Below, piece after piece: positions 1 through 64,000 of a stretch of DNA of 64,000 nt. The notes under the pieces are model-generated. The model worked only from the letters and a program-made list of their open reading frames with translations. It was not told where the DNA came from and did no database searches. Position 1 is the stretch's first letter. Every line of letters begins with the position of its first letter. A program made the translations under genes and the position numbers. This DNA is from Leptospiraceae bacterium (GTDB lineage: Bacteria; Spirochaetota; Leptospiria; Leptospirales; Leptonemataceae), in assembly GCA_026418015.1 (NCBI GenBank), contig JAOACE010000020.1, forward strand, positions 62,001 to 126,000, written 5' to 3'.

Positions 1-941
1 ACCCTTCCCACTACGATTAAGACTAATCCTAAATATCCTCCTACAAATAAAATATGGTATAAATGCTGTTTATGTTCAGAAAACAAAGGAAACAAGAAAT
101 GACCGATTACAATAGTATAAAGAAAAAGTTTGATAAAAAATGTATAAATACCTTTTCGTTGCGCTGGAAAATATAAATACCATGCTTCGTAAGACAAAAA
201 TAAAACTAATATAGCTCTTATCCATAGAGATAAAATTTGATATCGAGTTGCTTCGAATATAAATGTAACAAGGAATAGAATACTAAAAATATACCAAAAC
301 AAATGCGAATTATAAACTTTCTTTGATAAGATTTGATATTTTCTATTATCTGACAACGGTGTTGTTAATGTCAACATCGGAAAAAACTTCGTACCTACAC
401 CAAAGAGTAATATCCAAAACATAGCATATAAATATAGAACGTGATAATACAGAAAAAATTCTGATCTGTTAAAAAAAACTGCGAATACTTGTGCCAAAAC
501 CCCCATCAAACCTGCAATTAAAGATACAAAGATAAAAGGTGCAAATAGTGGATTACCAGACTTTCTTTTTAGAAATCTTAATAAAACGAAAGAAAAAACT
601 TGCAATAAATAGATAAATTTTACGATTACATATAACTTTAAATTTCCCAAAAAATAAAAAACAAAAAGTAAAAGAATCCATAATATTGTTAAAAATATCT
701 CGTACTCTTTGGCAAAAAATGAATTAAAAAATCTAGGTGTTGCCGTATACAAAAAACCTGTTGCAACAGGCATTAAATATAAAGTAATAAGGATTTCTCT
801 ATGCCAAAAAATAATATTATAGTTAATTGGGTAAAGCACTAATATTAAACCACTAATCAATCCAATTATAGAGATGGGGAAAAAGAATCTATAAGGATTT
901 TCTAATGTATTCTGCCATTGATTTTTATAATTTACAATCAT
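1..941 (-). CDS. nnrS: NnrS family haem/copper membrane protein, 3' end outside window
   Basis: Reading the minus strand from an ATG at 941-939 gives an open frame that runs off the window edge (about 313 codons seen). The product is almost entirely hydrophobic with roughly ten membrane helices. Its start matches the NnrS pattern: an N-terminal YRFFF segment, a first helix, then a His-containing loop (FWHREI) leading into MPVATGFLYTATPRFF, close to the family's GFLLTAVPNW block. A second matching segment is FGVGTKFFPML. NnrS proteins are linked to nitric oxide and nitrosative stress in denitrifiers. The usual HAHEM motif is only partly kept, so haem binding is uncertain. The gene diverges from the hydrolase at 1077, with about 135 bases between them. 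It may connect to the nitrate genes near the other end of the window, but nothing here proves that. Confidence 0.7.
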   Translation of the reverse strand, partial: MIVNYKNQWQNTLENPYRFFFPISIIGLISGLILVLYPINYNIIFWHREILITLYLMPVATGFLYTATPRFFNSFFAKEYEIFLTILWILLLFVFYFLGNLKLYVIVKFIYLLQVFSFVLLRFLKRKSGNPLFAPFIFVSLIAGLMGVLAQVFAVFFNRSEFFLYYHVLYLYAMFWILLFGVGTKFFPMLTLTTPLSDNRKYQILSKKVYNSHLFWYIFSILFLVTFIFEATRYQILSLWIRAILVLFLSYEAWYLYFPAQRKGIYTFFIKLFLYTIVIGHFLFPLFSEHKQHLYHILFVGGYLGLVLIVVGR

Positions 942-1076
942 TATATAAGACTCCTAATTCGTAATTCAATATTAAGAAAAATTAAACCATCTCTATTGGC
1001 AAACAAAAAATGTTCTAGATTGTTAGAATAGTTGTTTTTATTGACACAAAAAAAAGTTGATTTTTTTTGTTTTTTT

Positions 1077-2090
1077 ATGATAACCCACGAGATTTATTTT
1101 AGAATTCCTAAACTTTTACAAAGTTCTTTTTTGCAAACAAGTTTAGCTTCTTTAAAAATAGGTAATCAAATAAAATTCTTGCAACAAATATCACGATACG
1201 AATTGATCAAAACCAAAAAAGGTGTTCGATTGTTAGGTTCTTATACAAAAGCACCGAATAAATTTGTATCCAAAGGGCTTGTAATTTTATTACATGGGTG
1301 GGAAGGTAGTATAGAATCCTCTTACATTATACGTATGGCAAATTTTCTTGTTGCAAATGGTTTTGATGTATTTAGGTTAAATTTTCGTGATCATGGCAAT
1401 ACCCATCATCTAAACGAAGGGATTTTTCTAGGAACTTTGATTGAAGAAGTTTACGATGCAATCATCCAGATTATGGAAAAATACAATGTACCTACTTACG
1501 TTGTGGGATTCTCTTTGGGTGGAAACTTTGCAATTCGATTTGGATTACTCTATAACCAAAAAGTTCGAAATAAAAAAGATAAAAATCAAAAGGATTTATT
1601 AGAATTTGTATTTGCTGTATCGCCTGCATTAGATCCTAGAAAAACTACCATGGTAATCGATCAGGACAAAATTTATAAAAAATATTTTCTTTCAAAATGG
1701 AAAGAATCCCTAAGGCTAAAAGAACACTACTTCCCATATTTGTATCATTTTGAACCCTATATGAAGATAGATTCGATCATGGAATTAACAGAAAAAGGAA
1801 TTATGAAATATTCTCACTTTAAAAATGTAGATGATTACTTTTCTCATTATACTATCTCGAATTTTTCTTTTAAAAACCTCAAAATACCTTTGTATATTCT
1901 AACAGCTCACGATGATCCCATTATACCCGTAGAAGATTTTTATTTTTTAAAAGATATTCCCAAAGTTCATCTATATATTACCGATAAAGGTGGTCATAAT
2001 GGATTTATTATGGACTTTCAATTTCATTGTTATTATATGGCTTTATTTGCAGATATTATCAGAAACTCCAATTTAACAAAGTTTTTTTAA
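1077..2090 (+). CDS. Alpha/beta hydrolase, YheT/UPF0017 type
   Basis: A 337-residue serine hydrolase. The oxyanion-side motif LLHGWEGS, the nucleophile elbow VGFSLGGN (Ser in GFSLGG), the acid loop DDPIIP and the final catalytic His in GGHNGF occur in the standard order and spacing of the alpha/beta fold. The overall pattern is that of the YheT-like (UPF0017) group of putative esterases; the substrate is unknown. I chose the ATG at 1077. An in-frame TTG at 1032 would add 15 residues that resemble nothing. It is the first of a run of plus-strand genes (hydrolase, M16 protease, Sua5) with short gaps, probably co-transcribed. No signal peptide is seen, so it is probably cytoplasmic. Confidence 0.8.
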   Translation: MITHEIYFRIPKLLQSSFLQTSLASLKIGNQIKFLQQISRYELIKTKKGVRLLGSYTKAPNKFVSKGLVILLHGWEGSIESSYIIRMANFLVANGFDVFRLNFRDHGNTHHLNEGIFLGTLIEEVYDAIIQIMEKYNVPTYVVGFSLGGNFAIRFGLLYNQKVRNKKDKNQKDLLEFVFAVSPALDPRKTTMVIDQDKIYKKYFLSKWKESLRLKEHYFPYLYHFEPYMKIDSIMELTEKGIMKYSHFKNVDDYFSHYTISNFSFKNLKIPLYILTAHDDPIIPVEDFYFLKDIPKVHLYITDKGGHNGFIMDFQFHCYYMALFADIIRNSNLTKFF

Positions 2091-2147
2091 GTCCAAATAA
2101 AGAAAAAAAGATGTCTTAATGATGATTTTACATTTTTTGGATTTTAT

Positions 2148-3428
2148 ATGAGTCTTTTTCCTCAAAAAGGTTCTCCTGTACAAAATTTGGAATTAATCAT
2201 TCAAGATAAAATCGAAAATGATATCGTTTTCGAAACAATCCATCATATTCGTGTCGGATATATTTACAAAAAAAGTCATCTAACATTTTTACAAATTGCC
2301 AATCGAGCTGGTTCACAAATCGAATCAAACGAGGAATGGGGAATTTCCCATATTTTAGAACACATGTTTTTTAAAGGATCAAAAAAAAGACCCAATAGTA
2401 TTGAATTTTTACGTTCCTACAATAGAATTGGTGCTAGTATGAATGCTTATACAGATTATGATCATACGAATTATCATATTTCTATGTTAAACGAGGTATT
2501 CGAAGAAGGTTTTGATATTATAGCTGACATGTATATCAATCCCCTATTTCCAGAAAGCGAATTTAAAAAAGAACTCAATCCCATACTAAGCGAATTTAGA
2601 GAAAATGAAGATGATCCAGTAGATTATTTATACGAAAACTGCATGAAAAATTTTATTAGCCCATTCCATTCTATCTTAGGAACAGAAGAATCTATTAAAA
2701 AGACAACTATCGAGAAAATGTTTCAATTTAAGAATAAATACTATGGCAAAAACAATACGGTGATAACTGCTGTTGGTGGTATTTCGCCCGATCTGTTTTT
2801 TAATAAAATAAAAGAATATTTTAAAGATTTACCTCTTTCTATAGAAGTTCAATATCCTTCCGTTAAATATAAAGAAGGAAGTATTACTTTACACAAAAAA
2901 GGAATTAGCGAAGGCTATGTGATGATATTATTTCCCGCACTGCCTACGAACCACAAAGATAGAATTAAACAAAATTTTTTGAATTATATTTTAGGTGGAA
3001 TGGATTCTTCGCTTCTTTTCGAAAGAGTCCGCGAAGAATTAGGTCTATCTTGTTATGAGATTTCTTCCAACATTACGAGAAATCAATCTTTTTCTGTGTT
3101 AGAAATATTCGCTGGTATTTCGCCAGAAGAAATCCCCATTTTAATAAAAGAAATCGATAAAATCATTGATTTTTTAACAAACGAAAAAATAAGCCATCAT
3201 CAGCTTTTAATTGCAAAAAATACATTAAAAACACAGATATGCGCAATGGCAGAAACCAACAAAGGAATAAGTAGCCTACTTTTAAATACTCTACTTAGAA
3301 ACGAATACCAAGATCCCATAGAAGTAATTTTAAGAGAAATAGACGAAATATCACTAGAAGACATTAGAGAGATTGCACAAACAACTTTTGCCAACAAAAA
3401 ATTTATTGGAACTCTATTACCAGAATAA
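2148..3428 (+). CDS. M16 family zinc peptidase (pitrilysin/MPP-beta like)
   Basis: A 426-residue protein with the inverted zinc motif HxxEH at residues 68-72 (HILEH), followed by MFFKGSKKRP as in M16B processing-peptidase-like proteins. The third zinc ligand Glu is expected in the helix at about residues 145-150 (LSEFRENEDDP). The C-terminal half carries the family's inactive-domain pattern (LGGMDSSLLFERVREELGLSCYEISS). Length equals a single two-domain M16B subunit. No signal peptide is visible, so a cytoplasmic peptide-degrading role is likely. Its stop overlaps the start of the Sua5 gene by one base (TAATG), which indicates translational coupling. Confidence 0.88.
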   Translation: MSLFPQKGSPVQNLELIIQDKIENDIVFETIHHIRVGYIYKKSHLTFLQIANRAGSQIESNEEWGISHILEHMFFKGSKKRPNSIEFLRSYNRIGASMNAYTDYDHTNYHISMLNEVFEEGFDIIADMYINPLFPESEFKKELNPILSEFRENEDDPVDYLYENCMKNFISPFHSILGTEESIKKTTIEKMFQFKNKYYGKNNTVITAVGGISPDLFFNKIKEYFKDLPLSIEVQYPSVKYKEGSITLHKKGISEGYVMILFPALPTNHKDRIKQNFLNYILGGMDSSLLFERVREELGLSCYEISSNITRNQSFSVLEIFAGISPEEIPILIKEIDKIIDFLTNEKISHHQLLIAKNTLKTQICAMAETNKGISSLLLNTLLRNEYQDPIEVILREIDEISLEDIREIAQTTFANKKFIGTLLPE

Positions 3429-4435
3429 TGAAAATTGATATATCCACTGCTGTTAGAGAATTAAAAAAAGGAAATGTAGTAGCTATTCCCACAGAAACAG
3501 TTTATGGTCTTGGAGCTTTGATCACCAATATAGATGCAATAAAAAAGATCTACGAAATTAAGAAAAGACCATTAAATAATCCACTGATTTGTCATGTGCA
3601 TCATCCTAGCGTTATAGAAAGATATGCATACATAGAAGATTATCAACGCAAGATGTTTGAACTTTGGCCTGGTCCATTAACGATCTTGTTCAAAAAAAAG
3701 GACATTGTTCCAGATATTGTAACAGCTGGTTCGCAGTATTGTGCATTTCGTATTCCTGATCATCCTGTTTTTTTGGAAATTTTAAAACAAGTAGATGAGC
3801 CTATTGCAGCGCCTTCTGCAAATCCTTTCGCAAAAATCAGTCCAGTTACAGCTGAAATGGTGTTAGATTATTTCGAAAATACAATACCTGTTGTAGATGG
3901 TGGAAGGTGCAAAGTTGGATTAGAATCCACTGTGATTAAATTTATTGATCATCAATCTTTACAAGTTCTTCGACCGGGCAAATATACAAAAGAATTCTTC
4001 GAAAAAATGGGATATCGCATCGTTGATTATAAAAACCAAAACTTAGATAGATTACTATCCCCAGGTTTATTACCAAAACATTACTCTCCTTCTATTCCAT
4101 TGATTTTACTCAATAAAAAATACTTACAAATACTTAAAGAATCTGATGTTGACTTATTTATTAACAAACTATTGAATCAACTTTCGCTAAACATCGATAA
4201 AAACGCAAAAATAGGTTTTCTAGTTTATGGAGACTTTCCTACAAAAGACAAAGTATTTTACAACTTATCAAAAAATGCAAATCTTGAAGAGATTGCTCAA
4301 AACCTTTTTTCTTTTCTAAAAGAAATGGAACAAAAGTTTGATGCGATTATTAGCTTTAAAGTAGAAGACCAAGGAATTGGTATAGCAATTAATGATCGAT
4401 TAAGAAGAGCAGCAGAGTTTAAAATCGAAGAATAA
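3428..4435 (+). CDS. sua5: L-threonylcarbamoyladenylate synthase, two-domain Sua5 type
   Basis: Makes threonylcarbamoyl-AMP from threonine, bicarbonate and ATP, the first step of the t6A37 modification of ANN-decoding tRNAs. The N-terminal YrdC domain is clear: GNVVAIPTETVYGLGA, the KRPLNNPL loop, FELWPGPLTILF, and APSANPFAKISPVTAEMV. At 335 residues it is the long Sua5 form. The linker SPGLLPKHYSPS (about residues 215-228) matches the family's conserved linker, and the C-terminal Sua5 domain follows, with GIGIAINDRLRRAA near the end. Two other tRNA-related genes, mtaB (which acts on t6A) and tyrS, lie elsewhere in the window. The start codon shares its A with the stop of the M16 gene. Confidence 0.92.
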   Translation: MKIDISTAVRELKKGNVVAIPTETVYGLGALITNIDAIKKIYEIKKRPLNNPLICHVHHPSVIERYAYIEDYQRKMFELWPGPLTILFKKKDIVPDIVTAGSQYCAFRIPDHPVFLEILKQVDEPIAAPSANPFAKISPVTAEMVLDYFENTIPVVDGGRCKVGLESTVIKFIDHQSLQVLRPGKYTKEFFEKMGYRIVDYKNQNLDRLLSPGLLPKHYSPSIPLILLNKKYLQILKESDVDLFINKLLNQLSLNIDKNAKIGFLVYGDFPTKDKVFYNLSKNANLEEIAQNLFSFLKEMEQKFDAIISFKVEDQGIGIAINDRLRRAAEFKIEE

Positions 4436-4488
4436 TTTAAGCAATATAAAATACTTGAATTGATCTAAATATTAAAAAAAATCGACTT

Positions 4489-4653
4489 GTGAAATTTTTA
4501 CGGTTTTTACGAGGCATTCTAAATTTTTTAATAAACGATATAATAAGTATTTTTACAGAAACAAAAGATCCGACGAAACTTTGGAAGTTGTTTATATATT
4601 TAAGTTTTTTTATATTTATTGGAATGATAATTTATCATATAATCATAAAATGA
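4489..4653 (+). CDS. Small single-helix membrane protein, 54 residues
   Basis: A short frame starting at GTG 4489 and ending in TGA 4651-4653. The stop overlaps the ATG of manA in an ATGA arrangement, the same coupling seen between many genes here. The product begins MKFLRFLRGILNFLIND (basic, amphipathic), has a charged middle (TETKDPTKLWK), then a hydrophobic segment of about 18 residues (LFIYLSFFIFIGMIIYHI) and ends in Lys. That pattern is typical of a small inner-membrane protein with one helix. I know no family for it. Support comes from gene overlap and membrane-like composition only. The GTG start has no strong ribosome site. It also explains the otherwise empty 215 bases before manA. 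Confidence 0.45.
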   Translation: MKFLRFLRGILNFLINDIISIFTETKDPTKLWKLFIYLSFFIFIGMIIYHIIIK

Positions 4654-5933
4654 AAGAATCAAAAACAAATACTTATCCAATTTTTTATTCTTTAATTCCT
4701 TCGATTCAATATTATGATTGGGGGAATCGATCGGAGAATAGTTTTATTAAAGATTTTCTTAAAAAGAAAAAGAAATTAGAATTCGACATAAACCAGCCAA
4801 TAGCAGAATTATGGAAAGGTGCTCATAAAAAAGCACCATCAAAACTAACTCCTTATCCTTTAAAATACCTAGAACAACATCCAAAAATTTTGTTGGAGCA
4901 AGAAAAAAACTTGGATGATCTTATCAAAAAAAATCCAGAACACTTTCTTGGTTCAGCTCTAGTAAATAAAAACATCCATCAGCTGCCATTTTTGTTCAAA
5001 ATCCTTGATGCAGAAAAACCACTTTCTATTCAAGCACATCCAGATAAAAAATTAGCAGAAATCTTACATAAAAGAGATCCCAAGAATTATCCCGACGATA
5101 ACCACAAACCAGAATTAGCCATTAGTCTAGGAAATTTCGAAGCAATCGTTGGATTTCGTCCATTAGAAGAAATTCTTAGATTTATTCATACTTATCCCAT
5201 TAATAAATATTTGGGAATCGAGAATTTTTCTGATGTTGATATAATAAAAAATATTTATAAAAAAATCATGCTTTTAAACCCAATGGAAATCGAAATTATT
5301 GTTAAGGATATAATCCATTTTTTAAACACAAATTCTCCAGAACCAATTCGAGACAAATGGTTTTTTGAACTTATCAAACATTATGGAGATAAAGATCCTG
5401 GTTTGTTTTCTATTTACTTGTTCAACTATTTTAACCTAAAAAAAGGAGAAGGAATTTTTCTAGGCCCCAACATCCCACATGCTTATCTTAAAGGCGAAAT
5501 CTTAGAATGTATGGCAGATTCTGATAACGTAGTACGCGGTGGATTAACATCGAAATATAAAGATATCGAAGTGTTAATTTCTATGTTGGATTATAATGCA
5601 CAAGATATTAAACCAATTACACCATTTAATTTTAAGAATCTTTATAAATATTATCCCATACCAGTCAAAGATTTTATCGTAAAACTACTCCACGAACCGT
5701 CTTCTGAACAATTTTCAAAAAGCATTGTTTTAGAAGATTTTCCCAGTATTTTAATTATACTAGCAGGGAATATTAAAATCAATATTCGAGAAGAAAAAAC
5801 ACTTAAAGAGCAAAAGGACATCGAAGAAGGAGAGATTCTATTTTTCCCTGGCGATCTTAAAGAACGCAATCTAGAAATCCAGATCGAATTCGACGATGAT
5901 AGTTGGGTATTCCTTGCATCAACAAACTTATAA
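4650..5933 (+). CDS. manA: Mannose-6-phosphate isomerase, type I
   Basis: Interconverts fructose-6-phosphate and mannose-6-phosphate, a zinc enzyme that feeds GDP-mannose and glycan synthesis. The type I motifs are all present: YYDWGNRSENSF near the N-terminus, LSIQAHPDKKLA (Gln and His metal ligands), the DDNHKPELAI loop (Glu ligand), and GEGIFLGPNIPHAYLKGE with ECMADSDNVVRGGLTSKY. The last includes the fourth ligand His and the substrate Arg region. I chose ATG 4650, which gives 427 residues. The frame is open upstream to a TTG at 4581, but that stretch is better explained by the small membrane peptide read in another frame. The 42-base gap to the DegT-family gene suggests a shared transcript. 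Confidence 0.92.
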   Translation: MKESKTNTYPIFYSLIPSIQYYDWGNRSENSFIKDFLKKKKKLEFDINQPIAELWKGAHKKAPSKLTPYPLKYLEQHPKILLEQEKNLDDLIKKNPEHFLGSALVNKNIHQLPFLFKILDAEKPLSIQAHPDKKLAEILHKRDPKNYPDDNHKPELAISLGNFEAIVGFRPLEEILRFIHTYPINKYLGIENFSDVDIIKNIYKKIMLLNPMEIEIIVKDIIHFLNTNSPEPIRDKWFFELIKHYGDKDPGLFSIYLFNYFNLKKGEGIFLGPNIPHAYLKGEILECMADSDNVVRGGLTSKYKDIEVLISMLDYNAQDIKPITPFNFKNLYKYYPIPVKDFIVKLLHEPSSEQFSKSIVLEDFPSILIILAGNIKINIREEKTLKEQKDIEEGEILFFPGDLKERNLEIQIEFDDDSWVFLASTNL

Positions 5934-5975
5934 ATTAGTTGTCTTTATAGAGTGTTTTAAAAAATATTATCCTAT

Positions 5976-7091
5976 ATGAATTCTTTACAAAACTATTTGA
6001 ATAAAAAAGAATCTATCAAGCCAATTGAATTTAATAGAATCTATTTAGCAAAAGAAGAATTAGAAGCTGTTTTAAATTGCTTATTAGAAGACAATATTAC
6101 ATCAGAGACAATAACAGAGAAATTCGAAAGAATCTTTTGCGAAACATTAAACTTTAAAAAAGCAGTTGCTGTAAATTCAAAAACATCAGCATATCATCTA
6201 AGCTTTTTATCACTGGATCTAAAACCAGAGAATACTGTGTGGTTAATAAATCTATCTTCTGTTCATGCATTAGATGCTGCAAGATATTTAAATGCCAAAA
6301 TTGGATTAATAGAAGTGGACAAAAATTCATTCTTTCCCAATCCTTCTTTATTAGAAGAAATCATTAATAAAGAAATGAAAGAAAATGACATCTTTGTTGC
6401 CGATTATATTTATGGTGCATATTATAAATTCCCCTTCGATTTGTTAAAAAGCAAAAACATAAAAATTATCGAAGATATAACAGGTATCTTAGGATATCAA
6501 ATTGCAAATAACGAAGAAATCGAAGAATTGAAGATCGGGAAAAATAGTATTATTCAAATCTGTGGTTTATACGAAGATGATATAATAACAACTGGTAAAG
6601 GCGCGATTATACTAACAGAATCTAATAAAATTTATAAAGAAATCCAAGAAATTTGTTATGGTAAGTATAGAAATTTCAATAAAATAGCCTACGATTATCT
6701 ATTAGAAGACTTTCAATCTGCGATGGGCATTCATCAATTAAATAAATTGGGATCGATTTTAACGCGAAGAAAAAAGATAGGACAAAAATACTTAGAAGGA
6801 TTAAGAAATTCCCATAACGAAACCTATTTTACAAACCCCATGTTAGATAATTATCATAAATTTCCTGTACTATTTAATAAGCCATCAGAAGAAGTACAGA
6901 GATATTTTAAATCCCTAAAAATCGAAGTTCAAAACATTCCTATGCCATTGCATAAATATTTAAACTACAACAATAGAGATTTTCCTAATTCAGAAAGGTT
7001 GTACAACAAAAGCTTCTGTATACCCATCTATCCTATGTTAACAGCTGGAAACGTCGAAAGAATCATCAACGCGATAAGAGGTATTATCTAA
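5976..7091 (+). CDS. DegT/DnrJ/EryC1 (aminotransferase fold) protein lacking the PLP lysine
   Basis: A 371-residue protein with the layout of sugar-nucleotide aminotransferases: an N-terminal helix/FE..F region, VAVNSKTSAYHLSFLSL (normally VNSGTAAL), IIEDITG with the Asp that faces the PLP pyridine nitrogen (D167), then IITTGKGAIILT where active enzymes have KNITTGEGGxxVT. In that last block the PLP-binding lysine position is Asp (about D202) and the usual Glu is Lys. The C-terminal FQSAMGIHQL block (usually MSDIQAAIGLAQL) is kept. So the fold is convincing, but normal transaminase chemistry is not expected. It overlaps tail to tail by 4 bases with a GnnA-like dehydrogenase, whose usual partner GnnB is an active DegT aminotransferase. 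A structural or regulatory role is possible. Confidence 0.75.
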   Translation: MNSLQNYLNKKESIKPIEFNRIYLAKEELEAVLNCLLEDNITSETITEKFERIFCETLNFKKAVAVNSKTSAYHLSFLSLDLKPENTVWLINLSSVHALDAARYLNAKIGLIEVDKNSFFPNPSLLEEIINKEMKENDIFVADYIYGAYYKFPFDLLKSKNIKIIEDITGILGYQIANNEEIEELKIGKNSIIQICGLYEDDIITTGKGAIILTESNKIYKEIQEICYGKYRNFNKIAYDYLLEDFQSAMGIHQLNKLGSILTRRKKIGQKYLEGLRNSHNETYFTNPMLDNYHKFPVLFNKPSEEVQRYFKSLKIEVQNIPMPLHKYLNYNNRDFPNSERLYNKSFCIPIYPMLTAGNVERIINAIRGII

Positions 7092-8050
7092 TTTATATTC
7101 TTCTTGATATCTTCTAATATTTGGTATGCATAGGTTAATGTAAGTATATCTTTTGAATTAGGTACAAGTGGCTCTTCGTTTCCTAAAATACAATTGATAA
7201 AATGTAGATGCTCTAGTTTTAAAGGATTATCTTTATGAACGAAGATCTTTTCCACAAAAGATTCTTGCTTATATTTTATTTCTTCTTTTGTCATTAAATA
7301 AGCACTCGACGCCATGCGATATATATCAATATCTTGTGTTGCAAAGTCTAAAACAACGTAAGATTTTTCTTGGGTAATGGTTAATAAACGAATTTTATTT
7401 TGTGTAACTCTACTTGCTATAAGATTTGCAATAGTACCAGATTCAAATTGTATTAGAGTATTGGCAATGTCTTCGTGCTCTGAATAAACTTTTAGTCCTC
7501 TCGCATGAATTGATTTTATTTCGGATGGGATTAAGTTTAGAATAATATCTAGGTCATGTATCATTAAGTCTAAAACAACACCGACGTCAGTAATTCTGGG
7601 ATTAAAGGGTGCTAATCTTTTCGTTTCGATAAAAAATGGTTTTTCTATAATCTTTTTTACTTCTAGAATTGCACCATTAAACCTTTCGACATGTCCAACT
7701 TGTAAAATTAAACCCTTTTTTTCTGCAAGTTCTACCAATTCTTTGGCTTGATCAACAGTTTGAGTCATTGGTTTTTCTACTAAAATGTGCTTACCAGCTT
7801 CTAAACATTTTTTTGCAACTTCGTAATGATATTTTGTTGGCACAGCAATTACTAATGCATCAGAATCATAAATCAACTGATCCATATCCTCATAAGATGG
7901 AACTAAAAATTTATTGGATATTTCTTTTACTCGCTGTTGATCCTTATCGTATATACCAGAAACTTGAATTTGTGGAATAGATACGGCAACATTAACATGA
8001 TATTGGCCCATATGGCCAACACCAATTATACCTATTTTTAGCTTACTCAT
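7088..8050 (-). CDS. gnnA: Gfo/Idh/MocA oxidoreductase, probable UDP-GlcNAc 3-dehydrogenase (GnnA-like)
   Basis: A 320-residue NAD-dependent dehydrogenase. The N-terminal Rossmann motif is GIIGVGHMGQYH, followed by the family EKP motif (HILVEKPMT, about residues 90-98). The middle reads QVGHVERFNGAI, then RLAPFNPRITDVGVVLDLMIHDLDIIL. This HxERF plus RLAPF...DVxVVLDLMIHDxD pattern is typical of GnnA, and of relatives next to lpxI, that oxidise UDP-GlcNAc at C3. GnnB then aminates the product for amide-rich lipid A, as known in Leptospira and Acidithiobacillus. The neighbouring DegT protein lacks the PLP lysine, so an active GnnB would have to be elsewhere. The gene follows on the same strand as dnaJ but probably has its own transcript. 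The exact substrate is inference. Confidence 0.75.
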   Translation of the reverse strand: MSKLKIGIIGVGHMGQYHVNVAVSIPQIQVSGIYDKDQQRVKEISNKFLVPSYEDMDQLIYDSDALVIAVPTKYHYEVAKKCLEAGKHILVEKPMTQTVDQAKELVELAEKKGLILQVGHVERFNGAILEVKKIIEKPFFIETKRLAPFNPRITDVGVVLDLMIHDLDIILNLIPSEIKSIHARGLKVYSEHEDIANTLIQFESGTIANLIASRVTQNKIRLLTITQEKSYVVLDFATQDIDIYRMASSAYLMTKEEIKYKQESFVEKIFVHKDNPLKLEHLHFINCILGNEEPLVPNSKDILTLTYAYQILEDIKKNIN

Positions 8051-8091
8051 TTTAGTTCGAATTTAAATTTTTGATTTATGTGTAAAGTATT

Positions 8092-9204
8092 TTATGGTTT
8101 TGCGTAGGTTTCTTTTTTTAATCCCATCAATTCTAATTCTTTGTCTAATTCTTTTATAAGTTCTTTTGCTCGCGAAGACAAATTTTGTGGAATTTGAACG
8201 TTTATAATTACGTGTTGATCCCCTTTGTTATGTGTACCCATAATTGGCATACCTTTACCTTTAATTCTAAAGATCTGATTATTTTGAGTTCCTGGTGGAA
8301 TTTTTAACTTCGCTTTTTTTCCATCAATTAAAGGAACTTCTAATTCTCCTCCAAGAATTGCTTTTGTTATTGGTATGTTTACTTTAACAACTAAATCATC
8401 TCCTTGTCGTTCGAAAATAGGATGTTTTTTAATGTATACAACTACGTATAAATCTCCCGGAGGTCCACCTTGAGGTCCAGCTTCTCCTTCGCCTTTAATT
8501 CGAATTTTACTTCCATTTTCTACACCAGGAGGAATTTTAATATTTATCTTTCTTTGTTTGGTTATTAAGCCTTCTCCTCTACATTTAGGACAATGATCTC
8601 GTATGATTTTACCTGTTCCTTTACATTGAGGACATGTACTTGTAATAGAAAAAAATCCTTGTGTAGTTCGAACACGACCACTACCTTGACACAAAGAACA
8701 AATTTGAGGTCTTGATCCAGCTCTTGCTCCTGTTCCATCACATTCGTCGCAGGTTTCTTTTCTAGGAATTTCTACGGTGATCTCTTTTCCCATTGCAGCG
8801 TCTTCTAAAGTAATTTCTAAGTTGTATCTTAGATCTGCACCTCTTCTGGAATATTCACCACTAAAGTTTCTAAAACCACCTCCAAACATTTCTTCGAAAA
8901 TAGAAGTAAAATCGCTAAATATATCAGAAAAATCTGTGTAAGCTTTATAACCAAATCCTTGATCAGAAAATCCAGCACCTTGTAATCCGGCTTTTCCATA
9001 TTTATCGTATATTGCTCTCTTTTCGGGATCGGAAAGTACTTCGTAAGCTTCTGTTGCCTCTTTAAATTTTTCTTCTGCTTGTGGATCGTTTTTGTTTCTG
9101 TCTGGATGGTATTTTAATGCTAATTTTCTATAAGCAGATTTAATTTCGTCCTGAGTTGCATTTCTGCTTACACCTAATATTTCGTAATAATCTCTTTCGG
9201 CCAT
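8092..9204 (-). CDS. dnaJ: Chaperone DnaJ (Hsp40)
   Basis: Type I Hsp40 co-chaperone of 370 residues that stimulates the DnaK ATPase and delivers clients. The J domain has the HPD motif ([10 protein letters not shown]) at about residues 32-35. A Gly/Phe-rich stretch follows ([19 protein letters not shown]...GGGFRNFSG). The zinc domain has four CxxCxGxG repeats: [24 protein letters not shown] and CPKCRGEG. The C-terminal client-binding and dimerisation domains follow. It is the last gene of the hrcA-grpE-dnaK-dnaJ operon, 51 bases after dnaK with a small GC hairpin between them. The ATG has AGGGATG upstream. Confidence 0.97.
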
Positions 9205-9227
9205 ATTACATCCCTCATAAAATGATG

Positions 9228-9245
9228 TAGCCCCCTAAGGGGCTA
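9228..9245. other. GC-rich hairpin between dnaK and dnaJ
   Basis: TAGCCCC (9228-9234), loop CTAA, GGGGCTA (9239-9245): a perfect 7-bp stem in an AT-rich genome. On the transcribed (minus) strand no run of U follows it, so it is unlikely to be a full terminator. It may be an mRNA processing or stability element that separates dnaK and dnaJ levels. Confidence 0.6.
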
Positions 9246-9255
9246 TGTTTAAATA

Positions 9256-11166
9256 TTAATTTTTGTTATCTTCGTCTACGACTGTGTAGTCAGCATCAAC
9301 TACTCTTTCGCCAGATTCTGTATTTTGATTATTAGATGTAGAAGAACTTGCACCGCTTGTATGACCTGTTTGCGCAAATTTAGCACTAAATTCAGATAAC
9401 AATCTTGTAATATTTTCTTTTTCTCTATTGATTTCTTCTAAGTTTTCGGAATCCATTACACTTCTAGCTTTTTGAATAGCAGTTTCTATTCTAGATTTTT
9501 CGTCTGGTGTTAAAGCAGTTGATTCATTCTTACTTTTTTCTAATGTATAAACTAAATTATCTAACTCATTTCTTGCTTCTACAATTTGGCGTAATTGTCT
9601 ATCTCTTTCTGCAAATTTTTCTGCATCTTTGATCATTCTTTGAATTTCTTCTTCGTTTAATCCACTAGTTGTTTCTACTCTGATTTTTTGCTCTTTACCA
9701 GTTGCCAAATCCTTTGCAGATACATGTACTATACCATTAGCATCAATATCAAAAGTAACTTCGATTTGAGGAACACCTCTTGGAGCAGGTGGAATACCAA
9801 CTAACTCGAACCTTGCAAGGGTTCTGTTATCTCTTGCCATTTCTCTTTCGCCTTGTAAAACATGAATCGTCACAGCTGTTTGATTATCCGCAGCAGTAGT
9901 AAAGATTTGAGATTTTCTTGTTGGAATTGTTGTATTTCGTGGTATCAATCGTGTAAATACACCTCCAAGGGTTTCGATTCCAAGAGATAATGGTGTTACA
10001 TCGAGCAATAATACATCTGTAACCTCACCAGCTAATACACCACCTTGGATTGCAGCTCCAACTGCAACGACTTCATCTGGATTTACCGATTTTGCAGGCT
10101 CTTTACCAAAGATTTCTTTTACTAATGCTTGTACTGCTGGTATTCTCGTAGAACCACCAACAAGTATTACTTCGTCAATATCGCTTGGTTTTAAACCAGC
10201 ATCTCTTAACGCTTGTTCGCAGGGTCCACGAGTTTTTTCGATTAAATGTTTTACAAGTTGTTCAAATTTAGCTCTTGTTAGAGTATAGTTAAGATGTTTT
10301 GGTCCACTTTGATCTGCTGTAATAAAGGGAATGTTGATTTGTGTTTGATGAGTTCCAGATAGTTCGATTTTTGCTTTCTCTGCAGCTTCTTTTAAACGTT
10401 GTAATGCCATTTTATCTTGAGAAAGATCTATTCCTGTTTCTTTTCTAAACTCATCCATCATCCATTGCATAATCGCTTGATCAAAGTCATCACCACCTAA
10501 GTGTGTATCACCTGCTGTGGACTTAACTTCAAATACTCCATCACCTAATTCCAAGATAGAAATATCGAATGTTCCACCACCTAAATCATATACTGCAACT
10601 TTTAAATTTTTATGTTTTTTATCCAAACCATAAGCTAATGCAGCAGCAGTAGGTTCATTGATAATCCTTACAACATCTAAACCAGCAATTCTTCCAGCAT
10701 CTTTGGTAGCTTGTCTTTGTTCATCGTTAAAATAAGCTGGAACAGTAATAACCGCTTTTTTTACTGGGTGACCTAAATAGTCTTCTGCTGTTTGCTTCAT
10801 TTTTTGAAGAATAAATGCAGAGATTTCTTGAGGTGTATAAGAACCATAATCAGTTTCTACTTTTACACCATCTACCCCACTCTTTACAACTTTATAAGAA
10901 ACATATTTTAATTCTTCTTGAACTTCTGACCATCGCTTTCCCATGAATCTTTTGATTGAACGAATTGTATTTTTTGGGTTTGTAATAGCTTGATTCTTTG
11001 CTAACTGTCCAACTAATCTTGTATCTTTATCGACAAAAGCTACTATCGAAGGAGTCGTACGTGAACCTTCTGAGTTTGTTATAACTACTGGTTCACCTCC
11101 TTCCATAATTGCAACTACTGAGTTGGTTGTTCCTAAATCAATACCAATAATTTTTTCTTTTGCCAT
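9256..11166 (-). CDS. dnaK: Chaperone DnaK (Hsp70)
   Basis: ATP-driven Hsp70 of 636 residues. The N-terminal motif [18 protein letters not shown], the phosphate-2 motif ([16 protein letters not shown]), the adenosine motif ([17 protein letters not shown]) and the linker [15 protein letters not shown] are all intact. The substrate-binding domain follows, with [15 protein letters not shown]. The C-terminal lid ends in a Ser/Thr/Asn/Gly-rich tail and [15 protein letters not shown], an acidic end like the EEVD-type tails of other Hsp70s. The strong ribosome site AAAAGGAGTG lies just upstream of the ATG. It is the third gene of the heat-shock operon and is expected to be under HrcA control through the operator upstream of hrcA. 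Confidence 0.98.
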
Positions 11167-11202
11167 ATTACACTCCTTTTGTTATAATATTAAAATTTTA
11201 TT

Positions 11203-11892
11203 TTATTGCTGATTTATATTATTGCTATTTTCATACTGTTGTTGATTATTGATAACTTCTTTTGGTTTACCTACTTTAACACTTGCTGTTCTTAATACTA
11301 AATATTTATTTTTATCCTGAGGATCATGTTTTATATAAGCTTTTTTATAAACTTCTAAAACCTTTTCTTCGTTTAGATCGTCACGAATTTCAACATCGAT
11401 TGCTTCCATCAACATTGGATCAAATTTATCCCCTTTTTCTACGAACGGAAGAATAGAATAGTTTTGAAGAATTTTTAGAAATTCACTTCTTATCATGTCG
11501 ACACCAAAGATAAAATTTTGTACTTCTGGATTTTCGCTTTTAGAAGCAAGAACCATATCTAAATTATCGATAACTGTGAATAATTTCTTCGCAAATTCTT
11601 CTATACCTAAATTTTTAGCGAGAAGAATCTCTTGTTGCATTCTTTTTCTGTAATTCGAAAATTCCGCTCTTTCCCTTGCCCAGTTATCTTTAAACTCTTC
11701 TACTTGCTCTTTTAATTTTTTTATTTCTTCTTTCAAGCTTTCGTTCTCCTTTTTAAAAGCTTCTAGGTCTTCTGTCTTATTTTCTTGATTATTTTCTAAA
11801 CTATGACTATCTTGCATTTTTTGTTGATGCTCATTTGTATTGCCAGCCGCAATATCAATCCCAGACAAATTTTGTTCTTTTGGATCTATCAT
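11203..11892 (-). CDS. grpE: Nucleotide exchange factor GrpE
   Basis: A 229-residue GrpE that releases ADP from DnaK. The first 45 residues are polar and disordered-looking. A long coiled coil rich in Lys and Glu follows (ENESLKEEIKKLKEQVEEFKDNWARERAEFSNYRKRM), containing the family's NYRKR motif. The C-terminal beta-wing domain includes GVDMIRSEFLKIL and KFDPMLMEAID (family FDPxxHEA; the His is Met here). It starts at an ATG with GGAGTG 5 bases upstream, 10 bases after hrcA, and is followed by dnaK 36 bases on. Slightly longer than E. coli GrpE because of both tails. Confidence 0.95.
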   Translation of the reverse strand: MIDPKEQNLSGIDIAAGNTNEHQQKMQDSHSLENNQENKTEDLEAFKKENESLKEEIKKLKEQVEEFKDNWARERAEFSNYRKRMQQEILLAKNLGIEEFAKKLFTVIDNLDMVLASKSENPEVQNFIFGVDMIRSEFLKILQNYSILPFVEKGDKFDPMLMEAIDVEIRDDLNEEKVLEVYKKAYIKHDPQDKNKYLVLRTASVKVGKPKEVINNQQQYENSNNINQQ

Positions 11893-11902
11893 AAAAACAC
11901 TC

Positions 11903-13039
11903 CTAGCGATTTAATTTTGTTATCATGTTCGATATCATTAATCTTATATATTCAATTACTTGAATTACGGATTTATAATTCATTCTATTAGGACCAACAA
12001 CTCCCATCGCACCAATTCTTTTATCTCCCATAGAATAACTTCCGGTCAAAATACTTAAACCAAAGAGTTGAGGATTTCTATCTCCTTCTATGGAAACAAC
12101 AATATCTTCCATATCGATGGATTTTATTAAGATCTCTTTAAAAAATTCTTTTAAATTATAGATAGATGCAATATCGATATGAATATCTTCTCTCAAACCA
12201 ATTTCTTCAAAAAATCTATCTACCCCAGTTATTATAACATCATGCATATCATCTAATGTTTTAAAATAGAGAGAAATCGTATTCATAATCATAGAAGCAT
12301 ATCGATACATTTCCCCTACTGGAGAAATATTCCCTGTTGTTAATAATTGATATATTTCTGTTAAATCCATACCACTAAAATTTTCGTTTAAAAATTTAGA
12401 AATTTGATCTAAGATATTTCTAGGTATTCGTTCATCTACATGAATGATCCTAGAATAAACAGTACCAGAACGGGTTAAAAGTACCATAAGAATCTCATCA
12501 CTACCAACATCAATCAATTCAATATGTCTCAGAATTGTTTTTTCTGGTATTGGAGGTATTGCTATACCAATATAATTTGTTAGAATGCTTAGAATATTAC
12601 AACTACTTTCAATCACACCGGGAATTTCGAACTTTCTACACAAAAATTCCCTTTGTATAATGTTTTGTTTTTCTTTAGATGGTTTAAATGGTGGTAGATC
12701 TATGGGTAATTTTTTTATATAATATCTATATGCTTTTGGTGTAGGTATTTTACCCGCACTTCTATGTGGTGCAAACAAATATCGTTTTTCACTCAAATCG
12801 GATAGAACACTTCTTATGGTTGCAGAACTCCACTTTAAATTATGCCTATCCACTAGTTGTAAACTACTGACTGGCACACCATACTTTATATAATCCTCAA
12901 TTACCAATAAAAGAATTTCTTCTTCTCTATAATCTAAATCATCCAATTCTTCTTGTGCACTAAAATCTAAATATTTAATCGCTACATTGGTATTTTTCTT
13001 ATTGATAGATTCTTTATTAAAATTTGATTTACCCACCAT
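11903..13039 (-). CDS. hrcA: Heat-inducible transcription repressor HrcA
   Basis: First gene of the class I heat-shock operon, and the repressor that binds CIRCE operators. The N-terminal winged helix is clear: LDYREEEILLLVIEDYIKYGVPVSS, then WSSATIRSVLSDLSEKRYLFAPHRSAGKIPTPKAYRYYI, the standard HrcA pattern (ATIRNxMAxLExxGxLxxPHTSAGRIPTDxGYRxYV). The GAF-like core and the C-terminal IGPxRMxY block (VVGPNRMNYKSVIQVIEYI) are kept. I chose ATG 13039 (378 residues); a TTG at 13051 would add four. It has about 30 more residues before the helix than most family members. A variant CIRCE overlaps its promoter, so autoregulation is expected. Confidence 0.96.
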   Translation of the reverse strand: MVGKSNFNKESINKKNTNVAIKYLDFSAQEELDDLDYREEEILLLVIEDYIKYGVPVSSLQLVDRHNLKWSSATIRSVLSDLSEKRYLFAPHRSAGKIPTPKAYRYYIKKLPIDLPPFKPSKEKQNIIQREFLCRKFEIPGVIESSCNILSILTNYIGIAIPPIPEKTILRHIELIDVGSDEILMVLLTRSGTVYSRIIHVDERIPRNILDQISKFLNENFSGMDLTEIYQLLTTGNISPVGEMYRYASMIMNTISLYFKTLDDMHDVIITGVDRFFEEIGLREDIHIDIASIYNLKEFFKEILIKSIDMEDIVVSIEGDRNPQLFGLSILTGSYSMGDKRIGAMGVVGPNRMNYKSVIQVIEYIRLMISNMITKLNR

Positions 13040-13061
13040 ATAAACTACCAATTATAAGTAA

Positions 13062-13108
13062 TATTAAATAATTAGCAATCTTTAAATATTATTGCTAATT
13101 ATTTAATA
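13062..13108. promoter_or_regulatory. CIRCE-like operator of the hrcA-grpE-dnaK-dnaJ operon (variant sequence)
   Basis: The core is TTAGCAATC (13072-13080), nine bases, TATTGCTAA (13090-13098). This has exactly the CIRCE geometry (TTAGCACTC-N9-GAGTGCTAA) with the inner positions changed symmetrically. The dyad extends outward into perfect 18-bp arms at 13062-13079 and 13091-13108. It begins at the -10 element and ends 23 bases before the hrcA ATG, where a repressor would block initiation. The spacing, symmetry and position are seen in the sequence. HrcA binding is inferred from the family. Confidence 0.85.
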
Positions 13109-13136
13109 ATATAAAAATATTCCCAACTTTCGTCAA
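13108..13136 (-). promoter_or_regulatory. Sigma-70 type promoter of hrcA operon
   Basis: On the minus strand: -35 TTGACG (13136-13131), a 17-base spacer, and -10 TATATT (13113-13108). The -35 matches the consensus at 5 of 6 positions and the spacer is ideal. The predicted start near 13100 falls inside the CIRCE-like dyad, which supports both calls. Confidence 0.7.
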
Positions 13137-13251
13137 GATCTTTTTATGATTCATTCTATTGTCATAATCGAGCAAAATTTGTACCAATTTTTTTTATCTA
13201 TATTACAATTATAAAATCAATTAAAATATTTATAAAGTTAATTTTGTCAAA

Positions 13252-13734
13252 TTAGTTTTTACACAAATGATTTAGGTTTTGATAATTTAAATATGCCTTT
13301 TCGTTGCCGTCGTACTTATAAGAAAGATAAAAACTTTGTTTGGCAGCCTGACATAGATTGAGCTTTAAATACAAGATACCTAAATAATAATATCGTTCTG
13401 AAAGTTCTTTTCTAAATGATTCTACAGGTTTTAATAGTTCTATGCTGGAATTTAACAATTTTTTTGCTTTTTTATACTTAGTTTCGCAATGAATTTCTTT
13501 TTCTAAATTAGAACAAATATGAATGAGTGTTAAAGCATATTGATACAAATTTTTTTCTTCATTATAAAAATTAGGGCAAGTCTCTATCTGAGAAAAATAA
13601 TATTCTGATTCGTTATATTTTTGTTGGATAAAATGTTCCTTTGCTTTAGAAAGCAAATCATAATAGGCAACCAACTGTGGACAAGGATATAAAGCTACGG
13701 GAAATAAAAGGATCAAATTTCTAAAAAAGACCAT
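13252..13734 (-). CDS. Small TPR-like secreted or periplasmic protein
   Basis: A 160-residue protein with no close family I recognise. It starts with a hydrophobic segment (FFRNLILLFPVALYPC) that may be a signal peptide, or a lipobox-like region ending in Cys. Helical repeats of TPR character follow: YDLLSKAKEHFIQQKYNESEYYF (helix pair with Ala/Tyr at TPR positions) and ELSERYYYLGILYLKLNLCQAAKQSFYLSY. Cys is frequent for such a protein (seven in all), which fits an exported, disulfide-containing product. It overlaps the end of the upstream gene at 13713 by 22 bases, so the two are co-translated. After its stop come about 115 bases before the hrcA promoter. Confidence 0.6.
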   Translation of the reverse strand: MVFFRNLILLFPVALYPCPQLVAYYDLLSKAKEHFIQQKYNESEYYFSQIETCPNFYNEEKNLYQYALTLIHICSNLEKEIHCETKYKKAKKLLNSSIELLKPVESFRKELSERYYYLGILYLKLNLCQAAKQSFYLSYKYDGNEKAYLNYQNLNHLCKN

Positions 13735-14849
13735 GATTTTATGTTATAGCTTTCCGAAAAAACTTTAAATTCTATATTCAATAAACTTTCAAATTGCATA
13801 CAAATATCATCGCATTCTTTTTTTAATTTTTCATCGCTTTTAAAAACAATCGATATTTGGTTTATATGATTTCGAATTAACAAAAAATTGTGTTGATTCT
13901 TAAAGATATTTTTAATCGCTTCGATATTTTGGTTTAAAATATCAAAATCATTTATTTCTTTATCTAAATAAATATTGTAAACCATTATTTCTCCAAATTT
14001 ACAAAGAAGTTTTTTTACCTGATAATACGTGTAAGAAAAAACCATGCGTTTAAGAATTTTTTGGTTGTGTTCGAATAGAATATTATCCTCTCTTTTAAAA
14101 AGAAAATAAGTATTTCTTAATATTGTATGAATTTTTTTATATTCTTCGTTTGCTAAAAATTCTTCTAAACCATTTTTAAAGAAAAAAACATACAAAAAAT
14201 CAACATCAACGATTGTATCGCGAAACAAATAAATGAATTGTAAATTTTTTAGAATTTCGTTACTGATTCTTTTTTTAAAAAATGGATTGTTGGTTAATTC
14301 AGATGTGACTTTAATCACCTCATAATCTTCTTTTATAGAAAAAATTTCGTCATTAAGGTTTATGTAAAAATTATGTTTAAAATACTCGTCTAATCGATAA
14401 AAAAAATAAGGTATATAAGTATTTGTGTATTCATTACACACCATAATCGTAAAAGAATCGAAATGGAATCGCTGAGAATTCAAATAATTTGTTAAGAGAT
14501 TTGTAAAATCAGAAAAGGTTTTAGCAAAATGAAATCGAATTAAATGTTTTAAATCCGGAATATGATACATTTTTTCTAATCGAGACGTAGACATTTTCAA
14601 AGAAAAATCCTTAAAGCTATAGACTCTTTTGATATTTTTATCTTTTGTTTGTGGATTATAACTAACTAACCTTTTTGACAATTCTAAAAATTCTTGATCA
14701 CCAAAAATTTTTTGGCGTATTTTAGGGATTTTTTCTTCTAAGTTATCCTCTAACCGATAGAGATTATCAAGATATTTTTTTAGTTTTTTTTCATGTAGAA
14801 TATGATAGAGCCTTTTCCAATATTCAGAAGAAAGTTTATTTTCCAACAT
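13713..14849 (-). CDS. Unknown 378-residue protein, no family recognised
   Basis: A long intact frame with good coding character (evenly spread Lys/Asn/Phe, no shadow on the other strand), but I recognise no domain. It has no signal peptide or membrane helix. The N-terminus is highly charged and helical (EYWKRLYHILHEKKLKKYLDNLYRLEDNLEEKIP). The middle has many aromatic residues (FTIMVCNEYTNTYIPYFFYRLDEYF), and the end holds alternating hydrophobic strands. It is co-translated with the small TPR protein at 13252. It diverges from the phosphatase-superfamily gene at 14936, with 86 bases between for both promoters. A cytoplasmic role is likely; nothing more can be said. Confidence 0.6.
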   Translation of the reverse strand: MLENKLSSEYWKRLYHILHEKKLKKYLDNLYRLEDNLEEKIPKIRQKIFGDQEFLELSKRLVSYNPQTKDKNIKRVYSFKDFSLKMSTSRLEKMYHIPDLKHLIRFHFAKTFSDFTNLLTNYLNSQRFHFDSFTIMVCNEYTNTYIPYFFYRLDEYFKHNFYINLNDEIFSIKEDYEVIKVTSELTNNPFFKKRISNEILKNLQFIYLFRDTIVDVDFLYVFFFKNGLEEFLANEEYKKIHTILRNTYFLFKREDNILFEHNQKILKRMVFSYTYYQVKKLLCKFGEIMVYNIYLDKEINDFDILNQNIEAIKNIFKNQHNFLLIRNHINQISIVFKSDEKLKKECDDICMQFESLLNIEFKVFSESYNIKSWSFLEI

Positions 14850-14935
14850 ATAAGTTCTTAAAACAGAATATTTTTTTTTAGAAAAATTGCAATAAAAAAC
14901 TTGATAGATGATAAAAAAGAATTTTTTTATTGTTA

Positions 14936-15919
14936 ATGAGCATAATTTATTTGTTTATCGATGGTGTAGGCATTGGAAAAAATAATGCAGAAAAAAATCC
15001 CTTTACAAGATACGCCCATTCTATTATGCAAATCTATTCGGGCAAATTCCATTTAGATAATGGATTACACAAAAAACTAAAAGTATATCCATTAGATGCA
15101 AGCATGGGGGTAGAAGGGATTCCCCAATCCGCTACTGGACAGACCAGTTTATGGACTGGTGTTAATGCTCCGAAGGTCATTGGTTATCATATAACTGGTT
15201 TTCCTGGTCCAAAGCTTAAAAGTATTATTTATGATCATTCCATGATAAAAAAATTCGTAGAAAATGGTTATAAAGCAACTCTTCTAAATGCTTATACACC
15301 GAAATTTTTAAAAAAATTAGAAAAACTCCCTCGTTTTGCTAGTGCTTCTACCCACGTCCAAAGAGCATCAGGGCAAGAATTATTCATTGTGGATGATATC
15401 TTACAAAAAAAGGCAATATACATGGATATTACCCATCAAATCATGCACGAATATTACCCAGAGTTAAAAGAACGTTTTCCTATTATGGATCCTACACAAA
15501 GAGGAAAAGATCTTGTAGAAATTGCCCATAATTACGATTTAGTAATTTTTGAGTATTTTCTATCTGATAAAGCTGGACATAGTCAATCCTTCGAAGCTGC
15601 GAGATTTATTATAGAAACATTAGAAAAATTTATAAAAGGCATTATAGATTCATTAGAAAAAGATGATACATTAATCATCATTTCTGATCATGGAAATTTA
15701 GAAGACTTGTCTACTAAAATGCATACTACCAATTTGGTTCCTCTAATCGTTGTAGGAAACTTAAAAAAAGAATTCCATCATTTAAATTACTTATCGGATA
15801 TTCCATTAAGAATCTACGAAATCTACGGTATACAACCTCAAATAGACGAAAATAAATATAAATCCGAACCAACCTCTCTCGAAGAAGAAATGATACTTCC
15901 AACTAACTCTATTTATTAA
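14936..15919 (+). CDS. Metalloenzyme of the alkaline phosphatase/phosphoglycerate mutase superfamily (PF01676 type)
   Basis: A 327-residue protein with the two-metal site pattern of this superfamily. IIYLFIDGVGIG supplies the first Asp; PQSATGQTSLWTG supplies the nucleophile region (Thr/Ser). YFLSDKAGHSQ and IIISDHGNLED supply Asp/His ligands, and MHTTNLVPLIVVG supplies the last His. The set and order match PF01676 proteins such as cofactor-independent phosphoglycerate mutase and phosphopentomutase. At 327 residues it is much shorter than iPGM (about 510), so it is not that enzyme. No signal peptide. I chose ATG 14936 over TTG 14930. The substrate is unknown. It overlaps the TPR gene at 15916 by 4 bases tail to tail. 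Confidence 0.8.
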   Translation: MSIIYLFIDGVGIGKNNAEKNPFTRYAHSIMQIYSGKFHLDNGLHKKLKVYPLDASMGVEGIPQSATGQTSLWTGVNAPKVIGYHITGFPGPKLKSIIYDHSMIKKFVENGYKATLLNAYTPKFLKKLEKLPRFASASTHVQRASGQELFIVDDILQKKAIYMDITHQIMHEYYPELKERFPIMDPTQRGKDLVEIAHNYDLVIFEYFLSDKAGHSQSFEAARFIIETLEKFIKGIIDSLEKDDTLIIISDHGNLEDLSTKMHTTNLVPLIVVGNLKKEFHHLNYLSDIPLRIYEIYGIQPQIDENKYKSEPTSLEEEMILPTNSIY

Positions 15920-17220
15920 TCTGACATATTTTTTAATATTTTTTCTGTTTCTTTTAACCATTCCATTGCTTTTGTTGTGTATTTACCATTGGGAGATATA
16001 TCCACAGCTCGACTAAATAAATTGTATGCTTCTTTGTATTTTTCTTGCTCGAAAGAAATAATTCCTTTTTTTATCAACGCTGCTTGATCTAATTCTGGTG
16101 ATGGATTTGCTAAGACCTTATCGTAATAAACCTTCGCTAGTTCATTATTTTGTTGTTTCTCTACAACTTCGCCTAATCGATAATAGATATTTTCCAATAA
16201 TGTGTACAAATCATTTTTTTCTTTTTCTTTGATATTTTCCATTAAGAGTTGGCTTACCTTTTTTTCTAGGTTTATCAATTGATTATTGGCATTCTGTAAA
16301 TCATTTTGATTATACAAAGACACAGCTAAAGAAAACTCTCTTTTTAATTTTTCTATTTCTTCAGACATCTCTAATTTCTGAGATCCTTTTTCTTTATCCT
16401 TGTCTTTATGTTTATCTTTTTCGCTTTCTTTTTGTTTTTTAATAGATTCTTTTTCTTTTAAACTTGTTTCTTTTTCTTCGAGAGTTTTTTTTGAAAGCTG
16501 TTGATCATAATAATCGTGTTCGAAAGGAATTAGTTCTTTATTTTTATCTAGATTCTCTTTGATGATTTCTGCGTGTAAGTTATCGGGATTATATTCTAAT
16601 GCAATTTGATAACTTTTTTTAGCTTTTTTAAACTCTTTTTTTAATTGATAATAATCTCCAAAAGTTGCATGTATTCTTGATTTTAAATCCTTCGATGTTG
16701 TCCTTGCTAATAAATTTTGTAAAATAGCTCTTCCTTCATCATCATGCCCTCTTAATAATAAAATTCTACCTAATAGATAATCCACTTCTTCTTCTAAAAT
16801 AGGATCAAAAATTTTTTCTGTTTTTAGTTCTTTTAAGTGCAATAATGATCTATTATCATCGTTCAATCTATAAAGAGAATATGCAAGACCATATTTCGCT
16901 AGCTGCTTAATCTTTACATCTTTTGCAAAAGATAAAACTTTATTGTAAATATCTAATGCCTTTCTTATAGAATCGTAAGAATTTTGTCTTAGGTATTCTT
17001 CTGCCATATAAAGATCACTTTTTAATTTTTCTTCTGTGTAGGGGAATGGCTCACTCTCGTTTACATCTGTTGGAGATAACGTTCTTGAAAAATTTAAATA
17101 TAATTTTTTATAATTTTCTTTAAAATTTTGATAATCCATTGCAATTAGGATTATCCCAGAACCAATAAAGATAATTCCTAAAAGTAATATTGTTAGTAGG
17201 TTTTTTCGTTCCATCATCAT
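15916..17220 (-). CDS. Membrane-anchored TPR protein
   Basis: About 434 residues. The N-terminus MMMERKNLLTILLLGIIFIGSGIILIAMDY is a signal anchor (one membrane helix), so most of the protein should be periplasmic. Several TPR units follow (AEEYLRQNSYDSIRKALDIYNKVL; DYYQLKKEFKKAKKSYQIALEYNPDNLHAEI). Next comes a highly charged Lys/Glu linker (about residues 245-290, KEKESIKKQKESEKDKHK), then more TPRs up to KYKEAYNLFSRAVDISPNGKYTTKAMEWL. The ATG at 17220 overlaps the TGA of the upstream FN3-like gene (ATGA), so the two are translationally coupled and probably work together in the envelope. No catalytic domain is visible. Confidence 0.75.
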   Translation of the reverse strand: MMMERKNLLTILLLGIIFIGSGIILIAMDYQNFKENYKKLYLNFSRTLSPTDVNESEPFPYTEEKLKSDLYMAEEYLRQNSYDSIRKALDIYNKVLSFAKDVKIKQLAKYGLAYSLYRLNDDNRSLLHLKELKTEKIFDPILEEEVDYLLGRILLLRGHDDEGRAILQNLLARTTSKDLKSRIHATFGDYYQLKKEFKKAKKSYQIALEYNPDNLHAEIIKENLDKNKELIPFEHDYYDQQLSKKTLEEKETSLKEKESIKKQKESEKDKHKDKDKEKGSQKLEMSEEIEKLKREFSLAVSLYNQNDLQNANNQLINLEKKVSQLLMENIKEKEKNDLYTLLENIYYRLGEVVEKQQNNELAKVYYDKVLANPSPELDQAALIKKGIISFEQEKYKEAYNLFSRAVDISPNGKYTTKAMEWLKETEKILKNMSD

Positions 17221-19262
17221 TCCCTTTCTATAATTCTTTTGTACCAAAAATTAGCTCTTTCGCTGTCATATTGTAGAACATCATTATCGATAAAATACCT
17301 TTTTGCTTCTTTAAATCGATTTAATTTGTATAACAAATAACCATACTCAAATTTAATTTTACCCTTTTGGTTGGGTTTTAAGTCCGAATTAGATAATAAT
17401 TCATTAATTTTTCTTTCTGCATTATAATAATCCTTTTGCCTATAGATTAAATCAACGATTTTGTTTATTTCTTTATCTATATCGATGGTTTCTTTTTTTT
17501 GTTGAGGTTGAGAGGTTATTTCTTTTGGCTGTTCGGTAGTTTGTTTTGTTTCTTGTTTTTCTTGCTTAATTTCATTTGAAGGTTCTTTTGAATCCAAATC
17601 GTTTATTATTACATTTTTGTCTTCTTTTTTTATTTCAACTGGATTTTTTAAATAATAAAATGCAGTTATCTCGTTTGTCTGAATATTATATTCCACAAAA
17701 TTATAATAATACTTTCCAGCTTCGAGATTACGATCTACGTAAACTCCTGCAACAAGTGGAAATTCTCCAATGTAAGTGCTATTTTCTTTAAGATCTTCGT
17801 ATTCACTAATCTTTTTAGGACTACGATAGATTAAAACTCTAATACGATTTGCATAATCTGGAATATAATCCCATGTAATTCGAACATTGTTTTTATTCTC
17901 TAATCGAATCGATATATTTTTTATACCAGAAATCGTTCCTTCCGATACAGTCTGTATTGCTTTTTTATCTTCTTGCTTTTCTTGTTTTGGTTGTTCAGCA
18001 TCACCATGAATAATGATTCCATAAGTTGTAAAGGTTTTGTTAGAATAAAAAACTCTTAACTCATTGTTGTTGGAAATAACAGGAATAACAGCATAAAAAT
18101 ATCTACCAGGTTTTAAGTTTTCATCAAGAAAACCAACACTACCAGACTGCGCATTGCCTAAATATTTTGATTTAGACAAAATCACATCGCTAGAAATAGG
18201 ATGATCGTTTCTATAAATTTTATAAAATTTTACTGATGGTCCTGCATCTACCCAAAATAATTGAATCGTATTTCGATTTACCTGATATGCAATCAAGGAA
18301 CTGGGTAAATATTCTAAATACTGATAATCAAGTGTGGGTTTTTTAAAAGTATGAGAAATATATGATTTTCGAAATTTTAAATTCGTATATTCTTTGTTTG
18401 TTTGCATATCATAAACACTTACACCATAAAAGACTGCCTCTTCTGGTAAAGGGTTCATATCAATAAAATTAGGTTTAAGTGATTCTCCTAAATATTGGGC
18501 TTTTTCGATACGTTCTTTGGAATCTAATGGCTCTTTACTCCGATAGATTCTATATTTTATATCCGATATCTCTACGGGTTTCCAGTTTAATACAACGCCT
18601 TTTTCTGTATTGAGGGCATCTAATTCGGATATTTCGAAATCTTCTGGTTTTAAGTTAGAACGATCTGTTGATAAAATTTTATCTTTTTCTGTTGTTGTAG
18701 TGATAGATGGTTGAATATTTCCACTACGATAAACGATAAATGGTGTTATAGTATAATTTATTCCTGGCTTTAAAACTAATACGCCATCTCTACTAAGTTC
18801 ATAGGATGTGACAGCAGCATAATAATAAACACCTTCGGGCATATCAATATCGATAAAGACTCGAGTATCTGGACTTAATGGAGGACTTGTTAAATTATAA
18901 GAGTTTAACAAGATTTCTTTCGTACTTATGGGTCGAGAATATCGAACTATATAGATTGGGGTAGAAATTTGTGGTACTGCATCCCAAGTAATCTTAGCTG
19001 AATAGGGATAAGTAGAATCCGGTATTACTTGCAAGTTTCTAATTTGAGGGAAATCGGGATAATCAGAAGTTGGTTTATCTTGAGATGGTTTAGTAGTATC
19101 TTGTTTTAAAGTAGTTTGAGTAGTAGCTTCTTTTTTTTCTTGAGGTTGAGTACTATCCACTGCCATTGGTAGCGGATCTACTCCGGGAATATCTTTGGCT
19201 CTATTTATAGCAAATAATAAAACAGGAAAAATAACAAAAAACATAAAAATTGATTTTCTCAT
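17217..19262 (-). CDS. Exported protein with four FN3-like repeats and a C-terminal TPR-like end
   Basis: 681 residues. A signal peptide (MRKSIFMFFVIFPVLLFA) is followed by a Pro/Thr/Gln-rich spacer. Four fibronectin-III-like repeats are visible at about residues 70-165, 205-300, 320-410 and 445-545. Each has a core such as AKITWDAVP..IYIVRYSRP, VVLNWKPVE..KYRIYRSKEP, IQLFWVDAG..FYKIYRNDHP or VRITWDYIP..RVLIYRSPKK. Each ends in a G(R/K/V)YYYA-type strand. A Glu/Lys/Gln-rich linker (550-600) leads into a short TPR-like tail (YYNAERKINELLSNSDL...YEYGYLLYKLNRFKEAK). It is coupled to the downstream TPR protein by an ATGA overlap. Likely periplasmic scaffold or binding protein; function unknown. 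Confidence 0.75.
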   Translation of the reverse strand: MRKSIFMFFVIFPVLLFAINRAKDIPGVDPLPMAVDSTQPQEKKEATTQTTLKQDTTKPSQDKPTSDYPDFPQIRNLQVIPDSTYPYSAKITWDAVPQISTPIYIVRYSRPISTKEILLNSYNLTSPPLSPDTRVFIDIDMPEGVYYYAAVTSYELSRDGVLVLKPGINYTITPFIVYRSGNIQPSITTTTEKDKILSTDRSNLKPEDFEISELDALNTEKGVVLNWKPVEISDIKYRIYRSKEPLDSKERIEKAQYLGESLKPNFIDMNPLPEEAVFYGVSVYDMQTNKEYTNLKFRKSYISHTFKKPTLDYQYLEYLPSSLIAYQVNRNTIQLFWVDAGPSVKFYKIYRNDHPISSDVILSKSKYLGNAQSGSVGFLDENLKPGRYFYAVIPVISNNNELRVFYSNKTFTTYGIIIHGDAEQPKQEKQEDKKAIQTVSEGTISGIKNISIRLENKNNVRITWDYIPDYANRIRVLIYRSPKKISEYEDLKENSTYIGEFPLVAGVYVDRNLEAGKYYYNFVEYNIQTNEITAFYYLKNPVEIKKEDKNVIINDLDSKEPSNEIKQEKQETKQTTEQPKEITSQPQQKKETIDIDKEINKIVDLIYRQKDYYNAERKINELLSNSDLKPNQKGKIKFEYGYLLYKLNRFKEAKRYFIDNDVLQYDSERANFWYKRIIERE

Positions 19263-19323
19263 ATTTCTACCCTATAATAATCGGTTATAATAAAATCAAA
19301 ATTCAATCAAGAGAAAAATAAAA

Positions 19324-19956
19324 ATGAGAGGATTGCCCTACTACGAAGATCCTGAATATCATCGATATTTACTTTCTCCCCAAAGAAGAGAACTATTTCC
19401 AGTTGAAAAAATCTTTTCTCAAATCGATTGGAAGAATAAAATCAACATATTAGATTTTGGAATAGGCAATGGTTACTACCTACCGAGTTTTTTCGAATAC
19501 GGAGAAAAAGATATATTTATATGGGGTGCCGAATGTCAAGAAATACTCATAGATGAATGCCTTAAACGAAAAGTACGCGAAGGATATAAAAACTTTATTC
19601 CCTTTTACATCGATAAAACAGAACATCCTCTTCTTCCCGAATGGATCCCCGAAATGGATATGATTTTTTGTTCTTGTGTTTTATCTACTTTTGCTAATCC
19701 AACACTTGGTTTGTTGGGCACAGGAAGAATATTAAAACAAAACGGAATTTTTGTGATAATTGATTGGGAACGTGTAGAAGCACCATCCGGACCAGATATT
19801 TCTCAAAAAGTTTCTTCCGAAAGAATGAAGTTTTGTATAGAAGAAGCAGGTTGTAGAATCATTAAGGTACTAAATATTAATCCTTATGTTTATGGATTTA
19901 TTGCACAGAAAGATCCAGAAAAATTCATCGACATAAGTTATTTAAAACAAATGTAA
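19324..19956 (+). CDS. Class I SAM-dependent methyltransferase
   Basis: A 210-residue Rossmann-type methyltransferase. Motif I is INILDFGIGNGYYLPSFF (about residues 40-57), with the acidic end of strand 2 in WGAECQEILIDECLKR. Motif IV-like is MDMIFCSCVLSTFANP, and a strand 5/helix E block is GRILKQNGIFVIIDWERVEAPSGP. The pattern is that of UbiE/small-molecule methyltransferases (Methyltransf_11 group). The substrate cannot be told. It has its own start on the plus strand, divergent from the FN3-like gene (61-base gap), and ends one base before the end of mtaB, which is on the opposite strand. Confidence 0.75.
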   Translation: MRGLPYYEDPEYHRYLLSPQRRELFPVEKIFSQIDWKNKINILDFGIGNGYYLPSFFEYGEKDIFIWGAECQEILIDECLKRKVREGYKNFIPFYIDKTEHPLLPEWIPEMDMIFCSCVLSTFANPTLGLLGTGRILKQNGIFVIIDWERVEAPSGPDISQKVSSERMKFCIEEAGCRIIKVLNINPYVYGFIAQKDPEKFIDISYLKQM

Positions 19957-19957
19957 G

Positions 19958-21328
19958 CTATACAATTCTACCTAATATTTCTATATCGTATTTTTTTGTA
20001 TTTTGATTAAATACTCTATAAAAATCACAAATTTGTACTTGTAAAATCATTCCTTTTTTAAAATTATTTTCTTTATGGGGGATTTTAACGTATAAGTAAT
20101 CCTCTGTTAGAACTTTGATATATCCATTCGCTATTTCTTCTACAATTCCTTGATACATTTTATAAAGAGAATTTTTTAAATATTTTAACATTTGTTTTTC
20201 TTTAAGCTCGAATAACTCATTGATGCGATTCTGAACAATATGTTTTGGGACAAGGGTACTTTTGTTATTTTGCACGAATTTTTCGATTTCTGTATCTTTT
20301 CTTAAAGAAAATGGGAATGCATGGATGTTTACAAAGTTTAAATTCAAAATTAAATCGATGGTTTTTCGAAAATCTTCTTCTGTTTCTGTTGGAAATCCAA
20401 CGATAACATCTGTCCCCAAAAATATATCTGGATTGATTTTTAATACCTTTTCAATCCTTAAAGAAAATGTTTTGGAATTATAGCTTCTCTTCATCATTCT
20501 TAGGATTTTATCAGAACCACTTTGTAGTGGTACATGCAAAAAATTACAAAACTTAGGATGTAAAGATAGTTCTGCTAATCTTTCGTTTACATCGGAAGGT
20601 TCAATGCTAGAAATTCTTAATCTACTAAATTTTAATCTTTCTAGAATCTTTTCTATAAGATCGTTAAAGCGAAAGTGTTTATATCTATACCATCCTATGT
20701 TTACACCCGTTAGAACGATTTCGGGTATCTTACTTGCTTCTAACTGATCGACCTGATAGAGTATTTCTTCTATACTGAGAGATATACCACCACCTCTTGC
20801 CATGGGAATTTTACAGTAACTACACTTTCTATCACAACCATCTTGTATTTTTAGGTATGCTCTGGTATGATTGATTGGTACAACATTTCCATAGCTAAAA
20901 GGATCTTCGATGGGTCTTCTTTTTTTACTTTCTTCAAAATAGTTTAATGGTCCAGTAGAATAAATTACTTTTTCTTCGTTTGAATTTTTTTGCTGATAAA
21001 TTTCGAAGATTTTACTTTTTTTTTCGTTTCCGATAATTGCCCAAACCCCTGGTATTTTTTGCAATTCTTCTTGGTCTGTTTGGGCATAACAACCCGTTAC
21101 AATGATTTTTGCAGATGGATTTTTTTTTAATAAATTTCTTATTATATATCGATTTTTAGAATCCGCATGGCTTGTAACTGTACATGTGTTTATTATGGCA
21201 ATATCTGGACCATCCTCCCAATTTACAGCTTGATATCCATTAGAGATAAATTGATTCAATATACCATCAGATTCGTATATATTTAACCTACAACCTAATG
21301 TATAAATCCCAACTGTTTGTTTTTTCAT
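19958..21328 (-). CDS. mtaB: tRNA t6A methylthiotransferase MtaB (radical SAM)
   Basis: Adds the 2-methylthio group to t6A37 of tRNA. 456 residues. The N-terminal UPF0004 domain has its three cysteines in TLGCRLNIYESD, INTCTVTSHAD and VTGCYAQTD. The radical SAM motif is DGCDRKCSYCKIPMARG (CxxxCxxC), followed by EIVLTGVNIG, LRISSIEPSDV, FLHVPLQSGSDKILRMMKRSYN and GTDVIVGFPTETEEDF. A short TRAM-like end follows. IEPSD and the early GCRLN motif fit MtaB better than MiaB or RimO. Its substrate t6A needs the Sua5 enzyme encoded at 3.4 kb. The gene starts directly after the TPR gene at 21329, in the clpC operon. Confidence 0.9.
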   Translation of the reverse strand: MKKQTVGIYTLGCRLNIYESDGILNQFISNGYQAVNWEDGPDIAIINTCTVTSHADSKNRYIIRNLLKKNPSAKIIVTGCYAQTDQEELQKIPGVWAIIGNEKKSKIFEIYQQKNSNEEKVIYSTGPLNYFEESKKRRPIEDPFSYGNVVPINHTRAYLKIQDGCDRKCSYCKIPMARGGGISLSIEEILYQVDQLEASKIPEIVLTGVNIGWYRYKHFRFNDLIEKILERLKFSRLRISSIEPSDVNERLAELSLHPKFCNFLHVPLQSGSDKILRMMKRSYNSKTFSLRIEKVLKINPDIFLGTDVIVGFPTETEEDFRKTIDLILNLNFVNIHAFPFSLRKDTEIEKFVQNNKSTLVPKHIVQNRINELFELKEKQMLKYLKNSLYKMYQGIVEEIANGYIKVLTEDYLYVKIPHKENNFKKGMILQVQICDFYRVFNQNTKKYDIEILGRIV

Positions 21329-22087
21329 TTATTTTTCAAGACGTGCTAAGTTGGATTTTGCTATGTCGTAATTTGGATCGATAGATAAGGCTTTTTTATA
21401 ATATTTGCTTGCTTCCTGATTGTTTTTTGCCGCAAGTTCTTGTAAAACACCTAAATTGTTATAAACTTTTTTTAACAAATCTTTATCAACTTCTTTTAAA
21501 GACGTAATAGCATTAAAGCGAAATTGTGCTAATTCGTAGTTATTTTGTTGTAGATAAATTAAACCATCTAGATAAAAAGCTGGCATAAAAGTAGGATTTT
21601 GTGCAATGATAGTTTCTAACTGTTTTCTTGCTGCTTGATAATTCTTTGCAAAATACGAAGCCTTAGCTATTTGATAACGAATTTGAATATCCTTTTGCTT
21701 ATCATTTTTAAATTGATTGTATGCTTGGTATAATAAATTAGTAGCATTGTTAAACTGTTTCTTTCTAATATAAACCTCAGACATCAAAATAGATACTTCA
21801 TAAGAATCAGGATGATCGTTCATTGCATATCTTAAATGTGCTAATGCATTATCGTAATTGTTTAGTTCAATGTAATTTGCAGCAGCTAATAACCGAAATT
21901 CTAAGGAATTTTTGTAATTATCAAATACTTCTCGGATTTTATTCAAAGATTCTTCGTATTTTTGGTTTATGAATAATTCCATTGCACTTTCGTAATTTGG
22001 TGGATAAGCTGATAAAATGTTCCCCACGAATATAATATTAATCAACCCAAAATATATTTTTTTGTTTTTTAATAACCTCATAATCAT
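21329..22087 (-). CDS. Secreted TPR protein
   Basis: 252 residues with an N-terminal basic/hydrophobic signal (MIMRLLKNKKIYFGLINIIFVGNILSAY) and about five tetratricopeptide units. These include AMELFINQKYEESLNKIREVF, AAANYIELNNYDNALAHLRYAMNDHPDS, KASYFAKNYQAARKQLETIIAQNPTF, and a last unit EASKYYKKALSIDPNYDIAKSNLARL. TPRs bind partner proteins, so a periplasmic adaptor role is probable. The gene sits between the small membrane protein after clpC and mtaB with almost no gaps, which suggests one transcript clpC-orf-TPR-mtaB. Confidence 0.75.
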   Translation of the reverse strand: MIMRLLKNKKIYFGLINIIFVGNILSAYPPNYESAMELFINQKYEESLNKIREVFDNYKNSLEFRLLAAANYIELNNYDNALAHLRYAMNDHPDSYEVSILMSEVYIRKKQFNNATNLLYQAYNQFKNDKQKDIQIRYQIAKASYFAKNYQAARKQLETIIAQNPTFMPAFYLDGLIYLQQNNYELAQFRFNAITSLKEVDKDLLKKVYNNLGVLQELAAKNNQEASKYYKKALSIDPNYDIAKSNLARLEK

Positions 22088-22133
22088 ATTGTCGGAATTT
22101 TACTTATGCTATAAAAAACAAATATTTTTTGGT

Positions 22134-22604
22134 TTAAGAGATTTTTTTTATTTTCTTGTTAAAAAATCCATATTTTCTGTTGAGGGGTAAAATAAAATTT
22201 CGCGAGGGGTCAGAAGTTAAATATCTAATAGGAATATAAGGAATTATAGACATAAGCTTATGTTCTATAACTTCATTGCCAACATAATATTCTTGGTTAA
22301 TTTGTAAGATTGGCATGTTTAAATCATAATTGTAGTATAATTCTACGTTGTTATTAATATCTGTAAGTAAACTAAAAGGAATTTTGCAATATCCTTCGTA
22401 CTCTTTTTTCTTAACTGTATAGCGATATTTGATTGCTAGATATGGTTCATAAAATTTATGATTTTTAATAAAAAGTGTTTCTATTTTGTCGATTTCTGCC
22501 AATAAGACATTACTTTTTTTCTTGTTTAAAAAGACCTTAGCAACAATAATAAAAATCACTACTATTGCTGCTAAGAATATCCAGTATAAATTTATTTCTA
22601 ACAT
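22134..22604 (-). CDS. Single-helix membrane protein, DUF3592-like
   Basis: 156 residues. One clear N-terminal membrane helix (YWIFLAAIVVIFIIVAKVF) is followed by KKK on the cytoplasmic side. The soluble part contains the beta-rich segment AIKYRYTVKKKEYEGYCKIPFSLL and VELYYNYDLNMPILQ. This resembles DUF3592-type domains (V.Y.Y.V.G..Y.G...). The start is one base after the clpC stop, so the gene is the second of the clpC operon. Function unknown; the DUF assignment is tentative. Confidence 0.6.
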   Translation of the reverse strand: MLEINLYWIFLAAIVVIFIIVAKVFLNKKKSNVLLAEIDKIETLFIKNHKFYEPYLAIKYRYTVKKKEYEGYCKIPFSLLTDINNNVELYYNYDLNMPILQINQEYYVGNEVIEHKLMSIIPYIPIRYLTSDPSRNFILPLNRKYGFFNKKIKKIS

Positions 22605-22605
22605 A

Positions 22606-25200
22606 CTATGTTAATTGCCCACTATTTGCTGGTTCAGGATCGGTATTTTCTATCTTAATCTTTTTTAAGGTGATTTTAGAACCTTTCTCTTTCTTTTCTT
22701 TTTCCTTTTTCTCTCTTTCTAATTGTTTTTCTTTAAAGATTTTATCGTATTCATTCCATTCTTTTTCTTCGAATTTCAATTTTTCTTCTTTTTTGCTGTA
22801 AGTAATAAATATTTGAGTAGGTTCTTTATAAGCACCTTCTAAAAATCTATTTGCTAAATAATCTTCTACTTCTTTTTGAATTAACCTTCTTAATGGTCTT
22901 GCACCATATTTCTCGTCATAACCTTTTTCGCAAAAATGTTCTTTCGCTAAGTCATCTAATTCGATTCTGATTTTTTTATCAAAAAGATAATTATTTAAGC
23001 GATTGACCATAATATCAATAATAGATTTGATCTGATCCTTCGTTAAGGAATGGAAAACAATTACTTCGTCAATTCTATTCAAAAATTCTGGGTTAAAATG
23101 TTTTTTTAATGCTTCTAATGCTTTTTCTTTTTTACTTTCTTCTCTTCGAATTTGAGATTCAGAAAAACCTACTTTTCCACTCTTTTGCAACTCTCTTGCA
23201 CCTATGTTAGAAGTCATTATGATAATTGTATCTCTAAAATCTACTCTTCGACCATGTGTATCTGTTAGATTTCCTTCTTCTAATATTTGCAATAAAATGT
23301 TAAAAACGTCTGGATGAGCTTTTTCTATTTCGTCGAACAATATAACAGAATATGGATTTCTTCGAACATACTCTGTTAACTGACCAGCATCATCATAGCC
23401 AATATAACCAGGAGGAGAACCAATCAACTTAGATACTGAATGTGGTTCCATAAATTCAGACATATCTAATCGATGTAGTTTTTCTTCTTTTCCAAAGAGA
23501 AACTCTGCGAGTGCTCTTGCTAATTCTGTTTTACCCACACCGGTTGGTCCTAAGAAAATAAAAGAACCCGAAGGCTTACGAGGATCTTTAAATCCAGTTC
23601 TTGAACGTCTTACTGCACGACTAATCATTTCTATAGCTTCTTCTTGACCAACAACACGTTTTTTTAACTCTTCTTCCATTTTTAAAAGTTTACTTGCTTC
23701 GCTTTCTTCGATTTTTTCTAAGGGAATACCTGTCCACATACTCACAACAGAATAGATATCTTCTTCTCCAATTTGAATCGCATAAGTCGAAAGCTTTTCT
23801 TGCCACTCTTGGATTAGGTTTTCCAATTCTTGTTTTTTTAGAGCAATTTCATCTCTTACTTGAGCAGCTGCTTCGTATTCTTGAGCTTTTACCAAATCAT
23901 CTTTTTTCTTAGTTAAGAGTTTAATTTCTTCTTCTAACGCGATAATTTCATCAGGTCTTTTTGAATTTTGTAATCGAGCTCTTGCACCTGCTTCGTCAAT
24001 TATATCGATGGCTTTATCTGGTAAATGCCTGTCGTTAATATAGCGTACAGATAACTTAACTGCCATTTCAATTGCATCATCTGTGTAATAAACCCTGTGA
24101 TGTTTTTCGAAAGTAGATTTTAATCCTTTTAGAATTAAGATTGCATCATCTTCGGATGGTTCTTTTACATGGATTGGTTGGAACCTTCTTTCTAATGCAG
24201 AGTCTTTTTCTATGTATTTTCTGTATTCTGTAAGGGTTGTAGCACCTATACATTGAATTTCCCCTCGGGCTAATGCTGGTTTTAACATATTCGCAGCATC
24301 AATCGCGCCTTCTGCAGCACCAGCACCAATCAATGTATGTAACTCATCGATAAAGATAATCACATTTCTCGCGTTTTGAATTTCTCTTAAAATTTTTTTT
24401 AAACGATCTTCGAATTCCCCTCTATATTTTGTTCCAGCTACCAAAGAAGCTAGATCTAATGCTACAACTCTTTTATCTAATAGAAGATCGGGAACTTCGC
24501 CATTGGCAATTCGAATCGCTAATCCTTCTACTATAGCAGTTTTCCCTACACCAGCTTCTCCAATTAGTACGGGGTTGTTTTTAGTTCTTCTACATAAAAC
24601 TTGGGTTAACCTAGTTATTTCTGTTTCTCTTCCAATTACTGGGTCTAACTTACGTTCAAATGCCATTTGAGTTAGATCTCGTGCAAATTCGTCTAACGTA
24701 GGTGTTTTATTTTTTTCTGATAGCTGACGCGGCTGAGAAGTAGAAGAAGGAGAGGGATTCGATGCAACGCCAAGGATTCTTAAAATTTCCCCTTTTATGA
24801 CAGAATAGTTAATCTGAAACTGAGCTAATGTTGCACCAACAATATTGTTACTATCTCTTAATAATGCCAAGAGGATATGTTCTGTTCCTACGTAGTTATG
24901 CTTTAATCGCCTTGCTTCTTCTTTGGAATAATCGATAATCTTTTGATATTTATCCGGATTAGGAGATAATTCCAAGAGTAATGCTCCGCTACCTTGTTTT
25001 GCTCTTCTTTCGATTTCTTTTTTTAATTCTTTTAGATCTACTTGTAAGTTTTTTAAAATTTTTATCGCAACTGAATCTTCTTCTCTTAGTAGTCCAAGCA
25101 ATATATGCTCAGGACCAATCATATCGTGTCCTAAACGTTTTGCTTCTTGTTGAGCGTATTCATTCAAAACCTTTTTGGCTCTTTTAGTAAAATCAAACAT
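22606..25200 (-). CDS. clpC: AAA+ unfoldase ClpC
   Basis: 864-residue class I Clp ATPase that unfolds proteins for ClpP. The N-domain has two repeats; both keep the Glu used by B. subtilis ClpC to bind phospho-arginine (E31 in [13 protein letters not shown]107 in [12 protein letters not shown]). The D1 Walker A is [15 protein letters not shown], and the M domain holds a UVR-like coiled coil ([23 protein letters not shown]). D2 has [16 protein letters not shown] and a Walker B ([14 protein letters not shown]). An IGF/VGF-like loop for ClpP docking is KVGFSES, after LQKSG. The tail is unusually Lys/Glu-rich ([19 protein letters not shown]). AAAAGGAGTATC is the ribosome site. The gene lies 101 bases after an McsA-McsB fusion. 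Confidence 0.95.
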
Positions 25201-25245
25201 AATGATACTCCTTTTATAATAATAGCGTTTTAAAATTTATATTTT

Positions 25246-25275
25246 TATATAAATCCATCATTCTTAGATTGTCAT
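25246..25275 (-). promoter_or_regulatory. Possible promoter of clpC
   Basis: Minus strand: ATGACA (25275-25270, 5 of 6 to TTGACA), an 18-base spacer, TATATA (25251-25246). It is placed about 45 bases before the clpC ATG in the gap after the kinase gene. No CIRCE-like or CtsR-like (direct GGTCAAA repeat) operator was seen beside it. Confidence 0.4.
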
Positions 25276-25301
25276 TCATTTTTTTAAACTTATATCCTCT
25301 T

Positions 25302-26435
25302 CTAATAAATTTTCGAATAACTAAGTATCTCATAAAACCAATAAATCAACTTTTTTTTTAAGTCTGATTCAAAATTTTTCATGTCTAAGTAAGGTACATC
25401 CCAACCAATCGTAAGATAATCTTTTATTTGTGAACCTTCTCCCATGTCCCCTCTAATACTATAATTTTTTAGACGTTTAAAAAAATCATTTCTCTGAAAA
25501 AAATATAAATTTTTTATTCGAGATTCATGATTCAGTTTGAACCTTAGATAAATCCTTATTCCACTTCCAGCATTCGATGGGCATGCTGTTAAAAATCCAA
25601 ATTCTGGGTTTACTTGCCATAAAAAAATTGAATCCAATAGTTGATAAAATTTATAGACATAAAAGATAGTTTCGATTATATTTTCGACATTAGTAGAATG
25701 ATTAAAAAAATAGAATGTTTCTACTCTAAAATGATCTTCTTCCCCTACATAGAACCTTGTTAGAAGTTGATTGTTCAATAGCAGAACTTTTAAATTTTGA
25801 TATTCTAAATTATTCTGTATATTCAAATTTTCTATCAGATCAGTTTCTGTAATCTCTAAAATATTATAATATTTTATTAAATTTTTTATAATAAACGAAT
25901 TAGAATTCAATAATATATCGGACAAAAGGTAGATCAATTCCGGTTTTAAGCTATAAGATAAACCTTGAACATTTCTCGTATATCGCATTCGTAAGCTTAT
26001 TTCCCAATCTTTCGTATCGATTGGTACTTCTTGGATGGATTTAAGCAAAATAGGTTGATGTTGATTTTTATTTTGATACTCTTGTAGAATTTCATTAAAA
26101 AGATAAAATCGCGATCTTATTAAGGAATTATTTTTGGTTTCGATGATATATTTTTTAATAGCATGTTTTTCCAATAGATATATTTCGTCCAATTGTTTAT
26201 TCCCAAAAAAGTTTTGTATTTCTTCTCGAAACGTTCGATAACAATTAAAACATCTTAATTTTTTTTCTTTATAAATTTCATCAAATATTGCGCCACAAAT
26301 ACATTTTGTATAATTCCTTAAAGCAAGAGATAATGGAAAAAAAGAATTACAATGTTCACAGTATATCGTAGATTTAGTTAAATCTTCCGTTGGATTAAAA
26401 ACGCTAATGGGTTTGTTACAATTTGGACAAATCAT
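25302..26435 (-). CDS. McsA-McsB fusion: zinc-finger adaptor plus protein arginine kinase domain
   Basis: 377 residues. Part 1 (1-70) looks like McsA: zinc knuckle C3/C6...C26/C29, then CICGAIFDEIYKEKKLRC and CYRTFREEI, matching McsA's second finger (C45, C47, C62, C65; the first pair is CxC rather than CxxC). A helical stretch (90-125) resembles the McsA coiled region. Part 2 (about 140-377) looks like the McsB phosphagen-kinase fold: EISLRMRYTRN (for SSRIRLARN), GEEDH (231-235), FGFLTACPSNAGSGIR with catalytic Cys285, and RGDMGEGS with Glu333. All three catalytic positions known from McsB (Glu of EEDH, Cys, Glu of GEGS) are present. About 70-80 C-terminal residues of McsB are missing, including the RDxxRA phospho-arginine sensor. 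Its ATG overlaps the lolD stop (ATGA). Confidence 0.82.
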   Translation of the reverse strand: MICPNCNKPISVFNPTEDLTKSTIYCEHCNSFFPLSLALRNYTKCICGAIFDEIYKEKKLRCFNCYRTFREEIQNFFGNKQLDEIYLLEKHAIKKYIIETKNNSLIRSRFYLFNEILQEYQNKNQHQPILLKSIQEVPIDTKDWEISLRMRYTRNVQGLSYSLKPELIYLLSDILLNSNSFIIKNLIKYYNILEITETDLIENLNIQNNLEYQNLKVLLLNNQLLTRFYVGEEDHFRVETFYFFNHSTNVENIIETIFYVYKFYQLLDSIFLWQVNPEFGFLTACPSNAGSGIRIYLRFKLNHESRIKNLYFFQRNDFFKRLKNYSIRGDMGEGSQIKDYLTIGWDVPYLDMKNFESDLKKKLIYWFYEILSYSKIY

Positions 26436-27121
26436 TTTACTATACTTTGTAATTTGCCATTGTCTAATTTATATCGTTTAGGTATTTTCTCTGCCAATTC
26501 TCTATCATGCGTAACAATTATAAGGGTAAATTGGAGTTTTTTTTGTAAATTCCACAATAAATCGATGATTTTGTAAGAATTTTCTTGATCTAAATTGCCT
26601 GTTGGTTCATCTGCTAATATGAGCTTTTTATTACCAACTAATGCTCTTGCCACAGTTGCTCGTGCCATCTCGCCACCCGATATCTGAGAAGGATAATAGT
26701 ATAATCGATGAGATAATCCCACTAAATCTAATAATTCTTTTGCCTGTTTTTGAATGTTATCGATAATAACATTTCTTTTTTGCATAATCCATAGAGGCAT
26801 CATCACATTTTCTAGAATGTTGAAGTCGGGAAGCAAATAGTAATGTTGAAAGATAAAACCAATCTTTAAGGCACGAATTTCGTCTAATTTATTCTGTTGA
26901 TTGACATCGATTTTTATGTTATCGATCCATAAATTTCCTTGATCTGGTTTATCGATAATTCCTATGATATTTAGCAAGGTACTTTTTCCAGAACCACTTG
27001 CACCTTCTATGGATATTATTTCTCCTTTTTCTACTTCGAGATCGATTCCATTTAAGACATGAATTTCTTCTCCTTCCGATATGTATGTTTTATAAATATT
27101 TTCTAATTTTACCATAATCAT
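26432..27121 (-). CDS. lolD: Lipoprotein-release ABC transporter ATPase LolD
   Basis: 229-residue ABC ATPase of the MacB/LolD group. Walker A is GASGSGKSTLLNIIG, the Q-loop FIFQHYYLLPDF, the signature QISGGEMARATVARALV (ISGGE in place of LSGGE), Walker B LILADEPTGNLD and the switch His in IVTHDR. It works with a LolC/E-type permease, encoded 2 bases upstream, to lift lipoproteins from the inner membrane toward the outer membrane. Several lipoproteins in this window would be clients. It is translationally coupled to the arginine-kinase fusion downstream. MacB-type efflux or FtsE-like roles are less likely, because the partner is a LolCE-type permease. Confidence 0.88.
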   Translation of the reverse strand: MIMVKLENIYKTYISEGEEIHVLNGIDLEVEKGEIISIEGASGSGKSTLLNIIGIIDKPDQGNLWIDNIKIDVNQQNKLDEIRALKIGFIFQHYYLLPDFNILENVMMPLWIMQKRNVIIDNIQKQAKELLDLVGLSHRLYYYPSQISGGEMARATVARALVGNKKLILADEPTGNLDQENSYKIIDLLWNLQKKLQFTLIIVTHDRELAEKIPKRYKLDNGKLQSIVK

Positions 27122-27123
27122 AA

Positions 27124-28461
27124 CTAATCATTTCTTATAGTTTCTACTGGTTCTAATTGAGATGCTTTTTTTGCAGGAAAATAACCAGCAAAACCACTCA
27201 ATATCATCGTTACCATTGCTATCGATACAATAAAGGATAAATCTGTATTTACAGGTAAATGATCAAAGTAATAAATATTCTTTGGTATTAGATGAATCGT
27301 AGAACATTGATGAAAAACCATCAAACAAATTTGATTCAATAAATCTTCTATAAATTTTATAAAAGTTTCTAAATTTTGAGCTGCAAAGATTCCTAACGTT
27401 CCACCAAACAAACAAGCAAAAAAACCAATTAACATAGAATAAGAAACAAAAAGATTTAGAATCGATTTTGTCGAAAGTCCCATTGCTCTTAACATACCAA
27501 TACTTTTTCGTTTCGATTGAACCAATAAATAGGATGTAACCCATATTCCTGCAATTCCAGCTAAAATCAACAATCCTAATATCATCATCATTAACGTTTT
27601 TTCTAGTTGCAGTGCAGCAAGAAAATTGCCTCTTTCGTCTTTTATCGTAGAAATGGAATATTCGTAAGGATTATCTGGCAGAACTTCTCTTAACTTAGTT
27701 TTATAAAAATCAATGTTATTCAAATCGTTTAGTTGTACTATAATCGAAGTTGTTTGATTGGGTAAATTCATTAAACGCTGTGCAGTAGCAAGAGAAATAA
27801 ATATAAGGTTAAGATCAAATTCATAAAATCCTGTTCGAAAAAAACCCGCTATAATTAAATCTGCCCGTTGAATTTGCATACCTCTTGCAAAGATGCCTCC
27901 TTGTGGGAGAAATACAGTGATTTTATCACCAACTTGCCAACCATAGTATCTCGCCATTTCTCTTCCTATAATTGCAACGTTGGCTTGATTGATATTATGC
28001 AAAAGGGTTTGATCAAAATGTACAAGAGTAGGAAAATCTCTAAGATAATTGTTTTTTAGATCTTCTTCGTTTACTGGAATTGCGCGAATTGCTTTACCTT
28101 CGAATCGTCCTTGAATTTCTAATAGTCCATTTACTAAAATTGAGGGAAAAACAGAACGAATATTATTATTTAATGCATCTTTATTCTTATAAATTGATTG
28201 AATAATTTTATCATAATTTTTTATTGTTTTTTGTGAATTCACAGAAGTAATAGTAATATGATAACCAGAATTCCACAAAGATCGTTTTACTTCCGCTTGA
28301 AATCCATTAAACACCGATAGTACCACAACCATGATAAAAACCATCAAAGACATAAAAAGAAGCGACAGTCTTGTACCAGTATTAAGAATTGTGAGCCTAC
28401 TATGTCCGCGTAGATATCTTAAAGCAATGAAGATTTCTAAAAAAAAATATCTTTTTAACAT
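27124..28461 (-). CDS. lolC: Lipoprotein-release permease LolC/LolE
   Basis: About 445 residues with the LolCE layout. The N-terminal FIALRYLRGHSRLTILNTGTRLSLLFMSLMVFIMVVVLSVFNGF is followed by a large periplasmic MacB-like domain (about 50-290). Three C-terminal helices follow, with the coupling segment RAMGLSTKSILNLFVSYS, and the end reads GYFPAKKASQLEPVETIR as in the family. I chose the internal ATG 28461: an ATG at 28533 would place the start inside the upstream terminator hairpin, and the 24 extra residues are not family-like. One LolC/E gene with lolD suggests a homodimeric permease or a second gene elsewhere. Confidence 0.87.
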   Translation of the reverse strand: MLKRYFFLEIFIALRYLRGHSRLTILNTGTRLSLLFMSLMVFIMVVVLSVFNGFQAEVKRSLWNSGYHITITSVNSQKTIKNYDKIIQSIYKNKDALNNNIRSVFPSILVNGLLEIQGRFEGKAIRAIPVNEEDLKNNYLRDFPTLVHFDQTLLHNINQANVAIIGREMARYYGWQVGDKITVFLPQGGIFARGMQIQRADLIIAGFFRTGFYEFDLNLIFISLATAQRLMNLPNQTTSIIVQLNDLNNIDFYKTKLREVLPDNPYEYSISTIKDERGNFLAALQLEKTLMMMILGLLILAGIAGIWVTSYLLVQSKRKSIGMLRAMGLSTKSILNLFVSYSMLIGFFACLFGGTLGIFAAQNLETFIKFIEDLLNQICLMVFHQCSTIHLIPKNIYYFDHLPVNTDLSFIVSIAMVTMILSGFAGYFPAKKASQLEPVETIRND

Positions 28462-28523
28462 ATAAGTTAATAATAAACATAAATTTAAACAAGACGAAAG
28501 AGTAAAGAAGAATTTAATAAAAG

Positions 28524-28544
28524 AAATCCCCATAAAGGGGATTT
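28524..28544 (-). terminator. Rho-independent terminator of the porin gene
   Basis: AAATCCCC (28524-28531), five-base loop, GGGGATTT (28537-28544). On the minus strand the hairpin starts 8 bases after the porin stop and is followed by TTTCTTTT, so it can stop transcription before lolC. Confidence 0.75.
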
Positions 28545-28551
28545 TTAGAAG

Positions 28552-30129
28552 TTAGAAAATAAAGGTTATCGCTAAATTGACTACATCGATGTTATTATTC
28601 GACTGATTGTAGAAATCGCTGTCTTGATAATATTTCGATTTAGAACTCCAATCTTCGTAATCCAATTTAATCGATACATTAGGATGAGGATAAAACGCTA
28701 ACCCAACTGTTTGTATTCTTCTATCGTTTACTGGATTAGGCGCGCCAACTATTCCTAATTGACTATAAACAGATTTTACTTCTGTACTACTAATACTATT
28801 TGGCATGCTGTTATCTGTATAAGTTGTTTTTAATAAACCACCAGAATTATTCGCAATTTCTTTTTCAAAGTATATCTTAGAACCATCGCGTAGAGTTCTT
28901 TTTTGTGTATTTATATATTCGTTTTGGTAGAATAAAACTAGTTTTTTGTTCCAGCGAAAAATTTTTGCAACATCATAACCAACATTAAAATAAGCACCTT
29001 CTACCGTAGAACCAATGTTTTTGTTTGTCAAACTATTTAATGCTCTTACTTCGTCTTCTTTTATCCAACCTCTTGCAAGTAAAGATTGAAAGTAGAAGGC
29101 ATCTTTTTCGAATTTAATATGACCTTCTGCTAAATGGATTAAAGGATTTATTTTTCTAGAATTTTTATAACTTGTTTCTACATAACTTCTTAGATTTTTG
29201 GAAACATCATCCGACCCAGGTATTACAAAATTCCAATCGATTCTAGATAACACGTCTACTTTTTCTACGTCTTTATTTCCAGAACCACCAATGTAATAAG
29301 AACCTCCAATGGTTAAGCCTTCGATAGGATATACATCAACCGCTGCAACATAAGCTAAATCCTGTGCTTTTACCTTACTTCCTTTTTGCCTTCCACCTCT
29401 TATCCATTCATTTTCGGAAAAGGAAGTTGCATCTAATCCATTGAATACACCAATTTTATACAACAAAAGATCGTTAAAAAGCTTACCATGTGCCATAATT
29501 CCTATATCTCTCCAAGTCGATGGAATTATCACACTTTCTGTATAGGGTCGTTCAACAGTAAAAAATGTTGTAGGTTCGTGGTAAATATTCGTAATACCAA
29601 CAGGTATTAATTGTAATCCAGCAGCTATTTGAAAAGCATCAGAAAACAAGAAATCCACGTAGGCAAATTCTGTATATACTTCGCCTTGTTGAATTTTTTC
29701 TGTTTTCTTCTTGCATGCTCCGGATACAACATCTTCGCAGAATGTAATCTTTTTTGTTTCGATTCCAGCATGTTCGTATTCAGTTTCGCTGTTAAAAATA
29801 ATCCAATCGTTAAATTTATACCCAGCATAAAGAATCAATCGATGTACATTTGCAAAATCTGCTTTATAAGGCGTTTTATAGTTTTTGTATTTTATTTCGC
29901 CGTATCCACCCCAAGATAAACCATCATCAACATAATAAACACCGGATGCAGCTGGACCCAATCCCTGAAAGCTTCTATATTGTTTTGTAGCTTTCTTTTC
30001 TTTTAATTGTTCTATTTCTTTTTCTAGAATTTTGATTTTTTCTTCCGTACTTACATTTTGCCCTTGAATTCCCAAGAAACCCAAAAACCAAATGCAAATA
30101 GTAAACAATAGTTTGTATTTTGTCTTCAC
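28552..30129 (-). CDS. Outer-membrane porin, OprP/OprO-like
   Basis: 525 residues from GTG 30129, chosen because GGAGGTTGATT sits just upstream; the longer frame from 30171 has no such site. A signal peptide (KTKYKLLFTICIWFLGFLGIQG) is followed by a short coiled coil (STEEKIKILEKEIEQLKEKK), as in phosphate-selective porins of the OprO/P group. Alternating beta-barrel strands follow (VHRLILYAGYKFNDWIIFNSETEYEH), with motifs such as FTVERPYTESVIIPSTWRDIGIMAHG, and a C-terminal strand ending in Phe (VVNLAITFIF), the outer-membrane assembly signal. The permeant is unknown; the OprO/P label describes architecture, not selectivity. A Fur-like box at 30190-30204 lies at the probable promoter, suggesting metal control. 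Confidence 0.8.
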   Translation of the reverse strand: MKTKYKLLFTICIWFLGFLGIQGQNVSTEEKIKILEKEIEQLKEKKATKQYRSFQGLGPAASGVYYVDDGLSWGGYGEIKYKNYKTPYKADFANVHRLILYAGYKFNDWIIFNSETEYEHAGIETKKITFCEDVVSGACKKKTEKIQQGEVYTEFAYVDFLFSDAFQIAAGLQLIPVGITNIYHEPTTFFTVERPYTESVIIPSTWRDIGIMAHGKLFNDLLLYKIGVFNGLDATSFSENEWIRGGRQKGSKVKAQDLAYVAAVDVYPIEGLTIGGSYYIGGSGNKDVEKVDVLSRIDWNFVIPGSDDVSKNLRSYVETSYKNSRKINPLIHLAEGHIKFEKDAFYFQSLLARGWIKEDEVRALNSLTNKNIGSTVEGAYFNVGYDVAKIFRWNKKLVLFYQNEYINTQKRTLRDGSKIYFEKEIANNSGGLLKTTYTDNSMPNSISSTEVKSVYSQLGIVGAPNPVNDRRIQTVGLAFYPHPNVSIKLDYEDWSSKSKYYQDSDFYNQSNNNIDVVNLAITFIF

Positions 30130-30189
30130 AATCAACCTCCAAGTTTTTTTGCCATTTTTTTTAAACTTCAAAAAATATCAATCTTTTTT

Positions 30190-30204
30190 TGAGATTGATT
30201 CTCA
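30190..30204. promoter_or_regulatory. Fur-like operator before the porin gene
   Basis: TGAGATT-G-ATTCTCA, a 7-1-7 dyad that matches 11 of 14 half-site positions of the Fur-type consensus TGATAAT-N-ATTATCA. It starts a few bases downstream of the possible porin -10 (TATAGA, 30213-30208), where a repressor would block initiation. Fur-family members (Fur, Zur, PerR) cannot be told apart from one site. Confidence 0.5.
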
Positions 30205-30387
30205 ATATCTATATTTCTTATTTTTTAGTTTTTAAACATTTTTTATTTTGTCTAATGAAAAATTTGAAAACGTAATCGTTTTTTTACTAAAAGAGACTTA
30301 AAAAAATTGAAAAAAATCAATTAAAAAAATTTATATTAATTTTACAAAAAAGACTTGAAAAAATACGATAATATAGTAAAATTGAAT

Positions 30388-30414
30388 TTGATTAAATTAA
30401 AAATTGTTTATAAT
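30388..30414 (+). promoter_or_regulatory. Possible promoter of the gene at 30484
   Basis: TTGATT (30388-30393), a 15-base spacer, TATAAT (30409-30414). The -10 is perfect, the spacer short by two. It leaves a 5' leader of about 60 bases before ATG 30484. Confidence 0.4.
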
Positions 30415-30483
30415 TTTTAAAAATTTGTTAATTTTTATATAAATATAATTTAAACCATATAAAAATCTATTGAAGGAGTTCCT

Positions 30484-30945
30484 ATGGACTTAAAAACCCA
30501 AATTCGAAATGGTCATGATTTGATCGAGGCTATGAAGGACAAAGATTTTTATGAATATGTAATCTCTAACACAATTCCAGAACCAGAAGAAGAATATTTA
30601 AAATTAAATCATCGATTAAAAAAAGAAAATCTTAAACTAGAATTAACCAGAGATCATAATATTAAAGGTAGACAATACTTTTTATTGTTAAGAGATCCAG
30701 ATGTAGTTATCTATCCTGTAATTCGTAAAACTCGATTTATGATGAAAGATGGAAAAAAATTCATTTCGCTCCATAAAACAATTATGAACCATTTTAACGA
30801 AGATGGTTTTTTTATTCCAAGAGGATGGCTTATTATAACATCTTCTTTGTGTTCCAAAACAGGAAGATTTTTGTTAGAAAATGATTTTATGATTACATCA
30901 TTACTAGATTTAACATTAGCAGAAGATGCAGAAATTGATGAATAA
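30484..30945 (+). CDS. Unknown cytoplasmic protein, 153 residues
   Basis: A well-supported small gene with strong ribosome site GAAGGAGTTCCT before ATG, its own promoter candidate and a clear terminator, yet I recognise no family. It has no signal peptide or membrane helix. It begins with a charged helix (QIRNGHDLIEAMKDKDFYEYVISN), followed by a beta-rich middle with RDPDVVIYPVIRKTRFMMKDGKKFISLHKTI, and ends acidic (LAEDAEIDE). The monocistronic setting and good expression signals suggest a well-expressed conserved housekeeping or regulatory protein. Convergent with the thiolase gene. Confidence 0.75.
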   Translation: MDLKTQIRNGHDLIEAMKDKDFYEYVISNTIPEPEEEYLKLNHRLKKENLKLELTRDHNIKGRQYFLLLRDPDVVIYPVIRKTRFMMKDGKKFISLHKTIMNHFNEDGFFIPRGWLIITSSLCSKTGRFLLENDFMITSLLDLTLAEDAEIDE

Positions 30946-30972
30946 AAAATCTCCCTAAAAAGGGAGATTTTT
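30945..30972. terminator. Bidirectional rho-independent terminator
   Basis: AAAAATCTCCCT (30945-30956), loop AAAA, AGGGAGATTTTT (30961-30972): a perfect 12-bp stem with A and T tails. It lies between the convergent genes ending at 30945 and 30976 and can serve both. Confidence 0.9.
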
Positions 30973-30975
30973 GGG

Positions 30976-32271
30976 TTAATTTTCTACTCTACCAACAACA
31001 AAAGTCATATTGGTTGTTGCACTACCACCAATGTTTAAAGTTAATCCGTTCTTAGCACCAGGAACTTGATAATCTCCAGCTTGATCTGTAACTTGTTTAT
31101 AGATGTCTAACACCATTCGAACACCAGATGCACCTACGGGATGACCAGCTCCGATTAAACCACCAGATGGATTTACTGGTACTTTTCTTTTTCCTTTTGG
31201 GTTTCCTTCGAAATCAATTACACCCTCTTCGATTGCTTTATACTCTTCTCCTGGCTCTGTTAATCCAAATGCAGAGATAGAAGCATATTCACTAGACGTA
31301 AAACAATCATGGGTTTCTATTACATCGATTTGATCCACATCCAATTTTGCTCGTTTATATGCATCAACAACCGCTTGTCTTGTCCAAGGTAATAAATAAG
31401 GACTATTTTTTGATTCTTCCATTTTTGCTTGGAATGTTAAAGGAGCAACTCTATGACCCCATCCTTTAATTACAGCCATTTTGTTTAGAGGTCTTCCTGT
31501 TCTTTTTGAAAATTCTTTTGCATATCCTGGCGATGCTAATACCAACATTGCAGCACCATCTGTTACTTGGGAACAATCAGAAATTGCTAATCGTCCTCCT
31601 ACTAATGCATTCGTAGAAGTTCCTCTTGAACATGCTTGTTCTTTATTCATAAACCAGGTTCTAGTTTGTGCTAATGGATTTCTTTTTGCATTGTTATAGT
31701 TGATTCGAGAGATTTCTGCCAAATCGTCCATAATTCTCTGTTCGCCTAGTTTAGGTCCAAAACGATTTACGATTTCGTCAGCCAACTTTCCAAACAGTTT
31801 TGGGAAAGGAAATTTAACACCTTTTGCTTCTTTTTCGTAATAAGCAGCAGTTCCTAAGAAATCCCCTCCTACTGCGGAACTGACGGTCTTCATAATTTCT
31901 ATTCCTACTACAATTGCTACGTCATAATCCCCAGCTCTAATGTGCGTGTGAGCAGCATCGACTGCAACAGAACCAGAAGCACATGCAGCCTCGTATCTAG
32001 CTCCTGGCACACCATAAAATGCTGGATGAACTTCTGTTAAGAATGCTCCTAAATGACCTTGGTTTGCATATTGTTCCATGTCAAAATTACCAACAAAGAC
32101 AGCGATTCGGTTTTCTTTATTCAAACGTATAATTTCGTCATAATCTAATCCTACTTCTACTAATCCATCTTCTACAACTTCTCGAAACATAGACATAAAA
32201 GTTTTCCCTTCTTTTGTCCAGTTTCGAGCGAAATCTGTTTGGGCACCCCCAAGGATAAAAACATGATTCAT
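30976..32271 (-). CDS. Thiolase family acetyl-CoA acetyltransferase (SCP-x like)
   Basis: 431 residues. The acyl-binding Cys is in [20 protein letters not shown] (about residue 94). The catalytic His is in [20 protein letters not shown], near the C-terminus. The second usual Cys (CxGGGxG) is replaced by [16 protein letters not shown], as in thiolases of the SCP-x/non-biosynthetic branch. This favours a role in fatty-acid or branched-chain acyl-CoA breakdown rather than a classic acetoacetyl-CoA thiolase. The segment [27 protein letters not shown] is typical of the group. It has a very strong ribosome site (AAGGAGGTTTT) and stands alone, so it is probably well expressed. No beta-oxidation partner lies beside it. 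Confidence 0.85.
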
Positions 32272-32373
32272 AAAACCTCCTTGAAAAGCTTATTTTTTTT
32301 GAATTATATTTAGATCAAATAAAAAATAGAATTCAGAAGAAAAATTTCAAATTATCTGTTTTGTACTAAGAAT

Positions 32374-34053
32374 TTATCCAATTGCAATCTCTTTTTCTGC
32401 AGATGGATTATGATTCATATAATAATTTTTGTTCAATTCGTTCAATATTTTTTTTAGCAAAACATCTAATCCAATCTTTTTCAGAGCACTAATTCCAATA
32501 ATATTACTTTCTTCGGTTTGATTTAAATATTCGTTTTGTTCTTCTTTGCTTAATAAATCAATCTTATTGTAAACGATGATTTGAGGTATATTAATTAAAC
32601 CTAAACGTTCTAAAATTGAATTTACATCGTTAATTTTTTGTTCTTTTAAGGGATCGCTTGCATCCACACAATGAATTAATAAATGGGAATATTGTAATTC
32701 TTCTAAGGTTGCTTCGAAGGCTTTTTCTAGATCTGGTGGCAAATCGTAGATAAAACCCACTGTATCTGCTATGATCACTTCTTTTTCTTCTGGAAAACGC
32801 ACTCTTCTTGTTGTGGGATCTAAAGTTGCAAACAATAAATTCTCTGCGTAGACATTTGCATTCGTCATAGCATTCAATAAAGTTGATTTTCCCGCATTCG
32901 TATATCCCACGATAGAAATAACTGGAATTTCTGCTTCTTTTCGCGATTTCCTGTTCACTTCTCGTTTTTGTTTTATCTTTTTTAATTCTTTTTCTAAACG
33001 ATGAATTCGCTCCTCTACCCTTCGTTTTCCTATTTCTAATTTTGTCTCTCCTGGACCTCTACCGCCAATTCCTCCTGTTAACCTGGACATGTTATCGTCC
33101 TTTTCGCTTAGACGTCCTTTTAGATAACGCAATTGTGCAAGCTCTACTTGTAATTTACCATCCCTACTTTTAGCATGTTTTGCGAAAATATCTAGTATCA
33201 ATTGTGTTCGATCGATAATTTTTAATCCCGTCTCTCGCGAAATTTTAATAGCTTGAGATGGGTTTAATTCTCTATCAAATATCAACATATCTGCATTTTT
33301 TTGAACAGCAAGAAAACTAATTTCTTTTAATTTTCCAGAACCAACCACAGAACTAGAATCGATCTTATCGCGTTTTTGAATCATAACATGAACAGGTTTA
33401 ACACCAGCTGTTCTACACAATTCTTTTAGTTCTTCCATAGAATGTTCTGGTGCACGTTTTTTTCTCATGTCTGGTGTATATACCCCTACAAGAATTGCTT
33501 TTGATAGATGATCTGCCTCTTTTGTCTCTACGTAATGTCTTTTGAATTCTTCTTCTATTAGATGAACTAAATCCTTAAAACTATATTTGTTTTGCCCAGG
33601 ACGTTCAACTTCTAATAATTCGTAGCCTTTTTCTGATTCAGGAGCAAGACGAGCAGAATAAAATTTATCTGGTAAACCATCAGGACTTATAGTAATTGCT
33701 GTAATAGTGTCGAACCGAAGCAATGTTAAGTCGTATAAGTCTTCTTCTGTTAAAGGTTCTTTTTTTAGATGGGTATGAATCAACCTTAATTCTCTTAGCC
33801 TAATAGAACGCTCACGAGAAAGCTCTGGTATTAGAATTTGCCTATCATCTCCAACAATCACAGATAAGATTTTACCTTTTCTATCTACCAATATACCAAT
33901 TTGGCGAAATATTTCATTAGAAATTAGTGTTAGTTCTTTGGCAATCTCGTTGGTTATGATATGATCTTCATCAATCTTTCTTCTTGTTAGCCTTCTGAGT
34001 CGATTTAGTTGAAAGGGTTTTAAACCCTCTAAATTGCCTGTTAATTGAATCAT
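32374..34053 (-). CDS. hflX: Ribosome-associated GTPase HflX, long N-terminal form
   Basis: 559 residues. The HflX N-domain and helical linker (LIFDRELNPSQAIKISRETGLKIIDRTQLILDIFAKHAKSRDGKLQVELAQLRY...GGIGGRGPGETKLEI) are followed by the G domain: G1 GYTNAGKSTLLNAMT, G3 DTVGFI, G4 YNKIDLL. HflX splits stalled or heat-damaged 70S ribosomes. Compared with E. coli HflX (426 residues) there are about 170 extra N-terminal residues (IRLRELRLIHTHLKKEPLTEEDLYDLTLLRFDTITAITIS...), an extension seen in HflX of some other phyla. Its function is unknown. Single gene, divergent from the methyltransferase at 34173. Confidence 0.93.
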   Translation of the reverse strand: MIQLTGNLEGLKPFQLNRLRRLTRRKIDEDHIITNEIAKELTLISNEIFRQIGILVDRKGKILSVIVGDDRQILIPELSRERSIRLRELRLIHTHLKKEPLTEEDLYDLTLLRFDTITAITISPDGLPDKFYSARLAPESEKGYELLEVERPGQNKYSFKDLVHLIEEEFKRHYVETKEADHLSKAILVGVYTPDMRKKRAPEHSMEELKELCRTAGVKPVHVMIQKRDKIDSSSVVGSGKLKEISFLAVQKNADMLIFDRELNPSQAIKISRETGLKIIDRTQLILDIFAKHAKSRDGKLQVELAQLRYLKGRLSEKDDNMSRLTGGIGGRGPGETKLEIGKRRVEERIHRLEKELKKIKQKREVNRKSRKEAEIPVISIVGYTNAGKSTLLNAMTNANVYAENLLFATLDPTTRRVRFPEEKEVIIADTVGFIYDLPPDLEKAFEATLEELQYSHLLIHCVDASDPLKEQKINDVNSILERLGLINIPQIIVYNKIDLLSKEEQNEYLNQTEESNIIGISALKKIGLDVLLKKILNELNKNYYMNHNPSAEKEIAIG

Positions 34054-34172
34054 ACAGTTTTATTCCTAGTTAACCTCCTTTTTTTATTTTTATTACAAGT
34101 TATTATAAATTTTTTAAAAATCAACTTTTTAATGATTTGACATTCTATTTTTTTAGAAATTCTCTTAAAAAC

Positions 34173-35015
34173 ATGAGCTCGAAAATTAATCTAGGAGAAA
34201 TTCAAGAAACCTTATTTATTCCTCTTTATGCAAGAGCAGTAGAATCACAAAAAAAGAATCCACTTATACAGGATAATAAAGCTATTGAAATCATCAACCA
34301 AGTTCCATATAATTTTAAAAAATTTAAGAACAAACCATCGTTGTTTACAAATGTGTTTAGGACTTACTTGTTTGATCAATGGGTAAAAAAATTTATTCAA
34401 GAGAATCAACAAGGAACAATCATAGAAATGGGAGTTGGATTAAATACACGATACGAAAGACTAAATTCTCTTGCAAACCAGAACTTCTATTGGTTAGAGT
34501 TTGATTTATCAGATTCGATTGAATTACGAAAAATGTTTTTTGAAGATCAACCTAATAGAAAAATTCTTGTAGGCTCAGTAGTTGATCGTGAATGGATCGA
34601 TTATGTATTAAAAAATCCGTTCCCAAAACCATATTTTATTATGATAGAAGCAGTACTGATTTATCTTGATGAAAAGGATGTTAGAGTTGCAATTCAGAAT
34701 ATTGGTAAGTATTTTCAATCCACAAATTCTTTTTTGGCATTCGATTCGGGAACAGAAGATTTAATTCAATATCAACATACTCACGATATATTAAAACACA
34801 TGAATGCAAAGTTAAAATGGGCATTAAACGATTTAAACCAAATTACAGAATGGTCTAAAAATATCATCTTAAAAGAAACAAGACTTCTTTTGGATTTAGA
34901 TCAAAACTTAAAAGAACGCTTAAAATTCTTCCATAGAAATTTTTATCGATTATACAATTCGTTATTTCTAAGATGGTCTTATAGCTATCGTTTAAATCTA
35001 TACGAAATTAGATAA
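34173..35015 (+). CDS. SAM-dependent methyltransferase, LCMT/TcmP (PF04072) family
   Basis: About 280 residues from ATG 34173 (a TTG at 34137 would add 12). Diagnostic features are the early IPLYARAVESQKKNPLIQDNKAIEII block, then VFRTYLFDQWVKKFI, motif I GTIIEMGVGLNTRYERL and the acidic WLEFDLSDSIELR. MIEAVLIYLDEKDVRVAIQNI is the usual EG(V/L)LMYL-like segment. This group includes PPM1/leucine carboxyl methyltransferases and bacterial polyketide O-methyltransferases (TcmP). In bacteria the substrates are mostly unknown. It stands between hflX (divergent) and leuC (98 bases on) and is not obviously in an operon. Confidence 0.82.
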   Translation: MSSKINLGEIQETLFIPLYARAVESQKKNPLIQDNKAIEIINQVPYNFKKFKNKPSLFTNVFRTYLFDQWVKKFIQENQQGTIIEMGVGLNTRYERLNSLANQNFYWLEFDLSDSIELRKMFFEDQPNRKILVGSVVDREWIDYVLKNPFPKPYFIMIEAVLIYLDEKDVRVAIQNIGKYFQSTNSFLAFDSGTEDLIQYQHTHDILKHMNAKLKWALNDLNQITEWSKNIILKETRLLLDLDQNLKERLKFFHRNFYRLYNSLFLRWSYSYRLNLYEIR

Positions 35016-35113
35016 ATAATAAATCAATGAATTTATTTAACTCGTATAATGTTATTTTTTTTATTACAAAATAAATCAATTGCCAAGAGATAAAATTTTA
35101 TTTAAATGGCTAT

Positions 35114-36556
35114 ATGTCTAAACCTAAAACAATGTACGATAAAATCTGGGAAAATCACCTAGTTTATGATGATGGACAAAATCCTTTAATCTTTGTAGAT
35201 AGACACCTTGTTCACGAAGTTACATCTCCCCAAGCATTCGATGGTTTACGCATCAACAAAAGAAAGGTTCGACGTCCCGATTTAACCTTTGCAACGATGG
35301 ATCACAATGTTTCTACAAAAACAAGAGATTGGAATGGTGCGGGAGAAATCTCTCGTATACAGATGGAAACATTAAAAAGAAATTGCGAAGAATTTGGTAT
35401 AAAACTATTCGATATAAATCATCCCGATCAAGGAATTGTACACGTAATAGGTCCAGAAATGGGTTTAACATTGCCAGGAACTGTAATAGTTTGTGGTGAT
35501 TCCCACACAAGCACTCATGGAGCATTTGGAGCATTAGCTTTTGGTATTGGTACGAGCGAAGTAGAACATGTATTAGCAACGCAAACATTACCACAAAAAA
35601 AATCCAAAAACATGCTGATAAAAATTGACGGTAAGTTAGGATTCGGTGTATCTGCAAAAGACATTATTTTATACATAATAGGCAAAATTACTACCAAAGG
35701 TGGAACAGGACATGTAATAGAATATGCAGGAGAAGCTATCCGCAATCTATCGATGGAAGGAAGAATGACCATCTGTAATATGTCCATAGAAGCTGGCGCA
35801 AGAGCTGGATTGATTGCTCCTGACGAAAAAACTTTTAATTATATAAAAGGCAGAGATTATGCTCCCAAAGGAAAAGATTTCGATGTAGCAGTTGAATTTT
35901 GGAAATCACTAAAATCCGATCCAGATGCTCATTACGATACAATTTATGAATTTCGCGCAGAAGATATTGAACCTATGGTAAGTTGGGGAACCAATCCAGG
36001 TCAAGTTGCTCCTATCTCTGGTAAAGTACCAGACCCCGAAAGTTTTGATGATCCCGTAGAAAGAGAATCTGCAAGACAAGCGTTAAAATACATGGACTTA
36101 AAACCTAACATGCCCATCAAAGATATTCGAATTGACAAAGTTTTTATTGGAAGTTGTACCAATTCTCGAATCGAAGATTTGCGTAGAGCTGCAAAAATCG
36201 TTGAAGAAAAACTTAAAGAAGGAAAAAGAGTACATCCCAAAGTTAATGCTATTGTTGTACCAGGTTCTGGTAGGGTTTATAGACAAGCGGTAGAAGAAGG
36301 GTTAGATAAAATCTTTAAAGAAGCTGGTTTTGAATGGCGTTTTGCTGGTTGTTCTATGTGTTTAGCAATGAATGATGATTATTTATTAGAAGGAGAACGT
36401 TGTGCTTCTACATCTAACAGAAATTTCGAAGGACGGCAAGGTAGAGGTGGTAGAACGCACTTAGTTAGTCCAGAGATGGCTGCTGCTGCTGCAATCGAAG
36501 GACATTTTGTAGATATAAGAGAATACGTAAACAAAGAAGCATTGGCAACAGTATAA
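35114..36556 (+). CDS. leuC: 3-isopropylmalate dehydratase large subunit LeuC
   Basis: 480 residues, aconitase fold; isomerises 2- to 3-isopropylmalate in leucine synthesis together with LeuD. Seen: [12 protein letters not shown] at the start, [56 protein letters not shown], and the 4Fe-4S cysteines in [14 protein letters not shown] and [12 protein letters not shown]. The [36 protein letters not shown] block near the C-terminus is typical of bacterial LeuC. LeuD is not the next gene; mutY is, only 2 bases away. A TATAAT-like -10 lies at 35045-35050. Confidence 0.96.
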
Positions 36557-36558
36557 AT

Positions 36559-37623
36559 TTGCAAGATAAACAAATTTATTTTGTTGAACATCTTTTAGAA
36601 TGGTATAAAAAAAACCAAAGAAAGCTTCCTTTTAGAGAAACCAAAGATCCTTACAAAATTTGGGTTTCGGAAGTGATGCTCCAACAAACCAGAGTTGGAG
36701 CTGTCATTAACAAGATCGAAAATAAATATCTTCAATTTATAGAAAGATTTCCCGATATAGAAATATTAGCAAATTCTAAAACAGAAGAAATATTGGAATT
36801 ATGGTCTGGATTAGGTTATTATAATCGCGCAAAAAATCTTCATCAAACTGCTAGAATTATTTGCGAAAAATATAGCGGTAAATTTCCCGATAGCTATCAA
36901 GATTTAATCCAATTACCTGGTATAGGAGATTACACAGCATCTGCAATTTTAAGCATTGCATTCAACAAACCATATGCAGTGGTAGATGGCAACGTAAAAA
37001 GACTATTATTTCGTTTTTTCTACAATGAATTAGATCAAACTTACAGCGAAAAAGGTATAAAAAATTTGGCTAATGAGTTAATCCATTTTCCCAAAGTAGA
37101 ACCGTCAGAATTCAACCAATCCCTGATGGAAATGGGTGCATTAGTATGTATTTACAAATATCCTAAGTGTAATAACTGTCTTATTAGTTCTTATTGTTCC
37201 ACAAAAGATTTCTCCAAAGAAGAAAAACTAAACATTCCTCCCAAATCAATCAACCCAAAAAAACAAATCAAAATTTATATTTATATTATAAATAAATATA
37301 ATAAATTATTTATAATAAAAAATCAACACCTATTCTTAAAAAACCATTATTTTTTCCCCTACGAAATCAAAGAAAAAAAAGAACATCTAGAAATTTCGGA
37401 TTCTCCTCATACATTCTTGGGAAACTTTAAACACAATATTATGAACTATTTATTCGATGCATACATTTTTTTAGTAAACGAAAACAAAAAAAATTTTACA
37501 TTTTATCAACAAGATAAAACTGAATCGAAATGGATAGAAGTAAGCGAAACAAAAAAATATTTATATTCCAGTTTTGCCAAAAAGGTTTTGGATTTATACA
37601 ACAATTCATCATCTTTGTTCTAA
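36559..37623 (+). CDS. mutY: A/G-specific adenine glycosylase MutY
   Basis: Removes adenine mispaired with 8-oxoguanine. 354 residues. The HhH-GPD domain is present: KLPFRETKDPYKIWVSEVMLQQTRV (with the catalytic Glu of SEVMLQQT), LPGIGDYTASAILSIAF, and VVDGNVKRLLFRF with the catalytic Asp. The 4Fe-4S loop CIYKYPKCNNCLISSYC has the exact C-x6-C-x2-C-x5-C spacing. A shorter, divergent NUDIX-like C-terminal domain follows. No ATG exists before the conserved region, so TTG 36559 is the best start; it lies 2 bases after leuC and implies coupling. The 3' end overlaps the next gene by 94 bases if that gene starts at its first ATG. Confidence 0.93.
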   Translation: MQDKQIYFVEHLLEWYKKNQRKLPFRETKDPYKIWVSEVMLQQTRVGAVINKIENKYLQFIERFPDIEILANSKTEEILELWSGLGYYNRAKNLHQTARIICEKYSGKFPDSYQDLIQLPGIGDYTASAILSIAFNKPYAVVDGNVKRLLFRFFYNELDQTYSEKGIKNLANELIHFPKVEPSEFNQSLMEMGALVCIYKYPKCNNCLISSYCSTKDFSKEEKLNIPPKSINPKKQIKIYIYIINKYNKLFIIKNQHLFLKNHYFFPYEIKEKKEHLEISDSPHTFLGNFKHNIMNYLFDAYIFLVNENKKNFTFYQQDKTESKWIEVSETKKYLYSSFAKKVLDLYNNSSSLF

Positions 37624-38246
37624 GTTTTGTTTCTTTATCTTGTAATACCTATCTACAAAATGTAAAAAAAGATTCTTTGGATATATTTACGTTAGAAGTT
37701 CATGACAAAACTTATGGCATCAACACGCGCATTAGCTTTTTACAAGTTGGACTAATCTATCAGAGCCAAGAAAGTAATAACATAGGAATAAAAAATGGTA
37801 TGTTTGGAAATTTAGATCATCATAATTTTAATCTATTGTTTCTTGGTTCAGAACGATTTACTGGAAAAAAAATTCTAGAAAATTCACAATACGAAGAAGA
37901 AATAAAAAAAATTCAAGCAAGAAAAGACGCAAACCTTCAAGAAATACCAGAGGAACTAAAACAATATTATATAAACAACCAATCATTAAAACAAGAAAAC
38001 CAGCAAAATTTACCACGGAATAAGTTTTATGATGTCTACTTACCTTTTGGGACAAAAAAGTCATTAAAAGAATCCACCCCAGTATTAAAAAAAAGAAATA
38101 ACTTTGCAAACTCATCTTTTTATACAGATATTCAGTTGCGCGTTGGATTATACTATGGCTTTACAATAGGATTTAACCCTGGAGAACTTCTAGATTTTTT
38201 AGCAAGTCTTGTTGGATTAGATTTATACAACGATAATGAACGATAA
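37530..38246 (+). CDS. Putative lipoprotein, Leptospira-like FNPGELLDF family
   Basis: Up to 238 residues. A basic start and hydrophobic stretch (FGFIQQFIIFVLSFVSLSC) end in a Cys that fits the relaxed spirochaete lipobox, followed by Asn. The rest is polar, with a Lys/Glu/Gln-rich middle (about 115-150). A clear C-terminal block reads TDIQLRVGLYYGFTIGFNPGELLDFLASLVGLDLYNDNER. As far as I recall, hypothetical proteins in Leptospira end in a comparable (R/G)xGFNPGEFLDFxLGxxxxDIxxDD motif, which supports the suspected lineage. The start is uncertain: the ATG at 37530 lies inside mutY, and no later standard start codon precedes the signal sequence in frame. Function unknown. Confidence 0.65.
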   Translation: MDRSKRNKKIFIFQFCQKGFGFIQQFIIFVLSFVSLSCNTYLQNVKKDSLDIFTLEVHDKTYGINTRISFLQVGLIYQSQESNNIGIKNGMFGNLDHHNFNLLFLGSERFTGKKILENSQYEEEIKKIQARKDANLQEIPEELKQYYINNQSLKQENQQNLPRNKFYDVYLPFGTKKSLKESTPVLKKRNNFANSSFYTDIQLRVGLYYGFTIGFNPGELLDFLASLVGLDLYNDNER

Positions 38247-38697
38247 AATCATCCATCACCCTTCTTTTTATATTAAAGAGTTTAACAAATTGATATTTGT
38301 TATTTTATTGTTAGGAATATTTCAATCTATCTGGGCTGTAATAATATTCTATTTAAATTATAAAAATATTTTATTATTTTATTTTATATTTAAAAAAATT
38401 AATTTAATTCATCTTGATTGGTTGGAAATTCATACAATTATAAAAATCTACTCTATGTATAGCTTACTACATGCCTTTTATATCATACTTGCATGTATTA
38501 TGTCTTATTTTTTAAAAAGTAAAAGTTGGTTTTTATCTACCTTATATTTTAGTTTGTTTCCATTCGTTGGTTTTTTGTTTGGAATTATTCAATTGCCTAT
38601 AAGTTTGATTTTTTTAAAAAAAACCAAATCGCAGGAATGGAATAATTTTTTTAAAAATTATGATAGCTTTAATAACATGAACACAAATCAAAATTAA
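38236..38697 (+). CDS. Small polytopic membrane protein
   Basis: 153 residues with about four membrane helices: LIFVILLLGIFQSIWAVIIFYL, NILLFYFIFK, MYSLLHAFYIILACIMSYFL and LSTLYFSLFPFVGFLFGIIQL. The N- and C-termini are charged and probably cytoplasmic. The gene overlaps the preceding lipoprotein gene by 11 bases, so both are likely co-translated. I know no family; composition resembles DUF-type inner-membrane proteins. It ends 4 bases before the end of the opposite-strand AHSA1 gene. Confidence 0.6.
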   Translation: MNDKIIHHPSFYIKEFNKLIFVILLLGIFQSIWAVIIFYLNYKNILLFYFIFKKINLIHLDWLEIHTIIKIYSMYSLLHAFYIILACIMSYFLKSKSWFLSTLYFSLFPFVGFLFGIIQLPISLIFLKKTKSQEWNNFFKNYDSFNNMNTNQN

Positions 38698-38701
38698 TAA
38701 T

Positions 38702-39181
38702 CTAACTTCGCTTTCTTCTTTTGGTAGATTTTTGATTTTGTTGAAAATACATATTTTCCAAATATGCTTTTAATGGTCCAATATAGTACTCTCCCCAACC
38801 TTCTTGGTGCTTTTTTTGAACCTTTTTATCGGGAAAATTGGAATGCTTTAAAATAAAGCGTGTTCCATTTCGCTCTTCTAAAAGCTCTATAATAACAATA
38901 GAGTCTTTCCAGTTTTCGTTCCAGTTTTTTTCTCTTAATGTAAAGATGATTTTCTTAGGCTTTTTTATTTCTATTACAGAACCATGAATTTCGCCATCCC
39001 AAAGAAAGTATTTGCCTCCAGCCTTCGCGAAAAATTTAGAAGGTCCTCCCCCCCATTCATCAATCCATTCGGAATGTGTTATACCCTTAAATACCCATTC
39101 AATAGGTGCATGGATCCATTCGCTCTCTAAAATAAGATCTTCATCCATTTCTTTTTTGTGCGATATAAGTAGAGATTTCAT
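38702..39181 (-). CDS. SRPBCC (AHSA1-like) domain protein
   Basis: 159 residues, one START/Bet v 1-like fold of the AHSA1 group. Seen: ESEWIHAPIEWVFKGITHSEWIDEWGG (family: R.f.AP.e.VW.A.T.pe.l..W.g), AGGKYFLWDGEIHGSVIEIKKPKKIIFTL (G..G.....G.V.e..P..rl..tw), NGTRFILKHSNFP, and the C-terminal GWGEYYIGPLKAYLE (usually GW......L...L). The fold binds hydrophobic ligands or proteins. The name refers to the Hsp90 activator Aha1, but bacterial members rarely act with Hsp90. The Lys/Arg-rich end (QKSTKRRKRS) is unusual. Divergent from the ROK kinase gene. Confidence 0.8.
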   Translation of the reverse strand: MKSLLISHKKEMDEDLILESEWIHAPIEWVFKGITHSEWIDEWGGGPSKFFAKAGGKYFLWDGEIHGSVIEIKKPKKIIFTLREKNWNENWKDSIVIIELLEERNGTRFILKHSNFPDKKVQKKHQEGWGEYYIGPLKAYLENMYFQQNQKSTKRRKRS

Positions 39182-39250
39182 AATCTTTTTATCGTTATCT
39201 TTTTAAAAATTCGATAACAAAAAAATTGAACTTTATAATTTTTTTTACGA

Positions 39251-39284
39251 TAATATAAAGTTAATCTTATAGATTAATATAAAG
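39251..39284. promoter_or_regulatory. Dyad flanked by direct repeats upstream of the ROK kinase
   Basis: TTAATCT (39261-39267), TAT, AGATTAA (39271-39277) is a perfect 7-bp dyad. It is flanked by two copies of TAATATAAAG (39251-39260 and 39275-39284), the second overlapping the dyad's end. A further hairpin, AATCCTT...AAGGATT (39286-39304), follows in the leader. It looks like an operator in the 162-base divergent spacer; the regulator is unknown. Confidence 0.45.
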
Positions 39285-39343
39285 AAATCCTTAAAAAAAG
39301 GATTGAATATAATCAAAAAATTAAAAATTTATCTTTAATCTTT

Positions 39344-40243
39344 ATGCAAAAAACGTTTAAAATTGGGATAGATTTAGGCGGAACCAAAACAGAAGTAATA
39401 TTATTAGATCCCGAAAATCAAATTCTACTTCGAGAAAGAATTCCCACCCAAAAAGAAACCTATGAACAAATTCTAAACGGCATAAAATTTTTAATCGATA
39501 AAGCGAAATACATATTACACACTAACTACAAAAATCCAGATTTTACAATTGGTATAGGAATACCTGGTATTGTGGATCAAATCACAGAAAAGGTGATCAA
39601 TGCAAATACAACAATTTTGATAGGCAACCCCCTAAAAAAAGATTTAGAGAAATTGTTAGATCATCCAGTTATCATCGAAAACGACGCCAACTGCTTTGCA
39701 TTAGCAGAAAGCATAGCAGGTATAGCAAAAGAATATCAGAATGTATTCGGTATAATCATGGGGACTGGTTGTGGTGGTGGTTTAATAATTAACAAAAAAA
39801 TCTATAAAGGTATGCATGGTATTGCTGGGGAATGGGGACACTTTTCTATTGATCCAAATGGGCCACTATGTTGGTGTGGAAATCGCGGTTGTATAGAAAC
39901 ATTTATTTCTGGCAGTGGTATAGAAAATCAATATTTTAAAAAAACAGGAGAATACCTAAAAGTACCAGAAATCTTACAAAATGCAAAAAAAAACAAAGAA
40001 CCAGCAAAAACAATCTTCGATGAATTCTTAGAAAATTTTGGTAGAGCAGTTGGTGGAATCATTTCGGTTTTTGATCCAGAAGTTATTGTGATTGGTGGAG
40101 GTTTATCCAATATAGAAGAACTCTATACCATTGGGTACGAAAAAGTAAAAAGATATGCTTTTTATCATAGTGTAAGAACACCACTTTTAAAAAATCAATT
40201 AGGAGATTCCGCAGGAGTATTTGGTGCTGCCTGGTTAACATAG
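39344..40243 (+). CDS. ROK family sugar kinase (glucokinase/fructokinase type)
   Basis: 299 residues. ATP-binding phosphate-1 motif IGIDLGGTKTEVILLD is at the start. The catalytic Asp lies in VIIENDANCFALAE, and GIIMGTGCGGGLIINKKIYKG precedes the ROK zinc site: the His in GEWGH and CWCGNRGCIETF (CxCGxxGCxE). The adenosine motif region is VIVIGGGLS. This is a full-length cytoplasmic ROK kinase without the DNA-binding domain of ROK repressors. Glucose is a common substrate for such kinases, but mannose, fructose or N-acetylhexosamines cannot be excluded. It ends 13 bases before the acyltransferase gene and probably shares its transcript. Confidence 0.88.
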   Translation: MQKTFKIGIDLGGTKTEVILLDPENQILLRERIPTQKETYEQILNGIKFLIDKAKYILHTNYKNPDFTIGIGIPGIVDQITEKVINANTTILIGNPLKKDLEKLLDHPVIIENDANCFALAESIAGIAKEYQNVFGIIMGTGCGGGLIINKKIYKGMHGIAGEWGHFSIDPNGPLCWCGNRGCIETFISGSGIENQYFKKTGEYLKVPEILQNAKKNKEPAKTIFDEFLENFGRAVGGIISVFDPEVIVIGGGLSNIEELYTIGYEKVKRYAFYHSVRTPLLKNQLGDSAGVFGAAWLT

Positions 40244-40256
40244 AAGGGGATGTTAT

Positions 40257-41222
40257 ATGGAAAAATTTATAAATTTTATATTATTTTTAATATTATATTT
40301 TTTAAGTATTCCATTTAGAATTTTACCGTATAAAGTAGCACATAAACTTGGATATTTTATTACTGTTTTCTTTTTCAAAATAATCAAAAAATACAAGAAA
40401 ATTATCTATACAAATTTACAATATGCATTTCCCAAAAGAGAACAAGAATTCTATGACAAAATTTATAAAGAAAATTTAAAACACATTGGCAAGCTTTTAG
40501 CAGATACATTCTTAAAAACAAGAATGAAAGAAAAATGGTTTAGAAAAAAAATGATTTATGATGAATCTTCAACCCTTATAGAAAAAGAAATAGAAAATAA
40601 ACTAAAAAACAAAGAACCCGTGATTTTGATATCAGGACATTTAGGAACATGGGAAAATCTTGCTCAATATCTTGGTTATCGATTTTATCCAAAAACAGGT
40701 ATTATATATAAATCCATCAAAAATCCATATGTCGATAGATGGTTTTATAAATTGCGATCTATAACTGGTGCAAAATTATTTCGCATGGAAGATTCATTAA
40801 GTGCGATAAAATTCCTCCAAGAAGGAAATCTTTTAGCGATTGCTCCAGATCAAAATGCAGGTGGAGCAGGTATTATGATTGATTTTTTAAATCGTCCAGC
40901 TTCTACCTATAAAGGTCCAGCATTGATTGCTTATACGAGTAATTCTCACGTCTATTTTGTTGCAATGTTGCACGAAAAAAACGGTAAAATGCGATTAATC
41001 TACGAGTATATTGGAAGACTTACAGAAGAAACCAAAAAAAATAAAACAAAAAATGAACTTATAGAAGAATGGACAAGAAAATGGGTTCATACCTTAGAAA
41101 AATACGTAAAACTCTATCCAGAGCAATATTTTTTTGTTCATCAACGATGGAAAACAACCCCGGAAATTATGAAGAAATTCGAAGAAGAAAAATTAAAAAA
41201 AAGAGGAATTATTAAAGATTGA
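40257..41222 (+). CDS. Lipid A biosynthesis acyltransferase, LpxL/HtrB family
   Basis: 321 residues. An N-terminal membrane helix (FINFILFLILYFLSIPFRILP) is followed by NLQYAFPKREQEF (family NL..afPe.s..e). The catalytic motif HLGTWENL in ISGHLGTWE is the H-x4-E variant of HxxxxD/E. The later block is AIAPDQNAGGAGIMIDFLNRPASTYKGPALIAY, and the end reads PEQYFFVHQRWKT (family PeqylW.HrRwK). Such enzymes add secondary acyl chains to lipid A at the inner membrane. This agrees with the GnnA-like gene and with LPS production in Leptospira-type spirochaetes. Which acyl position is used cannot be told. A good ribosome site (GAAGGGG) precedes ATG. The 3' end overlaps dapF by 11 bases tail to tail. 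Confidence 0.87.
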   Translation: MEKFINFILFLILYFLSIPFRILPYKVAHKLGYFITVFFFKIIKKYKKIIYTNLQYAFPKREQEFYDKIYKENLKHIGKLLADTFLKTRMKEKWFRKKMIYDESSTLIEKEIENKLKNKEPVILISGHLGTWENLAQYLGYRFYPKTGIIYKSIKNPYVDRWFYKLRSITGAKLFRMEDSLSAIKFLQEGNLLAIAPDQNAGGAGIMIDFLNRPASTYKGPALIAYTSNSHVYFVAMLHEKNGKMRLIYEYIGRLTEETKKNKTKNELIEEWTRKWVHTLEKYVKLYPEQYFFVHQRWKTTPEIMKKFEEEKLKKRGIIKD

Positions 41223-42102
41223 TGTTGAGCAGCTTCTTAAACAAATCATCTGTTAAAGATCCCAAATAGAGCATAGAAACATTTCCAGTTAACCAAACAT
41301 CTCTATCCCATTCTAAAATCAGATCTCCACCGCGAAGATGAATTGTGTTTTTGGTGGGAAGTTTTTTTTCCAAAACACTCACCACATGAACAGCACATGC
41401 CCCACTACCACAAGCTAATGTTTCGCCAGCTCCCCTTTCCCATGTTCTTTGATAAATACTTCCATCAGAATTTATCTTGATAAACTCTACATTCGTTCGT
41501 TCTGGAAAAAGAAAATGATTTTCTATCTTTGGTCCTATAACTTCTAATGAAATTTTATCTGGATCATCTACAATAAAAACACAATGTGGATTGCCCATAG
41601 ATACTACATAACCGCGATAAGGTAAAATATTTGGATCATAAAATTGATACACTTGATTCGAACGTTCACTACCTTTAAAGGGAATTTCGACAGGCTCAAA
41701 CTTTGGCATTCCCATCTGAATTTTTACATTACCTCTATAACCAGAATCTTTGAGGATAATTGCTTGGTGTATACCTACTTCGGTTTCTACAAAAAATTCC
41801 TTTTGATTGGTCTTTTTATACCAATAAAATGCAATACTTCTTAGAGCATTACCACACATTTTAGAATAACTACCATCGGAATTCCACATATACATTCTTA
41901 CGTACTCTTTACCATTGGCAATTACTACAATACCATCGCTTCCTATTCCATAACGTCTATCGCATATTAAAGGGATTGTTTGTGTATTAATAATGTTAGG
42001 ATGAAAGTTTTTGGTTGTAAAATCAAAATAGATATAATCATTTCCTGTTGCTTCCATTTTTAAAAAAGGAAATTCTTTTATAAAATTAAAAAAAGAATCC
42101 AT
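41212..42102 (-). CDS. dapF: Diaminopimelate epimerase DapF
   Basis: Converts LL- to meso-diaminopimelate for peptidoglycan and lysine. 296 residues. Both active-site cysteines are in the standard contexts: MCGNALRSIAFYW (first Cys) and LACGSGACAVHV (second). Other hallmarks are FLKMEATGNDYIYF at the start, RRYGIGSDGIV, GNPHCVFIVDD and RTWERGAGETLACG. The N-terminus has a few extra residues (MDSFFNFIKEF). It stands alone on the minus strand between the acyltransferase and the sigma-like regulator, with 200 bases upstream. Confidence 0.96.
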   Translation of the reverse strand: MDSFFNFIKEFPFLKMEATGNDYIYFDFTTKNFHPNIINTQTIPLICDRRYGIGSDGIVVIANGKEYVRMYMWNSDGSYSKMCGNALRSIAFYWYKKTNQKEFFVETEVGIHQAIILKDSGYRGNVKIQMGMPKFEPVEIPFKGSERSNQVYQFYDPNILPYRGYVVSMGNPHCVFIVDDPDKISLEVIGPKIENHFLFPERTNVEFIKINSDGSIYQRTWERGAGETLACGSGACAVHVVSVLEKKLPTKNTIHLRGGDLILEWDRDVWLTGNVSMLYLGSLTDDLFKKLLNINL

Positions 42103-42305
42103 AATAAATCAAAAAAATAAGATGAATTTATCAGTCATCTAAAATCTAATAATTTCACAAAAAGAAATTTTCGTAAATTCTTTGGAATTTTGATTTCGAT
42201 ATTTGAAGATTTACAAAAAAATTTTAAGTTTGCTAATCCAATATTATAAAAAATTTAATTCAATTTTTTTCCGATTTTAGATTGATCAAGTAACGGAGTT
42301 TGTGT

Positions 42306-43109
42306 ATGAAGCAAACACAAAAAAAACTCTTGGATAAAAGAATTAACCAAGCATACGATTATTATTTAAAAAAACGAGATAACTCTAAACTAATGGAAGT
42401 AATCTATAATGAACTTTCAAAAGAACTAGTTTATCTGAATGCTGATGATGATTTTATTTATAACTTTATCCTAGATTTTATAGAAACACGATTACAAAAA
42501 GTATTAGAATCTTATCAAAAATATAACAAACAAGTTCCTTTTTCTGTCTATTTAAGAGGTTCAATCAAATTTGCTTATTATTCTTATTACAAAAGCCGAA
42601 AAAAAATGATTAAATTCGAAAATCAAATTGTCTATTACGATAATGCTTTAAATATAATTGATGATTCTTACACCAAAATAGATAAAAACGAAAACCATTG
42701 GATATTGATATTGTCTTACTTACAACAATTCAAAATTAAAGATAGAATTATTTTTAAGTTGTACTACAATTTTCCCTTAAATGCTAATGAATTACAATAT
42801 TTAGTGTTAAAAAAAGGATTTCAGAAGATTAAAGAATATTATAAAAAACAAGAAAATTACGAAGTTAAGGATAAATATAATGTTTTACAATTGAGTGATT
42901 TTAACAACGATTCTGTTAAAGAGCCCCATAGTTTAAATGCAAACCTAAAAAAAAGAAGAACTTTGAAAAAAAATGTCTATGCAGCAGATATTGGCAGAAT
43001 CTTTGACACAAGAAGTGGCTATATATATGGAAGGCTAACCTTAATCAGAAAAAAATTAAATTCTATGATTTCGAATCATAATGCATTCAATAAATATCAA
43101 TGTGCGTAG
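42306..43109 (+). CDS. Possible sigma-factor-like or HTH regulatory protein
   Basis: 267 residues from ATG 42306 with GGAG 8 bases upstream; a TTG at 42300 was rejected. It is strongly basic. The middle has FSVYLRGSIKFAYYSYYKSRKKMI, which resembles sigma region 2 helices (helix then basic YYKSRKK). A segment LKDRIIFKLYYNFPLNANELQYLVLKKG resembles the start of sigma region 4 (RxVFxLyyxxxxxxxEIA). The C-terminal NVYAADIGRIFDTRSGYIYGRLTLIRKKLNSM looks like a helix-turn-helix. Two genes on, in the same direction, is a STAS anti-sigma antagonist, which supports a regulatory cluster. No motif is strong enough to be certain; an ECF-like, divergent sigma protein is the best guess. Confidence 0.5.
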   Translation: MKQTQKKLLDKRINQAYDYYLKKRDNSKLMEVIYNELSKELVYLNADDDFIYNFILDFIETRLQKVLESYQKYNKQVPFSVYLRGSIKFAYYSYYKSRKKMIKFENQIVYYDNALNIIDDSYTKIDKNENHWILILSYLQQFKIKDRIIFKLYYNFPLNANELQYLVLKKGFQKIKEYYKKQENYEVKDKYNVLQLSDFNNDSVKEPHSLNANLKKRRTLKKNVYAADIGRIFDTRSGYIYGRLTLIRKKLNSMISNHNAFNKYQCA

Positions 43110-43110
43110 T

Positions 43111-43446
43111 ATGAAGATAACCATTTTTTCCAATTTATTTAAAATTGATGAAAATATTTTTATTGTAGAAATTTATCAGAATTTACAGAATCAAAAATTT
43201 TTATACATAAGAATGATACAAGAAAAAGAATCACAAAACGACTATTTTTTGCAAGAAAACCCTTTATATTATGCACAAAATAATGATTTTTCCTTAATAT
43301 TTGAAGGTCAAAACCATCAAAAACTTCAAACGAAAATTAAAAAAGAATTGACAATTCCTTTACAAAAATTAAAAAAAGATAATTATATTGTTTATTTAAA
43401 GAATACACAAAATAAAAAAAAGATTTTAAACATTGATATATCGTAA
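43111..43446 (+). CDS. Unknown small protein between sigma-like and STAS genes
   Basis: 111 residues from ATG 43111, one base after the previous stop. A frame open from 43081 would overlap the upstream gene without need. Beta-rich pattern (MKITIFSNLFKIDENIFIVEIYQN...QKFLYIRMIQEKES), acidic-polar middle and basic end with KELTIPLQKLKKDNYIVYL. No signal peptide or membrane helix. I recognise no family. Tight spacing on both sides makes it part of the sigma-like/STAS operon, so it may be a regulator or binding partner. Confidence 0.6.
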   Translation: MKITIFSNLFKIDENIFIVEIYQNLQNQKFLYIRMIQEKESQNDYFLQENPLYYAQNNDFSLIFEGQNHQKLQTKIKKELTIPLQKLKKDNYIVYLKNTQNKKKILNIDIS

Positions 43447-43455
43447 GGGTTATTT

Positions 43456-43797
43456 ATGAAGTTAAAATTCTCGACGAAAGGAGAGGTAACGGTAGTTACA
43501 ATAGAAGGTGCAATAAAGTCTGGTGATGAATATCAGTTAGCTGAAAGAATGGAACAATACATTAAGCCTAATACTGCCCCAAAATTCATTATCGATATGA
43601 AGAAGGTTCCATTTGTTAATTCCCAAGCTTTGGGGCTATTTTTACACATTTTTAAACATGTAGATTATCTTAAAGGTCGTTTAGTTTTTTGCAACCTAAA
43701 TTCTGATATCGAAGGATTGATGAATTTAACCCAACTGTCGAATGTTTTCGAAATTTACAAAACATTAGAAGAAGCATTAGAAAGTTTCGAAGACTAA
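43456..43797 (+). CDS. STAS domain anti-sigma factor antagonist
   Basis: 113 residues, a single STAS domain of the SpoIIAA/RsbV type. Seen: VTVVTIEGAIKSGDEYQLAERMEQYI, then KFIIDMKKVPFVNSQALGLFLHIFKHV, where the Ser in NSQALG is the usual phosphorylation site (family (D/N)SsGLG.L), and LVFCNLNSDIEGLMNLTQLSNVFEIYKTLEEAL at the end. In partner switching such proteins free a sigma factor when dephosphorylated by a SpoIIE/RsbU-type phosphatase, and one is encoded at 52.9 kb. No anti-sigma kinase (RsbW type) lies beside it. Ribosome site AAGGG precedes ATG. The last gene of the small operon that begins at 42306. Confidence 0.88.
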   Translation: MKLKFSTKGEVTVVTIEGAIKSGDEYQLAERMEQYIKPNTAPKFIIDMKKVPFVNSQALGLFLHIFKHVDYLKGRLVFCNLNSDIEGLMNLTQLSNVFEIYKTLEEALESFED

Positions 43798-43798
43798 T

Positions 43799-44629
43799 TT
43801 ATTCTACTATATAGAATTTTCCTGTTTCTGGATCGAAAAAAACCCTTTTTGTTTTGGGTTCTGGTTTTGGGAAATCTTGTTCTATAAAATCATCGAATTC
43901 CTCGGCATTGTTTATTCTTTCTTTTCGAATTTGTTCAATCTCTTGGATTTTTTTAAGCAATTCTTCTTCGCGTTGTTGAAAAATATCTACGTAAGGATTG
44001 TATAATACATTCTTTCCAATTTTTAAACGTAATGCTAATTTGGTATACAAGAAACCACCCAAAAGTCCACCAAAATGCCCAATATGAGAAATATTCGAAG
44101 ACTGGTCCAAGTATGCAAGGACTAAGGAACCTAACCCAAACACAAAAGCTGCTGTTCGCGCTTTCATCGGGAAAAAAAAGACAAAGAGAACAGAATTAGG
44201 ATAAAAAATCGCTAATGCAGCAAGTAGTCCCATAATTGCACCAGAAGCACCAATTGTAGGAACAGATAAATCTGGCTGAAACAAAACTACCGCTAAAGAA
44301 CCAAACAATCCAGAGATAAAATATAGCCACGTAAAAGCAACAGAACCTATGGTAAGCTCAATTGCAGAACCCAAACTCCATAAAGCAATCATATTCACTA
44401 TTAAGTGTAAAGACAAACCTTGAAAACCATGTAAAAAAAGTGTCGTAAATGGCTGCCAAATTGAACCTTCCCAAAAACTAACAGGCACTAATCCAAATTG
44501 ATAGTAGATATCTTGTAGATATAAAGGATCATTTTTAATATAAAAAGAATAGAATAATATTCCTATATGAATCAATACATTAATAAAAACTAAAGCTTTT
44601 GTTATAATAGGTGTTTTATTAATTGCCAT
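43799..44629 (-). CDS. Rhomboid family intramembrane serine protease
   Basis: About 276 residues from ATG 44629 (an ATG at 44713 lies beyond the start of the divergent gene and was rejected). Six membrane helices. The catalytic Ser is in IGASGAIMGLLAALA (GxSG) and the catalytic His in SHIGHFGGLLGGFLY. The early WQPFTTLFLHGFQGLSLHLIVNMIALWSLGSAIE contains the family's H...N region. The C-terminal tail (about 60 residues) is cytoplasmic and charged (REEELLKKIQEIEQIRKERINNAEEFDDFIEQD), ending with KRVFFDPETGKFYIVE. Cleaves transmembrane segments of other proteins; targets unknown. Confidence 0.92.
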   Translation of the reverse strand: MAINKTPIITKALVFINVLIHIGILFYSFYIKNDPLYLQDIYYQFGLVPVSFWEGSIWQPFTTLFLHGFQGLSLHLIVNMIALWSLGSAIELTIGSVAFTWLYFISGLFGSLAVVLFQPDLSVPTIGASGAIMGLLAALAIFYPNSVLFVFFFPMKARTAAFVFGLGSLVLAYLDQSSNISHIGHFGGLLGGFLYTKLALRLKIGKNVLYNPYVDIFQQREEELLKKIQEIEQIRKERINNAEEFDDFIEQDFPKPEPKTKRVFFDPETGKFYIVE

Positions 44630-44687
44630 CTTTATTAGATAAAATAAAATAGAATCTTCTAAGGTAAATAACTTTTTTTTAATTTTT

Positions 44688-45644
44688 ATGATGAAATGGT
44701 ATTTTCCCATCATTGTTAATTATCAACTACCCTATTCTTATAAACAGATCCTTGCATCAATTTTAGAAGAAGAAAAATATCAATTAATTGATGATTTTCG
44801 TTTAACTATATTAAATCAACATCCAAACCAAAAAATTATTATAAACAATATAGATTTCGAACAACTAAAATATTTAAACGAACATCACATATTATTCTAC
44901 CTTTTTACACCTATAGACAACAATACGCAAGAATTTAAAAAAAAGCTTATAGAAAGTTCAATATCTAACGTAATCTTTTTATCGAAACCCACAATATGGA
45001 TACTTCCAGAATTTAAAATAAAACAGAATAATAAGATTTTTATCCAATTTCTAAACAGAAATTTTATAATTAAATCATTATTTAAGATAGGTGGCTATAA
45101 AACAATTTTTATTAACGAAATTAATACATTATTCTTCTTTTTAAAAGAAAATTCAACTTCTTTCGAAGAAATCGTATTACTAATAGATTTAGATATATCT
45201 TTTGATTTAGATAAATTTTTATACGAATTAAATACAATAACTTTTAATTATAATATTTTAAAAGATATTTTACATTTAGTTTTTATAAAAGATATTAATA
45301 AAAAATTTTTATTTTCTCTTCCTAATTTTATTCAACTAAAAAATCGATTTTTTTATCTACCACCCATAAAAAGAATTTTTAGTCCAAAAGAATTAATGAT
45401 TTTCTTAATCGAAAGTTTAATTTTTTACAAAAGAGATCAAAAAATCCTGTACGATAATTTTTTTTCGTTTAGAGAGATTCTTTATGGAAATATAGCATTA
45501 AATAATCTTATTTCGAAGAAAAAAAATATCTTTCTAGATTTAATCGAAAGAATACAAGATTATAAAAAAGCATTGCCTGTTCTATGGTTATACGAATATT
45601 TAATCGAAACCACAGAAAATATGCAATCTATTGTGCTAAAATAA
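44688..45644 (+). CDS. Unknown 318-residue protein, possibly with degenerate receiver-like folds
   Basis: A long, intact frame rich in Ile, Phe, Asn and Lys. No signal peptide or membrane helix. Two stretches have the alternating strand/helix pattern of response-regulator receiver domains: YKTIFINEINTLFFFLKENSTSFEEIVLLIDLDISFD, then LHLVFIKDINKKFLFSLPNFIQLKNRFFYLPPIKRIFSPKELMIFLIESL, with LIDLDI at the place of the phospho-acceptor Asp. The match is only a pattern, since the usual Lys-Pro and Thr signatures are altered. Starts 59 bases from the divergent rhomboid gene. Unknown function. Confidence 0.55.
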   Translation: MMKWYFPIIVNYQLPYSYKQILASILEEEKYQLIDDFRLTILNQHPNQKIIINNIDFEQLKYLNEHHILFYLFTPIDNNTQEFKKKLIESSISNVIFLSKPTIWILPEFKIKQNNKIFIQFLNRNFIIKSLFKIGGYKTIFINEINTLFFFLKENSTSFEEIVLLIDLDISFDLDKFLYELNTITFNYNILKDILHLVFIKDINKKFLFSLPNFIQLKNRFFYLPPIKRIFSPKELMIFLIESLIFYKRDQKILYDNFFSFREILYGNIALNNLISKKKNIFLDLIERIQDYKKALPVLWLYEYLIETTENMQSIVLK

Positions 45645-46019
45645 TCATTTTTTTGTTAAAAGAAACACTCCTCCAATAATAAGAAAAGTACCTAAGATTC
45701 TTTCGTTTGTAACACTTTCGCCAGAATAGATTCCATAAGCTAAGGTGATTAAATAACCAACAGACATAAGGGGGCGAACTAAACTTAAATCTGCATAACT
45801 CAATACCATCAACCATAGAACAATCGATATTCCATAGCAAAGAAAAACCATCCATAAATACTTCGATTTTAATACAGAAAAACCATAAAACAACCATTTT
45901 ACTCTATCTTCGAAAGGAAAAGGTCCTAATTGATTCATCATCACCTTCATAAAGATTTGCCCTAATGCACCAAGCAAAATAGAAATACCCAAAAACAAGT
46001 AGACTTGCCAAAGCTTCAT
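45645..46019 (-). CDS. Small DMT/SMR-type transporter (EamA half)
   Basis: 124 residues with four membrane helices: WQVYLFLGISILLGALGQIFMKV, LWMVFLCYGISIVLWLMVL, LSLVRPLMSVGYLITLAYGIYS and ILGTFLIIGGVFLLT. The pattern (GALGQIFMK; the second helix ends in LSYADLSLVRPLMSVGYLIT; last helix ILGTFLIIGGVFLL) is that of single-domain EamA/ArnE-ArnF/SMR proteins. These act as dimers to move drugs or lipid-linked sugars. The usual SMR membrane Glu of EmrE is not obvious, so ArnE/F-like undecaprenyl-sugar transport is at least as likely as drug export. No partner lies next to it. Confidence 0.75.
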   Translation of the reverse strand: MKLWQVYLFLGISILLGALGQIFMKVMMNQLGPFPFEDRVKWLFYGFSVLKSKYLWMVFLCYGISIVLWLMVLSYADLSLVRPLMSVGYLITLAYGIYSGESVTNERILGTFLIIGGVFLLTKK

Positions 46020-46061
46020 TTTATAATAAAATTTTTGATATCAAATTCTTTCAATATTTTT

Positions 46062-46649
46062 TTAGTTTAATACCCAGTATTGTAAATAGAATTCGTCGAT
46101 AAAATCTTTTAGGATTTGTGCAACAGTTCTTTCTATGGAATTATATTCTTCGCCGGGTAAAAGATATAACTTTATGTTTACTCTAAAATTTTTTTGAACT
46201 TGTTTTTTTTCTTTTAGGATGGTATAGTCTGCATCAAATTTTGCAAGAAACTCCCCTTTTCGAATAGGAATTGGATTTTGGATAAATTCTTGTGGAGGAT
46301 ACCATATAAATTCATATTCATGGATGTTTAAAAAAATCGTTTTTTTACAACCTGATTTGTTGAATATTACCTGAATCTTTTCTTGATAAGATCTTTTTAA
46401 AATACCTTTTTTTAATAATTCTAACAAGGAACCAGATTGATTTTTAACCTGAGAAGAAAATAAACGAGAAATAGAATATGCGCGAATAAAACTATCTTTT
46501 TCCAAATCTTTGCCATTTATTATAACACATACTTCGTCTGTATATTGATTTATTTCCTTAGGTTCTTGGAATTCTGGATAAATATCTGGAACAGAAATTT
46601 GTTTACAAAAACTTATAAATAAAATTAATAAAATGATTATATTATGCAT
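46062..46649 (-). CDS. Putative lipoprotein, beta-rich
   Basis: About 195 residues from ATG 46649, which overlaps the stop of the upstream gene (cATGCATAA); an ATG 7 codons earlier also exists. The signal sequence (MHNIIILLILFISFC) ends in a Cys that suits a relaxed lipobox. The mature part starts with KQISVPDIYPEFQEPKEINQYTDEVCVIINGKDL, followed by alternating strands (RVNIKLYLLPGEEYNSIERTVAQILKDFIDEFYLQYWVLN). No family recognised. It is the last of three co-oriented genes lipoprotein - PP2C-like - lipoprotein (47882 to 46062), all nearly touching. Confidence 0.6.
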   Translation of the reverse strand: MHNIIILLILFISFCKQISVPDIYPEFQEPKEINQYTDEVCVIINGKDLEKDSFIRAYSISRLFSSQVKNQSGSLLELLKKGILKRSYQEKIQVIFNKSGCKKTIFLNIHEYEFIWYPPQEFIQNPIPIRKGEFLAKFDADYTILKEKKQVQKNFRVNIKLYLLPGEEYNSIERTVAQILKDFIDEFYLQYWVLN

Positions 46650-47337
46650 GGCCAGAGTAATAAAGTTCAAACAGTAAAATATCCTGAGGAATTTTGTCTA
46701 AGTTATTCTTAGCGATATCGTAATGGAATTCTCGGATATTGTGTATCTTTTCGTTAATAGGTGTGTGAACAAATATCTTCGCCTCGAAAGGAATTTCTAA
46801 CGTTTGCTTTTTGGGAATAAAATTCACAATACCCAAAGGGATCCCTCCTCTAAGGGGTAAATGATAATTTCCATTTTCTACAATAAGTAAAGGAGGATAA
46901 CCAGCCGAATAATAATTGGCAATTTGAATTTTATCATTATTTTGAGATTCTTGAATGTTTTCTGAAATTTCTAAAAAACTATAAGTTAAAGTAATTTTAT
47001 TCGAATAACAATAGTCTATCAATAAATCATGAAAGTTTGGTTTATCGATAGTGCTATGAATAAAATAAAAAATATGATTTGGATCTTCTAAATGTTTTTT
47101 TACTTCCCAATCGCTCTTGATTAAATTTACATCCGCAGTTAACATCAAAACTTTAAAATTTTTTCTTTTTTCGTAATAACCTACAAAGAGATTGATTCCT
47201 TCTGCTTTTTGTATTAATGTATATAGATTCTCCTGATCACTTTTTTTTAAAATATGATGAAAAACATTATCTTCGTATCTTAATACAGCAGAATTCAAAA
47301 AACTGTTGATGGTAATTTTTTCTCTATCTACAAACAT
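46642..47337 (-). CDS. Degenerate SpoIIE/PP2C-like (pseudophosphatase) protein
   Basis: 231 residues. The C-terminal half follows the SpoIIE/RsbU PP2C pattern. YYSAGYPPLLIVENGNYHLP (family: .SAGHPPpLL...G....L; 142-161) is followed by RGGIPLGIV (163-171) and AKIFVHTPINEKIHN (186-200), where active enzymes have DxLLLYTDGxxE. The catalytic Asp-Gly is Pro-Ile. Upstream, VLMLTADVNLIKSDWEV (63-79) stands where active members have the aDvxGHG/GKG metal site. No N-terminal GDxYD motif is present. So the metal-binding acids appear lost and the protein is probably a non-catalytic binding partner. No signal peptide seen. Flanked by two lipoprotein genes in one operon. The family link is inference from pattern. 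Confidence 0.6.
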   Translation of the reverse strand: MFVDREKITINSFLNSAVLRYEDNVFHHILKKSDQENLYTLIQKAEGINLFVGYYEKRKNFKVLMLTADVNLIKSDWEVKKHLEDPNHIFYFIHSTIDKPNFHDLLIDYCYSNKITLTYSFLEISENIQESQNNDKIQIANYYSAGYPPLLIVENGNYHLPLRGGIPLGIVNFIPKKQTLEIPFEAKIFVHTPINEKIHNIREFHYDIAKNNLDKIPQDILLFELYYSGHA

Positions 47338-47339
47338 AA

Positions 47340-47882
47340 TTATAATATCGTTAAATTTTTTAATATAAAATCTAATTTCTTTTGGGCCAGTTCATAATTT
47401 TTAGATAATATGGCAACCTCAATTAAATATATATCTTTATTAAAGTGTACAGAAATTCCGTAGATATTTTGTAAATTATAATGAAAAATTCTTGCATTGA
47501 TATTTTTTAATAAAATCCAGCCTTTATTATTTATATTACAATTACACATTTTAAGAAAATATGCTTCGTAATTGGGATTTTTTAATTCGTTATAATAATT
47601 ACTGTTAGAATTAAAGATTCTTAGTTCTAACCTATACAACAAATCATTTTGATTAGGACTTTTATCATACCATTCGAATATATAATACTTTTCGTTTTCT
47701 TGCAAGAAATGATGATATTTAAAATCCTTTTCTAATGTTAAAGAAATTAAGCTATTTTGATCTTGAAAGTTAATAAAAGCATTTTTTTGCTCGATGCTTT
47801 CTTGTTGATTTAATTTTTTTGTATAAAGACAACTTATGAATAAAAATATTAAAAATAATTTAACATATTTAAAGAATATCAT
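47340..47882 (-). CDS. Putative lipoprotein
   Basis: 180 residues. Signal MIFFKYVKLFLIFLFISC ends at a lipobox-like Cys, followed by LYTKKLNQQ. The mature domain alternates polar and hydrophobic residues (LISLTLEKDFKYHHFLQENEKYYIFEWYDK; LLYRLELRIFN; WILLKNINARIFHYNLQNIYGISVHFNKDIYLIEVAIL) and ends with a helix YELAQKKLDFILKNLTIL. This strand and end-helix layout resembles PsbP/MOG1-like or DUF1795-like folds, but only loosely. First gene of a three-gene minus-strand unit; divergent from mqnA (81-base gap). Function unknown. Confidence 0.6.
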   Translation of the reverse strand: MIFFKYVKLFLIFLFISCLYTKKLNQQESIEQKNAFINFQDQNSLISLTLEKDFKYHHFLQENEKYYIFEWYDKSPNQNDLLYRLELRIFNSNSNYYNELKNPNYEAYFLKMCNCNINNKGWILLKNINARIFHYNLQNIYGISVHFNKDIYLIEVAILSKNYELAQKKLDFILKNLTIL

Positions 47883-47963
47883 TTTCTTATAGTTTTTTCT
47901 TGTTTAATTGTATGTAAACAATAAATTTATATACAATACAAGAAATTTTAAAAAAAAGATACT

Positions 47964-48773
47964 ATGCTTTTCTTTGGTAAAAAACAACCATTAATTCTAA
48001 GAATAGGAACAGTAAAGTTTTTAAACGCAAAACCATTAGATTGGGGTTTCTTATACCATTACAGAATCAAATATACTTCAACTTTAAAAAAATATCAATA
48101 TGCAATCACAGAAGATACTCCATCGAGATTAATAGATGCTCTTTTACAAGGACAAATCGATATAGGAATGGTAAGTTCTATCGAAGTATTAAAAAATAGA
48201 TCCATATTAAATTTTTATCATAAGCTAGGGGTCTGTGCGAAAAAAAAAGTTCAATCCATTTTTTATATTAGTAAGAAAAGCTATTTAGAACCAGTAAAAA
48301 GAGTTTTTTTAGATATTAGTTCGCGATCCTCCACTGGTTTATTAAAAATATTATACTTTAAAACATTCCGTGAATTTCCTGAATTTATCTACGAAAAACC
48401 AGACGTAATCATTAAAAATATCAACGATCACTCTTCGGGAATTCTTATTGGAGATCCCGCAATCGAACTTTATTTAAGTCGACCATCCTTTCAGTTAAAG
48501 GATTTAGCAGAATGGTGGTACGAACTAACTAAATTACCATTTGTATTCGCAGTATGGGCATTTCCTAAAAAGATGAATTTTGATCTACAAATCTTCGAAG
48601 AGTCTTATCAAGTTGGTTCAAAATCCATCAAAGATATTATTCAACAATTTCCTTTTCCCGAGGATTTTTCTTACAACTATCTTACAAAAAATTTACATTA
48701 CCAATTAGGAAAAGAAGAATTAGAATCTCTAAACTTATACGAAAAATACCTTAGGGAGTTGGATTTACTTTAA
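47964..48773 (+). CDS. mqnA: Chorismate dehydratase MqnA (futalosine pathway)
   Basis: 269 residues. Removes water from chorismate to 3-enolpyruvyl-benzoate, the first step of the futalosine route to menaquinone. Hallmarks: LRIGTVKFLNAKPLDWGF (family: G.V.flNa.Pl), TPSRLIDALLQGQIDIGMVSSIEVL (P..La..L..G.iDia.vSs.E), a KKVQSIFYISK strand, DISSRSSTGLLKIL (S.tS..L), and ILIGDPAIELY (iGD.Al). Type-II periplasmic-binding fold but cytoplasmic, with no signal peptide. A UbiA-type prenyltransferase and a UbiX-type gene follow on the same strand, consistent with menaquinone synthesis. A 23-base overlap with the opposite-strand lipoprotein gene. Confidence 0.9.
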   Translation: MLFFGKKQPLILRIGTVKFLNAKPLDWGFLYHYRIKYTSTLKKYQYAITEDTPSRLIDALLQGQIDIGMVSSIEVLKNRSILNFYHKLGVCAKKKVQSIFYISKKSYLEPVKRVFLDISSRSSTGLLKILYFKTFREFPEFIYEKPDVIIKNINDHSSGILIGDPAIELYLSRPSFQLKDLAEWWYELTKLPFVFAVWAFPKKMNFDLQIFEESYQVGSKSIKDIIQQFPFPEDFSYNYLTKNLHYQLGKEELESLNLYEKYLRELDLL

Positions 48774-49371
48774 TTGAAATAATCCAAATAAATTCTTTGT
48801 TTAGCTCAAACATCTTTGTTAAAGGAAATTGAAAATTTATCGTTCCGGGCAATGGTAAATTTCCTGTATTTGTTATGATATCAAAATACGATGGAGCATA
48901 AAGAGAAAAATTCAATACACCATCCTTTATTTTATCGTAGATAAAATCATAAAAAAAATTAAAGATGGGATTGTCTATTTTTTTGTATTGCAAATATTTA
49001 AATGTTCTTATTATTGTAATGGTATTTCCAATTTTGTTGATTTCTGTCATTCCATAGATTTTATTTCTTAATTCTGTTACACTATTATAAGGAAATTCTA
49101 ATTTTACTTTTTTATAAGGAAAGCTCGAAATAATTGGCAAAACATCCTCTACTTCGAAGAGTTGTGTTTTTACTTGATAGATTTCCTCGAATCTTTCTTT
49201 TTTGGAAGGTAAAAAACCAATCAAGGAATTTCCTGTCAGATCATTAATTGGAATTTTGTACTCCAAAGCAACTTTACCTGTTAAATTAGGATAGATATAA
49301 ATCTTTTCGTTGTATTCAAAACATTGCGTTAAGAATAAGATCATAAAAAAAATATACCATTTTTTTCTCAT
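48751..49371 (-). CDS. Putative lipoprotein
   Basis: 206 residues. Signal MRKKWYIFFMILFLTQC ends in a relaxed lipobox Cys. The mature part is beta-rich: KIYIYPNLTGKVALEYKIPIND, YKKVKLEFPYNSVTELRNKIYG, and a C-terminal FSLYAPSYFDIITNTGNLPLPGTINFQFPLTKMF. The Gly-Lys-Val-Ala-Leu-Glu-Tyr beginning resembles DUF-type outer-membrane lipoproteins that start GKVxLxYxIP. I recognise no named family. It lies opposite in direction inside the menaquinone cluster and overlaps mqnA at its end. Function unknown. Confidence 0.6.
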   Translation of the reverse strand: MRKKWYIFFMILFLTQCFEYNEKIYIYPNLTGKVALEYKIPINDLTGNSLIGFLPSKKERFEEIYQVKTQLFEVEDVLPIISSFPYKKVKLEFPYNSVTELRNKIYGMTEINKIGNTITIIRTFKYLQYKKIDNPIFNFFYDFIYDKIKDGVLNFSLYAPSYFDIITNTGNLPLPGTINFQFPLTKMFELNKEFIWIISIKVNPTP

Positions 49372-49429
49372 CTTAGAAACGAAAAAAAATAGTTATACCA
49401 AAAATCAAAACAAAAAACATGGTTTTTTT

Positions 49430-50344
49430 ATGAAAACAAAAATAATTCAATTATTTTCTAGTATAGAAAGTTATCTAAGAATGATTAAATTTTCTCATAC
49501 AATTTTTGCTTTGCCATTTGCTGGTATTGCATTAGTAGAAATATTATATAAATATTATTTTAAAAATTTTATTTTAGATTGGACATTAGAAGAATTAATC
49601 CTAAAGATCCTCGGAATAATTCTTTGTATGATTAGTATGAGAAGTGCTGCAATGGGTTTTAACAGAATCGTAGATAGAGAATTCGATGCAAAAAACCCTC
49701 GAACATCAAACCGAGAAATACCAAGTGGAAAAATTTCTCTAAAAAAAGCGAAAATCTTTGTTGTAATATTTACAATCATCTTTATTCTATCTGCTTTTCT
49801 TATCAATTCTTTGGCTGGTTTACTATCTCCTCTTGTAGTTTTGATTACTTTTGGATATTCTTACACAAAAAGAATGACGTTTTTATGCCATTTTATATTA
49901 GGTTTTGCCATTGGTCTTGCACCAAGCGCAGTATGGGTAGCATTGTTAAATAAAATTGAATTACAAGCTTTATTTTTAAGTGGGGCATTGATGTTTTACA
50001 TTGCTGGCTTTGATATTTTGTATGCATGTCAAGATATAGAATTTGATAAAAAAGAAAATTTATATTCTATTCCTTCTCGATTTGGTTTAAATATTGCATT
50101 ATGGGTTGCAAGGTTTAGTCATGTTATATCATTGATATTTTTAATTTTATTTAGCGTTATAAGTAATGTTGATAGTATCTTTTATTTTACAATTTTTATA
50201 GTAGCTATTCTATTTTTTATTGAGCATTATTTAGTTAGAGGAGGAAGAATAGAAAAAATTCCCATAGCATTTTTTAACATTAATTCTATTATTAGTACAA
50301 TTTTATTTTTTGGTTTACTTCTCGATCGAATGATTTTTTTCTAA
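49430..50344 (+). CDS. UbiA family prenyltransferase, probable MqnP
   Basis: 304 residues from ATG 49430; the longer frame from 49310 would run into the opposite-strand gene. Polytopic, about eight helices. First prenyl-diphosphate site NRIVDREFDAKNPRTSNREIPSG (N-R-x-x-D-x3-D), second site DILYACQDIEFDKKENLYSIPSRFG (DxxxD). This UbiA branch (IKFSHTIFALPFAG...MRSAAMGFNRIVDREFDAKNPRT) contains MqnP of the futalosine pathway, and mqnA and a ubiX homologue are on both sides. Prenylates an aromatic precursor of menaquinone. 4-hydroxybenzoate prenyltransferase is the alternative. Confidence 0.87.
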   Translation: MKTKIIQLFSSIESYLRMIKFSHTIFALPFAGIALVEILYKYYFKNFILDWTLEELILKILGIILCMISMRSAAMGFNRIVDREFDAKNPRTSNREIPSGKISLKKAKIFVVIFTIIFILSAFLINSLAGLLSPLVVLITFGYSYTKRMTFLCHFILGFAIGLAPSAVWVALLNKIELQALFLSGALMFYIAGFDILYACQDIEFDKKENLYSIPSRFGLNIALWVARFSHVISLIFLILFSVISNVDSIFYFTIFIVAILFFIEHYLVRGGRIEKIPIAFFNINSIISTILFFGLLLDRMIFF

Positions 50345-50348
50345 ATTT

Positions 50349-51017
50349 ATGTTTATGGAAATGTATCTTCCTATCTTTCCTTTAAATACGGTATTGTTCC
50401 CTGGAACCACCTTAGAATTGCAAATTTTCGAAGAGCGATATAAAAAAATGATTTACTCTGCTCTTACAACCAACCAAGATATTGGTATATTTTGTATTAA
50501 AGAAGGCATAGAAGCATATGGGCCATTACCAACTCCCTACGAAATTGGCACATTGGGCAAAATCTACGAACATGATCCTATCGAAAACCTTTTTCAAAAC
50601 GATGTGATTTTTAGAATAAATATCATGGGACTGAAAAAGATCAAACTACTACATTATTACGAATCCCAAGATCATTATTTAGTAGGTAATGCAATCATCC
50701 AAGAAGAAAATATTTTTTCCCAAAATATAACCACAGAGAAAAAAAACGAATTTCTTAAAGAAGTGAAAGAATATTTAAAATATCAAAATATTGATAACGT
50801 TGATCAATTAACCACAGATAATTTTATCCTTCTTTGCCATTTAGCCATAAAATATCTAAACATTTCTTTAAGCGAAAAGCAAAAACTCTTACAACTATCC
50901 TCTTTCGAAGAACGATGGAAAGAAACCTTCAAAACACTAAAACAAAAAAACGAAATTATAAAGCAATTGCAAAACGTACAAGAACACCGCAAAGATGATT
51001 ACGATATGTTCAACTAA
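50349..51017 (+). CDS. LON substrate-binding domain protein
   Basis: 222 residues containing only the N-terminal substrate-binding domain of Lon (PF02190), no ATPase or protease part. Motifs: YLPIFPLNTVLFPGTTLELQIFEERYKKMI (family: lPLFPL..VLFPG..lpL.IFEpRY..m), GIFCIKEGIEAYGPLPTPYEIGTLGKIYE and FRINIMGLKKIKL. Stand-alone LON-domain proteins are common but poorly understood; protein binding or quality control is the usual guess. Placed 4 bases after the prenyltransferase and 3 before ubiX, so it is co-expressed with menaquinone genes, perhaps without a functional link. ATG 50355 is an alternative start. Confidence 0.85.
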   Translation: MFMEMYLPIFPLNTVLFPGTTLELQIFEERYKKMIYSALTTNQDIGIFCIKEGIEAYGPLPTPYEIGTLGKIYEHDPIENLFQNDVIFRINIMGLKKIKLLHYYESQDHYLVGNAIIQEENIFSQNITTEKKNEFLKEVKEYLKYQNIDNVDQLTTDNFILLCHLAIKYLNISLSEKQKLLQLSSFEERWKETFKTLKQKNEIIKQLQNVQEHRKDDYDMFN

Positions 51018-51020
51018 ATT

Positions 51021-51623
51021 ATGAAAAAGCGATTTATTATTGGTATAACAGGGTCAAGTGGTATATTATATGGTATCCATTTTATAAAAACCCTTGCTCA
51101 CTATGTAGAAGGAGAAAGTCATGTAATCATTTCTGATTCTGCGAAGCTTGTTCTTAAAAAAGAATTAGATATATCGATAAAAAACGACGAAGAGTTTTTA
51201 AACTATTGTTTAAAAGATATAAAAAGTCCTGTTCATCATTTTATTGTAGAAAATCCCAAAAATGTTGGTGCAAAACCAGCAAGCGGTTCTTTTCTCCATA
51301 ATGGAATGATCATCGTTCCTTGTTCCATGAAGACTTTAAGTGCTATTGCCAATGGATACAGCAACAACTTAATAGAACGTTCTGCCGAAGTATGTTTAAA
51401 AGAACATAGAAAGTTGATATTAGTACCAAGAGAAACTCCTTTAAATTTAATCCACATAGAAAATATGAAAAAAATTACCTTAGCTGGTGGTATTGTTTTA
51501 CCAGCATCACCTGGTTTTTACCATAAACCACAAAGTATAGAAGATTTATTAAATTTTATTTGTGGTAAAATCTTAAACTTATTAGATATCGAACAAAAAT
51601 TATTTCCTTCATGGCAAGGATAA
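51021..51623 (+). CDS. ubiX: Flavin prenyltransferase UbiX/MqnQ type
   Basis: 200 residues, full length. Prenylates FMN to make the cofactor of UbiD-type decarboxylases (MqnL/UbiD in menaquinone synthesis). Seen: IIGITGSSGILYGIHFIKTL (family: GitGaSGa.yg..l...L), FLHNGMIIVPCSMKTLSAIANGYSNNLIERSAEVCLKEHRKLILVPRETPLNLIHIENM, which is almost the complete family signature, and GGIVLPASPGFYHKPQSIEDL. Set within mqnA-mqnP-LON-ubiX, it supports an active futalosine route. The partner UbiD/MqnL is not in the window. Confidence 0.93.
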   Translation: MKKRFIIGITGSSGILYGIHFIKTLAHYVEGESHVIISDSAKLVLKKELDISIKNDEEFLNYCLKDIKSPVHHFIVENPKNVGAKPASGSFLHNGMIIVPCSMKTLSAIANGYSNNLIERSAEVCLKEHRKLILVPRETPLNLIHIENMKKITLAGGIVLPASPGFYHKPQSIEDLLNFICGKILNLLDIEQKLFPSWQG

Positions 51624-51638
51624 AAAATTTTGGAATCT

Positions 51639-52880
51639 ATGGAACAAAACTTAACAACGCAATATTCGAAAAAAACACTCGAAGATTTTAATATTATTAA
51701 ACGTGGAACAGAAGAAATTATTCCCGAAAAAGATTTATTAGACAAACTAGAAAATAGTTATAAAAAAAATCAACCATTAAAAATAAAAGCAGGATTTGAT
51801 CCAACAGCACCAGATCTGCACTTAGGTCATTATGTATTGTTAAGAAAATTAAAGCACTTCCAAGATTTGGGGCACGAAATCTATTTTCTAATTGGCGATT
51901 TTACTGGAATGATTGGAGATCCAACAGGTCGTTCCAAAACAAGAAAACGTCTTACAGAAGAAGAAGTAAAAGAAAACGCGAAAACTTACGAAAAACAAGT
52001 ATTCAAAATCCTCGATCCCAACAAGACTAAAATTGTGTTTAATTCCCAATGGTTAAAAAACATGTCTTTCGAAGAGGTCTTAAACCTAACAGCAAAATAC
52101 ACCGTAGCAAGAATGTTAGTAAGAGATGATTTTAAAAAACGATACGAATCTGGAGAAAGTATAAGTATCATTGAATTTATGTATCCTCTAATTCAGGGCT
52201 ATGATTCGGTAGCACTGAAAAGTGATATAGAAATCGGTGGAACAGATCAAAAATTCAATTTACTAGTTGGAAGGGATCTTCAAACCCAATATAATCAAGA
52301 ACCACAAGTGATTATTACTCTACCACTACTCGTTGGATTAGATGGTATAAGAAAAATGTCTAAATCCTACAACAATTATATTGGAATCAACGAAGAGCCT
52401 TATAGTATTTTTGCAAAGATCATGTCTATTTCTGACGAATTAATGTGGAACTATTTCGAAATTCTTACAGATATTCCTTACGATAAAATCCAAGAACTAA
52501 AAAACGATCATCCCTTAGAAGTTAAAAAATTCCTCGCTGTGGAAATCATCAATCAACTATATCCTCCTGGCACAGGCGAAAAAGCAAAAGAACAATGGGA
52601 AAAAGAAAAAAGTGCAGCTAAAACATCCATTTTGGTATTACCGCCTAATACTCCTGTCTATCAAGTCCCAGAAAATACAAAAGAAATTCCCTTAGCAAAA
52701 GTATTATTAGATGCCAATGTAGAATCAAGCATGTCTAGTATAAAAAAATTGTTCGAATCTGGTGCAATTAAGCTTGGCGATAATTTAGAAACCATAACAA
52801 AAAGAGACTATGTATTAACTTTCCCAGGAGAATACAAACTTAAAATCGGCAAAAAGAAATATTTGATTGTTAAAGGCTAA
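51639..52880 (+). CDS. tyrS: Tyrosyl-tRNA synthetase
   Basis: 413 residues from ATG 51639 (a TTG at 51630 adds three). Class I fold: [22 protein letters not shown] contains HLGH (the HIGH motif), followed by [23 protein letters not shown]. The tyrosine-binding region is [31 protein letters not shown], and the KMSKS motif is in [15 protein letters not shown]-terminal S4 RNA-binding domain follows ([28 protein letters not shown]). This is the TyrS form with IGGTDQ seen in many bacteria. Located 15 bases after ubiX. Confidence 0.95.
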
Positions 52881-52891
52881 TACTAAAAAGA

Positions 52892-54589
52892 ATGAGTAAA
52901 AGAATTATTAAAAAAAAACCTACATCTATTAGAATTTTTTTTAAGAAGTTAAGGTTTATCATAGTTGGATTATTTTTTTTTATCTTATCTAACATTATTT
53001 TTTTTGTTATTACTTATATTAGATTAGAAACTTTAAATCATAATAAATTAGAATATATTTTGCAAATTCTTAAACAAGAAAACATCGATTTAGAAAATAA
53101 AAAAAATCAATTAATTTACATTCATGACTTTTATAATAAACTATTTAATAACCTCAATGAATTTACTATTCGAGTAAACGAAGAGATAATTTTAAAATAT
53201 CAAAATAAAAATCCCTATAAAGGTTTTTCGACAAGAATCAAAAATCACTATGATTATAATCAAAATAAAATTGTGTTAGAAAACGAATATATAATAAAAT
53301 ATAGAGATATTTATATATTTGAATTAATAAATTTTTTTATAATATTATTAATATATTTTTTTTACTTTAAGAATATAAAACAAATCATAAAAGTAGAAGA
53401 GAAACGACAAGCAGATTTTTATTTACTAAAACAGTTATTCGAGCCATTCCAGAATCTGGAATTATCCTCAAAAAATATCTTTATAGAATATTACTTGGAA
53501 CAATATGTTAAATTTAATCACAAAAATCATTCTTTCGATTTAGGCGGAGATTATATCTATTTTTGTAGCATTTATTTGAGAAAAAGAAAATATATTTTTT
53601 TTATCAATGCAGATTCCATGGGAAAGTCTTTACAAGGATTTGTTGGCACGCTAATACTATCAACGGTTCTATCTGCCATTATAAAAAGAACCAAAAAACG
53701 TATTATAGAAAAAGAACGCTACCCCGAAACATGGTTAAAATACACTGCATTAGAAATTCACGAAGTTTTTCAGACCTTTCTTGGTTTTATGATGATTTCT
53801 GCTATTATAGGTTTAATCGATGAAGAAAATGGATTGTTGTATATGATGAACTTTGATCATCCTCTACCAATTTATATTAACTCCAATAGCTATCATTTTC
53901 TTAATTCCAAGGTTCACAGAAAATTAGGTTTCCCATCGTCAAACATTTCTATGGAGATATTTCGATATCCTTTATCCCAAAACGATATTATTATTATTGG
54001 TTCTGACGGAAAAGATGAAGTTTTAATCGAAGAAAGAAACACCATAAACGAAGATGAGTATTTAAGCCTTAATCTACTTAAAGAAGCAGAAGGTAATTTA
54101 AGCATATTTGTTCAAAAATTAAAAAATAATTATACTCTTACGGATGATCTTTCTTTATTAAAATTAGTTTATAAATCTAAACCAAATCTTGCTTTTATAA
54201 ATGTAGAACAAGAAATCACACATTACAACATAAATCAATTTATAGTGGATCTTAATAAATCCTTATTCCAACTTTTAAAAAATAAAGAATACCAAAAAAT
54301 TATCGAGTTATTTAAAGAAATGATTCAAGTTTATCCTGTAAATGATGAGCTCTTGTACTGGTATAGTTATTCTTGTAGAAAGCGAAAGCTTTATCTAGAA
54401 GCCATCGAAATAGGAGAAAGATTGTTGAATTTTAACAAAAATCATATAAAGAATTATTTACAGTTGATATATTGCTATAAAAAAATCAATCATCAATTTC
54501 GCATCGATATCTTAATAGAAGATTTAAATGAAATTATCAATAAACCAATTAAAGTTTACAAAATAAAAAAATTACTTAAAATACAATAA
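52892..54589 (+). CDS. Membrane-bound SpoIIE-type PP2C phosphatase
   Basis: 565 residues. Two membrane helices (about residues 22-45, FIIVGLFFFILSNIIFFVITYI; and 140-160, FELINFFIILLIYFFYF) flank a sensor-like extracytoplasmic region. The phosphatase domain begins at the metal motif FDLGGDYIYFCSIYLRKR (about 218), then FFINADSMGKSLQGFVGTLILSTVLSAI (about 235-262), LGFMMISAIIGLIDEENGLLYMMNFDHPLP, and DIIIIGSDGKDEV (SDG/E, about 370). The metal acids are intact. The ADSMGKSxQG variant, as far as I recall, is frequent in Leptospira. The C-terminal 140 residues are helical, TPR-like (YQKIIELFKEMIQVYPVNDELLYWYSYSCRKRKLYLEAIEIGERLLNF). A likely upstream switch for a STAS antagonist such as the one at 43.5 kb. 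Confidence 0.85.
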   Translation: MSKRIIKKKPTSIRIFFKKLRFIIVGLFFFILSNIIFFVITYIRLETLNHNKLEYILQILKQENIDLENKKNQLIYIHDFYNKLFNNLNEFTIRVNEEIILKYQNKNPYKGFSTRIKNHYDYNQNKIVLENEYIIKYRDIYIFELINFFIILLIYFFYFKNIKQIIKVEEKRQADFYLLKQLFEPFQNLELSSKNIFIEYYLEQYVKFNHKNHSFDLGGDYIYFCSIYLRKRKYIFFINADSMGKSLQGFVGTLILSTVLSAIIKRTKKRIIEKERYPETWLKYTALEIHEVFQTFLGFMMISAIIGLIDEENGLLYMMNFDHPLPIYINSNSYHFLNSKVHRKLGFPSSNISMEIFRYPLSQNDIIIIGSDGKDEVLIEERNTINEDEYLSLNLLKEAEGNLSIFVQKLKNNYTLTDDLSLLKLVYKSKPNLAFINVEQEITHYNINQFIVDLNKSLFQLLKNKEYQKIIELFKEMIQVYPVNDELLYWYSYSCRKRKLYLEAIEIGERLLNFNKNHIKNYLQLIYCYKKINHQFRIDILIEDLNEIINKPIKVYKIKKLLKIQ

Positions 54590-56398
54590 CTATTTCAATA
54601 AAAGATATGATGCATAAATTATGTGTAATAATACATGAGTTATTATAACTGTGTATATACTTTCGGAACGCTCTCTTAGAAAACATAAAAATAATGCATA
54701 CAAGAAACTTAGAGGTAACTTTAAAACAGCATAACCTAAATCTAAAATATTATGATAGGTTGCAAAAAATGGATATTGATAAAAGGGCAACAAAAATGTT
54801 GATATCGAATAAATCAATGAAGTATATAAAGTTGGTTTAGATAAAAATATATTTCCTTCGTATCGCTGTACGGGGAAATAAAACAACATTACTCCATGTA
54901 TATAAGAAAAATATAATAAAGATGTAAAAAGTGGTCCAATGATAAAAGTTAAAATAAAATTATAAATATTTATATCTATAAAAAATTGATATGGTATCCA
55001 TAAACCACCAAATATTCCAAAAGGTATAGATAGAATAATCCATCTTATCCATTTATACCCAATTGGATATCTAAAGCCAAAGACATGAATGCTATTTATA
55101 ATATATTTATAAAAATAATAAACTAAAACTAGTAAATAAAAATAATAAAAAACTGATATTTTTATTCCCATAGGATAAACGATTAAATGATGAAAATAAT
55201 CACTCAATAAAGATACAAAGATTAACGACCAACTTAAAGTATGTGGAATAATAGAAACAAATAAAGATTTTAAAAAAAGCTTAAAAACTTCTATGGGATG
55301 TGGTTCGTAAAATGCATTTTTGCATATTTCTACAATCTGACTAGGAGACAAAGCTGTCCCTGTAAGGCGCGGAGAACCACCTATTTGACTTGAACCACCC
55401 CACCGATTTTCTCTTACTTTACCATCAACATTTTTATCAAAAATGTTTAAACGTTCATAAACTTTTTCCAAATTTAATGGACTAAAGAGATCGCCTTTTC
55501 TTATAGTATAGGTGTTTTTGTCTTTTCTTAATATTACAAAAGTTGGTTTTTTATTATATAGTTTGTTTAAATATTCTTCTAGTTCATAGATTCCAAGTTC
55601 TCCTTCGAATATCACCACAGAATCTTCGTCTGTAATCTCTGCACGTGCAATTTCCACGATGTTTTTTAAGTTGCGTAAATCTTCTAATTCGAAAGCTAAG
55701 CTATCGATTTTATTTAACATTTTATGAGTATATTCTACATAATCAATGGTATTCCACATCCCTTCCCTTTTGATTTTTTCTTCTTCGCGAAGTTTATCTA
55801 TTTTGTTTTTAATCTCTTTTTGATAATTTGGAGGAAATCCTAAAATATCAATCAATTCCAAACCAAGCGCATCAATTACACCTTCCATTCGTATTAGTGG
55901 TATGATTTTTTTGTATTGTTTCGATTCTCCTGAACTTAAATACATATGATTTAATAAAATCCATATTGCAAAAACTGTATCTAAATCGGGCTCATTTGCA
56001 TAGATTACCCAATTTTTTTCTTTTAGGTTTAATCCTTTACGCACGAGAATTATCGCTTGTTCACTAGTAGAAAGGGTGAATGTTCTTTCGCAGCCTTCGT
56101 GATGATCTAGGTTATAAATTTGTCTTTCGTTATCTAAAAATGGCTCACCGCGAGCTGCACCATCTAAAAATATACTTCGCTCAGGAAATTTTTTTGCTTC
56201 GGAAAGAGAAACAACAAATCCTTTTTGTATTTTTACAGTGATGTTAGGTGCTTCTACACAGGTTAAAAGATCCCCATCTGCACTTTTCTTAATTCTATAT
56301 CTATCGGGAATGTTAAAAGAACCATTTGCTTCGTTTTTTTTGATATTTAGTTTAAAATTTTTAACATCCTTGCTAAAAATTTGTTTTATAACATCCAT
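54590..56398 (-). CDS. DHH-like N-domain fused to polytopic membrane region (CPBP-like end)
   Basis: 602 residues, two parts. The soluble N-part (about 1-380) has IFLDGAARGEPFLDNERQIYNLDHHEGC, where the DHH triad (98-100) follows an Asp-rich loop, then VIYANEPDLDTVFAIWILLNHMYL with DLD (138-140). DHH-type phosphoesterases bind two Mn ions through such motifs, but the order (DHH first, then DxD) differs from the usual one. The C-part (about 380-602) has seven or so membrane helices and ends in FLRERSESIYTVIITHVLLHIIYASYLLL, like the R..S......H....N end of CPBP (CAAX-like) proteases. The early Glu-Glu motif of active CPBPs is not seen. I know no named family with this fusion. It is convergent with the SpoIIE gene, whose stop directly abuts this one. 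Confidence 0.65.
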   Translation of the reverse strand: MDVIKQIFSKDVKNFKLNIKKNEANGSFNIPDRYRIKKSADGDLLTCVEAPNITVKIQKGFVVSLSEAKKFPERSIFLDGAARGEPFLDNERQIYNLDHHEGCERTFTLSTSEQAIILVRKGLNLKEKNWVIYANEPDLDTVFAIWILLNHMYLSSGESKQYKKIIPLIRMEGVIDALGLELIDILGFPPNYQKEIKNKIDKLREEEKIKREGMWNTIDYVEYTHKMLNKIDSLAFELEDLRNLKNIVEIARAEITDEDSVVIFEGELGIYELEEYLNKLYNKKPTFVILRKDKNTYTIRKGDLFSPLNLEKVYERLNIFDKNVDGKVRENRWGGSSQIGGSPRLTGTALSPSQIVEICKNAFYEPHPIEVFKLFLKSLFVSIIPHTLSWSLIFVSLLSDYFHHLIVYPMGIKISVFYYFYLLVLVYYFYKYIINSIHVFGFRYPIGYKWIRWIILSIPFGIFGGLWIPYQFFIDINIYNFILTFIIGPLFTSLLYFSYIHGVMLFYFPVQRYEGNIFLSKPTLYTSLIYSISTFLLPFYQYPFFATYHNILDLGYAVLKLPLSFLYALFLCFLRERSESIYTVIITHVLLHIIYASYLLLK

Positions 56399-56418
56399 AA
56401 ATTATCTACAAAATTCAA

Positions 56419-56446
56419 GCATTAATTCGTTTTTGATTTTTGTCAA
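56419..56446 (-). promoter_or_regulatory. Possible promoter of the DHH-like/membrane gene
   Basis: Minus strand: TTGACA (56446-56441, perfect -35), a 16-base spacer, TAATGC (56424-56419, weak -10). It lies about 20 bases before the ATG of the gene at 56398, so the leader would be very short. Confidence 0.35.
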
Positions 56447-56498
56447 TCTTATATTTAGATGAGTAGAATTACAGGATAAAAATTAATCAGAAATTTAA

Positions 56499-56519
56499 AA
56501 TGATTAATTATTATTCATT
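56499..56519. promoter_or_regulatory. Near-perfect 21-bp dyad upstream of the nitrate operon
   Basis: AATGATTAAT (56499-56508), centre T, ATTATTCATT (56510-56519): nine of ten pairs match. It lies in the 234-base divergent spacer, 126 bases before the narK ATG. Probable operator for the nitrate genes or the divergent gene; no known FNR, NtcA or CRP consensus fits. Confidence 0.4.
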
Positions 56520-56644
56520 TTGATTAAATATTATCATAATCTCGCAAATTAAACCTATCAATATGTCTATAAATTATACATTTATTTTCTAAAATTTCCC
56601 ATAAAATAGGCATAAAAATTGCTGTTTGTTTCGTGGAGGTGTTT

Positions 56645-57976
56645 ATGATTCACTTAAAAAAAGCTGATAAAATTGAACTTTTTAAATTTAACCCACCACA
56701 CATGAGAATTTTTCACTTAACATGGTTTGCGTTTTTTATTTGTTTCTTTAGCTGGTTTGCTATTGCTCCTTTAATGCCCTATGTTAGAAAGGAATTGGAA
56801 TTAACAAAAGAACAAATTGGAAACATTATAATTGCATCTGTTTTTGTAACAATTTTCGCTCGATTGTTCATTGGCTGGCTTGTGGATAAAATAGGACCAA
56901 GAATTACTTACACCATATTATTAATTTTGGGTTCAATTCCTGTAATGTTAATAGGGTTTTCTAATTCTTATGAATCCTTTTTAATATTTCGTTTACTTAT
57001 CGGTATAATTGGAGCAGCTTTTGTTATAACACAATATCATACATCCATAACATTTAATTCAAATGTTGTTGGAACTGCAAACGCAACAACTGCAGGATGG
57101 GGAAACTTAGGAGGTGGTGTAACACAATTTACTATGCCATTAATCATGGGGTTATTCTTGCTTTTAGGTTATAGTGAAAGTACTTCTTGGAGATATGCGA
57201 TGGTAGTTCCAGGTATTTTAATGTTAATTACAGGATTTCTATACTTTTTTCTTACAAAAGATACTCTAAATGGTAATTTTTACGAATTAAGAAAAACAGA
57301 TCCCCATTTTTTAGAGAATTCTAATAATACTTTAAAGAATTTTTTTGAGAGTGTTAAAGATTATAGAGTATGGGTCTTATTTATATTATATGCGGCTTGT
57401 TTTGGTATAGAATTAACAATCAATAATACAGCAGCTCTTTATTACGTTGATTATTTTAATTTAAGTCCAACTACTGCTGGTTTCGTTGCTAGCTTGTTTG
57501 GTTTAATGAATATAATTGCTAGAACTCTTGGAGGTGTATATGGTGATAAAATGGGAATTCAATATGGTCTTAAAGGTCGTGTATACTTTTTAGGTATTAT
57601 TACTCTATTAGAAGGTATTTCGTTAGTTATATTCTCTCAAATGAACCAATTATATCTATCTATGATTTTATTAGTTATATTCAGTTTATTTGTCCAAATG
57701 GCAGAAGGTGCAACTTTTTCTGTTGTTCCATTCATAAATAGAAAATCCATAGGTTCCGTTGCTGGAATTGTAGGAGCTGGTGGTAATATGGGAGCAGTTC
57801 TCTTTGGTTTTTTATTTAGAACCAATATAAGTTACCCAATGGCTTTTCTTCTATTAGGAATCATTGTTAGTTTATCTTCTTTAACTGCATTTTTGATCAA
57901 ATTCGGCGAAGCTGATGAAAGAATTCACGCAGAAGAAATTGAAAAAGTATTATTAGTATCAGGTTCAGAAGCATGA
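56645..57976 (+). CDS. narK: Nitrate/nitrite transporter, MFS NarK family
   Basis: About 443 residues from ATG 56645, preceded by GGAGGT; a GTG at 56633 would put the ribosome site inside the gene. Twelve membrane helices. NarK-type features: LTWFAFFICFFSWFAIAPLMPYVRKEL in helix 1, GWLVDKIGPRITYTILLILGSIP (MFS loop 2-3 signature), and the nitrate signature AGWGNLGGGVTQFTMPLIMG in helix 5. The second, RKSIGSVAGIVGAGGNMGAVLFGF in helix 11, has GxGGNxG. The length matches single-unit NarK/NrtP importers. Its stop overlaps the reductase start (ATGA), so uptake and reduction are co-translated. This supports assimilatory use of external nitrate. Confidence 0.93.
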   Translation: MIHLKKADKIELFKFNPPHMRIFHLTWFAFFICFFSWFAIAPLMPYVRKELELTKEQIGNIIIASVFVTIFARLFIGWLVDKIGPRITYTILLILGSIPVMLIGFSNSYESFLIFRLLIGIIGAAFVITQYHTSITFNSNVVGTANATTAGWGNLGGGVTQFTMPLIMGLFLLLGYSESTSWRYAMVVPGILMLITGFLYFFLTKDTLNGNFYELRKTDPHFLENSNNTLKNFFESVKDYRVWVLFILYAACFGIELTINNTAALYYVDYFNLSPTTAGFVASLFGLMNIIARTLGGVYGDKMGIQYGLKGRVYFLGIITLLEGISLVIFSQMNQLYLSMILLVIFSLFVQMAEGATFSVVPFINRKSIGSVAGIVGAGGNMGAVLFGFLFRTNISYPMAFLLLGIIVSLSSLTAFLIKFGEADERIHAEEIEKVLLVSGSEA

Positions 57977-60900
57977 AAGAACAAAAATATAAAACAATTT
58001 GTCCCTATTGTGGAGTTACATGTGGAGTTATAATTAAAAAAAATTATAACTCCATTTCTGTCGAAGGTGATCCTGATTATCCCGTAAACAAAGGTAAATT
58101 ATGCAGTAAGGGTCGAAACTTACACTACGTTTTTAATGATCGTTCTGATAGGCTCTTATATCCAGAAATGAGATGGTCAAAAAATCTGCCAAGAGAAAGA
58201 GTTTCTTGGGATATAGCTCTATTTCGTATTTCAAGAATATTTAAATCCATTATAAACAAATATGGACCAGATAGTATAGGTTTTTATGTCTCTGGGCAAC
58301 TTTTAACAGAAGATTACTATGTTGTAAATAAAATTGTCAAAGGATTTATTGGAACTGCAAATATCGATACAAATTCTCGTTTATGCATGAGTTCTACTGT
58401 GGTTGCATTCAAAAAAACATTCGGCTCTGATGCTGTCCCAATTTCCTATGATGATATAGAACATTCTGATGTAATTTTTATTGCAGGCGCTAATCCTGCC
58501 TATAACCATCCTATTTTGTTTCAAAGAATTATCGACCATAAAGAGAAAAACCCAAATGTAAAAATTATCGTAGTCGATCCAAGAAAAACAGATACAGCTC
58601 AGTTTGCAGATTTACATTTACAGATTAAACCAGGAACAGATGTCTCTCTTTATTTAGCAATAGGCAAAGGATTAGTAGAAAATCATTATACTGATGATGA
58701 TTTTATAAAAAATCATACCCATAATTTTGAATTATATCTCGACTCGATTAAAGATATAGATTATGACGAAGTAAGTCGCATTTGCGAAATTCCAAAAGAA
58801 GAAATCTTTAAAACTATTCATTATATTGGCAATGCAAATGGATTTCTGACTTTCTGGGCAATGGGTTTAAACCAAAGCTGTAATGGCGTAGATAAGAATT
58901 TAGCTCTAATTTATCTAAATTTACTTACTGGAAAAATTGGTAAACCAGGTTCTGGAACATTTAGTCTAACAGGTCAGCCTAATGCAATGGGAGGGCGAGA
59001 AGTTGGTGGATTAAGTACCTCTCTTGTAGCTCATAGAGAAATTACTAATCCACAACATAGAAAGGAAATCGAATCATTCTGGAAAACCAATAAATTACCT
59101 GAAAAAAATGGTTTAACTGCAATGGAAATGTTTGAAGGTCTACTAAGTGATAAAATCAAAATCATTTGGATTGTTTGTACTAATCCATTAGTTAGTTTAC
59201 CAGATCAAAATTTAGTTCACGAAGCTCTTAACAAAGCCAAGTTCGTAATTGTTCAAGATATATCTAAGTTATCGGAAACCATAGACTATGCAGATGTTAT
59301 CTTACCAGCTGCTGGTTGGTTAGAAAAAGAAGGCACAATGACAAATTCCGAAAGAAGAATAGCATATCTACCAAAAATTTTTGAACCACCAGGCGAAGCT
59401 TTACCAGATTATGAAATATTTATTAGATTTGCCAAAATGATGGACTTCCCCGGTTTTAATTATAAAAATCCAGAAGAAATTTTTAATGAGTATCGACAAC
59501 TTACAAAAAACATGGATATTGATATTACTGGTCTGAGCTATCGAAGACTAAAAGAAAAAAGCTATCAATGGCCTGTATTATTCGAAACACATAATGGAAC
59601 TAAACGTTTATTTACAGATTTCAAATTCTATACATCTCATCAAAAAGCTCAATTTGAATATATCAAGGAAATTAACAGAGAACACAAAGATTATATTTTA
59701 ATCAATGGTAGGATAAGAGATCAATGGCATACAATGACCAAAACTGGTAAAGTAAATAAATTACTTGAACATCAAAATAAACCACAATTAGAAATTAATC
59801 CAATAGATGCAAAAAGAGATGGTTTAAATGAAGACGATATAGTAGATATTGAATCATCTTATGGGAAAGCTCGATATTCTATTAAGATTTCTGACAATAT
59901 AAAACAAGGGACGCTTTTTTTACCCATGCATTGGGGTGCAAAATTCTTTTGTCAAGATGTAAAAGTAAACAATTTAACATCTAATATACTTGATCCCAAT
60001 TCAAAACAACCAGATTTTAAATATACAAACGTTAGAATAAAAAAATATAAAAACGACCTTAAAAATATTGTTATTTTAGGTGCAGGTGTATCTGCGAGAA
60101 AATTCATCGAAACTTATAGAAAACGTAATACCACCACAAGAATAATTGTCTTATCCAAAGAAGAAATTCCATTTTATAATAGAGTTTTATTACCAGACTA
60201 TATATCTGGAGAGAAAGATTTGAATTCATTAATTACACTATCAAACGAAGATATACATCATCTTAATTTCGAAATTATAAAAAATAAAGAAGTAATCAAT
60301 ATTTTCCCAGATAAAAAATATCTATTATTAAGTGATTACAATAAAATATATTTTGACGCTTGCATATTTGCTACTGGTAGTATGCCCAAAAAACATCAAG
60401 AAGAAAAAAATTATGCAAATCTTTTATATCTAAGGAATATCGAGGATGCAGAAAAAATTTTATATTATTGCAAGAAAAAATGTATCATTGTTGGAGGTGG
60501 ACTCTTAGGAATTGAATTAGCAAATGCATTAAAAAAACTTAATGTAGATGTTACATTACTTCATAGAGGTTCATTATTGATGAACAAACAATTGGACAAA
60601 GCATCATCTCAGATTCTTTATAATAAGATTTTAGAAGTCGGTATAGATGTAATATTGAATCAAACTATAACAAATTATCGCGTAAAAGGAAATAAAATTT
60701 ATGCTGTAGAAATTTCAAGCGGAAAAATATTAGATTGCGATGCTGTAATTTTCACTACGGGAACAGAACCAGACCTAAACTTAGCTAAAAGTTCTTTTAT
60801 TAAATGTAACGAAGGAATTATTGTAAATTCATTTTTACAAACTAATATTCAGAATATATATGCTATTGGAGAAATTGCAGAGTTTAATGGTATTAGATAT

Positions 60901-61485
60901 GGAACAACACTAGCCGCAGAAGAACAAGCATATTATTTAGCTGAACATTTAAATGGTAGCCCTTATGCTATTTATAAAGGTTCAATACATTTGAATATTT
61001 TAAAAACTGATTTTCTTCCAATTGTAAGCATTTCTACATTTAAATACAAAAAAAATATATTAGAAGCAGAAAAGAATCTCCAAGAAGAAATTCTGTACAT
61101 AGACAATAAAGAAAATATATATAAAAAATTTATAATAGAAAATGATAAATTAATAAGTGCAATTTTAGTGGGAGATATTTCTAACCTGTCCTATATAAAA
61201 GATTATATTATAACTCAGGTTGAGCTCGAAGGGAAGAGAAAAACTTTGGTTTTTAACAATAACAATCATGAACCATGTAAAGGTAGATTGGTTTGTTCTT
61301 GTTTTAGGGTTGGAGAAATAAATATAATGGAATATCTAAAAAATGTAAAAACACATAATGTTGATGATATTTATAATTCCCTAACCAAAGATTTAAAAGC
61401 TGGTACTGGTTGTGGAAGTTGTAAAATAGAAATAAGAAAAATGATAGAAAATCATCATCAATTAAAGGAGTTAAAAGCTGTATGA
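57973..61485 (+). CDS. nasA: Assimilatory nitrate reductase fused to NirB-like FAD/NAD and BFD-type 2Fe-2S domains
   Basis: 1170 residues. Residues 1-690 are a NasA molybdopterin reductase: a 4Fe-4S motif at C10, C13, C17 and C44 (CPYCGVTCG, KLCSKG), the Mo-ligand Cys in NSRLCMSS (about 140), GANPAYNHP, and a guanine-dinucleotide-binding C-domain (LEINPIDAKRDGLNEDDIVDIESSYGKA). Residues about 695-1040 are a NirB/rubredoxin-reductase-type flavoprotein: IVILGAGVSARKFIETYR, PFYNRVLLPDYISGEKDL, CIIVGGGLLGIELANALKKL, and the FAD Asp motif in IQNIYAIGEIAEF. The end is a BFD-like 2Fe-2S domain with C1108, C1110, C1147 and C1150. So electron input and nitrate reduction sit in one chain. Starts inside the narK stop and overlaps the next start (ATGA). 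Confidence 0.92.
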   Translation: MKEQKYKTICPYCGVTCGVIIKKNYNSISVEGDPDYPVNKGKLCSKGRNLHYVFNDRSDRLLYPEMRWSKNLPRERVSWDIALFRISRIFKSIINKYGPDSIGFYVSGQLLTEDYYVVNKIVKGFIGTANIDTNSRLCMSSTVVAFKKTFGSDAVPISYDDIEHSDVIFIAGANPAYNHPILFQRIIDHKEKNPNVKIIVVDPRKTDTAQFADLHLQIKPGTDVSLYLAIGKGLVENHYTDDDFIKNHTHNFELYLDSIKDIDYDEVSRICEIPKEEIFKTIHYIGNANGFLTFWAMGLNQSCNGVDKNLALIYLNLLTGKIGKPGSGTFSLTGQPNAMGGREVGGLSTSLVAHREITNPQHRKEIESFWKTNKLPEKNGLTAMEMFEGLLSDKIKIIWIVCTNPLVSLPDQNLVHEALNKAKFVIVQDISKLSETIDYADVILPAAGWLEKEGTMTNSERRIAYLPKIFEPPGEALPDYEIFIRFAKMMDFPGFNYKNPEEIFNEYRQLTKNMDIDITGLSYRRLKEKSYQWPVLFETHNGTKRLFTDFKFYTSHQKAQFEYIKEINREHKDYILINGRIRDQWHTMTKTGKVNKLLEHQNKPQLEINPIDAKRDGLNEDDIVDIESSYGKARYSIKISDNIKQGTLFLPMHWGAKFFCQDVKVNNLTSNILDPNSKQPDFKYTNVRIKKYKNDLKNIVILGAGVSARKFIETYRKRNTTTRIIVLSKEEIPFYNRVLLPDYISGEKDLNSLITLSNEDIHHLNFEIIKNKEVINIFPDKKYLLLSDYNKIYFDACIFATGSMPKKHQEEKNYANLLYLRNIEDAEKILYYCKKKCIIVGGGLLGIELANALKKLNVDVTLLHRGSLLMNKQLDKASSQILYNKILEVGIDVILNQTITNYRVKGNKIYAVEISSGKILDCDAVIFTTGTEPDLNLAKSSFIKCNEGIIVNSFLQTNIQNIYAIGEIAEFNGIRYGTTLAAEEQAYYLAEHLNGSPYAIYKGSIHLNILKTDFLPIVSISTFKYKKNILEAEKNLQEEILYIDNKENIYKKFIIENDKLISAILVGDISNLSYIKDYIITQVELEGKRKTLVFNNNNHEPCKGRLVCSCFRVGEINIMEYLKNVKTHNVDDIYNSLTKDLKAGTGCGSCKIEIRKMIENHHQLKELKAV

Positions 61486-62828
61486 AAAAGATAGAATTAA
61501 AAATTCCAGGTGGTATTTTGTCCGTAAGTTTTTTAAGAAATTTATGCTTAATGTTACATAGTTACAATATTGAAAATATCTATTTAGGAAATAGACAAAA
61601 TATCATTATATATCTAAAAGAAGAAAATTACGAAAGGTTATCTTTATTATTTAAAAAAAATAATCTTTTATTGCAAGATAGTGAGTTTAATCTTATGCTT
61701 GATTGGAATATTTTTAACGAAGATAATTGGTTAAATTTAAATAGTTTCGAAGAGTTATTAAAAACATTCATCAATACAAAATTACCAATTCAAATACTCC
61801 AAAAAATAGATGAAATAAGCGTATTATTATCACCTATTAACTTAATCGCTGATGACAATAAATACAAATTTTATATATTTATCAATTCTAATAATCAATC
61901 CTTTTTATCTAAGAGCAGTTTTACTTTGAATGAAGTTAAAGATTTTTTTTATCAACAATATTTTCTTAATTGGGAAGATATTATAATTAATTTTATAAAA
62001 AATAATTATAATAGTTTTGATACTTTTTTCAATTTTCAATTCCTTAAAAGCTATTTAATATACAACAAACAATTAGAATTTAACAGTAAAATTTTCAAAA
62101 AATTAAGTCATTACATTATATTATCTTCGTATACATATAATTTCTCTACGCCAATATTAGAAAAATTGTGCTTTATACTAAAAAAACACTCTATTGGTTA
62201 TATTTTTATTAATCCCTATCACATGTTGGAAATACCTATACATAATAACAATTTACTTATACAAGAGATTCATAAATTATTTAATAATCAAAATTATATT
62301 ATTTACCACAATCAATATCATAGTTTTCCTAATAATATTTTAAGACTCAATAATTTCGAAGAATCAAGCAAACAATTGGTAAATACATTAATTCGTGATA
62401 AAAGCATTAAAACCCACAATAATTACATTGTATTAAATATAAACGAATCTTCACAAAAATCATTGGGTGGTATGGTTGATATATTTATACAAAAATCTAT
62501 TTTTAGAAGAGGTAAACGATACGATTTTTCAATCAATCCTTTTATAAAACCTCAAAATTATAAGAACTTAAATCAAAATCAGTTAATAAAAACAATCAAC
62601 AATTTTATTGAATTTATGGAGCACTACGATTATTTACCCAACAAAGAAATAGAAAATTTATCAATAAAAATTATAGAAAAAGAACGTATAAAACAATGTA
62701 TAGAATGTTTTACAGTTTTGTCCTCTGATGATTCTATCTGTCCAATATGTGAATCGAAAAATTATCAAGAAGTTTTGTCCCCCACAGAACTTATTGCAAA
62801 AAATTTTCTCTATAAAAACCTTCGATAG
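61482..62828 (+). CDS. Nitrite/sulfite-reductase-like protein without siroheme cysteines, rubredoxin-like C-terminus
   Basis: 448 residues. The start, IELKIPGGILSVSFLRNLCLMLHSYNIENIYLGNRQNIIIYL, fits the ferredoxin-like half-domain of nitrite/sulfite reductases (GG.l....lr.la.i...yg...i.lt.RqNi.l). The siroheme/4Fe-4S ligands (C-x5-C and C-x3-C) are absent; only C19-like isolated Cys occur. A second half-domain may start near residue 205 (LSHYIILSSYTYNFSTPILEKLCFILKKHSIGYIFINPYHMLEI). The C-terminus has C406, C409, C420 and C423 (CIECFTVL...SICPICESK), a rubredoxin/rubrerythrin-type iron or zinc knuckle. It is translationally coupled to NasA, so it is probably an electron carrier or assembly partner of the reductase. 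As I recall, similar rubredoxin-tailed genes follow nasA in some Bacteroidetes. Confidence 0.7.
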   Translation: MKKIELKIPGGILSVSFLRNLCLMLHSYNIENIYLGNRQNIIIYLKEENYERLSLLFKKNNLLLQDSEFNLMLDWNIFNEDNWLNLNSFEELLKTFINTKLPIQILQKIDEISVLLSPINLIADDNKYKFYIFINSNNQSFLSKSSFTLNEVKDFFYQQYFLNWEDIIINFIKNNYNSFDTFFNFQFLKSYLIYNKQLEFNSKIFKKLSHYIILSSYTYNFSTPILEKLCFILKKHSIGYIFINPYHMLEIPIHNNNLLIQEIHKLFNNQNYIIYHNQYHSFPNNILRLNNFEESSKQLVNTLIRDKSIKTHNNYIVLNINESSQKSLGGMVDIFIQKSIFRRGKRYDFSINPFIKPQNYKNLNQNQLIKTINNFIEFMEHYDYLPNKEIENLSIKIIEKERIKQCIECFTVLSSDDSICPICESKNYQEVLSPTELIAKNFLYKNLR

Positions 62829-63252
62829 TTAAGATATTTTCTGGGGAAAGATTTTTTATTTTTATTTTAAACAAGGGCGAACGTGCTGGACCAGAGATTA
62901 CACAACCGGTCTTGGGACAAAATTGTGCTCCATGTACCTTACAAACTATATTTCCCAATACATTAAAAAAACGATTATCATCTAAATCTAAAGGAACTCT
63001 AATATGAGTACAAAGATTAAAAAAACCTATTATTTCGTCATCATAAACATAAAAAAATGCAGGTTTAACCTCCTGCTGTAGAAATGGTAAAAGAAGAACT
63101 AATGGTTTAAAAAGATGAAAATTTTTTGGGGGGAAAATAGGAATAGTTTTTTCTAACTTAATTTGTAGTAAAGGTTCATACCTCCATAAAATTCCGTCAA
63201 AAAAAATGTTTATTTCGAATTTAATCTGTTGATAATCTTTATAATGATTCAT
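62791..63252 (-). CDS. Rieske 2Fe-2S domain protein
   Basis: 153 residues, soluble. Rieske ligands C81 and H83 in FNLCTHIRVPLDLDD, and C104 and H107 in NIVCKVHGAQFCPKTGCVISGPA, give the CxH...CxxH pair. FCPKTGCVISGPARSPL (family: F.p.tG....gPa...L) continues the fold. An N-terminal strand-rich segment of about 65 residues comes before. It could be NirD-like (nitrite reductase small subunit), a ferredoxin-like Rieske, or an oxygenase-associated protein; the isolated size suits an electron carrier. It is convergent with the nitrate operon, its last 38 bases overlapping the rubredoxin-tailed gene, and divergent from moaD. Confidence 0.8.
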   Translation of the reverse strand: MNHYKDYQQIKFEINIFFDGILWRYEPLLQIKLEKTIPIFPPKNFHLFKPLVLLLPFLQQEVKPAFFYVYDDEIIGFFNLCTHIRVPLDLDDNRFFNVLGNIVCKVHGAQFCPKTGCVISGPARSPLFKIKIKNLSPENILTIEGFYRENFLQ

Positions 63253-63370
63253 TCTATGCCATTTTTTAGTAATAAATTGATTTTTCTATTAATATTTTAT
63301 TTCAAAATTTAAGATTTTGATATTTTAATTGACATAGAAAAATTATTTTATAATTTATAAATGGTCGAAT

Positions 63371-63634
63371 ATGAGTTTAAATCAAACTTCAATACAAGTT
63401 GAACTAGAATTTTTTGCAATATTAAAGGATTTGCTATCGCATAGCTTTTCAGTAAGTTTTGATCAACCAATTTCTATTAAAGAATTAAAACACTATCTTA
63501 TTAAGAAGTTTCCACAAGCAGAAGAAGTATTAATATATTCTCGTTTTTCTACAGAAACGACTATTCTAAATGACGAAGCTATTATAGATAAAAACTCAAA
63601 GATTTACGTTTTACCACCATCTTCTGGTGGATAA
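63371..63634 (+). CDS. moaD: Molybdopterin synthase sulfur carrier subunit MoaD
   Basis: 87 residues, ubiquitin-like fold, ending in the required diglycine (LPPSSGG). Seen: VELEFFAILKDLLSHSFSVSF at the start (family: v.yFa.lre..g), PISIKELKHYLIKKFPQ, then ETTILNDEAIIDKNSKIYVLPPSSGG (usually A.N.e.v..d..L.dGDEVA.iPPVSGG). The C-terminal Gly is adenylated by MoeB and thiocarboxylated to donate sulfur to molybdopterin. The next gene, moaE, is its partner 10 bases on. Both serve the molybdenum cofactor needed by the nitrate reductase next door. Confidence 0.93.
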   Translation: MSLNQTSIQVELEFFAILKDLLSHSFSVSFDQPISIKELKHYLIKKFPQAEEVLIYSRFSTETTILNDEAIIDKNSKIYVLPPSSGG

Positions 63635-63644
63635 AAGGAATTTT

Positions 63645-64000
63645 ATGCAAAACATTATCGGGCAAAACAATTATCTTACCAGAGGACCCATAGAAATTGG
63701 AAAAATTGTTCAAAATATTGCTCTAAATTCTTGTGGAGCAATGGTGATCTTTACAGGACATGTTCGAAATCATAGTAAAAACAAAAAAGGCGAAATCAAA
63801 GATGTAAAAGCATTAGAGTATACCGCTTTTGAACCATTGGCAAATCAACTTATAAATGAAATCTTAACCGAAGCAATTTCTAAATTTAACCTAAATGGAG
63901 CTTACTGTCTACATCGATTAGGCTTTCTGAATTTGCAAGAAATCGCGGTAATCATTATAACAACTGCAAAACACAGAAAAGAATGTTACAGAGCGAATCA
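63645..64000 (+). CDS. moaE: Molybdopterin synthase catalytic subunit MoaE, cut by window end
   Basis: ATG 63645 with AAGGAA upstream; 118 codons seen, no stop before 64000. Matches MoaE: GAMVIFTGHVRNHSKNKKG (family: GA...F.G.VR..n.g..v..l.YE), VKALEYTAFEPLANQLINEIL, AYCLHRLGFLNLQEIAVIIITTAKHRKECYRA (family: vaihHR.G.l.iGe..v.v.v.a.HR..af.a). The catalytic Lys motif (KK or KE..) should follow outside the window. Pairs with MoaD to insert the dithiolene sulfurs. Confidence 0.92.
   Translation, partial: MQNIIGQNNYLTRGPIEIGKIVQNIALNSCGAMVIFTGHVRNHSKNKKGEIKDVKALEYTAFEPLANQLINEILTEAISKFNLNGAYCLHRLGFLNLQEIAVIIITTAKHRKECYRAN

Follow-up and report, generated by a model that had tools for sequence, protein, structure and literature searches.

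Does a single chain that joins McsA-type zinc fingers to an McsB-like kinase core represent a natural fusion, and would such a protein still act as a protein-arginine kinase? The question is raised by an open reading frame, here termed mcsAB, on a 64,000-nucleotide stretch of a Leptospiraceae bacterium contig (the window), which a first-pass annotation made from the letters alone had described as a one-chain McsA-McsB arginine kinase with an intact active site, permanently primed by its built-in activator. The best explanation, to which a probability of about 0.6 is given, is that mcsAB encodes a compact natural McsA-McsB fusion, a protein-arginine kinase devoid of the dimerization domain that would be self-activated and would feed ClpCP.

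The genes are ordered lolD, mcsAB, clpC on the reverse strand (Table 1), and mcsAB thus occupies the position next to clpC that is also seen in the ctsR-mcsA-mcsB-clpC operon. The ATG of mcsAB and the stop codon of lolD overlap by 4 nt, translational coupling of the two genes being likely, and no terminator-like site was found in positions 25150-26500.

Table 1. Features of the mcsAB locus in the window, and the two clostridial-type single ORFs (positions within their own loci)
Feature	Position	Strand	Remarks
One-chain McsA-McsB ORF (mcsAB), 377 aa	25302..26435	-	ATG start, uninterrupted
Zinc finger 1, residues 3-29 (C3, C6, C26, C29)	26349..26429	-	McsA zf1-like
Zinc finger 2, residues 45-65 (C45, C47, C62, C65, then Y66)	26241..26303	-	McsA zf2-like
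Linker, residues 78-139	26019..26204	-	AF2-predicted helices 82-102 and 104-123; without UVR motif
Phosphotransferase (kinase) core, residues 140-377	25305..26018	-	Homology; McsB dimerization domain missing
GEEDH, residues 231-235; E233 = putative catalytic base	25731..25745	-	Residue alignment
CPSN, residues 285-288; catalytic-type Cys285	25572..25583	-	Residue alignment
RGDMGEGS, residues 328-335 (R328, E333)	25431..25454	-	Residue alignment
clpC	22606..25200	-	Starts 101 nt downstream of mcsAB
lolD-like ABC ATPase gene	26432..27121	-	Directly upstream of mcsAB; synteny conserved
lolC-like FtsX/MacB permease gene	27124..28533	-	Synteny conserved
Clostridial-type McsA-McsB single ORFs	L028:5860-7254, L080:5776-7164		Dimerization domain kept

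An McsB-like core and McsA-like fingers

The kinase half was matched by the ATP:guanido phosphotransferase family PF00217 with an E-value of 1.3e-9 (38.2 bits, against a Pfam gathering cut-off of 22.4), so that the HMM search which the first-pass annotation had proposed as a check did recover phosphagen-kinase similarity. The NCBIfam McsB model (NF053707 and others) gave an E-value of 1e-8, at 34.8 bits a score far under the equivalog cut-off of 500. With the single sequence as phmmer query against the PDB, arginine kinase and the McsB structure 8gqd were retrieved at 5-6e-6, while a profile built from alignment A3 matched McsB structures at up to 3.7e-93, a value that adds little alone because most rows of A3 are McsB. 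Alignment A4, which put McsA finger 2 on the Cys loop of the kinase, was dropped for A3.

Arginine and creatine kinases likewise belong to PF00217 and rank high among the PDB matches of the single sequence, and the product could be pictured as a guanidino (phosphagen) kinase that acts on small molecules instead of proteins. This is highly improbable, however, as McsB NCBIfam models match every fused member scanned (11/11), the best-matching folds are McsB chains, McsA-type fingers stand in place of the phosphagen-kinase N-domain and clpC is adjacent. The fold comparison follows the structure prediction that had been suggested alongside the HMM search: an AF2 model of the kinase part only (pLDDT 72.8; pTM 0.73) had four McsB chains as its top PDB matches (probability 1.00; TM normalised to the query 0.46-0.50). 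In the full-chain model (pLDDT 69.7; pTM 0.57) the fingers and the bulk of the kinase core reach pLDDT values of approximately 70-88, the linker and lid are of low confidence, and the top match, again McsB, has a TM-score of only about 0.36-0.39. The fold match fits the assignment to the McsB family with models of moderate confidence, and it is not independent of the sequence homology because the alignment behind the model is rich in McsB; the accuracy is too low to place finger 2 relative to Cys285.

At about 25 % identity, mcsAB shares with the McsB proteins of Bacillus subtilis (6tv6/8wtb), Geobacillus stearothermophilus (6fh1) and Staphylococcus aureus (8gqd) the phosphotransferase core, the motifs SxRxRxxRN, EEDHxR, CPxN with the catalytic Cys, GxR and RGxxGEGS, as well as the adjacency to clpC. 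In an alignment with 66 rows of separate McsB taken from other phyla, conservation was seen for R149, R151, R154 and N155, for E232, E233, D234, H235 (present in 65/66 rows) and R237, for G280, C285, P286, N288, G290, G292 and R294, and for R328, G329, G332, E333, G334 and S335. Of the positions checked, only residue 231 differs, with Gly in place of the Asn of NEEDH; this Gly is common to all but a few of the fused proteins. The RMRYTRN, GEEDH, Cys285 and GEGS elements are thus located where the first-pass annotation had placed them. In sequence terms the active site is intact, and few members of the fused family are as canonical in their active-site residues as the 377-aa protein.

Unlike McsB, mcsAB has no C-terminal dimerization/pArg-binding domain and carries zinc fingers in the same chain. 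Aligned against full-length McsB, the chain ends where the dimerization domain would start, a domain which spans residues 252-336 in S. aureus McsB (PMC12467219). Dimer formation is reported to be required for McsB to reach full kinase activity (eLife 2021, PMC8370763). Because this domain is absent, a built-in activator is coupled here with the loss of the part that normally confers full McsB activity.

The N-terminal part resembles McsA (8wtb_B, 8gqd_E) in having two Cys4 fingers in the same order, of which finger 2 carries the CY-x-x-F signature. The 377-aa sequence by itself matched McsA weakly (E-values of 0.36-0.47). A profile was also considered that comprised the first ~77 residues of twelve fused proteins, with McsA itself excluded, and its best two PDB matches were McsA 8wtb_B (7.3e-10) and 8gqd_E (2.7e-7), zinc proteins unrelated to McsA following only from 3e-4 upwards. 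Furthermore, the NCBIfam McsA model matches 9/11 fused members, at best with an E-value of 7.4e-11. Finger 2 is the strong part of the profile match, while finger 1, the cysteines of which are invariant in alignment A5, is only weakly McsA-like on its own, with zf1 of 8wtb_B aligned at only 7.3 bits. The third Cys pair (C45-x-C47) takes the form CxC in mcsAB and its congeners and CxxC in most other fused members. As judged from these profiles the two fingers are truly McsA-like, chiefly finger 2, and together with the kinase matches they bear out the first-pass description of McsA-type fingers and an McsB-like kinase in one chain. In contrast to McsA, this N-terminal part is covalently joined to the kinase, has CxC as the first pair of finger 2 and is without the C-terminal UVR motif, no match to PF02151 having been found in the 11 fused members scanned.

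Distribution and origin of the one-chain gene

A search of its own order showed the one-chain gene in 18/22 genomes and 12/13 genera of its own family, while no mcsAB match was obtained in the remaining four of these 22 genomes. Elsewhere in the phylum mcsA and mcsB can be adjacent and one stop codon apart, and a missed stop or frameshift might in principle have joined two separate genes artefactually. The probability of this is negligible, as the one-chain state recurs in 12/13 genera, which excludes chance or sequencing error, internal stops are lacking, and the fused proteins consistently lack the UVR and dimerization domains.

Among the matches listed from 393 Spirochaetota genomes, those outside the order resemble distinct McsA and McsB ORFs, in many cases adjacent ones whose intervening stop was read through. 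Full-length separate mcsA and mcsB genes were observed in three genomes of other Spirochaetota families (G058, G053 and G080; loci L014, L021 and L127, respectively), and in L127 clpC is found in the same locus. Since these families carry separate mcsA and mcsB, the Firmicutes-style system is common in Spirochaetota. Almost all of the 77 loci fetched from other phyla likewise contain separate mcsA and mcsB ORFs. That the system is not confined to Firmicutes had been missed by the first-pass annotation.

A single ORF was present in only two of the 77 loci, the clostridial L028 and L080. These have fingers and kinase in the same order as mcsAB, but, at 467-476 aa, are longer and retain the C-terminal domain. 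In a maximum-likelihood tree all 17 Leptospiraceae kinase domains group in a single clade with 100/100 support and a long stem, while L028 and L080 fall in another clade beside a clostridial separate McsB. At least two fusions have therefore taken place, only one of which has lost the dimerization domain; on this phylogeny the Leptospiraceae mcsAB has a single origin and the clostridial fusion is independent. The branching order within the Leptospiraceae clade is unsure because many branches are long. The open-access literature searched yielded no description of a naturally fused McsA-McsB, nor of McsB from any member of the Spirochaetota.

Rapid divergence, residue loss and gene loss

The relatives compared include KatS3mg129 (L025 = G003) and SP332 (L026 = G018), both MAGs recorded as 'Leptospiraceae bacterium', and NP120 (L027 = G016), recorded as a Spirochaetaceae MAG. 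Wherever the flanks of a relative extended to lolC, the order lolC-lolD-mcsAB is conserved. The next gene after mcsAB is clpC in 15/17 relatives, the exceptions being L004 and L012, where none was detected up to 1.5 kb away. Identity of mcsAB to its nearest relative, the same-genus L025, is 51 %, against 82 % for LolD, 85-88 % for LolC and 94 % for most of ClpC in the same pair.

Eight core residues (R149, R151, E233, R237, C285, R294, R328 and E333) are all kept in 12/17 members, while five lack at least one (L004, L005, L006, L012 and L017). The losses concern R294 in L004 (R294K), C285 in L005 (C285H), L006 and L017, E333 in L006 and L012, and R328 in L017. The same-genus L005 (G001) has also lost zinc finger 1 and reads HLTN for CPSN, with the arginines and RGxxGEN retained. 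The sister family within this order has shorter relics (L129, L135 and L136) at the same locus between lolD and clpC; these keep zinc finger 2 and the DEDH and CPTN remnants of the kinase but, unlike mcsAB, have lost R294, the RGxxGEGS loop and zinc finger 1, and are probably pseudokinases of the guanido-kinase fold. In G017 (L153) and G005 (L161) lolD adjoins clpC with nothing recognisable between them, the gap in G017 amounting to about 180 bp. This decay of the active site in close relatives had escaped the first-pass annotation, as had the loss of the UVR tail and of the dimerization domain.

The main rival explanation draws on this pattern: mcsAB would be a non-catalytic ClpC adaptor or a decaying pseudokinase, retained because its zinc fingers or McsB-like part bind ClpC, and its kinase site would be a relic that happens to be still intact here. 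The loss of key residues in several relatives, up to the absence of both Cys285 and finger 1 from L005, the relics of the sister family, the disappearance of the gene from G017 and G005, the very long branches, the absent dimerization domain and the failure to recognise a YwlE all speak for it. However, all catalytic and nucleotide-binding residues are kept in mcsAB despite the 51 % identity to its nearest relative, and neutral decay would strike the eight core residues that 12/17 members keep as readily as any others. The decay pattern makes the adaptor or pseudokinase reading credible for the family, but less so for this member, for which it is considered unlikely.

Pathway partners and proposed role

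The genome was searched for other components of the pathway. A second PF00217 protein was not found in it, nor was CtsR (PF05848), the repressor of the ctsR-mcsA-mcsB-clpC operon; the B. subtilis control was unmatched for both families. As B. subtilis has both mcsB and ctsR, these absences from the family searches are slightly weakened by the unmatched control, in which the operon may have been masked or missed by the first filter. A standalone McsA was not found in the genome either (the UVR matches include ClpC). One candidate, a 197-aa UVR ORF (L140; G000:C13, about 201,350), was rejected because it is without zinc fingers; it resembles a bifunctional-nuclease protein, and its C-terminal UVR motif makes it look like a standalone McsA when UVR motifs are searched for.

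The pArg selectivity of the phosphatase YwlE is set by a single residue (PMC5506225). Two low-molecular-weight phosphatases are encoded in the genome, with the P-loops CHGNICRS and CTGNSCRS. The selectivity residue would be a Thr at the Ile/Ser position of these P-loops, and judged by it no YwlE-type phospho-arginine phosphatase was recognised in the genome, an absence that is provisional.

Two full ClpP genes are present in the genome. The glutamates of the pArg pocket of ClpC are E32 and E106 in B. subtilis (PMC12583610). Their counterparts E31 and E107 are kept in the N-domain of the neighbouring ClpC. The same glutamates are also kept in ClpC proteins of organisms not known to have McsB, and E31 and E107 thus permit, rather than prove, pArg recognition.

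For the favoured reading as a self-activated fusion kinase, a mechanism can be proposed by analogy. In the S. aureus complex 8GQD, finger 2 of McsA touches the McsB loop Y147-Y153 and orients the catalytic Cys157 (PMC12467219). Finger 2 of mcsAB would contact and position the Cys285 loop in cis, as the S. aureus finger does in trans. The kinase would then phosphorylate damaged or regulated proteins on arginine; the neighbouring ClpC would recognise the phospho-arginine through its N-domain and pass the substrates to ClpP. Sequence and synteny show the homology of both parts, the catalytic residue set, the architecture and the operon position; that the chain phosphorylates protein arginine, is activated in cis, hands substrates to ClpC and is active although the dimerization domain is lost is the most likely inference.

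The claim that the built-in activator leaves the kinase permanently primed does not follow. The dimerization domain needed for full activity is absent, growth of B. subtilis is severely impaired when McsB is hyperactive, McsB is subject to inhibition by ClpC, and McsA is sensitive to oxidation, which breaks the McsA-McsB contact (PMC8370763; PMC5506225). Given this toxicity and the uncoupling of McsA by oxidation, a tethered activator can still be gated, for example by its zinc or redox state, by ClpC or by oligomerization, and the fused finger could equally serve as a redox or zinc switch.

More tentatively, at odds somewhat short of even, mcsAB may be a single-chain minimal kinase in which the tethered finger stands in for the separate activator as well as for the dimerization/pArg-allosteric domain of McsB, forming part of a spirochete pArg-to-ClpCP tagging route that operates without CtsR or an evident YwlE and is in repeated evolutionary decay. 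The protein offers a test of whether the McsB dimerization domain becomes dispensable once the activating zinc finger is built in, with the clostridial fusions L028 and L080 as a natural comparison. As one soluble chain of about 45 kDa it would furthermore be a handy tool for phosphorylating arginine and for structural studies of activation by McsA. The succession from separate genes to fusion, pseudokinase relic and clean loss would make this one locus a record of the dismantling of a pArg system with ClpC retained. Downstream of clpC, a 156-aa membrane-anchored protein belonging to no Pfam family is encoded at 22134-22604 on the reverse strand, and a counterpart lies downstream of clpC both in L025, at 72 %, and in relatives further removed, at 25 %.
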